A DNA stretch of 64,000 nucleotides. It comes from Scylla paramamosain (lineage: Eukaryota; Arthropoda; Malacostraca; Decapoda; Portunidae). The notes beneath the pieces were generated by a model. It had not been told where the DNA came from. It saw nothing but the letters and a program-made list of their open reading frames with translations, and did not search any database. The position numbers and the translations under genes were made by a program. Position 1 is the first letter of the stretch. The number at the start of each line of letters is the position of its first letter. The stretch lies in the NCBI RefSeq assembly GCF_035594125.1, contig NC_087157.1, positions 1,375,001 to 1,439,000 on the forward strand. Direction: 5' to 3'. Below, one piece after another: positions 1-64,000 of the stretch.

Positions 1-148
1 AAGGTAATACTACTACTATCAACCTGTGCTTAACACGATACTCTCCTCCCTCCCTTCTCCCTCCCCCAGGTGTTAGGCTTACATCGCCAAGTGCCCCCTT
101 CACATTGGCTATCTGTCTGTCAACATAACTCTCCCGCCCCTCCCCCAC

Positions 149-151
<3 letters not shown>

Positions 152-236
<85 letters not shown>
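152..236. repeat. (TC)n microsatellite, one phase slip
   Basis: Dinucleotide array with a single phase change (TT) at about 200. The Ser-Leu and Arg-Glu frames through it are repeat translations. Confidence 0.97.
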
Positions 237-1691
<1,455 letters not shown>

Positions 1692-1806
1692 CCGCAGTGC
1701 AGTCCTCCTCTGTATGATTCCAGGATGATTCTTGCCGCTGACCGGAACGCTGGCCTAGTTGTAGTCCATACAGGAGGTAAACATTTTTTCCTTTTCTTCC
1801 CTTTAC

Positions 1807-1810
<4 letters not shown>

Positions 1811-1887
<77 letters not shown>
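1811..1887. repeat. (TG)38 microsatellite
   Basis: Perfect array. It is complementary to the (AC)n array that starts 100 bp downstream, so the two could pair in a single strand. Confidence 0.98.
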
Positions 1888-1888
<1 letters not shown>

Positions 1889-1986
1889 TGCATTCTGCAA
1901 TTTAAAAAGCGTTTCTATCGAAGTTCCTTGCTGTTTCTTTATCTTCACGTTGTGTCGCCTCCCATTTCGCACGATGCAATATCCTA

Positions 1987-2087
<101 letters not shown>

Positions 2088-2395
2088 ATGGCTAAGGGAA
2101 GAAGAAAAAAGCGACATGCCAGTATCTTAATCACATTTAGGAACGAATCAACATTGCTCAGTGCCAGGACCAGTGCCAGCGGGAGGAAGCTGTCTGAAAT
2201 CGTGAAGCCTAACGCTGCTGTAAATAAGAATTCCACTCTTATTTCAATTCCACAACAAACCCGCATCTTGGGATCATCCGGCCCGGTGTAAGATGTAGTG
2301 GCGTAGTTAGAGCTGTCTCCCTGGTACTCAATAGTTGGTCCCTACGATTGATGACGGTATTAGCGCCTCCATGTAGCGACAAGAGGGATGGATCC

Positions 2396-2398
<3 letters not shown>

Positions 2399-2461
<63 letters not shown>
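2399..2461. repeat. Poly(T)30 joined to (GT)16
   Basis: A homopolymer T run (2399-2428) passes directly into a (GT)n array (2429-2461). On the minus strand this reads (AC)n followed by poly(A), which can arise at a retroposed poly(A) end or by slippage. I see no retroelement body next to it. Confidence 0.95.
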
Positions 2462-2463
<2 letters not shown>

Positions 2464-2742
2464 GGGAAAGTCATCTTGGTCTTACACATTTTCTTTACTT
2501 TGTGGTTCAGTAAGCGTCTCGATCCTCGTGCTGTACCTGTAGTATAGCGAGCACGATGAAATAGTGCATATGGAAATCCTATTGTTAACGCAGTACACTC
2601 ATGTTTACACAGGTGTCTAGCATGTCGTGTGTGTGACGAAGTGATAGTGACGCTGTGGTAAATGGTGGTGTTGCGCGGAGGCTGTCACGTAACAGTGAGA
2701 ACAAATGGTTACAGTGTCAGTGGCAGCGTCAGAGTAGACCCG

Positions 2743-2796
2743 ATGGCAGCCGTGAAGCCCCACTTCCCCCTCACGGCCGCCTCGCGCGTCTCCTGA
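2743..2796 (+). CDS. Possible upstream ORF in the 5' leader (17 codons)
   Basis: ATG at 2743 followed by GCAGCCGTG and ending at TGA 2794-2796. The encoded 17-residue peptide begins MAAV, like the main ORF, but lies in another frame. If transcription starts at or upstream of the TCAGT at 2717, this ORF would be in the mRNA and could reduce initiation at 2994. There is no evidence of conservation, and it may be a chance ORF in GC-rich DNA. Confidence 0.22.
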   Translation: MAAVKPHFPLTAASRVS

Positions 2797-2881
2797 CCTC
2801 GCGGGAACCGAACTGTGGGCCGAGGCGGAGACAAGCTTCGTGCCGGTCCTGCGAGGGAGTGGAGGGGACAGCGGAGGGCCA

Positions 2882-2914
2882 GGGGGGAGTAGTGGGGCTT
2901 GAGGGGGTTGGGGG
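2882..2914 (+). promoter_or_regulatory. G-quadruplex motif in the 5' leader, with a competing hairpin
   Basis: Four G-runs of at least four bases (2882-2887, 2894-2897, 2903-2907, 2910-2914) are separated by loops of 6, 5 and 2 bases. This is a strong sequence match to the G4 pattern on the presumed sense strand, 80 nt before the start codon. The GGGGCTT at 2894-2900 is also complementary to AAGCCCC at 2933-2939, so a stem could compete with the quadruplex. The motif is visible; a regulatory effect is inferred. Confidence 0.55.
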
Positions 2915-2993
2915 TGGCGGGAGTCCTGAAGAAGCCCCCTGAAGCCCCCAGCATCATCGAGGACATCAGCGTTACTACTCGTCTGGACGCAAG

Positions 2994-3064
2994 ATGGCCG
3001 CCGTGGCTGGTATCTATGGCCTTGGTGACGAGTCTGGACGAAGATACGTGCCAAGCAACTTGTC
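2994..3064 (+). CDS. First coding exon of an unrecognised protein (partial)
   Basis: ATG at 2994 in a good initiation context (A at -3, G at +4) opens 23 codons plus two bases up to TC|GTAAGT at 3065. The peptide starts MAAVAGIYGL and ends RRYVPSNL plus a split Ser codon, giving a phase-2 donor. An in-frame TGA at 2940-2942 precedes the ATG, so it is the first possible start in that frame. The CpG-rich leader, the start context, the compact non-repetitive codons and the full six-base GTAAGT all support a genuine first exon. The position -1 base is C, which is not ideal. I do not recognise the family from this N-terminus. No downstream coding exon is convincing in this window, so the protein would continue beyond it. 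The alternative is a chance ORF inside a CpG-rich leader. Confidence 0.55.
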
Positions 3065-3070
3065 GTAAGT

Positions 3071-4847
<1,777 letters not shown>

Positions 4848-5158
4848 TCTGAAGGCTGTGTTTTGACCTCCACAAGTGTGTCAGTTACCAATCTTTGCTC
4901 CATTTTAGCAGAGTAACGTATCTCTCATAAAAACTCTAAAATTGTTGAATGCTTGTGATGATGAAGTGTTTTCTCGTAGTAGTTCCAGTTCAAAATGGAT
5001 TACGAGGGAACTTAAAGAGGAGGTACTTATAGGGGAGCGCTGTGGAGGCTGACACGATCGTCACGTTACGTATTGTTGTTTGGTTTGCTTGCTTGTCATT
5101 TAAATCGTTGCGGTTGACGTGATGTAGCGGTGTCTTTATCTTGTTTTAGTAATGATAC

Positions 5159-5188
<30 letters not shown>
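5159..5188. repeat. (AAT)10 microsatellite
   Basis: Perfect trinucleotide array in an AT-rich stretch (5140-5290). Confidence 0.95.
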
Positions 5189-5190
<2 letters not shown>

Positions 5191-5440
5191 TAAAGATATA
5201 GCATAAGTAGTGATATTATGGTAATTTTTAATATCATTATTATATTATTAACTTTCATTTTTTAGTTTTTACAATTATTATGACGTGCTTCATCGTGGCA
5301 CAGATGTGACAGTTTATGTTGATTTATATTTTCACGGCCATGATTACGACTTCATGTTATTCATCAAGTAAATGGGCATTGCGTTTTATTCCCGTGATGG
5401 CAACTCTTTCTATTTTTCACTAAAAGATTACATGGTGAAG

Positions 5441-7190
<1,750 letters not shown>

Positions 7191-7271
7191 CCTAATCTAA
7201 TCTAGCTTGACCTAACTGGTTTTATTCTATTACCGAACCTAATTAATGTAACCTAACCAGAACCTACCTAA
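7191..7271. repeat. Degenerate telomere-like CCTAA cluster
   Basis: Five exact CCTAA pentamers occur in 81 bp (7191, 7211, 7238, 7252, 7267), with further near-matches (CCTAC, CTTAC) in the flanks. CCTAA is the complement of the TTAGG telomere repeat of most arthropods, so this may be a decayed interstitial telomeric repeat or an old AACCT microsatellite. Confidence 0.45.
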
Positions 7272-7685
7272 GTTAACATTACCTACTTAAAGTTTACTGG
7301 AGTGGGCAATATTCATGTGATCCAGAAAGATTTCATAAAAAAAAAATGCTTTCTTGATATTTTGAGGTTTTCAACTTTTTTCCTAAAGATGTCTCTAAAC
7401 TTCGTGTCATGAGCGGCGTTGTATTTTGTCCTGGCGTTCATAGTCGCATCTTGGGTCTGGTCCTCGCCTTTTCTCCTCTCTCCTCTTGTCCAGCAGCGGC
7501 ACACAATTCACTGCTGAACTCTACTCCTCTTCTCTTGCTTATCAAGATTTAATCCGCATCTCAGATCCTTTCTCTCTCTTGCCTCTAAGCTTTATGAATG
7601 GCCTCCGACTTTGTGTTTACCTTGAAAGTGGAGTTTTACTTTTAGGAGTTGAGCAGCTGCGTGTGATCATAGATTAACTGTTTTT

Positions 7686-8589
<904 letters not shown>

Positions 8590-8590
8590 G

Positions 8591-8687
8591 AGGCTGCTAC
8601 AAGGTGTCTGAGGTGCCAACGACAGGCATTAATCAGAGTTTTCTCACACCTAAAAAGCGACTCCGCGGCGCGAACCAATTAAGATAA
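8591..8687 (+). other. Possible exon using a microsatellite-derived acceptor
   Basis: The (TC)60 tract ends in CAG at 8588-8590. Joined to exon 1 (phase 2), the following sequence stays open for 31 codons after the split codon (starts GCYKVSEVPT, contains the basic run KKRLR) and stops at TAA 8685-8687. The phase match and open frame are visible. A 120-bp pure CT tract leaves no nearby branch-point adenine, and there is no evidence of use, so chance is likely. Confidence 0.15.
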
Positions 8688-9230
8688 GGCGGTATGGGAG
8701 AATTTATTACACAGCAGTCTGCTCCCTAATTTATTTTATGAAATTGTATGTTAAAATCGTAAACGAATTTTTCACAGATTGTTAACATTGATTGTAGCTT
8801 ATGAAACCGAGAACCCTGTTACAAGTATGGAGTTCAATTTGCCGTACATGTGTGGAGAGGCTAAGCTCGTTATGCCAGGTAGATCTTCCCTGAACACTCC
8901 CTTCCTTCCTTCACTGTTTCTCTGAAGGTTTGTCGTGTGGTTAGTGGTGTGGCGTATCAGTGCTTCTTTCTCCCCTGCCTTGTTGCCAGTGTAACGCACC
9001 TCCAGCTAATCACCTCCATATTTATGTAAGAAGTTCGACATATATTTATCGCTCAAAAAAGAAAAAAAAAGTGAGTGATGGCCTCTTAAAACACGTGGGC
9101 TATAAGTTTAGTACGCGGAGATGATAAAGTTGACTAAGAGCTTCTTCAGACATTAATCATGTGATATGAATATTGACGGGGGTGGGTCAAGGGGTAGTCC
9201 TGTGCCCCCTTATTCCCCCTTCCCTCCCCC

Positions 9231-9420
<190 letters not shown>

Positions 9421-9568
9421 TAAAGTGGGCTGAGATCATTCGTAGTTTCGTTAGCCACAGGAAGAGAGTGTGATGTTTGTGTGTTTTTGTGCCATTAAAA
9501 ACACGGAATATACTTAGCACCACATTAGCGCCGTAAAGGTAAAGGACATTGAGGGAGTGGTTACATAG

Positions 9569-13116
<3,548 letters not shown>

Positions 13117-13882
13117 ACACAATTTTACTTTCCTTATTTTTAGTTTGTTTTTTTTTTCGACATCCAACATTTGATTTCTTTTTTTCTTATTTTCGATATT
13201 TTTTTCAGATATTTCACATTGATTTCTTTTCTTCCTTCACTACTTTTAGTCTTTTTTTTTTATCTACTGTTTCTTTTCGGTGCTGTGTTTTGACGTAAAT
13301 CTTGGACCGTGACGGCTTTCGGGAAGGAACGTGAAGTGAAACAGAGAGTGAGTGAGTGAGTTAGTGATTGCTATGGTAAATCTTGAAATCCAATATAATG
13401 TGGTGCTAATCTAGTGCAGTTTTGAAAGACACTACTAACTGCAAGTAGAGTAACAGACTAGTTCATAATTTTCATGCCTTTATATATTTTTTTTTCACAA
13501 AGTAAGATAATGTAGGGTAACTCAATGTGACAAGTATAATATTTTCATCAGGACTCAAATTACGACTCAAATCACATCAACATCAAAGTGAACAGAATAA
13601 CATGAACGATACTCGCGAGAAATGGAAACGTCTCAGTCTTTACTTATTAGATTATTTCCACTTGCCGATGATTAGAATGGGATGGCGTGTGCATAGGTGC
13701 GATGGCGGCCTATGAGAAAGGGAAATAAGACCTCATACTTGTCGGCCGTATCTACTTGCATGTACTTTTGGCATTCTTGTGCTCGATTCACCCGCCTCGG
13801 AGTTTACCGTACTAGTTTATAACCGGTGGCGTGACTCGGTTCATCCAGTTACCTTTACAAGACACGTCACTGGAGGCAAGGT

Positions 13883-13885
<3 letters not shown>

Positions 13886-13919
<34 letters not shown>
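13886..13919. repeat. (TG)17 microsatellite
   Basis: Short perfect dinucleotide array. Confidence 0.96.
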
Positions 13920-13920
<1 letters not shown>

Positions 13921-14049
13921 CTAATCTTCACAAAGGAACACACAGGAAGAACAAGCTGCTGTACACCTGTTGGCCCATAGGAGGCTTTTTTTTTTTTTAA
14001 TCAACTATCTAATCCTTTGTAAGAGATGCAGGATAATTAAGGTGAATTC

Positions 14050-14315
14050 TCCTCCTGTCATTGTCATCATTTCTCCTCACCTGTTTCATTATTCCTCTTC
14101 CCACGCTTTTCGTTTTCATTTATCTTTCATTTCCTCTCTTACACCCATTTCTTCCTTGCTTCCATCACTTTCCTTTCTCCTTAATCTCCTCTTTCCCTTC
14201 CCTTTTTCTTTTCTTCCCCTTCGTTCCCTTTTTCCTATCTTTCCTTTTCCTTTCCTTCTTTTACCTATCTCATTATTTTTTCACTTCGCCTTCGTCATCG
14301 TAATCCTAGTCTACT
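14050..14315. repeat. Polypyrimidine low-complexity tract
   Basis: About 260 bp of mostly C and T on the + strand, rich in TTCC and CTTT words. It runs into the (TCC)n array. The Phe-Leu-Ser-Pro open frames here are composition artefacts. Confidence 0.85.
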
Positions 14316-14394
14316 TCCTCCTCCTCCTCCTCCTCCTCCTCCTCCTCCTCCTCCTCCTCCTCCTCCTCCTCCTCCTCCTCCTCCTCCTCCTCCT
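14316..14394. repeat. (TCC)26 microsatellite
   Basis: Perfect trinucleotide array; the poly-Leu frame through it is a repeat translation. Confidence 0.97.
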
Positions 14395-14512
14395 ACTCTC
14401 CCCTTGCTTTCCCTGTCTAGCTATCTTCATTACTGCCCTTGTGTTACCACCTCATGCTGCTGTCGACTTAACCTGGGAACAAATATGCAGTGTTTATGTT
14501 AGCGCGTGCATG

Positions 14513-14514
<2 letters not shown>

Positions 14515-14599
<85 letters not shown>
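14515..14599. repeat. (CA)42 microsatellite
   Basis: Perfect dinucleotide array. Confidence 0.98.
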
Positions 14600-14601
<2 letters not shown>

Positions 14602-14871
14602 TGTTTTTCGCCCACTCACCTAAAGGATTAACTTTTAAAAACGTATTTGTGCGGTTCTTCTGTAGCTTGTGTTCGGGTGCTCGCCACGTGACTGGACAAA
14701 AAGAAGTCGATCAACCACCTGAGCCATTGCGATTCCTTACTTCGTGGAGACAGAATACAGGGAGGGAGGAAGGAAGGGATAGTGAGAGGGAGGGGGAAGG
14801 ACTCCGTGAAATAAAAGCAGAGGGGAGAAGGTGGTAAAAAAAAAGAACGTGCATGCAGGTCAACACTTGCA

Positions 14872-17540
<2,669 letters not shown>

Positions 17541-17799
17541 CGCTCGCTTTGACCGTGGTTGTGCAGTATTCATTACCCACCGCGGGAGACCTTTACCAGT
17601 GTTATAGCGCCGTCCCACTCGCAGCCTTCCACCTACATTCCTACGCATCCCCCTGACATGCTATCCTGCCCACCTGCCCTCGTCTACTTCCACTGCTGTC
17701 CTTATATTCTTTTATTGATCGAAAAGGAAGCTCAAGTAATGACACAACTTAGGTAATCTTGCTGCATAGATAGAAATAAGGATCTTTTTCAATTTTTTT

Positions 17800-17834
17800 A
17801 CTAGTATTTTTTTTTTTTTACATGTTAGGTAAGG
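17800..17834 (+). promoter_or_regulatory. Weak ratchet-like splice site (TAG joined to GTAAGG)
   Basis: A possible branch point (TTTAC, A at 17800) and a 13-base T tract precede ACATGTTAG, which ends at 17828 and joins GTAAGG directly at 17829. An acceptor fused to a donor is the layout of a recursive splicing site. It deviates from the consensus by TAG rather than CAG, G at donor +6, and a 7-base non-pyrimidine spacer. It may be chance. Confidence 0.25.
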
Positions 17835-17856
17835 TAATGGCATTGAGCATGGAATA

Positions 17857-17972
<116 letters not shown>

Positions 17973-18188
17973 AGTGTAATTACTCGATATTTTCTTTAGC
18001 TGTCTTTTGCAGTGCTTTTTATATCTCTGCTTAATTCACCTCGCGGCTGTTTATTCAGTGTGTTGCTCGTACGTTTGATTCAGTGCCGGTCTTCGATACG
18101 GAAAGACACGGACTGGCACTCGTCTGAAGCTTGGCATGTTAGAGTGCAATGGCCTGATGCCAGAGGGAGGACCTTTAAGTTGGGCTAC

Positions 18189-18315
<127 letters not shown>

Positions 18316-18420
18316 GTGTTCCACAATATTATTTTTTTAAGTCAAATGAGGCGAAACACACCTGTGAATGTTCTTGTGCTGTGATGTTACTCCTTAAACA
18401 GGAGGCTTACTTATATCTAA

Positions 18421-18521
<101 letters not shown>

Positions 18522-18799
18522 ACCTACTTTTTTGTCCTATGTGTGACCTTTAACATGTGGAGCGGTAACCTTGGCACTTCTTTGTCATGGTCCTCTGCGT
18601 GGTTCTCGCTTCACGCGGCGTTCGTCTCGTCAACAGTTGATGCTTTATGTTGGGATGATGGCTTTGATGTACAGTTGTAGGGAAAGTTTGTACCTAGTTC
18701 TCCGTTTCGCTGTTGAATTTCAGCCTTTATACTTTCTGGTAGAGCTGTATAAGTATATGCTTATGAACTTTACGACTGTCACACCTACAATTTTTTTTC

Positions 18800-18890
18800 T
18801 TTTTTATTCATTTATTTATTTTATTTATTTATTCATTTATTCATTTATCTATTTTATTTGTTTGTTTATTTATTTATTTTGTTTTCTTGC
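18800..18890. repeat. Degenerate (TTTA/TTCA)n tetranucleotide tract
   Basis: Imperfect TTTATTTATTCATT-type repeats over about 90 bp. A shorter (TTTA)n lies at about 21060-21080. Confidence 0.85.
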
Positions 18891-19712
18891 CCATTAAAAA
18901 TACGATTGTAAAGTAATGGTTTCGGAAGATTACAACGAGTCGCAAACAGCAACACATCTTTGTATTTTCATGGCTATTTTTTCAGTTACTCCACATTAAC
19001 TGCTAATTGGATAAATAAAAAGTCCAAAGGATTATACAAATTAACACAGTATGCCTTTGCCTTGATGTGGTTTGGTATGGGTATCACATACTGTGTGCTG
19101 TGGTAGAGAAGCAAGAAGTAGTGCACACTTGTCTACGATGGTCACGCACACTTGTGAGGCCACGCTGGCTGAGGAACACACTTGAACTTTACGGTAAACA
19201 ACATGACTCATTCTACGATCAAAGAATCGATACTTTGTTTACAACCGACCACCATAAAAGATTTGGAGTCTATGGACGGAGAATGGACCACTTTCTTCAA
19301 ATATTGGGCACTTGAAGCTGCGTCCCTTAGATAGAGAGAGATCTTTACAAAATACAAACAATGTGGGGCCTTCAGCTGTACTAGGATCGAATTTTGAGTC
19401 TCTGGCCAAGAGCTGATAGGCTGCGACAGGCGAGGAACTGGGTAGGTGGAAAAGGAGGAAAGGTGGACAGGTGGATGAGTGGATATATTCACACACCTGG
19501 TGAGACTTGGGTTACCAGTAGGTGGTTCCAAGGCGGGCGGTGCGGGAGGGGAGAGTAGAAAGAGTAAGGTGAAGTGTTGGGGATTGTATTACCTCACTCT
19601 ATAAGAAGACCCGTGAAGATGGTAATGACGTGTAGGGAGGGAACAAGTTAAATTAGCCTGAAGGTTGATTTTACTCATTGACAATCTTAACAACGGTTAA
19701 GTCATGTGTGGA

Positions 19713-19713
<1 letters not shown>

Positions 19714-19786
<73 letters not shown>
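19714..19786. repeat. (TG)36 microsatellite
   Basis: Perfect dinucleotide array. Confidence 0.98.
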
Positions 19787-21596
<1,810 letters not shown>

Positions 21597-21676
21597 ACAT
21601 ATAACTAGGGAGAAATGATTGCTTTATTTCGAGGGGGACCTGCACCTAATTTATCTGTAAACATGTACATAAGCTG

Positions 21677-21905
<229 letters not shown>

Positions 21906-22237
21906 GTGCGGCATGCGTCCTTGGGCCGAGCTGCCCGACCGTCCAAATGTCAGGCTGCCAACTGAGTACCTGGAGAGGGAATGTCCACCCATGTGACTCG
22001 AGTGTGTTAAGGGAGAGTCGATGGGAGAGGTGAGGGGAGGCAGAGGAGGGAGGGGGAAGTCGATGAGAGAGAACACTTGAGGTAGGAAGCTGTAAGATTA
22101 AAGGATCACATGATAAGGAGGAAATGGTGTTCTTCGTCTAAAGGTCACACGGTGAACTGCTGAGTGAAGACTGCTCTTCATAACGTGAGGCGCCGCTGTG
22201 CTTTTGTGAGAAGGAAAAGAAAGACTCGAAGAAAAGC

Positions 22238-22239
<2 letters not shown>

Positions 22240-22297
<58 letters not shown>
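22240..22297. repeat. (GA)29 microsatellite
   Basis: Perfect array, in the minority orientation for this half of the window. Confidence 0.97.
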
Positions 22298-22299
<2 letters not shown>

Positions 22300-22590
22300 A
22301 AAGATGAATTATTACAGCTCAATTATTTTCAAGTCAGCGAAATATACTGCAGGCCAAAAGATGACTGAAGCATTGTAAAAATAAGAAGAAATGTATTGGA
22401 TATTAATATTTTCTGCCAGATACCAATAATTTTGCCGAGTATTAGACGAATAACGGCGACCTGAATTATTAGAAAGACCATTCTGTGGACAAACAAACCG
22501 CACATCAACTGAAAGTACGTAACAATTTGATAGACTGCTGCACCTAATGAGATAAAAGTATAAATGAATATATAATCTTTGTTGCATGTT

Positions 22591-22706
22591 TGTTGTTGCA
22601 TCAAAGCCAGAATATGAGGAGGGTGCGTGGGGAGAGTCTGTGCAATTCTGTTGTTGCATCAAAGCCAGGGTGTGAGGAGGGTGTGTGGGGAGAGGCTGTG
22701 CAATTC
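22591..22706. repeat. 58-bp tandem duplication, two copies
   Basis: Copies at 22591-22648 and 22649-22706 begin TGTTGTTGCATCAAAGCCAG and end CTGTGCAATTC. They are the same length and differ at about five positions, so the duplication is fairly recent. Confidence 0.93.
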
Positions 22707-24200
22707 AGTGAGGCATGGCCACGCCCCGCCGCTCAGCGGTACAGCAGCCTCGCACACGCTGGCCAGTACGGCACTACATCATGGCATAACCAATATAACC
22801 TTCCTTCCTTCCTTCAATAAAACGCACGCACCGTGGAATCCGCGTCAGCCGTACATCTACAGCAGCATTTAAGCAACCGGGGAGCAGGTGATGTGCGGCA
22901 TTCTGTTCACTAGGTACTCCGAAAGTGAAATGTTTGTTGAGTGTGCATCAATTATTGAAACCTACAGCGCTCCCCCGGATGGTCTGGGTCGATGAGGCAT
23001 CGATCCTTCTGGTTCGATGGTTCGTCAGCCTTCTGCCACCGAGGCCCACCTGGTCTCACCACCACCACCACCACTACTACTACCACCACCACCACCACCA
23101 CCACCTTCACTAGCCACGTCACTGTTAAAAGCTCGGCCCTCCAGTGGGATGCCGACTCCCTTCCTCCCTCTCTCCCCGCCAGTGTGAGGCTTGCATTACA
23201 GGAGACTGATTTGCGATCAAGTGATGATGGTTCAGGGCTGGGGACGAGCTTGAGACTGAGGTATGGATAAACCCTTACAGAACCCCGTCTCCTCAGGATC
23301 TGCTTCTCAAATGTTAGTGAAGACGTAGGGACGACTGCTGTCACCAATGACAACTGTGTCCCTCATTACAAAAAAAAAAAAAAAAAATTATATGCAAAGA
23401 TAAACCATCTAAAAAAAAAAAGTGGAAACTGAGACCACGGGCTTAAACAACGATCAGGGAAGCTATGAAATAAGACGTTCATGGCACGATAAGGGAGTAT
23501 CTCGATCAAGTGTTGTTTGAATGTATCTTCCTCATCAAAACGCTTCATACTCAAGTAAAATTAGGCGTGACTCGTATAAACCTTTATTTTCTGATTTTTC
23601 ATTACAAAACCATAGCACCCTCATGTAAATTCAGCCACCGAAGATTCCTCCGTAAAGATCTCATCTAAAATGATTCCTTCATGATACATTCCTCTAACTT
23701 GTCCCAACGTAATTCATATGGAGAAAAGCTTCTGTATGAGAGGTTGGTATGAAAGGTTGGTTGGGAAAATCGACTCGGGGAAATTCCAAACACACACACA
23801 CACACACACACAAACACACACAGTCTTACGGAGAATATGTCCTGCAGTAAGTTACTAGGAATGAAATAAAGATTGTAACTGGGAAGAAAAATGTTGATAT
23901 AATAACAACAACTGCAAGAATATTAGCAGTACCAGCAGCGGTTGTATTATTAATTCCTGATTTTCCAGTTTTATATGCAAGACCAGCAGCAGCAGAGGAT
24001 AAGCAGGAGGAGAGATGTGAGACGAAAATAAACTATACTGCTTCTTACTAACACGTTTACCGCCAAGGGAGAGAAATTCAATTATCAGGTTCATCTGACA
24101 CGTTCACTGAATCAGAATACTGCCGTTTTCTTCCTCCTTGCTACTCCCTGACTGTGTTTTAGATTAACACTTGCCTCAGCGAGGAAGGTGAGACATACGC

Positions 24201-24203
<3 letters not shown>
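22707..24203. other. Unique sequence with short simple repeats
   Basis: (CAC)n-type repeats at 23057-23105, an A17 run at about 23370 and a short (CA)n at 23790-23821. No coding signal was found. Confidence 0.55.

Positions 24204-24278
<75 letters not shown>
24204..24278. repeat. (AG)37 microsatellite
   Basis: Perfect dinucleotide array. Confidence 0.98.
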
Positions 24279-24280
<2 letters not shown>

Positions 24281-25048
24281 CATTTCATAACTAGGGAAAA
24301 AAATAAGATCACTAAATAATGTAAATAAAAAATACCAACACCACAACTTTATTAATAAAAATCTGCTTCTCTGAATTTTCATGAATAGTCATCAATCTGG
24401 AGCAAGACCGTCACGCTGAATACTCGCAAGGCTCCTCAGCGCCTTGGTATTACACTGAAACTCATCTTTGCGGGGACTTGCTGCTAAAACTTAACACATT
24501 TTACCCTCGCATCTCTAAGCGTGGCGGAAAAGACCAACAAACACTTCATTTTTACATGGCTAAAGATACACCCTGCTAGATTTCACTCTGGCACTGATAT
24601 ATTTAGACATCCTCAGGTTTGATTTTTTCCACCCTGCAGCTGTTTGAGTGTTTTTTTCTTCCTATATTTTTTTTTACCTTCGCACTACGTCACGCCTTCG
24701 TCCTTGAACCCCGTCGGTCTTACGTCCTTCCTTTCCTTCCCTTCCTTTCTTCCCTGGATTTGGACGACAGGGCTGAGGATAGATAAGCTTCGTTAAGTGG
24801 GTGCCTGTCTGCTGACCCAGATGTTACAAAGACGAATGACCCTCAACAAAATTGATATGTGAGTCTTTCCTCTTGTGTGATGTCCGTCTAGCTCTCGCGT
24901 GTGGCCGAAATGGAGAAACTAGCCTGTTTTTGTCGCTTTAAGTGAGATTTTTTTTTTTTCTCATGCTCTTCTCGCATTTAACGTAAGTATTCCCCCTTCT
25001 TTTTTTTTGGTGTTAACGTAAGTCACAATTTTCTGGTGTTTCGTGTTT

Positions 25049-25172
<124 letters not shown>

Positions 25173-25523
25173 TACCTTTTTTCTTCTTCATTCTTATTTT
25201 CAGTACTTCATTTTGTGAACTTTTCCTTACACCAAGTTTTTTTTTCTCTTTTTCCGTTTTTCTCACGCTACACTTAATTCTCTTTTTTCCCCACTTTGCG
25301 TTCTGTTTCCTTTTACCTCTATTTTTTTTTCCTTTCTCTGTTTTGTCTTTCCATTACTTAATTTTTTTCTCTTTTTTTTCACTTTTATTCTTCTCTCCCA
25401 CGTTTCTCCTCATTGACATCCTTCCCTGCTTTCCTCCACCGTTCGCTTTCATCTCATCATTCTTTGGTAATGAACCACAACTTCCAATTAACGTGATGCC
25501 ATAGACGAAAGTTTTAACTGACG

Positions 25524-25525
<2 letters not shown>

Positions 25526-25599
<74 letters not shown>
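25526..25599. repeat. (TG)37 microsatellite
   Basis: Perfect dinucleotide array. Confidence 0.98.
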
Positions 25600-25600
<1 letters not shown>

Positions 25601-25688
25601 CAAAGCAGAACGGGTAGACTTAGACGTATAAGTATTGCCAGACCTACACAGAGACGAAATGACTGTTAGAATTTACCATCGATGAAAA

Positions 25689-25833
<145 letters not shown>

Positions 25834-25851
25834 CAGCTCCCTTCCAGAATC

Positions 25852-26106
25852 TTAAACGGAATACATGTAGTTGTTCACCAGTCTCGTTTCCAGCACCGAT
25901 AAATGATAGCGGTACTGTAGACTGGCCACCGACAGCTTAGTCTGGAAGGCCACCACTCCTCGTAACTGCCGCCGCTGCTTTGGAGGGTCGAGGGAACGTC
26001 CGTTTTCTTCCAGTATGATAGCCGTCACTTGATAGATAGGCTGATTTCCGTCATCTCCATATTTTTTGTAGGAATCAGAAAGAAATTCTACTGTGTTGTT
26101 GGTCAC
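25852..26106 (-). CDS. Possible terminal coding exon or gene fragment, unrecognised
   Basis: A minus-strand frame is open for 84 codons and ends in TAA at 25852-25854. It has no simple repeats and its codons look coding-like (GTG, CTG, CAG, AAC, CGG frequent). It contains PIYQVTAIILEENGRS and ends NNYMYSV. The only in-frame ATG is near the 3' end and a stop lies directly upstream, so it would need to be a spliced terminal exon or a fragment of a mobile or foreign gene. No strong acceptor is visible, and a possible AATAAA lies about 460 bp downstream (around 25385). I do not recognise the family. It could be a chance frame. Confidence 0.25.
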   Translation of the reverse strand: MTNNTVEFLSDSYKKYGDDGNQPIYQVTAIILEENGRSLDPPKQRRQLRGVVAFQTKLSVASLQYRYHLSVLETRLVNNYMYSV

Positions 26107-26720
26107 TCACTCCGAGGTTTCATTCGGTTAATGTCACGTACTCGTATTCGTGAGCTCACATTCGTTGGTGTTATGTTATAGTTTCATATTTTTTTAGTTT
26201 TAGTGCTTGAGTTCATGCTGCATTACGTCAGTTCTCTGTTCGACGCAGTTCCATCCCTGAGTAGTGCCACGTGTGTATAATTCTGTGAGTGTAAGAATAA
26301 GAGTGAGTGTCTCATTACCATTCTGTGCGGGGTAGTGCCACCTTATTTCTTCGTTCAGATGAAGGATAAGGCACACCACAACAAGAAGACAACAACACGC
26401 GTGTACCGCAGTGTTGTCAGTTACTTGATACACTCGTAATATGAATATGAAATGTTTTACGATACATGAACGTCAATTTTTATTTACGCGTTGTTGATTC
26501 TCAACTTGGAGCGGTATGCGCGTTTTGATCCCTGATCTACACACGACGCTACTACATAATTTATAACCTGCGAATGTCTGAAGTTGTGCACGTGCGTGTT
26601 TGCTCATGTACGGAAATGTATGAGAGCTTAAATAAATATAATTCACAAAGACATCCAATATTGTGTACGTATTGCGTTCAAGAAGCATATTCCCCATCAC
26701 ACAAACGCACGTACGCGCTT
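26107..26720. other. Unique sequence, nothing recognised
   Basis: Mixed-composition DNA with no supported gene or splice pair. Confidence 0.55.
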
Positions 26721-26725
26721 GCGCG

Positions 26726-26805
<80 letters not shown>
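26721..26805. repeat. (GC)7-(AC)35 alternating purine-pyrimidine tract
   Basis: Seven GC units pass directly into an AC array, giving about 85 bp of strict purine-pyrimidine alternation. The flank (ACGCACGTACGCGC) nearly extends it. This is a strong sequence candidate for Z-DNA. Confidence 0.96.
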
Positions 26806-26806
<1 letters not shown>

Positions 26807-27023
26807 GCTGAAAACTTTGGATATTTTCAGCACTATCTGCAGTTGTGGAAAGCTACCTTAGTTATTTCTATTTAGCTTATCAGAATGAGAGGCAGCAAGT
26901 GGGCGTTACCTGGCCAGGGGACGGTCAGCTCACCACCCACGGGAGTCCCGCACCGCTGACACGAGGAGCGTCTTCGCGCACATAAATATTTGACACTTCC
27001 ATCGACCAGTGTGCAAGTGTTAC

Positions 27024-27026
<3 letters not shown>

Positions 27027-27089
<63 letters not shown>
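27027..27089. repeat. (TG)31 microsatellite
   Basis: Near-perfect array with imperfect TGTGTGTATG continuing to about 27120. On the minus strand, a Cys-X2-Cys frame (about 26905-26990) ending at CAG|GTAACG lies nearby but lacks an acceptor. Confidence 0.95.
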
Positions 27090-27092
<3 letters not shown>

Positions 27093-27338
27093 TGTGTGTA
27101 TGCGTGCATGGACGTGTGTGTGAATGCATTTTACGTGTACTGAATTCAAGGTCATTCATTCATACTTTGTATTTGACTTGAAGTAGGGAACATTTTTTTT
27201 GTACAATATGACGTGTTCGTGTATCTGTCTTGCCCGTCTATGACGTAGAAAATATAGATTTTTTTTCTAGCTTCGACTGAGAACACGCATGGGAGGATTG
27301 TCTGCCACTGGGATATCCTTGTGATAGGAAGTCAGGCG

Positions 27339-27481
<143 letters not shown>

Positions 27482-27653
27482 ATAAGGCTTGTAGAGGTGA
27501 CACAGCTGTTCTTGTACTGCAGCTATATTTGGTTTCCACATGAAACAAATTTTGCGAGTTTTACCAAACTCCCTCAACACGTTTCATCCATAACATCGTA
27601 ATTGCTTGCCTGCATACGACCCATTTAACTAACACGTGTTCCCACAGTGTTTT

Positions 27654-27728
27654 TCGCGCGTGTGTGTGTGTGTGCGTGTGTGTGCGTGTGTGTGTGTGTG
27701 TGTGTGTATGTGTGTGTGTGTGTGTGTG
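27654..27728. repeat. Imperfect (GT)n with GCGT and TATG variants
   Basis: GT array interrupted by C and A substitutions, so it is older than the pure arrays around it. Confidence 0.95.
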
Positions 27729-28603
<875 letters not shown>

Positions 28604-29020
28604 ACAGGATCGTATTAGCTGCCGTCACTCCATCCATCCTCCAGGAGAAATCGACCCCCAGGCCCGAGTAGGGTGTCCCTCAATTCAGGGAGGGAAAGAA
28701 GGATCGTGGCTGGGGTGGTGGTGGTGGTGGTGGTAGTGAGTGCCGCTCATTATTGCTTTTTGCCACGTATATCCAATGTCCTTACTATATTACCTTATGT
28801 CTATATTTTTAGTTGATTTTACCTACTTTCTCTCTTACCCAAGTTTTATATGCTTTATTTCCAAAGGTGTATGTGTTTACTTCATAAGCCTTCCACTGTG
28901 CTCTCCTATCTCTTGCACTAATAATAATAGATACTGCAGACTAGTGTAATGAAACCGCGTGAAAGAGGATATAAAACTCTGCTGCTGTTTGTTCTCCTTT
29001 CGTAATAACTTTTCTCCTGT

Positions 29021-29022
<2 letters not shown>

Positions 29023-29094
<72 letters not shown>
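29023..29094. repeat. (GT)36 microsatellite
   Basis: Perfect dinucleotide array, followed by an imperfect CTCTGTGTGTGGG. Confidence 0.97.
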
Positions 29095-29095
<1 letters not shown>

Positions 29096-29266
29096 TCTGT
29101 GTGTGGGCGCTCGGATGTGGAGAGAAGGTAGGTGAGTGGGTTTACGTCAACGTTATTGAGCTCAATTACGAAGCGTGTGCTGTGTATGTGTGTGTTTCGT
29201 TGTCAGGTTACAGACGGTGACGGATTGGGTGGTCACTATACCGTCGATCACAGCTCACCGGGGCCT

Positions 29267-29268
<2 letters not shown>

Positions 29269-29316
<48 letters not shown>
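29269..29316. repeat. (TG)24 microsatellite
   Basis: Perfect array, followed by a purine-rich (GGA, GGGA) stretch at 29325-29480. Confidence 0.97.
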
Positions 29317-29321
<5 letters not shown>

Positions 29322-29480
29322 GGTTGGGGTGGGGATAGGAAAGCAGGAGGGAGTGGAGTCATGGGGAGGGAGGAGCAATATGGGGATGGGGTGATGATGA
29401 TAGGAGGGGTAGGAAGGAATGAGGAAGAATGAAAGACAGGGAGCAGGGGGAAAGGAGGGAGGCAATAATGAAGGAAGGGA

Positions 29481-30330
29481 AGGGGGAGTGATGAGTGATT
29501 AAGGACGAAAGGAGTGGACAAGTCGTAAGGGGAGGATATGTACAGATGAGCTGTGAGGGAGAGCAGGAATTTTTGGGTCAGCTTGATTCAGTGTAATGTG
29601 TGCGTCGCAGTGGCGGAAGAAAGCTTATTTATAGTTATGTAGTGTCCTTATGTGCGGAGGAACGAGTATTGTAAGGCTAGTGGAGTTACGGGGCTGCAGT
29701 TTCTTTCCTTTACTAATCACGGTCTTCCTCCTTAGCCTGGCGTTCATTTATCTCTCATCATTATTTCCTTTCCTATGTTTTGTTGATTGAGGCCATTCCT
29801 TGTAAAATTACTCTGTGGAAAATTGCCGTTTCGCTAGTAGATGTACATTAGTTTGAATGCATATAACACGTGGAATTCGCATTTCTTTCGTCATATTCTC
29901 TTTAATAATCATGCTGAGTTCCTGATACGGTCACACATCCTTTCATTCTTTGTTTCTTGATCTTTATCTTCCTTTTTCTTTCATTCTTTTAATACAAACG
30001 TAACGAATTTTTATTGTATACTCGTACATCATCCACAATCATCCCTCCTCCATATATATTTTCAAACCGTTTCATTCACACCTCTTCGCATCGCTCTCGC
30101 CAGAAAGACTCTCCCTTCCTTGACATACTCGTCCCCTTGGATACTGTGGCCTGGTCTGGTCATCGTATCATTGACAAGCCGTAGGTCATCACACCGTCAT
30201 CCCCCTGCTCCCTCATACCATACCGGAATCACCCGTAATTATATACATTAGATGGACCCCTTGCTGTACAAATTGATCCCTCCTATACTCGGAGAAGAGA
30301 TTTTTGTCAGTACTCTGCATAGGACGATGT
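29481..30330. other. Unique sequence, nothing recognised
   Basis: Mixed-composition DNA without supported features. Confidence 0.55.
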
Positions 30331-30690
30331 AGCGTCATGGATTAAAGAAGTAACACAACAGAAGAGAGGAGAGAAAAATAGAATAGAAAAGAAAAGAAGA
30401 GAAAAAAAAACTATGACAAATATATATAATAAAATCATAATAGGACAAGAAACAAAGCACAATAAATAAGAGAGCAAAATCGATAACAGAACAGAATAAG
30501 ACAAGACAACAACAAAAAAGACGGCAGAATTAGGCAGAAAAAAAAGACGCATAAAAAACGACAAAAAAAAAAACAACAACATAACCGAATACAGCAAAAC
30601 ACACACAAAAAAAAAAATGGACAAATAGAACAAAATATAAGAACGGATAAATACAACGAAACAAAACAAAAAATAACAAAAAGAACAACA
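30331..30690. repeat. A-rich low-complexity tract
   Basis: About 360 bp of GAAAA, AACA and ATAA words with very little T on the + strand. This is opposite to the general T-richness of the window. The hydrophobic minus-strand frame through it is an artefact of T-rich codons. Confidence 0.88.
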
Positions 30691-31169
30691 GAACAGTGGC
30701 TACCTCGGTGAGTCAGCGGGCATAAGAAACTCGGAAACCAATTAAGGGCGGGAATCTGACGTGACTTATAGACCTGATCGCTTGTCTAGTAAAGCAAGCT
30801 GCCAAAGAGTGTGACGGAAGAAGGGACTGTTATTATCATTGCCGCCAACAGAGAGGGGGAGGGAGAGACGTGGAGAGAGAGTAGGAGAATGCTATTTTTG
30901 TCCCTCGTTTGAGTTATTGGCGCTACGTAATGTTCCTCAGGTAATGGCAGGTAATCCGGCTGGGAAGTGAGGTCGTAACTTTGGTGCCTCGAGTAGTCAT
31001 TACCCGGGCATCAGTGCGCGTCCCCAGCAGCACGCAGATATTTGGTTTGTTTGTATTAACGCCGCCAGTATTCAGTCATCCTGTCAGTGCCGCGCCGCCC
31101 CGCCAACCCTCCCTCTGCTTTCTGCCTCCTGTCTCGTGCCTCCGTGTTTGCTTCTTGTCTGTTTTGCCT

Positions 31170-31263
31170 TCCTTTTTTTTTATTATTATTATTTTATTTA
31201 CTTATTTTTTTATTTATTTATATCATTTTTATTTTTATTTTATTTTTATTTATTATTATTATT

Positions 31264-31312
<49 letters not shown>
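31170..31312. repeat. TTA/TTTA-rich tract ending in T47
   Basis: Degenerate TTATT repeats (31170-31265) run into a 47-base poly(T) (31266-31312). Confidence 0.93.
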
Positions 31313-31314
<2 letters not shown>

Positions 31315-31437
31315 GTATTGAGTGGCGTGACAAAAATGCAGAATATGTTGGTAAATGGTTATGTTAGTGAGTTAAATTGGTTCACTGCATTTTGATGTTG
31401 TTTACTTGTTGTTCTTGTTGTTGTTCTTGTTGTTATA

Positions 31438-31444
31438 TTTATTA

Positions 31445-31517
<73 letters not shown>

Positions 31518-31537
31518 CATCATCGCTGCTACTATTG

Positions 31538-31622
<85 letters not shown>

Positions 31623-31645
31623 CAAAATCATGTGATAATGGCGGC

Positions 31646-31706
<61 letters not shown>

Positions 31707-31735
31707 ATAGTAGCAGCAGCAGCAACAGCAGCAGT
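31438..31735. repeat. Compound trinucleotide locus with complementary blocks
   Basis: In order: (TTA)n 31448-31517, (ACT)n 31538-31590, (AAT)n 31590-31620, a GGC/GGT bridge, (AGT)n 31654-31706, (AGC)n to 31735. ATT pairs with AAT and ACT pairs with AGT, so two pairs of arms can fold. The long Leu, Tyr, Ser and Asn frames are repeat translations. Confidence 0.96.
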
Positions 31736-31876
31736 ACGTTTGTCAGTTATAATTCATTCATGCAAATAAATCTCCTGAATTTCCACAGGCGAGTTTTGTC
31801 GATATATTGGGACATCAGTAGGTCATCATACTTGTAATATACTAAAAATACAACACCAGTGAACTCCCTGACCTCA

Positions 31877-31910
31877 ACCACCACCACCACCACCACCACC
31901 ACCACCACCA
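31877..31910. repeat. (CAC)11 microsatellite
   Basis: Perfect trinucleotide array. Confidence 0.95.
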
Positions 31911-32063
31911 AACAGACCCACGTGCTTCCTTCAAGATCCATTACGTTCAATAGCCCCTAGCCTCCTGCCATTAAGTAACTGTAATGAGGTGAATTAACTT
32001 CTCCTGAGAGGTGTAATGGTGCAAGAAGACTGCGTGTGAAGGATGTAAAAATGAAATGTAAGA

Positions 32064-32106
32064 CGCAGACAGACAGACAGACAGACAGACAGATAGACAG
32101 ACAGAC
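32064..32106. repeat. (CAGA)n tetranucleotide repeat
   Basis: CAGA units with one GATA variant; a few further CAGA units occur at about 32225-32242. Confidence 0.95.
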
Positions 32107-32686
32107 TTACAGAGAGTTAGTCACATACATAAATTTACTGCTGATATTTTTGTTTATTTTTTTGTCACCTTTTTTCTTTTCTCTAGTTCTGTGGTCTTAT
32201 ATCCTTGACTCTGGGAAAACAGCATACAGATAGACAGACAAGCAATTGCATACCTTTCTTTCGTTTGTCTTTAATATTTTGTTCTCAGCTTATTAACGTA
32301 TTGTTAGAGTTTTGTAATAGCTGCTACTGTTTTGAATTGATACCACTGCTTATATAAGTACTGTGTATTCATCATCTATGGGCCAAAAATGCTTACGGTA
32401 AGAAAAATGTGAAGCTCTAGTGGAATGGGAGCGGAGCGAAAAGTACCAGTGTCGGGTGGTGGTAGTGGTGGTGGCGTAAGTGTTAGGCACGCGAAAGATG
32501 CTTGTGAAATTGATAGCGTTGGTGATGAGGATATGGCAGTAGTAAATGAAGAAGAAAGAAAAATGTTAAAAGGCAGGACGTGAGTAGGAAGAAGAGGCGA
32601 GGAGGACCCAAAAAGTAATGAAAACGGAAAATGTTGATAAAATTATACGAAAACTACTTTACCATAATCATTAAGTGTTACAGGCA

Positions 32687-32688
<2 letters not shown>
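32107..32688. other. Unique sequence, nothing recognised
   Basis: Includes a short GGTGGT-rich patch at about 32455-32475. No coding or splice signals of note. Confidence 0.5.

Positions 32689-32748
<60 letters not shown>
32689..32748. repeat. (GT)30 microsatellite
   Basis: Perfect dinucleotide array. Confidence 0.98.
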
Positions 32749-32751
<3 letters not shown>

Positions 32752-33652
32752 ATCGCCTAGTATATTACATGACGAGCAAGAGTTCTTAGGGACATCTAAA
32801 GTTACTGTTCATCATAACAGTCTGCAGAAATGCTCACTGTCAACTATACATCTGGGACGACTGGTAGGTGGCGCCACGGTGAGGCTTTACTTCAGTTTAC
32901 GTACAAGTGTCTCCATGTTTACTTAGCGTCGTGGCTCCAGCGTCTCCGTAGTGCTACACCCCGGCAGGCGGGCAGGCGTACCTAAACCCAAACACGTCAG
33001 TTGTAGTCGGGACAGATTTGAAGGTTTTCCCACTAAACTAAAAGGGACTTGGTTTTACATTAATCTATTAGGCAACTTGGCAGCGTGATTGAGGGCGAAC
33101 AGCAATAGCATCCCTAATGTGCACCAGTGAATCCCTTCGTGTCAAGTCAGTATCAGGCAACATTTGAAATGAATCAGTTCGTTATGATTGATTGCTGCAT
33201 GTTTATAAGCAATTCTATGACCTCACCCTAAAGTGTCTCTTACCTTTCGACCAGTGCTAAATCATAAAATACATTTTTCATTCGTTGGTTCTTCCTATAC
33301 ACACATCATATTTTAAGCTAGAAATCCGAAAATAAGGGATCATTCACAGCATGCTCACAGGACAAGAAGGCAGGAATCATTGTCGAAGATGTCGTGTCGT
33401 GGTACCCAGTAACTTCATCTCCATTTATCTTGTATCGTCGCCACTCAGCAGTAATACAGACGGGGGCACATAAATAAGCAGTCTGCTGAAACCCGAGTGT
33501 GTGCTCAGTGACTTTCCTGCTGCGGGCCCTTAGCGAGGAGCGCGATTTGTAGGCTGTCAGTGTAGGCGCTTTGATCTTGGTGTGACATGCGTGGGGGATG
33601 GCTGCCTGGCCTCACTTTGTCGTATCGCTTCCCGTTTTTTCGTTTTTACCAG
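32749..33652. other. Unique sequence, nothing recognised
   Basis: Mixed composition with a mildly GC-rich patch at about 32925-32990 and 33500-33620. No supported gene. Confidence 0.5.
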
Positions 33653-33655
33653 TCT

Positions 33656-33711
<56 letters not shown>

Positions 33712-33737
33712 CTCTCTCCTCTCTCTCTCTCTCTCTC
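33653..33737. repeat. Interrupted (TC)n microsatellite ending in CAG
   Basis: Three CTCCTC interruptions divide the array, so it is older than the pure arrays. Its 3' edge is again CAG. Confidence 0.97.
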
Positions 33738-35600
33738 AGCGATATATTTATCATTTTCTAATTATCTGTATTCTAGCAGCTGTCAAGTAATATTTTCAAG
33801 TGACAGATATGCCTTTCGCCTCTTCTCTCCATCACTCCCCTCCCCAGTCCATTACCTTACGTACGTACATCACACAGCCCGAGACGCCTCCTCGCTCTGT
33901 CTCCACTGGCGACAAGCCCAACACCCTTTCTGTCTCCATTTGGCGTTTTGTGCTGTGGTCGCAACCTTGTCAGCTTTTTCCCCTCCTTAAAAAAAATATT
34001 TGTCACCCTTCCCCTCCTCTGACCTTGCTTCCTTTCCTGTTTCTTACTTTCCCTCTTTCTGTCCTTCCTGCCTTCCCTCCTTCTTACGCTCCTACCCTTG
34101 ATCCTACGTCTTTTGGGCTTCATAAAAAAGGTCAAAAGACGGGCCTAACTCAGAATTTATACTCTATTTCTTACGTATATATTTTCAGAGGGTTGGTAAA
34201 AAGTACTGTCGCTCCTTATTGTTACTAATGGCAGGATACATTTTCCTGAGTTTTAGTAGATATTGGACCGAGTACGTTTCTCTGACTCCTCCCGTGGCTG
34301 TTACTTTAGATTTAACACAAAATAGTTCTCTTGTTAACATTTATTACAGCATGATGTATGTATAACGAAATGGGTTGTGTTTCTGAATCTTCCTTGAGCC
34401 ATCCACTACATAGGTCTACGTGGTACTCTCCTTTTCCTGTGGTACTTTTAACTTATTTTCTTTTGTCTTTGCCTTTGCCTAACACTGACGTAGTATCCTC
34501 ACAGAACATGCATCAAGGGATCGTGTTGTTTTGAAGTGTATCCTGCTTGCTATTTTCTCTATTTTCTCTACTGGCGTAATATTTTCCTGTCTCCGTGTCA
34601 CGTTTATTCTGCCCGTTGTTGAGCGTCTGCAATGAATAAGTTGTACTCTCTCTTATCGCTTCTGGCCGGTGATTTTGCTATCAGAGGATACCTGAATGCA
34701 GAACACCATCAATGAGCAGTGTTATTACCATCCTAATGACTTGTATATTCTTGCTTTCTTTTAAAACGCATAGCAAACTATCTTACATCGCTGGCGAGAC
34801 CCTTCTGTACAATTATTTGGAAGATACTAGATTACTGGTATTTGTATCATTCGTGTATAGTACAAATGTAATACAGTAAACAAACATATGCAGTTTGAGA
34901 GTGGTATAATCGGACTGTAGTTGGTACACTGAGAAAAAGGTGAGAAAAGTCTGAACACTACATTCTTGATCCTTCTCTTCGTCACGCCATGCCTCGCCAC
35001 GCCCCTCCTTACCACCCCATGCCCTCTACACCCCAAGCAATTTCCCTCAGAACAAAAACAACAGAAAAAACCCTTTCTCTGTTTCATACAATAGAAGTGG
35101 AAAGTATTGTTCTGTTCTTCCCTAACGATCCGCCTTGTACTCTGTGGCTGCCGAGTGAGTGAGGCTTTTATTTGGCCTTCCACACACGGTCTCGCTTTAT
35201 ATTTATTCCTGTGTATAAAATTGTAAAGGTATTTCTGACGGCCTGACGTTGCAGTTATATTTGTTTACTTATCTCTTATTTTATTTATTTTTCATTAATT
35301 CATATTTTCTGTGTATATATATATAAAGGAACTTGTCTCGTGTCTCTCTGTGTGTGTGTCTGTATGTGTGTGTGTATAAAGCAGTTCATCTTGTCATGTC
35401 TTATTTCCTCCCGTGATTAGGAATGGTGTGAAGTTTCTAGTCCACGAGTTTTGAGTAATCATGAGTAGTTTTTACTAAGCACTGCATTACGCTTTCCTGA
35501 GGGGCACTTAACCTTGGTAGTAATGGGCTGTGTGTTATTTATTCTCGTGACATGTAAATTTCTTTCTTCCCTCCTGAACGTCACTACATGTGTACCTTGG
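33738..35600. other. Unique sequence, partly pyrimidine-rich
   Basis: 33960-34110 is C/T-rich. No gene is supported; the basic minus-strand frame over this part reflects purine-rich composition. Confidence 0.5.
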
Positions 35601-35614
35601 TAAAATATCCTTCT

Positions 35615-35695
35615 GTAGTAGTAGTAGTAGTAGCAGTAGTAGTAGTAGTAGTAGTCGTAGTAGTGTTAGTAGCAGTAGTAGTATAGTCAGTAGTA
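35615..35695. repeat. Imperfect (AGT)n microsatellite
   Basis: AGT units with AGC and CGT variants over about 80 bp. Confidence 0.95.
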
Positions 35696-35902
35696 GTTGT
35701 TGTTGTTATTGTAGTTATAGTACTAGCTGTAGGAATAGTAACAGTGACCGTATCTGTAAAGACAGTAACAGTGGCTGTCCTTAGCACGGCCGTGAACAAG
35801 GAAAAAAACATAAGGGATAATCAAAGGATACAAGACACGAGTTCTGTCTTTATTTATTGCCTCGTATTAAATGTGACTAAGTGAAAAACTACTCCGTCAT
35901 TT

Positions 35903-35904
<2 letters not shown>

Positions 35905-35942
<38 letters not shown>

Positions 35943-35961
35943 ATAGCTCATCCAGGTAAGG
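35905..35961 (+). repeat. (TG)18 followed by CAG joined to GTAAGG
   Basis: The TG array (35905-35941) is followed by CTCATCCAG (to 35955), directly joined to GTAAGG. It resembles an acceptor-donor fusion, but there is no pyrimidine tract or well-placed branch point. I regard only the repeat as certain. Confidence 0.9.
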
Positions 35962-36102
35962 GGAATACAGGTGTGAATGTATTCCGAGAAGTGGATGTGG
36001 GGGAACAAGTGAGGACAAGGAGGAGGAGTAGCAGGCGGAGGAGGAGGAGGGTGTGAAGGAGCGAGGGAAGGACAAGGAGAGGGAGCGTGATGAAAAATAA
36101 AC

Positions 36103-36106
<4 letters not shown>

Positions 36107-36133
<27 letters not shown>

Positions 36134-36162
36134 TGTCGGTGTGTGTGTGTGTGCGTGTGTGT
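36107..36162. repeat. Short (AG)n then (GT)n
   Basis: AG units at 36107-36133 and GT units to 36162, with a further short (GT)n at 36391-36417. Confidence 0.93.
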
Positions 36163-36386
36163 TACCAGAAAATATTGAATGAGAAAAGGACAGTTGAAAA
36201 GATACAGAAAAATAACGAAGGTTGGTCAGAAAGACGAAAGCAAGAGGTCCTTCTGAGAAATATTACAACGCGAAGAAATAAAAATCAAGCTTACTTATAT
36301 ACAACGTTCCTACACATGGCAGGGAACACGACGAGGCGAGGCGAGGCGACAAGCTGCCGACCTCAGTGCTCATGAGGGGAGGAGAC

Positions 36387-36417
<31 letters not shown>

Positions 36418-36599
36418 AGGCGGTAAGTGGGTGAACGGGTGTGTCCCAGTGTGTTCTTAAGGTCATCTCAACCCCATTTTAACCAGATCAGTAAGAATAG
36501 ACAAGACACCCACGCGAGAAGAAAACGGAACTTACATGGCACTTCAAAGAGTATGTGCTGCCCAACACTCGTCCTGCTTTACATAATTGCATCTCAGCC

Positions 36600-36900
36600 T
36601 CTAGTTTCTTGAGAGCGTCGCCTCTTCTTCCCAGACTTGGCCGCAATCGTCCGTCTTGTCAAATGTCTTCATTACCTCGGCTTCCCTCTCACCTGCCGCC
36701 GAGAGTCAGACCACACCAGTTTCCTCCTCATCCGTATGTTAACACAGGACCATCATGTGTGCAAAGCAGTGATTAGCACCTCCCCAGTGCGACTCAGGGG
36801 CTCCTTCATGGGTTCCCCCCTCCTGAGTCTTGTCTCCGCCACCTTCCTCCTTGCTTGAGGTCATCAGTTTCAAGGGGAAGTTGGGTCGTGTAGGTCAGTT
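36600..36900. other. Repeat-free GC-richer patch, possible exon
   Basis: CTCTTCTTCCCAG is a good + acceptor at 36634. Joined to exon 1 it stays open for 46 codons (starts LGRNRPSCQM, Pro-rich) to TAG at 36774, but no donor or poly(A) signal follows. A second frame is open for longer. This is suggestive only. Confidence 0.18.
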
Positions 36901-37144
36901 TGCGTTGGATAATAGTCAATTCAGTCCAGTACTCTCCCTTTCCTTAATTCCTTCGCGTCCTCTTCTTGGCACCATATGTTTCCTTTCGCCTAAGAGTTGA
37001 GTGTTCTCCCCCTCAAGTCTACATCTTCAAGGAAAACTATGTAACATGCACGTGTGTTGTTGTAATGCTTCACATATAGGAAATCTTTCATTCTTTTAAT
37101 TTTCTCGTGAGTGTCAACTGCAACTCCATAGCGCAACAGATCTT

Positions 37145-37276
<132 letters not shown>

Positions 37277-38122
37277 ATACATACGTTTGTATTAATATAC
37301 TACCAAGCTGAAAGTCATTCTGTCTTCCTTCTTTCTGATGTAGCAGACACGGCACAGGTTACAAGTCCCATTGGCGAGTGTATGACCCATCTCTGCTCCA
37401 TCTGCTTTGCTCCTAACTTTCCTTTCCTTATCTTGCGGCCTCGTTTTTCGCCTTTGTCGCAACCCGTGTGTTCGTCTCCATACTCGTCCTTCTGTGTCTC
37501 CTTTTCCTCTTCCTCTTCATGTTCTGCTGCTGCGGCTCTTTGTGCATCTAAGGTGTTTGCAGGCGGCAACAGTAATAACTAGTGTTCGATTCTCGTCCCT
37601 TCTCGGTTATTGATCCAATCCATGAAGAAAGGTCACTAGGCTCCCCGACTCCCTCCATCCCCAATCCCTTGAAGCCAGTACTAGTGGGTCACCTTCAGAA
37701 AGATGCACACCTGCCCACGGGAAAGGCCGTCACGTCTACTAAACAACTGCTTAGGAAATAAAATAAAAAATCATAGATACAAGTACTATGCACTTGACAC
37801 ACTGTGGAGGCAGATCACGTTCAGCTACACTATAAAATGAGGAGTCACATTACACGAAAAATAATTCACCATTTCGATCTTCGTCATCAACACAAGCGCC
37901 AGAGTGAGAGGTATTTTTTTTTTTCTTTACGGGATGAATATTTGAAAGCTTAAGCGTCATTGCGAAAGGTAAAAGAAGAATTACCTGGACTTGATGAATA
38001 ACAGAAAACCTTGCGTCTGCAGAGGAGTTGAATCTCAAGGGAATCTTGACACAGGCTCAGTATTAACATGAAACCAGGGTACATCAATCACTGCTTCACA
38101 TTGTCACGTGAATTACTTAAAA

Positions 38123-38130
<8 letters not shown>

Positions 38131-38203
<73 letters not shown>
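38131..38203. repeat. (TA)21 joined to T31
   Basis: A TA array (38131-38172) passes into poly(T) (38173-38203), within the repeat family at 37983-38412. Confidence 0.96.
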
Positions 38204-38207
<4 letters not shown>

Positions 38208-38322
38208 CTTCGACCAGATGAATAATAAAAAGCTTCTGTCCGTCTGAGGAGCAATATTGACTTCGGTACAGTAATTACATGGAATCAGTGCATTTTTTTT
38301 TTTTTTCTCGCCTGCTGCATAG

Positions 38323-38371
38323 ACTCAACAAAGCCTGAACTGATTGAATACTAGAAAAGCAAGTCTGCAAG
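38323..38371 (+). other. Cryptic non-coding exon candidate (49 nt)
   Basis: A T14CTCG pyrimidine tract and TGCATAG acceptor (38322) precede 49 nt that end at AAG|GTAAGT (38371/38372). Both sites are strong and the spacing suits exon definition. All three frames contain stops, so inclusion would truncate the protein: a poison or cryptic exon, or pure chance. Confidence 0.28.
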
Positions 38372-38412
38372 GTAAGTGTATCGCAAGGAACTCTTAACAT
38401 ACTTATAATAAC

Positions 38413-39434
38413 AGAGAACCAGAATATTTCTAACGGCCCAAGTTTGTTACAGATCCTCGCCAGACCTTCTGATAGATTAATACTTAGGTCAGTCCGCTTC
38501 AAGCAGCCCGTGTGTCTCCTTGTGAGTAATTAGTGATCGGAAATCAATACTGGGCAATAAACTTATCTTTCAACATTGTGCCTTGTCCTGTGAGCTGAAT
38601 GAAGAAAGTAGAAAGTGCTAACTGCTTAATGTATAACTCGCTGTAATATTCAGGCGGCACAGGTCTATTAATACCCAAAGCAGAAGGTTAAACTGGTGAT
38701 CGATTCGTGTGTGTTCTCTTGACGTCAAGCTGTGTACTGCTTTCCCATGTAATGCCTCAGTGATTCCATCAAAAGCATTTTAGGGACAAAATTTTTCCTT
38801 GTAAGTTTGCAGAATTTACGCACGTTGCGTCCTTTTATTGCCTTTTAGCAGTATTTTGACACGCATATGGACCTCGTACTGTAATAGTGAGCATTGCGTG
38901 CTGAACACCACCATTGTACTCCGCATTCTCACACTGTCCGTAGCCGCTTGAGGCAAGAAGTCTGGAAACCCAGTGACGGAAAATCGACATTTGATTTTGA
39001 GCTTTTTACTGTTATTGAAGTAATTTTCATCTTATTAAGTTTTGTTTATTTTTATATCAACCGATCTTCAGTATAAAAGAGAATAATGATGATTATACAT
39101 TATTTCATTGCTTAATTATCTCATTTCAAATACATTATTATTGTAGAAGTATTTACTCTGAAGATAGTTTTTATTCAGGAGAAATTTATTTATTTATTCT
39201 TTTAAGAGAGAAATAGAGTAAACAGTAACTTCGACCTCCTATGAAAAGCAAGGAGCACTGTCTAATGGTTATTGTTCACACCAAAAAATATAAAAAATAA
39301 AATAAATAAATAAAAGAATAAAAAGTCCCAAATTTTGAGCAACGTCTCTTAGGAGCTTGTCAGTGCGCTGCATGCCCGGCAGGAGATAATGATGATGCAC
39401 AGCGTATTGATTGATGCCTGCACCCCTGTGTATT

Positions 39435-39436
<2 letters not shown>
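38413..39436. other. Unique AT-rich sequence, nothing recognised
   Basis: No supported gene; short (TTTA)n and AATAAA-rich patches at 39185-39330. Confidence 0.5.

Positions 39437-39493
<57 letters not shown>
39437..39493. repeat. (GT)28 microsatellite
   Basis: Perfect dinucleotide array. Confidence 0.98.
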
Positions 39494-39494
<1 letters not shown>

Positions 39495-39552
39495 ATTCCG
39501 TCAGTATGTTTTAAAAGGACTTTAAAACTTAAGCTTCCTCACTCCACTCCTA

Positions 39553-39555
<3 letters not shown>

Positions 39556-39643
<88 letters not shown>
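39556..39643. repeat. (TC)44 microsatellite
   Basis: Perfect array, first of a CT-CT-AG trio. Confidence 0.98.
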
Positions 39644-39645
<2 letters not shown>

Positions 39646-39682
39646 ATTTCGAAATGTCAGTATCTGCTCTTAGCTCCCCACG

Positions 39683-39864
<182 letters not shown>

Positions 39865-41312
39865 TTGTGAGTCTACGAAACACCAAGACCACAATAATTC
39901 CATAGACCATCCACAATTAGTAAGCACTTTTAGTAATAATGATGTTGAGCAAAATGTATTATGTTAGATGCATATGTATAGTGTCTGCAGGAATGTAGAT
40001 ATTAATTTTGTTTTATAATGTATTGCAGACAATAATTACCATGAAAATATCAAAAAAGTAGATTTTCAGAGTGTTGTCTTTACAAGGGTACCGTACTGTA
40101 CGGTGTAATATTATGCAACTGTGTATTTTGCATGTGTGATGCAGATATACAGCAACCTGTCACAGACAATATGTCAATGTACAGTTTCAAGAAAGAGGAG
40201 ATCCACTTCCTCTCAACCCTTGGTTTCTTTATTTCACACCACACTATTGATGTACTGCACCGACAGGAGGAACTGAACAAATAGAAGCATTTCTGCAAAG
40301 AGACCTCAAGAAAGAAGAGGAAGGCGGAGGGAAATGATAGAGATAATAATTACAGTTCAGGAGGTCATTAACAACTGATAAGTGGGAGTATTGACTCATA
40401 AATATTTTAACAGCTCGTATTTCAAAATTATCTTCATTACATATTCAAACTCCATCTCCTCCCAAAGTTATTAACCAATTTTAATTGTTTGTATTCGTGG
40501 AAAGAGAAACTTGTAATGCAAAGAACTGTGGTTGAGAAATAGCAATATGTTTGATAAAGAAAAGTAATGTGTGAAGAAAGAAAAAAAAGAAATTTTCTTA
40601 CGTATTTTTCAAAATATTCGAAAAATTTTATAATGCCTGAAGGAAAATGTCTATGGCTACAGAGTTGTGTAGTATATGTCAGAGAATCAAATGTTAAAAG
40701 GAAAAAAAAAAATCATGAAAATCATGAAAATTTAGTTCGTTTTTCTTATTCGAAAATTGACATTTTCGAGAAAAAAAAATCATAAAAAAAGTCAATTGTG
40801 TCAGCAAACTTAAAAATTTGGAGCCACGTAAATTGTGTAAAAGTTATAAGGAGATTGGATCAAAATTGTTCGAGGGGAATTCTGACATTAAGTCTGCTTT
40901 TCTCATTAAACCTCATCATGAAGCACATTGTGGCGTACGATACTATGGCAGTGCTGCACTCGCTTGCCTTCCTTCACTGAACCAGCATAATGGCTGACTC
41001 ACAGCCCTAAAAGACAGCTACCTTAACCCTCCCATCTCGGATCAAGAGTAGTGGAAGAGGCTGAGGTCAGGTATGGGAACTGCTCTCCAGGTGAATGGTC
41101 ATGATGTATGTGGAGTACTGGAGTTTGGAGATGTTGTTGAGTACAGAGGAACCGAGGAAAGTACCTTATGTAGATTCGTAAGGTGCTTTATGTTTCCCTA
41201 CTGTGCTTTTGCAATCTTCTTACTTTATTATTATGTAAACTAACGCACATGTAGATGAGTTACGCAGTGGAGTGGAGAGGACTCGGCATGTAGATATAGC
41301 AGAGATTTTTGT

Positions 41313-41313
<1 letters not shown>
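39865..41313. other. Unique AT-rich sequence, nothing recognised
   Basis: No gene supported. 40560-40800 is rich in A runs and short GAAAA words. Confidence 0.5.

Positions 41314-41362
<49 letters not shown>
41314..41362. repeat. Poly(T)49
   Basis: The longest homopolymer in the window. Confidence 0.97.
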
Positions 41363-41363
<1 letters not shown>

Positions 41364-41482
41364 AAGGAAGGCAATATAGTATGTAATTATTTTCGTGTTT
41401 TCACAGGTTTTCATTCCTTGATTTGCTTATTCTCTAAAACTACATCCAAGAATAAAATCGACTTGGTAAGATTATAGATACA

Positions 41483-41800
41483 GCAAAGACTACATGCTAA
41501 TATTACAGGTACAACCACTAGCAAAGACTACATGTTAATATTACAGGTACTGCCACTAGCAAAGACTACATGCTAATAGTACAGGTACAACCACTAGCAA
41601 AGACTACATGTTAATATTACGGGTACAGCCACTAGCAAAGACTACATGCTAATATTACAGGTACTGCCACTAGCAAAGACTACATGTTAATATTACAGGT
41701 ACAGCCACTAGCAAAGACTACATGCTAATATTACAGGTACAGCCACTAGCAAAGACTACATGCTAATATTACAGGTACTGCCACTAGCAAAGACTACATC
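41483..41800 (+). repeat. 38-bp minisatellite, about 8.4 copies
   Basis: Eight full 38-bp units start at 41483, 41521, 41559, 41597, 41635, 41673, 41711 and 41749, with a 14-bp partial ninth. Each begins GCAAAGACTACATG. Variation is concentrated at two places: position 15 (C or T, giving C,T,C,T,C,T,C,C) and the bases before CCACTA (AA, TG or AG). The near-alternation suggests past expansion of a 76-bp dimer. There are no unique spacers, so it is not CRISPR-like. Seven of the eight full units contain TAATATTAC. Confidence 0.97.
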
Positions 41801-42104
41801 CATAATGCTTTATAAACAACACTTTCTCAACAGTTTATTTTTTTTCCTTACGTCCGCTGTCACCACCCACCCTGGAGGCATCTGCTCGTGGTACAGTGGC
41901 GAAGAAAACCTTGTGGAGGGAAAAGACAGCTGAGTGCACCGTCGTCTGAGGTCGCGAGGCGTCTATTTACCGAGCGAGTAACGCGATGTGGACAAACTAG
42001 TTACCAGATCGATACTACGTACACTGGCCGGCTGTGGGAAGGAGTTCGTGGTGTGACGGAAGCAGGGGAGGGAGGGGAGGGAGAAGGGGAGTGTACCTGC
42101 CAAA
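41801..42104. other. Unique CpG-rich sequence
   Basis: 41870-42060 is CpG-rich and open on +, without splice support or a recognised product. Confidence 0.4.
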
Positions 42105-42105
42105 C

Positions 42106-42106
42106 G

Positions 42107-42137
<31 letters not shown>

Positions 42138-42149
42138 ACACACACACTC
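42106..42149. repeat. Imperfect (CA)n
   Basis: CA array with CG and GA variants; a GGT-rich patch follows at 42213-42250. Confidence 0.94.
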
Positions 42150-42432
42150 ATTGCTTCTACTGTTGCTTGGGGTGATCGAGGTAGTGTTGCTGTTGGTGAG
42201 TGGTTCTGGTCGTGGTGGTGGTGGTAGTGGTGGTGGTGGTCGTTGTGGTGGTAGAGCACTTGTTTATCGACACCCCCAAAATACACGTGCTCGCAATTTT
42301 TAAAACTTTAGATTGCAAAATTGGGTCAGTGTGTGCCCCCTGTCTGCCAGCCTGTGCGTGTAAATGTGTACATGTGCTTGTGCATGTGTGTGAGTTGTAG
42401 CGTCCTGCATACCTTTGTTTCTTTTATTTCTG

Positions 42433-42436
<4 letters not shown>

Positions 42437-42508
<72 letters not shown>
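42437..42508. repeat. (GT)36 microsatellite
   Basis: Perfect dinucleotide array. Confidence 0.98.
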
Positions 42509-42510
<2 letters not shown>

Positions 42511-42701
42511 GTGTGCTCGCCCGCCAGCGCGTTTGTGTACGTGCTTACTTTCCTGATTGCGTGCAGTCACGTTTAGCAATATCCTGTCTTGGAATTCTCT
42601 TCCTTTCACTCCAATACCCGCAATCCCAGGCCGGGGCGACGAGGCTGTACGGGAGGAATGGGAGAGGGAATTGTCACATGGGGCCAGAGACCATTGCTGC
42701 G

Positions 42702-42704
<3 letters not shown>

Positions 42705-42787
<83 letters not shown>
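42705..42787. repeat. (GA)41 microsatellite
   Basis: Perfect array. From here on GA is the dominant + strand orientation. Confidence 0.98.
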
Positions 42788-42789
<2 letters not shown>

Positions 42790-44250
42790 TCTACTGTAGG
42801 TATTTTGGAAGATTTTGACTTCTTTTTATTTTCTTTATTAAACTTAGGAAAAACACGTGAATATTTGCTGCTGGAAATTATCATCTACATAGTAAATACA
42901 AGTTACTATTCCCGCAAGTATAGATTTTTCACCCACTCTATTCTTCCTTGGTTCATTTTTAGCCGGTCGCCTAACCTCTCTCCTCCTCTGCACCTGCCTC
43001 TTCCCCACTTCTCCATCCCAAAGACGTCTTATCCTAATCCCTGTTCTTAGTCCCAGCACCCACCCCACTTCTCCCTCGCCTTATCCTTCCCTTCCTCCTC
43101 CCCCACCTTATCCCGATCTTCTCCCCTCCCTCCTTTCTCTCCTCCCAGTGCCCGCCGCCTCAGCCTCATCGACGCGCCTCTCTCGCATCGCACTGTCAAC
43201 AAGATCCAAGTGTTGACACATGGACCCGCCTTAAAACCCTCTTGTTTATGATGCCTCTCTATCTATGTGTTGAGCTGTCTAAAGTGTGCCTAATTATATT
43301 ATTTCACCCCCATATCGTAAGCAAATACACACACATACTCACTCACACACGCTCAAACACACACACTGTCCCTCGTCTCTAAATGAACAAAGTTATTTTT
43401 TCCTTTTGATAAGATAGGCTGGCTATGTACTGCTTTAAGTCTCATAGTAGTTAGGAAAGGGAATGTATAAATAGAGATGCAGTACATAAACGAGTGAACG
43501 CCACGCAAAAGTCTCACATTTAACGAAGAATGAAGGAGCATGTATGGAATGTGATAGACGAGACTAGAGTAAGAATAAGAAAGTGAAACCTATAAACTCT
43601 GGCATACAAGGAAACCCACTTCTGTAAAATGCTGTGGGCTGAGAATGAATGGGATCTTTTATTTCCCAGGCTGTAGATCCCCGTGACTGGCGCGTGTTCC
43701 TCTTGTGTGATGGTGGTGGTGGTGGTGGTGGTGGTGGTGTCGGCTTTCCCGATGGCATGATAATGATGACGAGGACGAGGGTTTGGCTGACTATTATACA
43801 GTAAAAGTGCGAGGTTATAATGTGCAAAAGAAGGAAAGTGCCGAGGAAAGTGAAATATGATAAATTACTTATGGAATAGAAGCCGTCGAGAGTTGTAATG
43901 TAAACCCGTAGAAAAGTGAAAACAAGCGCTCACTTTTCTAATGAACATATTGAAAGCCGGCAAAGTTTCGTATAATCGGATGTAGGTCATTCCTTTCATA
44001 TAGCGGGATTAAATCAAGATGCATGCATGAAATAGGAATACGATAATAAAGCAGACCAATTATTTCACCTGAGTGCTTAAGATAAATTAAACATTGGAGA
44101 CGTGGGTGTTTTTTTTGTTTTGTTTTTTTGTTTCGGAAGGAAGAGCAAGGTTCCATTCTCAATATGAAATCATCAGATGCTCCTCCTCATACACAAACAA
44201 ACTCCTTCATTCATAGACACGGCCAAGATGATGATGATGATGAAAATGAT
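42788..44250. other. Unique sequence with a C/T-rich patch
   Basis: 42960-43150 is pyrimidine-rich. A (GGT)n tract is at 43709-43740. No gene is supported. Confidence 0.5.
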
Positions 44251-44251
44251 G

Positions 44252-44252
44252 A

Positions 44253-44291
<39 letters not shown>

Positions 44292-44292
44292 C
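44252..44292. repeat. (AGT)13 microsatellite
   Basis: Trinucleotide array preceded by a short ATG repeat and followed by AGC. Confidence 0.95.
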
Positions 44293-44400
44293 AGTAATGA
44301 TAAAAACAACAATGGCGGTGTCAATAATGAATACACTAGTAGTTATAGTGACAGTACATCTCAACGTTAATTTTGTCTGTAAAATTATTCAAGTTTCGTT

Positions 44401-44432
44401 CTAATAAATGTTTTCTTTCTTTGCAGGTAAGT
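44401..44432 (+). promoter_or_regulatory. Consensus recursive-splicing (ratchet) site
   Basis: A branch-point match CTAAT (A at 44404, 22 nt before the junction), a pyrimidine stretch and TTTCTTTGCAG end at 44426. GTAAGT follows with no intervening base (44427-44432). An acceptor directly joined to a full donor is the known layout of ratchet points that remove very long introns stepwise in Drosophila, and of RS-sites in vertebrates. Splicing exon 1 here would recreate a donor. A further donor-like GAG|GTAAAG at 44473/44474 would define a 47-nt RS-exon. If retained after exon 1 it reads TCG-TAA, an immediate stop, so it could act as a poison exon. The motif is seen; use is inferred. Confidence 0.55.
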
Positions 44433-44512
44433 ACCAGACGAGGGAGAACTGCGCCGGGAACACAAAGAGGGAGGTAAAGGAGGCACGATCATGGTGGTAT
44501 TGCTATTCGCGC

Positions 44513-44515
<3 letters not shown>

Positions 44516-44585
<70 letters not shown>
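44516..44585. repeat. (GA)35 microsatellite
   Basis: Perfect array, 43 bp after the RS-exon donor candidate. Confidence 0.98.
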
Positions 44586-44588
<3 letters not shown>

Positions 44589-44745
44589 TATTTGACGTCT
44601 CTTCTCCCTTTCTTTTATGTTATGAGACCATCAATTTTTCCCTTTCCTTTTCTCTTTCTTCCTTTTTTTTTTTATTCAGTCTCCCGTTGCCTGTCTGTCT
44701 GTCCGCCTTGCATACCCTTTTTCTGTTAGTTTCCCTCTTTGTCCC

Positions 44746-44876
<131 letters not shown>

Positions 44877-44992
44877 GATGAGGAGGTGATGAGGGGCGAG
44901 TCTCTTGTTAGTCCCACTCACTCCTCTGATGGATTGCTGCTTCCGCCTCTCATTTTGTCCTCATTTGCTGTTGTCTGGTGGGCTAGTAGTAC

Positions 44993-44995
<3 letters not shown>

Positions 44996-45052
<57 letters not shown>
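44996..45052. repeat. (AG)28 microsatellite
   Basis: Perfect array, inverted partner of the (TC)n at 44749. Confidence 0.98.
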
Positions 45053-45056
<4 letters not shown>

Positions 45057-45957
45057 AGTTATTGCTTGTTAATGTCCATAATGAATTAATTATATTTGTG
45101 TTGTCCCAATTTCTATTCGTGTCATTTTTTATTTTTTTTTATTTCTTAGTAAAATTAAGTAGTGTTATTTTTTTCTTTGTTGTCACCCGTACATACTCGT
45201 AGGTTGTCTTACGCCGCCACACTGCCGCATCCTGTACCAATCACCGCCTGCACGGTTTCTCTTGCCAAGTATTCGCTTTTCTATGACCTCACCATCGTTT
45301 TTCTTTACTTGTCCGACAGCTCTTCCTTACCAGTTTTCTGGCTGATCATTAGTTCCTCTTTGTCACACCGTATCCTTCCTGTGGCGCCACTTTCCTCATG
45401 GTATGTGTCTTATCCACTGCATCGCACCTTCAGCCTCCTTATTCCTCAGCCTTTCGTCCCTTCCGCCCTCATTCCTCTGTGGCCGGCTCTTCATCCCGCC
45501 TCACATTGGTGTAATGAGGATATACGTCCCGTCATGTTTCCTCGCTCGGGTCTAGGATATGCAGAAAATGCGCAGTATTTCTTGAGCTGCCGTCTCGTTA
45601 GTCCGCTCAAGGCGACGCAAAGGAAGAGACACTCGTGCATTTCACCTCGGATGTGGAAACAGATCAGCGTCATGCATTGTGGAGACAAAAGTAAGGGACG
45701 GGGAGCGGCAGGGGCAGAGCGAGTGGAGTGCGGTTGCCTCAGGATGATGAAGAATCGTGATGGTATAAAATAAGGTCATGATTAAGATGTAAGGAGCGGA
45801 GTGTCAAAAGTCATGTTTCTCAAGACAAGGTGGGCGGTGTTTCCAGTGTGTCCGGGCCGTGCCTCCTCCGACACCAGGAAGCTGTGCCAGTTATTAAACC
45901 TGAATCCTGCACTCGTGAGGTGAAGCTTTGTCTTGGGACTAGGGAGCCTGAGGAAGT

Positions 45958-45959
<2 letters not shown>
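45053..45959. other. Unique sequence with a long stop-free + frame
   Basis: A 203-codon stop-free frame (45162-45773) starts at GTG rather than ATG, is Ser/Leu/Pro-rich from pyrimidine-rich DNA, and has no recognised domain. I do not call it a gene. Confidence 0.45.

Positions 45960-46034
<75 letters not shown>
45960..46034. repeat. (AG)37 microsatellite
   Basis: Perfect dinucleotide array. Confidence 0.98.
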
Positions 46035-46037
<3 letters not shown>

Positions 46038-46601
46038 GGGGGAGGAAGACGGGAGGAAAGGGAAGTTGAACGAGGGTAGAGTTCCTGCATGGGTGCTTGG
46101 AGCGAGGGAAGTGCGGAGAGATGCGGCAAAGCTTTTGATTCTGGCGGATCAACTAACTGCTCTTTTCTTCAATTATTAATCTTTTCTTCACTTAACAAAG
46201 GGGTCATTCGGTCTGGTGAAGCGAGACTTCTCCCATTTTGCTCTTCAGGAAATTAAACCTTAAGAGGATGCGATGAAAAAGCACAGATATTATTAAGCCT
46301 TTTCTTGCGACTGCTACAAAAAGGATCTGTGTCTGAGTGGGCTCTCAGTACGATGTGCAGTAAGGATGTAACCGTCTGGCTTCCCTGGTACACTATATTT
46401 GGTATCTTTAGGAGGTAATTGAAAAGTTAGCATTCATGTGTCAAGTGTAAGTGTAGTAATGAGTCTAATGAATAAAATCGCGTGCAATGAAAGGTTCCTT
46501 GTCTCCATTCTGAATTGTCTCAAATGATGCATAACTCATTCATGATAGACTGCATCGTCTTCTGCAGTGATGACCATAAAGCTAATGGAGATGACCACGC
46601 C

Positions 46602-46603
<2 letters not shown>

Positions 46604-46692
<89 letters not shown>
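46604..46692. repeat. (AC)44 microsatellite
   Basis: Perfect dinucleotide array. Confidence 0.98.
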
Positions 46693-46695
<3 letters not shown>

Positions 46696-47025
46696 CGCCA
46701 AGGAAGGGAAGTGTCTGAGTGGAGTGAAGGTCGGCACGTCTCAGTCTTTAAGTTTGCGTCAGGAACGATGAGTTTTAGGACTTGCTGACGTCACATGTTT
46801 ATTTACCCTCCATATGTTCACCACAGCGGCCACCTTGTTGTGTTACGGCGCCTCTTCGTTTAGTACCTCTTTGAGTGTCGCTCATTTGAGGCCCTCGTGA
46901 TTCAGTAACACAGGGCAGTGCGCGGCGGGGTCCTTGGCGGTTACGCGAGGCTTTGGCGCCGCTAGCTAGTGAAGAGAGCCACCTGCCACTTAGACAGACG
47001 CAGGTGATACGGCCTCCTTAATTAC

Positions 47026-47028
<3 letters not shown>
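46693..47028. other. CpG-rich unique patch
   Basis: 46840-46990 is GC- and CpG-rich (GCGCGGCGGGG, TTGGCGCCGCTAGC) with no open frame of note. It could be a regulatory element or alternative promoter. Confidence 0.35.

Positions 47029-47095
<67 letters not shown>
47029..47095. repeat. (GA)33 microsatellite
   Basis: Perfect dinucleotide array. Confidence 0.98.
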
Positions 47096-47097
<2 letters not shown>

Positions 47098-48365
47098 GGG
47101 TTGGAAACTAAACACCCCATACCTTTTTATTCGAAGTCAGGGTAATGTGACTTCGTAAAAGGGAAGAACGTTGCTGGCGGGCACAAAAGTTGGGGAGTCA
47201 GGGAGAGACGGGTGGAGGGGGGACCTTGTGATGGTGGCTTGAAGAGAGGGGAGAGGCGGTGTGCGTGCGTCATTGCTCGAGTGTATTCTGGGGACCGTCT
47301 TCATTATTTTTGTCCCCTACTCATTACAGATATTTGTTGTAGTTGAATTAATATCTCCTGGCAATAATCTTCTTTTCCGACAGACACTAGATACCTGGAA
47401 GAGAAAAAGCAGGTAAAAACAGCACCTGCAATCCGTCAGTCTTGTCTAGTTTTCGTGTTGCATTTCACTTTCTTCTGCCTTGAAAACTCCACCTGCTGAG
47501 ACACACCCGGCCCTGCTCCCCAGTCTCTGCCAGTCAGCTCTCGACAAGACAACCGCCACTTATCCTCATGATGCGGTTTCTTCTTCATAATCACGCGCTG
47601 TATTTTGTACCCTATTCCTTTTAGAACTTGACACACTTTGTTTTGGGCGTGTTTCAAATGTTCTTTCCTCGTTTCGTCGTGTGCGTGATCATGGGCCCTG
47701 TTTGTCTGTCAGTCAGCGATCTGAAGGAAGGCTTGTATTTTACTACCCACCGTTTCTTTTATTCCTTATCCTACACCTCACTTTCTTTCCGTTATCGCGT
47801 CTTTCCCTCTGCTCCTCTTCCTCTTCTCCTCCTCCCCCTACCCACGCCGCAATGAAGCAGACAGATGCTGCACCTAATACCAACTGTCATTTAATATAGG
47901 AAGGGTTCGCTTGCTGTTACTGATCATCTCGCTGCTGCTGTCACCGTCTGTCCGCACATTAATCCTCGCTGCCTCTTGCCGTCAGGGAGGCTTAATCATC
48001 GAGCCTCGTGGAGTAAATTTCATAGGTTAATAGTTCACGCTGTTGGTATTTAGAATTTTTGGTCATATTGCGTGTTTTAGCATCGAATAAGGGTCTTTTA
48101 TTATATATCGCCCCGCTCTTTATTGCACCGATCAAACGATTCAGCTCCCCCGTAGAGTTGTGTGGTTTATATTAAATTCGGTAATGTTGAAGATTATCCC
48201 TCTCGGATTTTGATATCACATTCTTAAACCCGAAGCCTCTCAGCCTCAATTCCCCGCTCTAACTGGGGCCACCTTCCTTTCTTTCCCATTTTCTTTCTCT
48301 CTAATTCCCACTGCACCATTCCACATCATCTTCTTCGTCTCTACTTTCCTTTCCACATCTACACT
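47096..48365. other. Unique sequence, nothing recognised
   Basis: Mixed composition, pyrimidine-rich at 47755-47850 and from 48270 on. No gene is supported. Confidence 0.5.
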
Positions 48366-48600
48366 ACTACACATGTCTCTGTTCTTTTCCTTCTGTCTAT
48401 ATCCTTCCCTAGCCGAGTTTCATCTTCTGTTCTTTTCCTTCTTTTTTTTCCCTACTCAGGTTCCCTTTCTTCTTTGTTCCACTCCTGTTATTTCCTCACC
48501 CAAATATCATCCTTTCTCCTTTCTGCTCCTATCCTTTCCCAACCCAAGTCTTCCCTTCGATCCTTTCCGCTTCTAACCTTCCCTACCCAAGTTCTTCGTC
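48366..48600 (+). repeat. Degenerate ~43-bp pyrimidine-rich minisatellite
   Basis: Related anchors AGCCGAG (48411), TACTCAG (about 48454), TCACCCA (about 48496), CAACCCA (about 48540) and TACCCAA (about 48584) recur at 42-44 bp. Each is followed by TTC-rich sequence and CTGTTC or CTGCTCCT-type words. A partial earlier unit starts near 48366. Confidence 0.7.
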
Positions 48601-49267
48601 GAATTTCCCCGCCTCATCATCTCCCGTCCCTTCTCTTCTCTTCACCCAGTAGCCTCCCTTCCTCTCTTCCTCCCTCCCTCCCTCCCTCCCTACCTCGTCA
48701 TCACCACCAGGCAGGCCCGCGCTCCTGTATCACCGTGAAATATAAAATACGAAACAATTCTCGGTAAGACTTCAAAAAAAAAGAAACGGCACTAGACCAT
48801 AACCCAGACAGTATTCCGCCGCCGGGTACAAATGTTGAGGCCACTTTTTATTTTCCCTCAAGACTCAACTTAGATTAATTTTCCTGTTCCCTTATGTGTG
48901 TTGTTTTTTTTTTCTTTATTTCACGTTTCTTTCTTTGCCCGCCCGTTCGATCCCTCCGAGGCAAGAAAAAGAGGTCAGGAAGCTCCATTAGTGTTTTATT
49001 AAAGCTTGGCACTGAAGGGCTCTGTACTGACTGTCGTTTAGGACCGTTCCCTTCTCTTTCTGTCTTTCTCCCTCTCTCTTCTCTCTCATCCTTCACGCGC
49101 CTTGTCTTCCTCCTCCTCCTCTTCCCATTACTCTTCCTACTCTCTCCCTTCCGTCATCTCTCATTGCCCTTCCTTCCTCCCTTTTCATTCTTCCTCTTTA
49201 GTTCTTGCTTTGCACCATACACAGTTTGTTTTCTCCGTCTCCGTTTTGATAAGTGAAGTTAATGTGT

Positions 49268-49330
49268 GGAGGAGGAGAAGGAGGAGGAGGAGGAGGAGGA
49301 GGAGGAGGAGGAGGAGGAGGAGGAGGAGAA
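49268..49330. repeat. (GGA)n microsatellite
   Basis: GGA units with one AAG variant; the poly-Arg frame is a repeat translation. Confidence 0.96.
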
Positions 49331-49390
49331 TGTGTGAAGGAGGAAAAGGAATAGGAAGTTAACTTTTTATTCAGGATGTATTTAGGTACC

Positions 49391-49392
<2 letters not shown>

Positions 49393-49465
<73 letters not shown>
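49393..49465. repeat. (AG)36 microsatellite
   Basis: Perfect dinucleotide array. Confidence 0.98.
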
Positions 49466-49469
<4 letters not shown>

Positions 49470-49527
49470 AAAGCGGTGTTTGTATTTATGATAAGATCAC
49501 AAATCACAGCAGTAATTAGAAGCGTAG

Positions 49528-49622
49528 GTACATACATATATACATACATACATACATACATAGATATACGTGCGTACATACATAAAATACATACGCACAC
49601 ACATACATACATGCATACATAC
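49528..49622. repeat. Imperfect (ACAT)n tetranucleotide repeat
   Basis: CATA units with CGTA, CACA and GATA variants over about 95 bp. Confidence 0.94.
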
Positions 49623-50480
49623 GAGTACACGCCCTTCAGTGTACGCCGCAGTAATCCTCCATTCACCGAGGGATTCATTTGTAGCGTACGGGGCGGATGA
49701 ATTACAACTCATGAATATTGCATGGATGTGTGTTTAAGCTTCGGATTATTATATTAACGCTCCTGCATAAATCAGTGGCCCTCGGGTGGGGATCTGAGGA
49801 GGGCAGGGGAGAGGAGCACCAATAAACCCGCCACGCTGCCGTCATTAGGCTGAGGTGTGTGTGTTGTTCGGATGTGTTATTCTCATTCCGCGCCTGATGA
49901 ACCCCAGTACTTGTGTCTGGATTTTGAAGGACGTGCAGAGTTGAATGCAAATCAGAAATTTTATGCCCAGATGTGAAGGTCCATAGTGTACTGGTACTAA
50001 ACAGTGGAAATAAAGAAGAGAAGGAAATGCAGGGATTGGATGAACTGTTCGAAATGTGAAGAAAAAAATATCGGTAATGAAAATTCGATGCAAAGGAAGT
50101 TGAAGTATAAAAATTAAGTGATAAAATTCATTGGCTAACATGATAGTTTTACTCAGTAGTATAGTATGTTAAAATCTTTTGTCATCTCATTCTTTTCATC
50201 CCAACTTCTTTCGTATTTTTCTTTCAAGACATAAATAGTTAAGGATGACATCCATTATTCAGTATGTCATGAGCAACTGACTTTCATTCTCATGCCCGTT
50301 TTCTTTCTGTCTTCTACACTTTTACTGTCATTTCGTACCACAATTGTTCTATTTTTACTTAGTTTCTGTTGTCGTCGCGGGAAAAGATTACACACTGAAG
50401 AATGCCCACAAAGATTAAAATATTTTCTGGAAGGATTATGTAGCTGGATTAGCAATGTGTGACACAGGGAAAGTGGGGAA
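49623..50480. other. Unique sequence, nothing recognised
   Basis: Mixed, AT-rich after 49930. No gene supported. Confidence 0.5.
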
Positions 50481-50483
50481 AGA

Positions 50484-50556
<73 letters not shown>
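50481..50556. repeat. (AG)38 microsatellite
   Basis: Perfect array preceded by an older GAGAGTGAG edge. Confidence 0.98.
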
Positions 50557-50560
<4 letters not shown>

Positions 50561-50929
50561 GGGGAGGACTGCAGGAGTAGGCCATTGCGAAATCCGGACA
50601 TTGCATGACACGGGAAAAAAAAAATCCATGACGTTTTTCCAGTAGAGGTAAACTAAATCAACAAGACTGAGTAAAAAAAAAAAGGAAGGAGGATAATGAA
50701 GCAAAATACTGACAAAAATATGGAAGAAATGGAACCAAAACGTGCTTGTACTTCGTGGAATGAAAACACCGTCACAAATATAACATGTACGAGTGACGTC
50801 AACCAAAATAACATCGACTGTACGGGAGGAAAATTATTTTGCAACATGTTAATGAAAGGTTAATGATTCTGCGTATCGGTGATGTGAATTAAGAACCATC
50901 AGCACAAGGAGCAATAATGTGTTGACTCG

Positions 50930-51360
50930 AGCACTTCCAGCAAGGAAAGAAAATGAAGGATCAGAAATAAAAGCAGAAAAGAATGTAAAAAGAAGCAGAG
51001 TAGGAAGAGAAAGAGAAGGAAAACAATAATAAAGAATGCAAAGGGGAAGGAGGAAAAGGGAAAGAACGAGTAAAGAAACCAGGCGTGAAATGGAATAAAA
51101 AATATCGAAAAAGGAAAGAGGAGGAAGGGAGAAGAAAGAAAATGAAAAGCAAAATTTTGAAGAGAAGGAGATAAAGAAGTTGTAAAATACCAAACAAGAG
51201 AAAGAATGAGATTAGAAAAATAAAGACAAACATAAAAAGGAATACGAGAGAAAGGAGGAGAAAGAGGAGGAGGAGGAGGAGGAGGAGGAGGAGGAGAATG
51301 TATGGGAGGAGGAGGGGAACATGAAGGAGAAGTGAAGGAGAAAGATTTTTTGGCGGAGTT
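50930..51360. repeat. Long polypurine tract with (GGA)n
   Basis: About 430 bp dominated by A and G on the + strand (GAAAG, GGAAGAG, AAGGAG words), with a (GGA)n core at 51264-51297. The Phe-Ser-Leu minus-strand frames are composition artefacts. A mirror-type triplex is possible. Confidence 0.85.
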
Positions 51361-51415
51361 CCAAAAATCTGGGAGTTGCCTCAGAGTCCTGGATCAGCAA
51401 CGAGTGTGTGTGGGT

Positions 51416-51534
<119 letters not shown>

Positions 51535-51739
51535 CTTTCCCCGCCACGTGTTCATCCCCTTCAACGTGTATAAATAGAGAAAGGAAAATAGGGAAGTAGT
51601 CAGGAAAGGGTGACTGGGAAGGGGCCGAGGAAGAAGACAATTTATGGGACAAAACGCTGAATGCCAGTTCCATTTCACCGTCCCTCTGGCAGTGACTCCT
51701 GAGCTGCACGTGAAGGCGAGGGGTGAAGGGTGAAAAGAA

Positions 51740-51743
<4 letters not shown>

Positions 51744-51813
<70 letters not shown>
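51744..51813. repeat. (AG)35 microsatellite
   Basis: Perfect array, inverted relative to the CT array at 51418. Confidence 0.98.
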
Positions 51814-51817
<4 letters not shown>

Positions 51818-51876
51818 TGACGTCACTGCAGGAAACTGGTTCTGGTAGAATCTGAGGTGCGACAAGACGGAAGGGA

Positions 51877-52240
51877 TTTAGATAGGTAAGAAGACTGAAC
51901 GGTGTAGAAATAGAAAGAATGACGGAGAGATAAGTAGACAGGAAGACTGATAGATGGAAGATAGTAAACGAGACGATGGGAAGAGGAGGGAGAGGGGAAC
52001 TGATAGAGATGATTTATAGAGAAGTGGATACAGGAAGGCTGTTATACGAGATTGTAGATAGGATAATGGATAGGGAAGTCCGTGGAAGACAGGAACAGTG
52101 CTAGGTAGTAGTTGATAGGATGGCTGATACACGAGTACGAGAAGATAGGCAGGAGCGGTAGTTACTCATATTAAAAGTAGTAGACAGGGGGACTGATAGG
52201 GGCGTACGTAGACAGAACTGATACGAGTATATGTATGCAC
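51877..52240 (+). repeat. Degenerate GATAGG / ACTGATAG-rich tract
   Basis: Purine-rich sequence in which GATAG, ACTGATA and TAGACAGG words recur irregularly (for example near 51942, 51997, 52111, 52189, 52216). It looks like a decayed tandem repeat without a fixed period. Confidence 0.6.
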
Positions 52241-52373
52241 AAAAGGGTGGATTTTGAATGATTCATAGAGGAGACAGACAGACGGATGATGATCGTAAAG
52301 GGAGAGAGAGAAGGGAATTTCTGAAGATCGAAGTAGACGAATAGATGCGCATCACTGGCCATAAAATGTGGAC

Positions 52374-52375
<2 letters not shown>

Positions 52376-52415
<40 letters not shown>
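52376..52415. repeat. Poly(T)40
   Basis: Homopolymer run. Confidence 0.97.
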
Positions 52416-52418
<3 letters not shown>

Positions 52419-53938
52419 CGCTGTGGTTCTTAAAGAAAAAGAATCGTGGGAATGGAGAGGACCAATGGAGCCTGAAGGGACTGTAGGAGGGAAAGAAGAA
52501 ATAACAGGAGGTTTAAGGGAGCAAATCAGCACGGGGCTCATCACTCATTGCTGCGGGAGGTCTCTGGCACCTGGTTGGCCTTGGCACCGCAACACACGGC
52601 TTACGCTCCGACCCGCCTGTAATCTGACACATGGCCGGGCCTCGACTCGTCACGCTTATACCAAAATAACGGAGCCTGATGACGCCGAGCCATCTGGCGG
52701 CGGCTTTCTCAAGAGGGAGACACGTCTGCCGCGCCTCGTCACCGCCTCTGCCGCAGAGAAGGAATAGGTGCTTGAGTTTCCTCCTCGCAGCCCTCGCTCG
52801 AGACTAGAATTTCTTTAAAGGGTCATTTTTTTTTCTCTCTTATTTTTGTCGGAAACTTTTATAGAATCACATAACACAAATCCTGCTTACGGTAAGGGAA
52901 ATTTTTTAAGGTTTCCCAGCAGCCAGATAGTGAAAAATTATTGCTCCTCCAGAACCTTAATAATGTATGAACGCTGTGTAGTTAATGAAGGAAACGACAA
53001 GCATATATTTTTTTCCTCTCCTTTTTAAGCTGCACAAAATATGACTCGTTTTTCGTTGGAGAATCGCACTTTCCTCGATATTTTTTTGATATTTTTTGTC
53101 ATTAATTTATCTATTTTATTTTATTTACTTATTTTACTTTCATTTACTTTGCTTGTGGTATTGCTGCTCATTACTTTCGCTCCATGTTGTTTGTGATGAA
53201 GGTGAATTATTTTGACATGCAGTAATATGTGTATGTAATATAATGCCAGTCAGGCTGGTACAAGAGAGAAAGTGCTGTAGAATTGGAAATCGCTGTGGCA
53301 GACCTTCCTATGTTGGTGGTGGTGGTGGTGATAGGTCAAGGGTGGAGACTGGTAGTGGTAGGTGACGTACTCTTATCCACAGTGTAATGGTGATAGTGAC
53401 AGCGACTATTATAGATCTGAAGTGTGGTAATGGCGATGGTGGTGGCGATGGTGGTGGCGATGGTGGTGGTAATGGTAAGTGTACTGCGTTCCTCATAATG
53501 ACTGTTGAAATTATATCTTTGTAGCGTCGGCAGTGCGTTGATGGCCGTGATATTGGCAATGATGATAATACTGGCGTGTGGTGGTGCTGACAGCGATAGC
53601 ACGGCGTGAGTGGCAGCGAGCTGATGGTGTTGCTGAGGAGATACAAGTAGAGTGGCCATGAGGGAGTGAGAGTGTCGGCAAAATGTGTGGAGAGCGACTC
53701 ATCAGTTGTTTTATATATTTGTGGTTTTGCTCAATTTTTTTCTAGCAGCTAAGAAAGTGTTGATACCAGTTCCAGTAAGCTCAGTCATTAACAGAGCACG
53801 AACACCGAACCGTAGAACAAGGCAAGGGACTGTTCTAGGGCACTTTACGAACATACCACGAAAGTTACCATGTTTACAGCAGATACAGCAGTCATAATAG
53901 AAAAAAATGAACTGTAGAAGAGGGGGATTTTATTGAGA

Positions 53939-53942
<4 letters not shown>
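52416..53942. other. Unique sequence: CpG-rich patch and GGT repeats
   Basis: 52515-52770 is CpG-rich and open on + (a Thr/Arg/Ala-rich frame) without splice support. 53310-53475 has imperfect GGT/GAT repeats. No gene is called. Confidence 0.4.

Positions 53943-54005
<63 letters not shown>
53943..54005. repeat. (AG)31 microsatellite
   Basis: Perfect dinucleotide array. Confidence 0.98.
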
Positions 54006-54007
<2 letters not shown>

Positions 54008-54297
54008 AAGACCTTCCTCCCTCTTCTCATCTGTACTCTATATTTAATCCTCTCCCGTGAGGTGTGCGGCTAGTCCATCTCTGCTCCCATTACGCAAGCC
54101 GCGGCCCGTGACGGCTGTACCTTCCATCGCTAATTATAATAACTCTCCGCGGCTGCTCCTCGCTTCATTTTGATCTAGTTGATGCTCAGCTGATGCTCCC
54201 TGGCCTTATTTTTTTTCATGAACGTTTTTTTTTTTCTCTTTCTATATTACACAACTTTGACGTCAGCATACATTTCCGTTTTGTAGGTCGCTTGTCC

Positions 54298-54299
<2 letters not shown>

Positions 54300-54379
<80 letters not shown>
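54300..54379. repeat. (GA)40 microsatellite
   Basis: Perfect dinucleotide array. Confidence 0.98.
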
Positions 54380-54382
<3 letters not shown>

Positions 54383-54750
54383 ATGGACGCAAGATCGGTA
54401 ACTGGGACATGATATACAGATGGATAGCAAGAGAGAAGTGTAAATCGCATGTGTAGATAAACGGTGCTTCCACATCCAATTACTACATACAGAACATGTG
54501 TCCGCAGCGTGTACGTACACTTCCTACCACGATATTAGAATTAAACTGTTATGGAGGAGTGAACCAGTTTTAGCTACTTTGTGATTGTGTTCCCAGTAAG
54601 TACTCTCTCTCATGAGCGAGTGGCGCCGCCCAAGGTAGACGGCATTCCACGCCCCGGTTTTATTACTGGTTGACTCACACCTCCTCCAGCAGCTGTTTCT
54701 CGGAGCTACCCAGTATTTTGGTCGCAATACTCAAAGCGAGGCACCTTCCT

Positions 54751-54751
<1 letters not shown>

Positions 54752-54822
<71 letters not shown>
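54752..54822. repeat. (AG)35 microsatellite
   Basis: Perfect dinucleotide array. Confidence 0.98.
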
Positions 54823-54825
<3 letters not shown>

Positions 54826-54962
54826 GTAGCAAATGGTTCGAGTTCTCAGTCATAAAGTATTTTCTGCTCTGCTCACAACGTCACAACGAATTATTCCCTG
54901 GATAATCTTAACGTGTATTATGTTTACTCATATTTAATACCATGAAAGATGTTAAATTGTAG

Positions 54963-55033
54963 AGATGCTGTTGCTGCTAGTATTACTACTGCTGCTGCTA
55001 CTGCTGTTGCTGCTACTGCTGTTGCTGCTACTG

Positions 55034-55091
<58 letters not shown>

Positions 55092-55144
55092 TGCTGCTAC
55101 TACTACTACTACTACTGCTACTACTACTACTACTACTACTATTA

Positions 55145-55209
<65 letters not shown>

Positions 55210-55425
55210 GGCTAATCATTCCCATCATCATCACTATCATCATCATCATCATCGTAAACATCATCGTAAGCAATGGAAGTAGTAGTAATAGTAGTAGTGG
55301 TAGTGGTAGTGGTAGCTGTGGTAATAGTACGAAGTAGTAGTGTTGGTGGGGACGATAATAGTAGCAGTAGTTGTAGTAGTAGTAGAAGTAGTAGTAGTGG
55401 TAGTAATAGCAGTAGTAGCGATCTA
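54963..55425. repeat. Second compound trinucleotide locus
   Basis: CTG/CTA mix, (ACT)n to 55140, (ATT)n to about 55210, ATC-rich 55225-55265, then imperfect (AGT)n 55277-55415. ACT and AGT blocks are complementary across about 140 bp. The arrangement resembles 31438-31735. Confidence 0.95.
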
Positions 55426-55785
55426 TGACTCCCCACACTTTTCTCGTCATCGTCAGTTGAAGCAGATGAACCAGAAACATTCTTCCTCTGATATTTGTTG
55501 TTGTCGTTGTTGTTACTGTAATGCCATTTTTCATAGTTGTTGCTGTCGTCGGGGAAGCACGAGTAGCAGTAGCACTTCACCAAACTGGCAGGTATAATAT
55601 CATATGTAAGGGACAGTTGTGTGGTAACTCCCCTGAATCTAAAACTATCTGCACATAGACCCGTGAGGTGTTCGGTTAAACACTTCTATATATAAACCTG
55701 CCACGTGTTGAATCAGGTATAAATATTGCTGTTGATGATAGACCTGCAAAAATATATAACATGAGAAAGTTTACAATAACATGAC

Positions 55786-55788
<3 letters not shown>

Positions 55789-55861
<73 letters not shown>
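55789..55861. repeat. (GA)36 microsatellite
   Basis: Perfect array, inverted partner of the CT array at 55977. Confidence 0.98.
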
Positions 55862-55863
<2 letters not shown>

Positions 55864-55973
55864 TTTGATATTGAAAAGTAAATAGATATGTATTTTTTTA
55901 TGATTAACTGAACCGCCAGAAAATTTCGATACCAGCGTGATAGTGCGCGAAGTAACGATGTGCAGGACAATGA

Positions 55974-56114
<141 letters not shown>

Positions 56115-56174
56115 CCCTCCCTCTCTGGATGAAGCTCGCTGCCATATCGCCGCATAATTTACTAAGGCGGCAAA

Positions 56175-56178
<4 letters not shown>

Positions 56179-56260
<82 letters not shown>
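56179..56260. repeat. (GT)41 microsatellite
   Basis: Perfect dinucleotide array. Confidence 0.98.
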
Positions 56261-56262
<2 letters not shown>

Positions 56263-59136
56263 ATCTTCCCAGTGGATGTCTCACGCCTCGCACGTCACCA
56301 GCATGCGGGTCTGGTATTGATTTGCGTGCCATTATATCAAACTGAAATCACCAGATCTTGTGCCGCGTGATTAGACGCTTCTTGTTGACTCTTCTGGCGG
56401 ATTGTCAGAGTTGCTTCCTTGTGGGGAGGAGTTTGATCTATGTAGCTCATCATACACAGCTTCCTGAGGGCCTTCACACATGCTGGTGCCCTACGTTTGT
56501 GTATGTTTCTGTTCCCTTGTGACGTAAGCAATATGTGCAAGGTTACGGATCAGAGGTGGAAGGAGGAAACAGTCTGTGGGTGTGGTCGGACATTCCAAAA
56601 TAACTAGCAAGGGGATGATGTAAACGGGAAGAGGCGAATCAAGGACCAGGAAATGGGGCCCAATTAAATTTGGACCTGAGCACCTCGGCCAGGTGTTCGG
56701 GCTGCGGACTGACGCGGTGTATCTCGTCAATGTGATAAACTTCTTATGTATTTGATGTACCATGACGAAAAGAAATTATAACTGTCAAACTTTTTTTTTC
56801 AATCTTCTGAAACGTTGCACGTATCATGTATGTGCTCATGTACTATACCCTTATTTTGACTTCCATTTATCTCTGGCCAGCATTGTTCAGTCCTCTTAGT
56901 TCTCTCTCTTTTCCTTTCTTTTCTGAAGCTTGGTGTTCGTTGTAGGAAGTCTAATGGGTAAAAGATGTACAATTCTCCAGGGACAATTTCACACTCGTAA
57001 CTTCCCTTACCAGCCAAATACGCAGCGTTTTGTGTTCTTACTGATTCATTTTCTCCTTCAGTGTAGCATGCGGTCTTAGCAAGGCACACGACCGTAACTC
57101 TTCCCTTCTGCATGCCTCAGTGATGTGGAGTAGTGGTTTGTTTGGCTCCCACTCCACCTGCCATCCACTTTCCTCCGCCCACGATCAGAACCACGCTCTC
57201 TCTCATCCCGCCGCTGTATATTGCACCCACCCTCACTTGCAACTCCTGTCCCACACACCCACCACAGACAGCACTCTCCTCGTACATCGTCACCTTTTTA
57301 CCGTCATTTCACATAAATGCTCTCTTACCCTCTTGAAAAGCCTTAGAGAACTGTTCGTTATCCATTATGATAATTGAAAACTGACGTAATATTAAAAAAA
57401 AAGTCGAAAAACATAGTAAACATTCCTGCTTTTGGTAATAATCTTTCACTTCCGATACACATTTCAAACTGTATTGCCAGAAAATCTACAATAACAACAT
57501 TGGAAAATAAAACATAAAAACCGATTATTTATTTATGTGGTTAACCCTAAACTGCTTTCGACAAGATGCAGGGATGATGGAGACATGACACAACACGACT
57601 TGCAGCGCCCTTTACCAGGCCAGCCAAGTATTAACCGGCAATACGCCATAGTTTATACTCCGCCTGACCTTCCCCGCAACCAGGGATCGAAATACCAGGT
57701 TTGCGAGCTTAGGGTTATCACGGCGTTTACTGATACGTATGAAATTTCCTCTGGGGACGCATAGGAGAGGATTATTGGAAAGGGAAAGAGGAGGAGGAGG
57801 AGGAGGAGGAAAGAAGAGGAAAGCCAGTTGTGATCTTATCTTCCTCCCCTCGTTCGCGGAGTTATATTCACTCTTCTCCGTCTTCCTTTCAGTAATTTTG
57901 TTCTCTTTACCTGCTTTGTGGCTCTTCATCTCATTTCTCGTGCAGTTCTGGCATCCTGCCCCACTCATATGCATCATCCTTTTCAGAGTCACCATTTCCT
58001 TCTTCTCTACCAGTGTTAACAAATAGAAATGTTTCCTGGGTATGTCAGAATAACGTTCCTGCTTCGTTTTTTGCTTCTTCACATTCTTTTCCCTTGGGTG
58101 TCATTTGTTCTTTTGTATAACCTCTCATTACAAGCACCACTGATCTCTCCTTACCTTATTTGCTACTCTCCTATCGTACGTAAATTTATATTAGATGAAA
58201 TAATTCACTTCACTGTTGTGTTTACCTTCGTTGATTAAACATTATCTAAAATTTGTTTCACACTTTTTTTCCTTTATTAGTAGCAGGTTAGTAGCAGATT
58301 AGTAAAATTGGACATAAACACCAAAAAAAGTTAATAAAAGGAGCTCTGGAGGTGGGTGATGTTTGGTTGGGAATGTAGGAAAGACCAGCCAGGCGAGTAG
58401 ACGAAGGATTGGCGGTTAGGTGTAAGAGGCCCGTGTGGATGAGTGGCGCTGTAAATGGAGCTATCACGAGAGAGAACGATTCCCACTTGAGACAGCGAGA
58501 CAGCACGGCATTTTATGAGTGTTGGCGTGTGAGTGAGAGTTTACGGCAGTGTTATTCAGCCCCTTATCTCGTATGTATGTACTTGTTTGTGCTTCATCAA
58601 AATGTTTTTTTATGCATGAAGTGGTTTAACATCTTTATTGCCCTGTTACTTACACGTCGATTACTGCCTCGTTGAATAAATGTAACAGAAAGAGGGTGGA
58701 TTTGATGAAAGGCTCACTAGACCGGTATGTTATGAAGTTTTTTCCTCCTCTTTCCCATTGCCCCCCCATTTTCCTCCTCTCTCCTTATCGTCTGCGTCAC
58801 TTACATATATCACGCATAAGTTTTTTTGTTTGTTTTTTTTCCATCTTTATCATATACCTACATATTTTTGAAGATCTATAGGTGTCATCCTCACCTGATT
58901 CTTACCTCACCTGGGCAGCATCTAAATATTAACGAGCACCATTAACAGCTGAGCAGGTGAGGTGTGTGAAGTTCGACCTGGTGAGTGTTGTTCGTGTTTT
59001 TGTGTCTCTCTTCCCTTCCCTCGCGCATTATTTATGCAACGCTAGATAAAGACTTCCATGAAAACTTAATTAATGCACGCGTTTCGTCGCTTTTGTGTTT
59101 GATTGTGTGTGAATGAAATAAAAGTTTAGAATGTTC

Positions 59137-59138
<2 letters not shown>
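56261..59138. other. Longest repeat-poor stretch; nothing recognised
   Basis: About 2.9 kb with only a short (GGA)n at 57787-57811. Frames reach about 150 codons, but they cross T-rich or C-rich DNA and lack start, splice or family support. Confidence 0.5.

Positions 59139-59213
<75 letters not shown>
59139..59213. repeat. (GT)n microsatellite with one slip
   Basis: GT array with a GGT phase change at about 59183. Confidence 0.97.
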
Positions 59214-59216
<3 letters not shown>

Positions 59217-59327
59217 GTACATCTCGTTTAATTTCCTGATAAATCCAAGTTGAGAAATTCGCGTTAAGAACTTTTTTTTTATTTGTTTCCGGTCCCTTTG
59301 TCGCGGTGGTCACTGAGGAGGAGGAAG

Positions 59328-59357
59328 AACAAGAACAAGAACAAGAACAAGAACAAA
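59328..59357. repeat. (GAACAA)5 hexanucleotide repeat
   Basis: Five AAGAAC-type units, followed by an A-rich stretch to 59435. Confidence 0.93.
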
Positions 59358-59835
59358 AAAACTACAAAAAAAGAAAAGGAGGACAGAAAAAAAGAGAGAA
59401 ACACAGACATGCAGACAAACAGAAAAAAAAAAATATATAAACATTACACTTCATTCTTGATTATATATTTCATTTATCAGATCGAGAGTGGCGGATAATG
59501 ACTCGACTGTTGCGTCTTTCTTCTGTGTTTCCTCATAGTTATCCTCCCTCCTGCTGGTGGTCGTGGTTGGCGTGCTTTATCTCTCCCTTAATTTTTACTT
59601 TATGGCCTCGCGCCGCTGAGTGTAATCGGAGCGTTCGGTAATGTGTTGCAGTTTTATTACACGTTAATTTTGTGGCAGTGGAACAGTTGGTGTTTCTGCG
59701 CAGACATTAAACCAGTCACATAAAGTAGTCTGGTAACGTACGTAGCTGTGTGCGTGTGCGTGTGTATGTGTGTCTAGCCATTCGTTACGTGTAGGTATTG
59801 CTTTTAGATATCTATACTCGTACACGGCAGACTGG

Positions 59836-59890
59836 CCACCACTACCACCACCACCACCACCACCTCCACCTCCACCACCTCCGCCTCCGC
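59836..59890. repeat. (CAC/CTC)n trinucleotide tract
   Basis: CAC units passing into CTC and CCG variants. Confidence 0.93.
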
Positions 59891-59933
59891 AGTCTTAAAT
59901 AACACCGCCCATCGATGTCACATTACACCTACG

Positions 59934-59936
<3 letters not shown>

Positions 59937-60029
<93 letters not shown>
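59937..60029. repeat. (TC)n microsatellite with one slip
   Basis: CT array interrupted by CTCCTC near 59983. Confidence 0.97.
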
Positions 60030-60031
<2 letters not shown>

Positions 60032-60424
60032 GAACAACACAATACCACTTAAATGGTCACCATCTACATAAAAAACCCACAAACTTCCGTTCTTTCAGCA
60101 CATTATTACCTCTTGCTGCACCAACACACGCCCATCCACGTGCGCACAAGATGGTTTTATGAAAGTTTCCCTCGTGTGTCTCTTCGTGGCAGTGTGGTGC
60201 TCATAAGTGAAGGGGAGGAAAAGGTTATTGTCTCCACGTACATAAACCATCACCCAAGACACGGCGCACCTCTCGCAATCCTCCAGCCATCCATCACCTG
60301 CCCCTTCACCCCAAAGCCCTCTCACCACAACCACCATCGCCACCACCAGTGTCGCCACCGCCACCTTCCCCTTGCTCCATCTCTCATCCTTTTGTCCTTG
60401 CTCCCATTCCTGTTCTCTTCTCGC

Positions 60425-60712
<288 letters not shown>

Positions 60713-61290
60713 ACTTTCCTCACTCTTCACAGACCTCCCTGGCTCAGCATCACCACTGCCCTACACTGGCCAGCGACTCCTCTTTATCTCCCTTACTTTC
60801 TAGCCCATAACTTTGACGCCTCTCCCTTGCACCTTTCCTCTCCTCCCGTCGCTTCTCTCTCTTCCCCTTTCCTCCCTTTCTCTTTCCTTTTCCCTTTTGT
60901 CTTTCTTTCCCCTCTTTTCCCTTTTTCTCAATCTCTCTCTCCCGTCTCTCTCCTCGTCCCACCATCCACAGCCTCCCCGCTTGGCCCGCCTCCATGCGCC
61001 TGACACATGCCGTCAGATACTGCGGCATCCCTGCTCAGAAGATACATTTTTTTAATGTTATAATTCTCCGAAGCGTAACCTCTTTAGTGTAAGATGCCGA
61101 TCTTGCTGATTACCTTACTGAGCTGCTAAGTAGACTAGGGCTGGGTAATTCATTCTCTTCCTGGGCGCCTTTCATTAAAGTTTCACTGTTGGTTGTTTTC
61201 GTTTGTCAGCCCGTTTAAAAGTCCTAAGGGGTAACTTGTGCAGAGTTACATTAGCTTGGCGCAAACACCAGCGGTCATTTTCGTGGGGCT

Positions 61291-61580
61291 GAATGGATAA
61301 ATTTGAAGAGAAAGCCTCATGTGTTTTTATTTTTAGATTTTACGCACATGTGTCCCTAATAATTCGTGTCCGTTTCGCATTTGGTGTTGTATGTAATGTG
61401 TTATTTATAGCGGCGCTGCTTAGGGTTCGTTAAAGACACCGGATGAATGTGAAACGAATTGAAAGTCCGTCCGTTCTTATTTTTAGATTTTATTCACACG
61501 TGCCTTTAATGTTTCAGGTTTGATTACATGATCAACGTATTATTTATAGCAAGGCGTCCGCTACAGTTGGTGAGACAGCG
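61291..61580 (+). repeat. Degenerate ~150-bp tandem duplication
   Basis: TTTTAGATTTTA recurs at 61331 and 61481 (150 bp apart) and TTATTTATAG at 61401 and 61540. Matching GAATG-type and CACATGTG/CACACGTG-type blocks lie around them in the same order. Confidence 0.7.
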
Positions 61581-61962
61581 GGTGTGAGGGAAAGTGACAA
61601 GGGGAACAGAAGACAAACAGCGGGGGTCTTCAGGGTCAGGTGGTCATAAATAGTCGTGCATTTGGCAGAGTTACAGGAAAGTCACTTTACTTACGTCTTG
61701 CTTTTTTTTATGCGTCCTATTGCACATCGCGCTGATTATACAACGCTTTGATCACTGGGATCCTCCCTACTCTCGGTAACCTTTGAAACCTGACAAGTGT
61801 TGAACAAAGCGGAGTGTTTCGTTTTCTGCATTCGAACTCAACTTTTCTCCGATGCGAGCTAGCGTTGCCAATTTTATGATGATGGATTAAGAGTCTCTCT
61901 TTCTGTTTTGTTACATATGTGTCAAGTAAAGGCAGATGTTTAGATGCAAGCAGCCATTACAT

Positions 61963-62320
61963 TAACAAAGACAATACCACATCACATTCAACCACCACAT
62001 CACCGACACCACCATCAACACCCACCACGTCACCATCAGTATTACCACTACACCACCAGGGCTACGTGACCATCACCACCACATAGACGACAACACTGCC
62101 ATATCACCAGCATTACCACATTTTTATCATCACCACTACCACCACATCACCACCACCACTACATTACCATCACAAAACCAACCTCACATCACCACCACCA
62201 CTACTACTACTACATTACCACCACCACCACCACCACACCAAGTCACATCACCACACCACCCATCACCATCATCACCACCACCACCACCACCACTACTGCA
62301 CCACCAGCATCACCACCAAG
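61963..62320. repeat. Degenerate ACC/CAT minisatellite-like tract
   Basis: About 360 bp of CACCAC, CATCACC and ACATCACC words on +, with interspersed ACTACT. Composition is strongly G-poor on +. Confidence 0.88.
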
Positions 62321-62616
62321 TCCTTAGCATCACACTTTGTCTTCCATCGCCTACTCCAGTCCCTCTCCTCCCCGCCTCACGCGACATGACCTCACCTGGA
62401 GATGAATGGCATGACCTGCCTCTCCTGCGAACATTATATTTCTCACCCGCCGCCATTAATCCTTGGGCAGGAGTGGAAGGAAGCGTAATGCTCAGTGTTC
62501 GCCGTAAATCATGACTTAGCACAGCACTGGCAAGTTCTGCGCTGCCGTGACTTTTTGCTTTTTGGGTGGAAATGTTGTAAAGGAAGCGTTTTAAGTTCGT
62601 ATATATTTAATTGTGC

Positions 62617-62622
<6 letters not shown>

Positions 62623-62699
<77 letters not shown>
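62623..62699. repeat. (GA)38 microsatellite
   Basis: Perfect dinucleotide array. Confidence 0.98.
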
Positions 62700-62700
<1 letters not shown>

Positions 62701-63383
62701 AGAACTAGCAGTAAATGAAACTATTTTATTCTCTACTGCAGTAATTATTATTTTTATACTACAGCAGAATATGTTAACTCTGACGTAGAGTTTCCAGTCG
62801 GTAGTAATTATGGCCTCGTGCTGCTGCAACTTGCTCGTATACCCTGCAGCTACGATGGAAAGTTTCAGCGACCACAAATCATGATTAGTGAATTGCCTCA
62901 CTGATGTAGTCATGCAGATAATTGAGGAGCAGCGCCAACCTGAAGGAGGCGAGGGTGGGGAGTCCAGGGGTGAGTTATGAGTGCTAGGAGGGATGAGTGG
63001 CCTGCGACTGACGAATGAACTTGTACATTATTACGTAAGGAAGTGTATAAATGACGGCTTTAACTCAAATATCCTGTTACAAAGTATTTATTAGAAGCAC
63101 CATCGTTAGAGTGTACTCGTGAAAATTGTTTTATATTTAGGTGCGTATTGCTTACCGACGACTTGTGTATATTTTTTTTTTCTTTTTCAAACTCTAATAG
63201 AAGATACAATATTCTTTTAGTGTTCCTTATAAGACGCCCAGTTTTAATATATTTTTTCATTCCGCATTTTATGACTAGTTGAATTTCTGCTCACTTGGCG
63301 TCCTTCTTGTAAGCTTTGCGAGTTAAGGGCGATTTTTTTTCCCACACCGGTTAACTTCACAATAATAAATTGCAACTAGCGCA

Positions 63384-63389
<6 letters not shown>
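62700..63389. other. Unique sequence, nothing recognised
   Basis: Mixed composition, AT-rich after 63050. No supported gene. Confidence 0.5.

Positions 63390-63445
<56 letters not shown>
63390..63445. repeat. (GA)28 microsatellite
   Basis: Perfect array preceded by an imperfect GAGAGTG edge. Confidence 0.98.
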
Positions 63446-63447
<2 letters not shown>

Positions 63448-64000
63448 CACATTATTTCTGGTTTGCCGTGAAGGTCTGACTGGCATCACAATCTTGGCTT
63501 AATTTTCAACATGTTTTCATTTAAAATCTTGACACAAGTCCTGATTCCGCGCTGACACGTCCTTACCAACTCTATAGTGTTGTAATGTGCTCAGTGCTCA
63601 TGGTGTTCCTGGTGGCAATGGTGGTGGTAGCTGTGGTGGGGGTGGAGCAGGGTGGGTGATGAGGTTTGCTTCAGTCATCCACTCAAGTCTCCCCTTCACT
63701 TCCCTCTCTGGTACTCGAACATCCGGACGCTTGCGAGAAGATGCGAAGAAATTAATAAACATAAGTAACCGCAAGTCTGTCAGGATTCGTGGAGGAAGCT
63801 CAGAGCGGAACGTGTCAGTAAAAAAAAAAAAAATAAAAGTGAAATAGAATGAAATTAAAACTGTATTCTTATGGAGTGTATATAAAGTTAAAGCTTAAAA
63901 ATAAGTATGTAGTAAATCAGCAAGACATTTTTTGTTTTTAATATCTTAACGTGGTGCTTTATTATCAAAGAGGCAGACTGAACGTGACGAAAAAAGGAAG
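63446..64000. other. Unique sequence to window end
   Basis: A short GGT-rich patch (63600-63660) and an A13 run (about 63820). No gene is supported. Confidence 0.5.

Follow-up and report, generated by a model that had tools for sequence, protein, structure and literature searches.

The window, that is, the whole stretch of 64,000 nt analysed here, contains the first coding exon of a Shaker (Kv1) gene and, far downstream on the same strand, a splice acceptor fused without a gap to a splice donor (Table 1; ^ marks an exon-intron or fused-site boundary). The peptide encoded by exon 1, MAAVAGIYGLGDESGRRYVPSNLS, resembles the N-terminal inactivation ball of Shaker and matches the ball peptide of ShB (PDB 2lny, E 0.011). 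The initial annotation had placed here an exon ending in TC, which a direct read of the sequence confirmed; GTAAGT follows from position 3065. For the comparison with known proteins, the best 120 of 2188 were taken; 116 of them have at least 8 residues before the pattern S(L/V)PKLS (the other 4, with fewer than 8, were dropped) and they gave 70 N-termini distinct in their first 30 residues. Eighteen of these 70 match the window at E <= 0.01, all 18 at position 2994, while the second-best place in the window reaches E 0.057. The closest is the N-terminus of Thrips palmi Shaker (17/20 residues identical to the exon 1 peptide, E 3e-8). All of the N-termini that match come from insects, as would suit an arthropod, the compared set being one of insect Shaker-type N-termini.

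In insect proteins, ball-type N-termini of this kind continue into the channel core. With the 120 full proteins (E <= 0.1, low-complexity filter on), exon 1 was the only match in the window, with no sign of a Shaker core exon; likewise, none of the 70 N-termini revealed another Shaker first exon outside exon 1 at E <= 0.01. As the window shows no core exon, everything on the + strand after exon 1, from 3065 up to 64000 or beyond, is probably intronic in this isoform. This intron, of more than 60.9 kb, would separate the Shaker ball exon from the shared channel exons, and the core exon is expected beyond 64000 on the same strand; thus, exon 1 is like the ShB ball exon in its peptide, but its join to the channel core would involve an exon outside the window. 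The ends of the N-termini appear to fit a core junction inside a serine codon (TC^N or AG^Y) in phase 2, although the serine of S(L/V)PKLS belongs to the selecting pattern and hence is no independent finding. A protein fusing the exact exon 1 to a Shaker core was not present among 35 proteins (of 70 candidates, by listed identity), and neither of two further candidates, both read, joins the two; the displayed names of such candidates include no crustacean, and one is unnamed. The flanks of exon 1 (2894-3264) have 47% GC and 18 CpG. In the available part of a 2026 preprint, human recursive splicing is linked to first donors with CG-rich flanks (PMC13105047).

Table 1. Features of the Shaker exon and of the fused splice sites in the window (all coordinates refer to the window).
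Feature	Position	Strand	Basis or remark
First coding exon of Shaker (Kv1) gene: MAAVAGIYGLGDESGRRYVPSNL + TC, phase 2	2994-3064	+	homology
Exon 1 splice donor GTAAGT (GTC^GTAAGT)	3065-3070	+	
Branch-point-like CTAAT	44401-44405	+	its A ~22-23 nt before acceptor AG
Pyrimidine tract and CAG acceptor	44411-44426	+	tract = 44411-44422
Candidate ratchet-point donor GTAAGT fused to acceptor	44427-44432	+	
Candidate RS-exon	44427-44473	+	47 nt, 57% GC, 74% purine
RS-exon donor GAG^GTAAAG	44474-44479	+	
Second, weaker fused site: (TC)60 then CAG^GTGAGT	44749-44876	+	GT at 44871

At position 44427, which lies 41,362 nt from exon 1 and at least 19,574 nt from the 3' end of the intron (outside the window), the CAG ending at 44426 abuts GTAAGT, and this fused acceptor-donor can be read directly from the sequence. 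The closest AG upstream of the acceptor is 33 nt away. The stretch GAGGTAAAG carries the second donor, with its GT 47 nt past the fused site, so that CTAAT, the fused CAG^GTAAGT and the donor at +47 are all present as the initial annotation described them. The 100 nt upstream have 28% GC and the 47 nt downstream 57%, a step reached at 5 of 406 AGGT sites (44427 counted among them), and this composition looks exon-like, as would suit exon definition of a cryptic RS-exon. In flies, according to the available text of one study, RS-exons are '~50 nt' long, flanked by a downstream donor and generally out of frame, and exon definition of the cryptic RS-exon is required (PMC8605326); the short exon proposed here, of 47 nt and with GAG^GTAAAG behind it, agrees with this length.

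These features point to 44427 being, as we consider likely, a ratchet point of the fly type within the Shaker intron, with a cryptic RS-exon that would normally be skipped. Several observations count for this reading: (i) a strong acceptor is fused to a strong donor (AG^GT), both halves being near consensus; (ii) CTAAT stands at the proper distance; (iii) GC and purine content step up at the site; and (iv) the site lies on the sense strand of what would be a very long intron, the core being placed beyond the window. The idea of a ratchet point in a long first intron stands as the best reading, and it is strengthened because exon 1 is now identified as that of Shaker, while transcription across the intron and use of the site by the spliceosome are what we infer. 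Among the best 40 matches by E-value in the window (three queries), the site matched itself only, and neither an Rfam family at gathering score nor a tRNA was found. Scans of viral contigs for an exact pattern gave no match.

All measures of rarity were picked after the site was seen and therefore overstate its case, and the splice matrices (insect/metazoan and human) were not fitted to the source species. With the insect/metazoan matrix, 44427 has the highest score (24.6 bits) of the 408 AGGT sites counted on both strands, the next being 44871 on the + strand (22.2), 17829 on the + strand (19.3) and 47394 on the - strand (16.8); given independent acceptor and donor quality, 0.0012 sites as good are expected. 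With the human matrix, in the style of Shapiro and Senapathy, it reaches 97% and 95% of the maximum in two scores. At 80% or more of the log-score there are two sites on the + strand (44427 and 44871) and none on the - strand, and at 80% or more of the linear score there are five and two, respectively. On the two strands of the 64 kb, the exact pattern YYYYYYNCAGGTAAGT is present a single time, as against a mean of 0.03 in dinucleotide shuffles, whereas the looser YAGGTRAG is in mild excess only (15 observed against a mean of 8.9, with 5 of 100 shuffles getting as high). When 64-kb windows were simulated and both strands scored, no site of equal score appeared in 60 of order 2 or 60 of order 4; a larger simulation gave none in 600 order-2 windows and 5 in 600 order-4 windows, that is, ~0-0.008 per window, and CTAAY stands upstream in none of those five. 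In the window itself, 251 of 9521 AGs (2.6%) are preceded by CTAAY at a distance of 13-45 nt. A donor at least as good as that at 44474 occurs 30-70 nt downstream of 38 of 408 AGGT (44427 included), and 20-100 nt downstream of 73 of 408; since such donors are this frequent, the second donor alone is weak evidence.

The five simulated sites, together with the 3 of 100 shuffles that contain the exact pattern, bear on another explanation: that 44427 is splice-like sequence arisen by chance in a long, microsatellite-rich intron, which the spliceosome ignores or uses as rare noise. This would also suit the opposite-strand rate in large invertebrate introns, which for ratchet-like sites is 0-0.12 per 100 kb and so 0-0.07 in 61 kb (PMC2773006, available text). 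We regard chance as unlikely, although it is the strongest competitor of the ratchet point, given that both halves of the site are near-optimal and on the right strand, that CTAAT is in place and that the composition changes in an exon-like manner.

The second fused site, at 44871, suggests that repeats can create such sites; it counts for chance and against the ratchet point. Judged by its make-up alone, it is probably a microsatellite by-product, which could also be used. Many arrays of the (GA)n/(TC)n type, in both polarities, occur across the window. One of them, the (GA)34 array at 44517-44585, pairs fully (69/69) with 44748-44816 of the (TC)60 array, and a very long hairpin is predicted, which sits just downstream of the RS-exon. 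This hairpin might have been thought to bury the pyrimidine tract of 44871, an idea that was rejected, as it takes 44748-44816 instead. Among the 49 nucleotides of the TC array closest to 44871, none is paired in the centroid and 28 are paired in the minimum-energy fold, so the nucleotides adjoining that acceptor would stay largely available; the odds for 44427 are left unchanged by this fold. The site at 17829 was also tried as a ratchet point and rejected, since a simulated window contains on average ~0.18 (order 2) to 0.45 (order 4) sites of equal or better score.

Intronic ratchet points, or zero-nucleotide recursive sites, are known from Ubx, kuz, Bx and Ten-m of Drosophila. Like 44427, they combine a fused AG^GTAAGT, a pyrimidine tract, a sense-strand position in a very long first intron and a short RS-exon that is out of frame and followed by a donor of its own. 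They differ in that the first segment here measures 41 kb, where flies typically have 9-15 kb, which counts against a ratchet point, and in that 44427 is known from sequence alone. High-confidence recursive sites are present in 63% of fly introns longer than 40 kb, first introns being enriched (PMC6110457, available text). In introns longer than 50 kb, the enrichment of ratchet-like sites over the complementary strand is, in the accessible portion of a survey, 4.0-fold in the bee, 8.0 in the beetle, 21.7 in the fly, 8.2 in the sea urchin and '>>10' in the mosquito, as against 0.9-1.5 in vertebrates (PMC2773006). In the five invertebrates, the same portion gives 0.48-2.2 such sites per 100 kb on the sense strand; on the opposite strand, it gives 0 in the mosquito and 0.066-0.122 in the other four. 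Scaled to 61 kb, this amounts to ~0.3-1.3 sense sites against 0-0.07 by chance, a rough comparison because the scoring used here follows the style of that survey with a different matrix (PMC2773006).

Vertebrate RS-sites resemble 44427 in having an RS-exon after the fused site, a stop on inclusion, a neuronal-type gene and a long first intron, but ratchet-like sites are little enriched in vertebrates (PMC2773006, same portion). Recursive sites in the mouse brain, which are of the type proposed for 44427, are rare (20), enriched for AGGTAAGT, found in introns longer than 51 kb and prone to fall in first introns (75%) of brain-expressed genes (PMC8797253, available text). In a source that resembles insects in this respect the odds are thus for a real site, and in one that resembles vertebrates they are not; because it is uncertain which applies, the ratchet point is held to be likely and nothing stronger.

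Among the PMC papers covered here, none describes a crustacean ratchet point by title or abstract start, and the words 'crustacea' and 'arthropod' are absent from the available text of a 2026 review (PMC13149111). In the PMC collection covered, no paper has 'recursively spliced' together with 'Shaker', and the available text of PMC6110457 has 0 occurrences of Shaker. Position 44427 is a probable further case of a known type of ratchet site, in a newly named gene. Ratchet sites are well shown in flies, sequence-inferred in other insects and the sea urchin, and little enriched in vertebrates. A functional one in a further arthropod whose introns are very long would make it easier to estimate the age of the mechanism and to ask whether it scales with intron length. 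Moreover, the host gene encodes a textbook neuronal channel; the reading predicts a single junction, 3064-44427.

If the intron is removed in this way, two steps would be needed. In the first one, U2AF and U2 would recognise CTAAT, the pyrimidine tract and CAG, aided by exon definition over the purine-rich RS-exon with U1 at its GTAAAG; exon 1 would then join 44427, and the first 41,362 nt would be released as a lariat. In the second one, the join would recreate GTC^GTAAGT, whose six intronic bases are identical to those of exon 1's own donor, and this regenerated donor would be spliced onward, either to a ratchet point further downstream or to the core exon. Such a removal would leave no trace in the mRNA. 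If the donor at 44474 wins instead, the mRNA would read ...NLS-stop and would probably be destroyed.

The outcome would depend on two donors, compared here with crude scores that ignore position dependence. In place, the donor at 44427 scores 12.9 and the RS-exon donor 6.9, whereas once joined to exon 1 the former falls to 5.2; the predicted U1 pairing is then -7.1 kcal/mol, against -7.8 for the RS-exon donor. As the regenerated donor is not clearly stronger, which is a further difference from Drosophila, clean skipping is not predicted, and since the two are nearly equal some RS-exon inclusion is possible. Intronic ratchet donors are generally the stronger donors in insects and mammals (PMC8605326, available text). 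A donor that equals or beats the regenerated one in the joined context, and the purine-rich stretch before it, would also be expected if 44427-44473 were an ordinary cassette (poison) exon, acting by inclusion and nonsense-mediated decay, in which the GTAAGT start is incidental or secondarily used. Joined to exon 1, the RS-exon reads TCG-TAA, that is, ...SNLS-stop directly after exon 1, and this premature stop on inclusion would suit such an exon without being diagnostic: it is automatic given phase 2 and GTAA. We hold the poison exon to be improbable, since one would not expect a cassette exon to start exactly with a near-perfect GTAAGT.

The 'truncation switch' that the initial annotation saw in inclusion found no support as a designed feature. 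Any phase-2 intron starting with GTAA reads NNG-TAA, and the stop is no argument for a switch because plain retention of intron 1 gives an identical one. A different argument for regulation starts from the near-balance of the regenerated and RS-exon donors: skipping would give fast-inactivating Shaker and inclusion a free 24-residue ball, or none after decay, which would tune the neuronal A-current. We consider this very improbable; if true, a ratchet point would set the isoform output of an ion channel, possibly in a non-insect arthropod.

The ATG-started frame of 36 codons at 44408-44518 spans the fused site and the RS-exon. One frame has an ATG at 44408 and stays open through 44473, as would be seen if the region belonged to a further alternative first exon of Shaker or to some unrelated transcript. 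This frame exits in phase 0, whereas exon 1 and the presumed core junction are in phase 2, and none of the 70 insect Shaker-type N-termini matches it at E <= 0.01, which makes either of these readings hardly credible.

In the predicted fold of the naked RNA, the pyrimidine tract of 44427 is mostly paired with the RS-exon (mean unpaired chance 0.13); such pairing could hinder recognition and speaks mildly against the ratchet point. A special fold at the site was considered but dropped, because shuffled sequences fold equally well in 70 of 200 cases (z -0.28). Finally, some other elements of the intron can be mentioned. An AATAAA polyadenylation-signal hexamer at 44403-44408 overlaps the branch-point-like CTAAT, and premature cleavage there, if it occurs, would compete with ratcheting. 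A 38-bp minisatellite of 8.4 copies (41482-41799) lies 2.6-2.9 kb upstream of 44427; 7 of 8 units have ACAG^GTAC behind C/TTAAT, in which the AG^GT is acceptor/donor-like and C/TTAAT resembles a branch point, but a pyrimidine tract is lacking. Furthermore, the intron contains short tandem duplications at 20373-20502 (64 bp x2.1) and 22591-22706 (58 bp x2.0).
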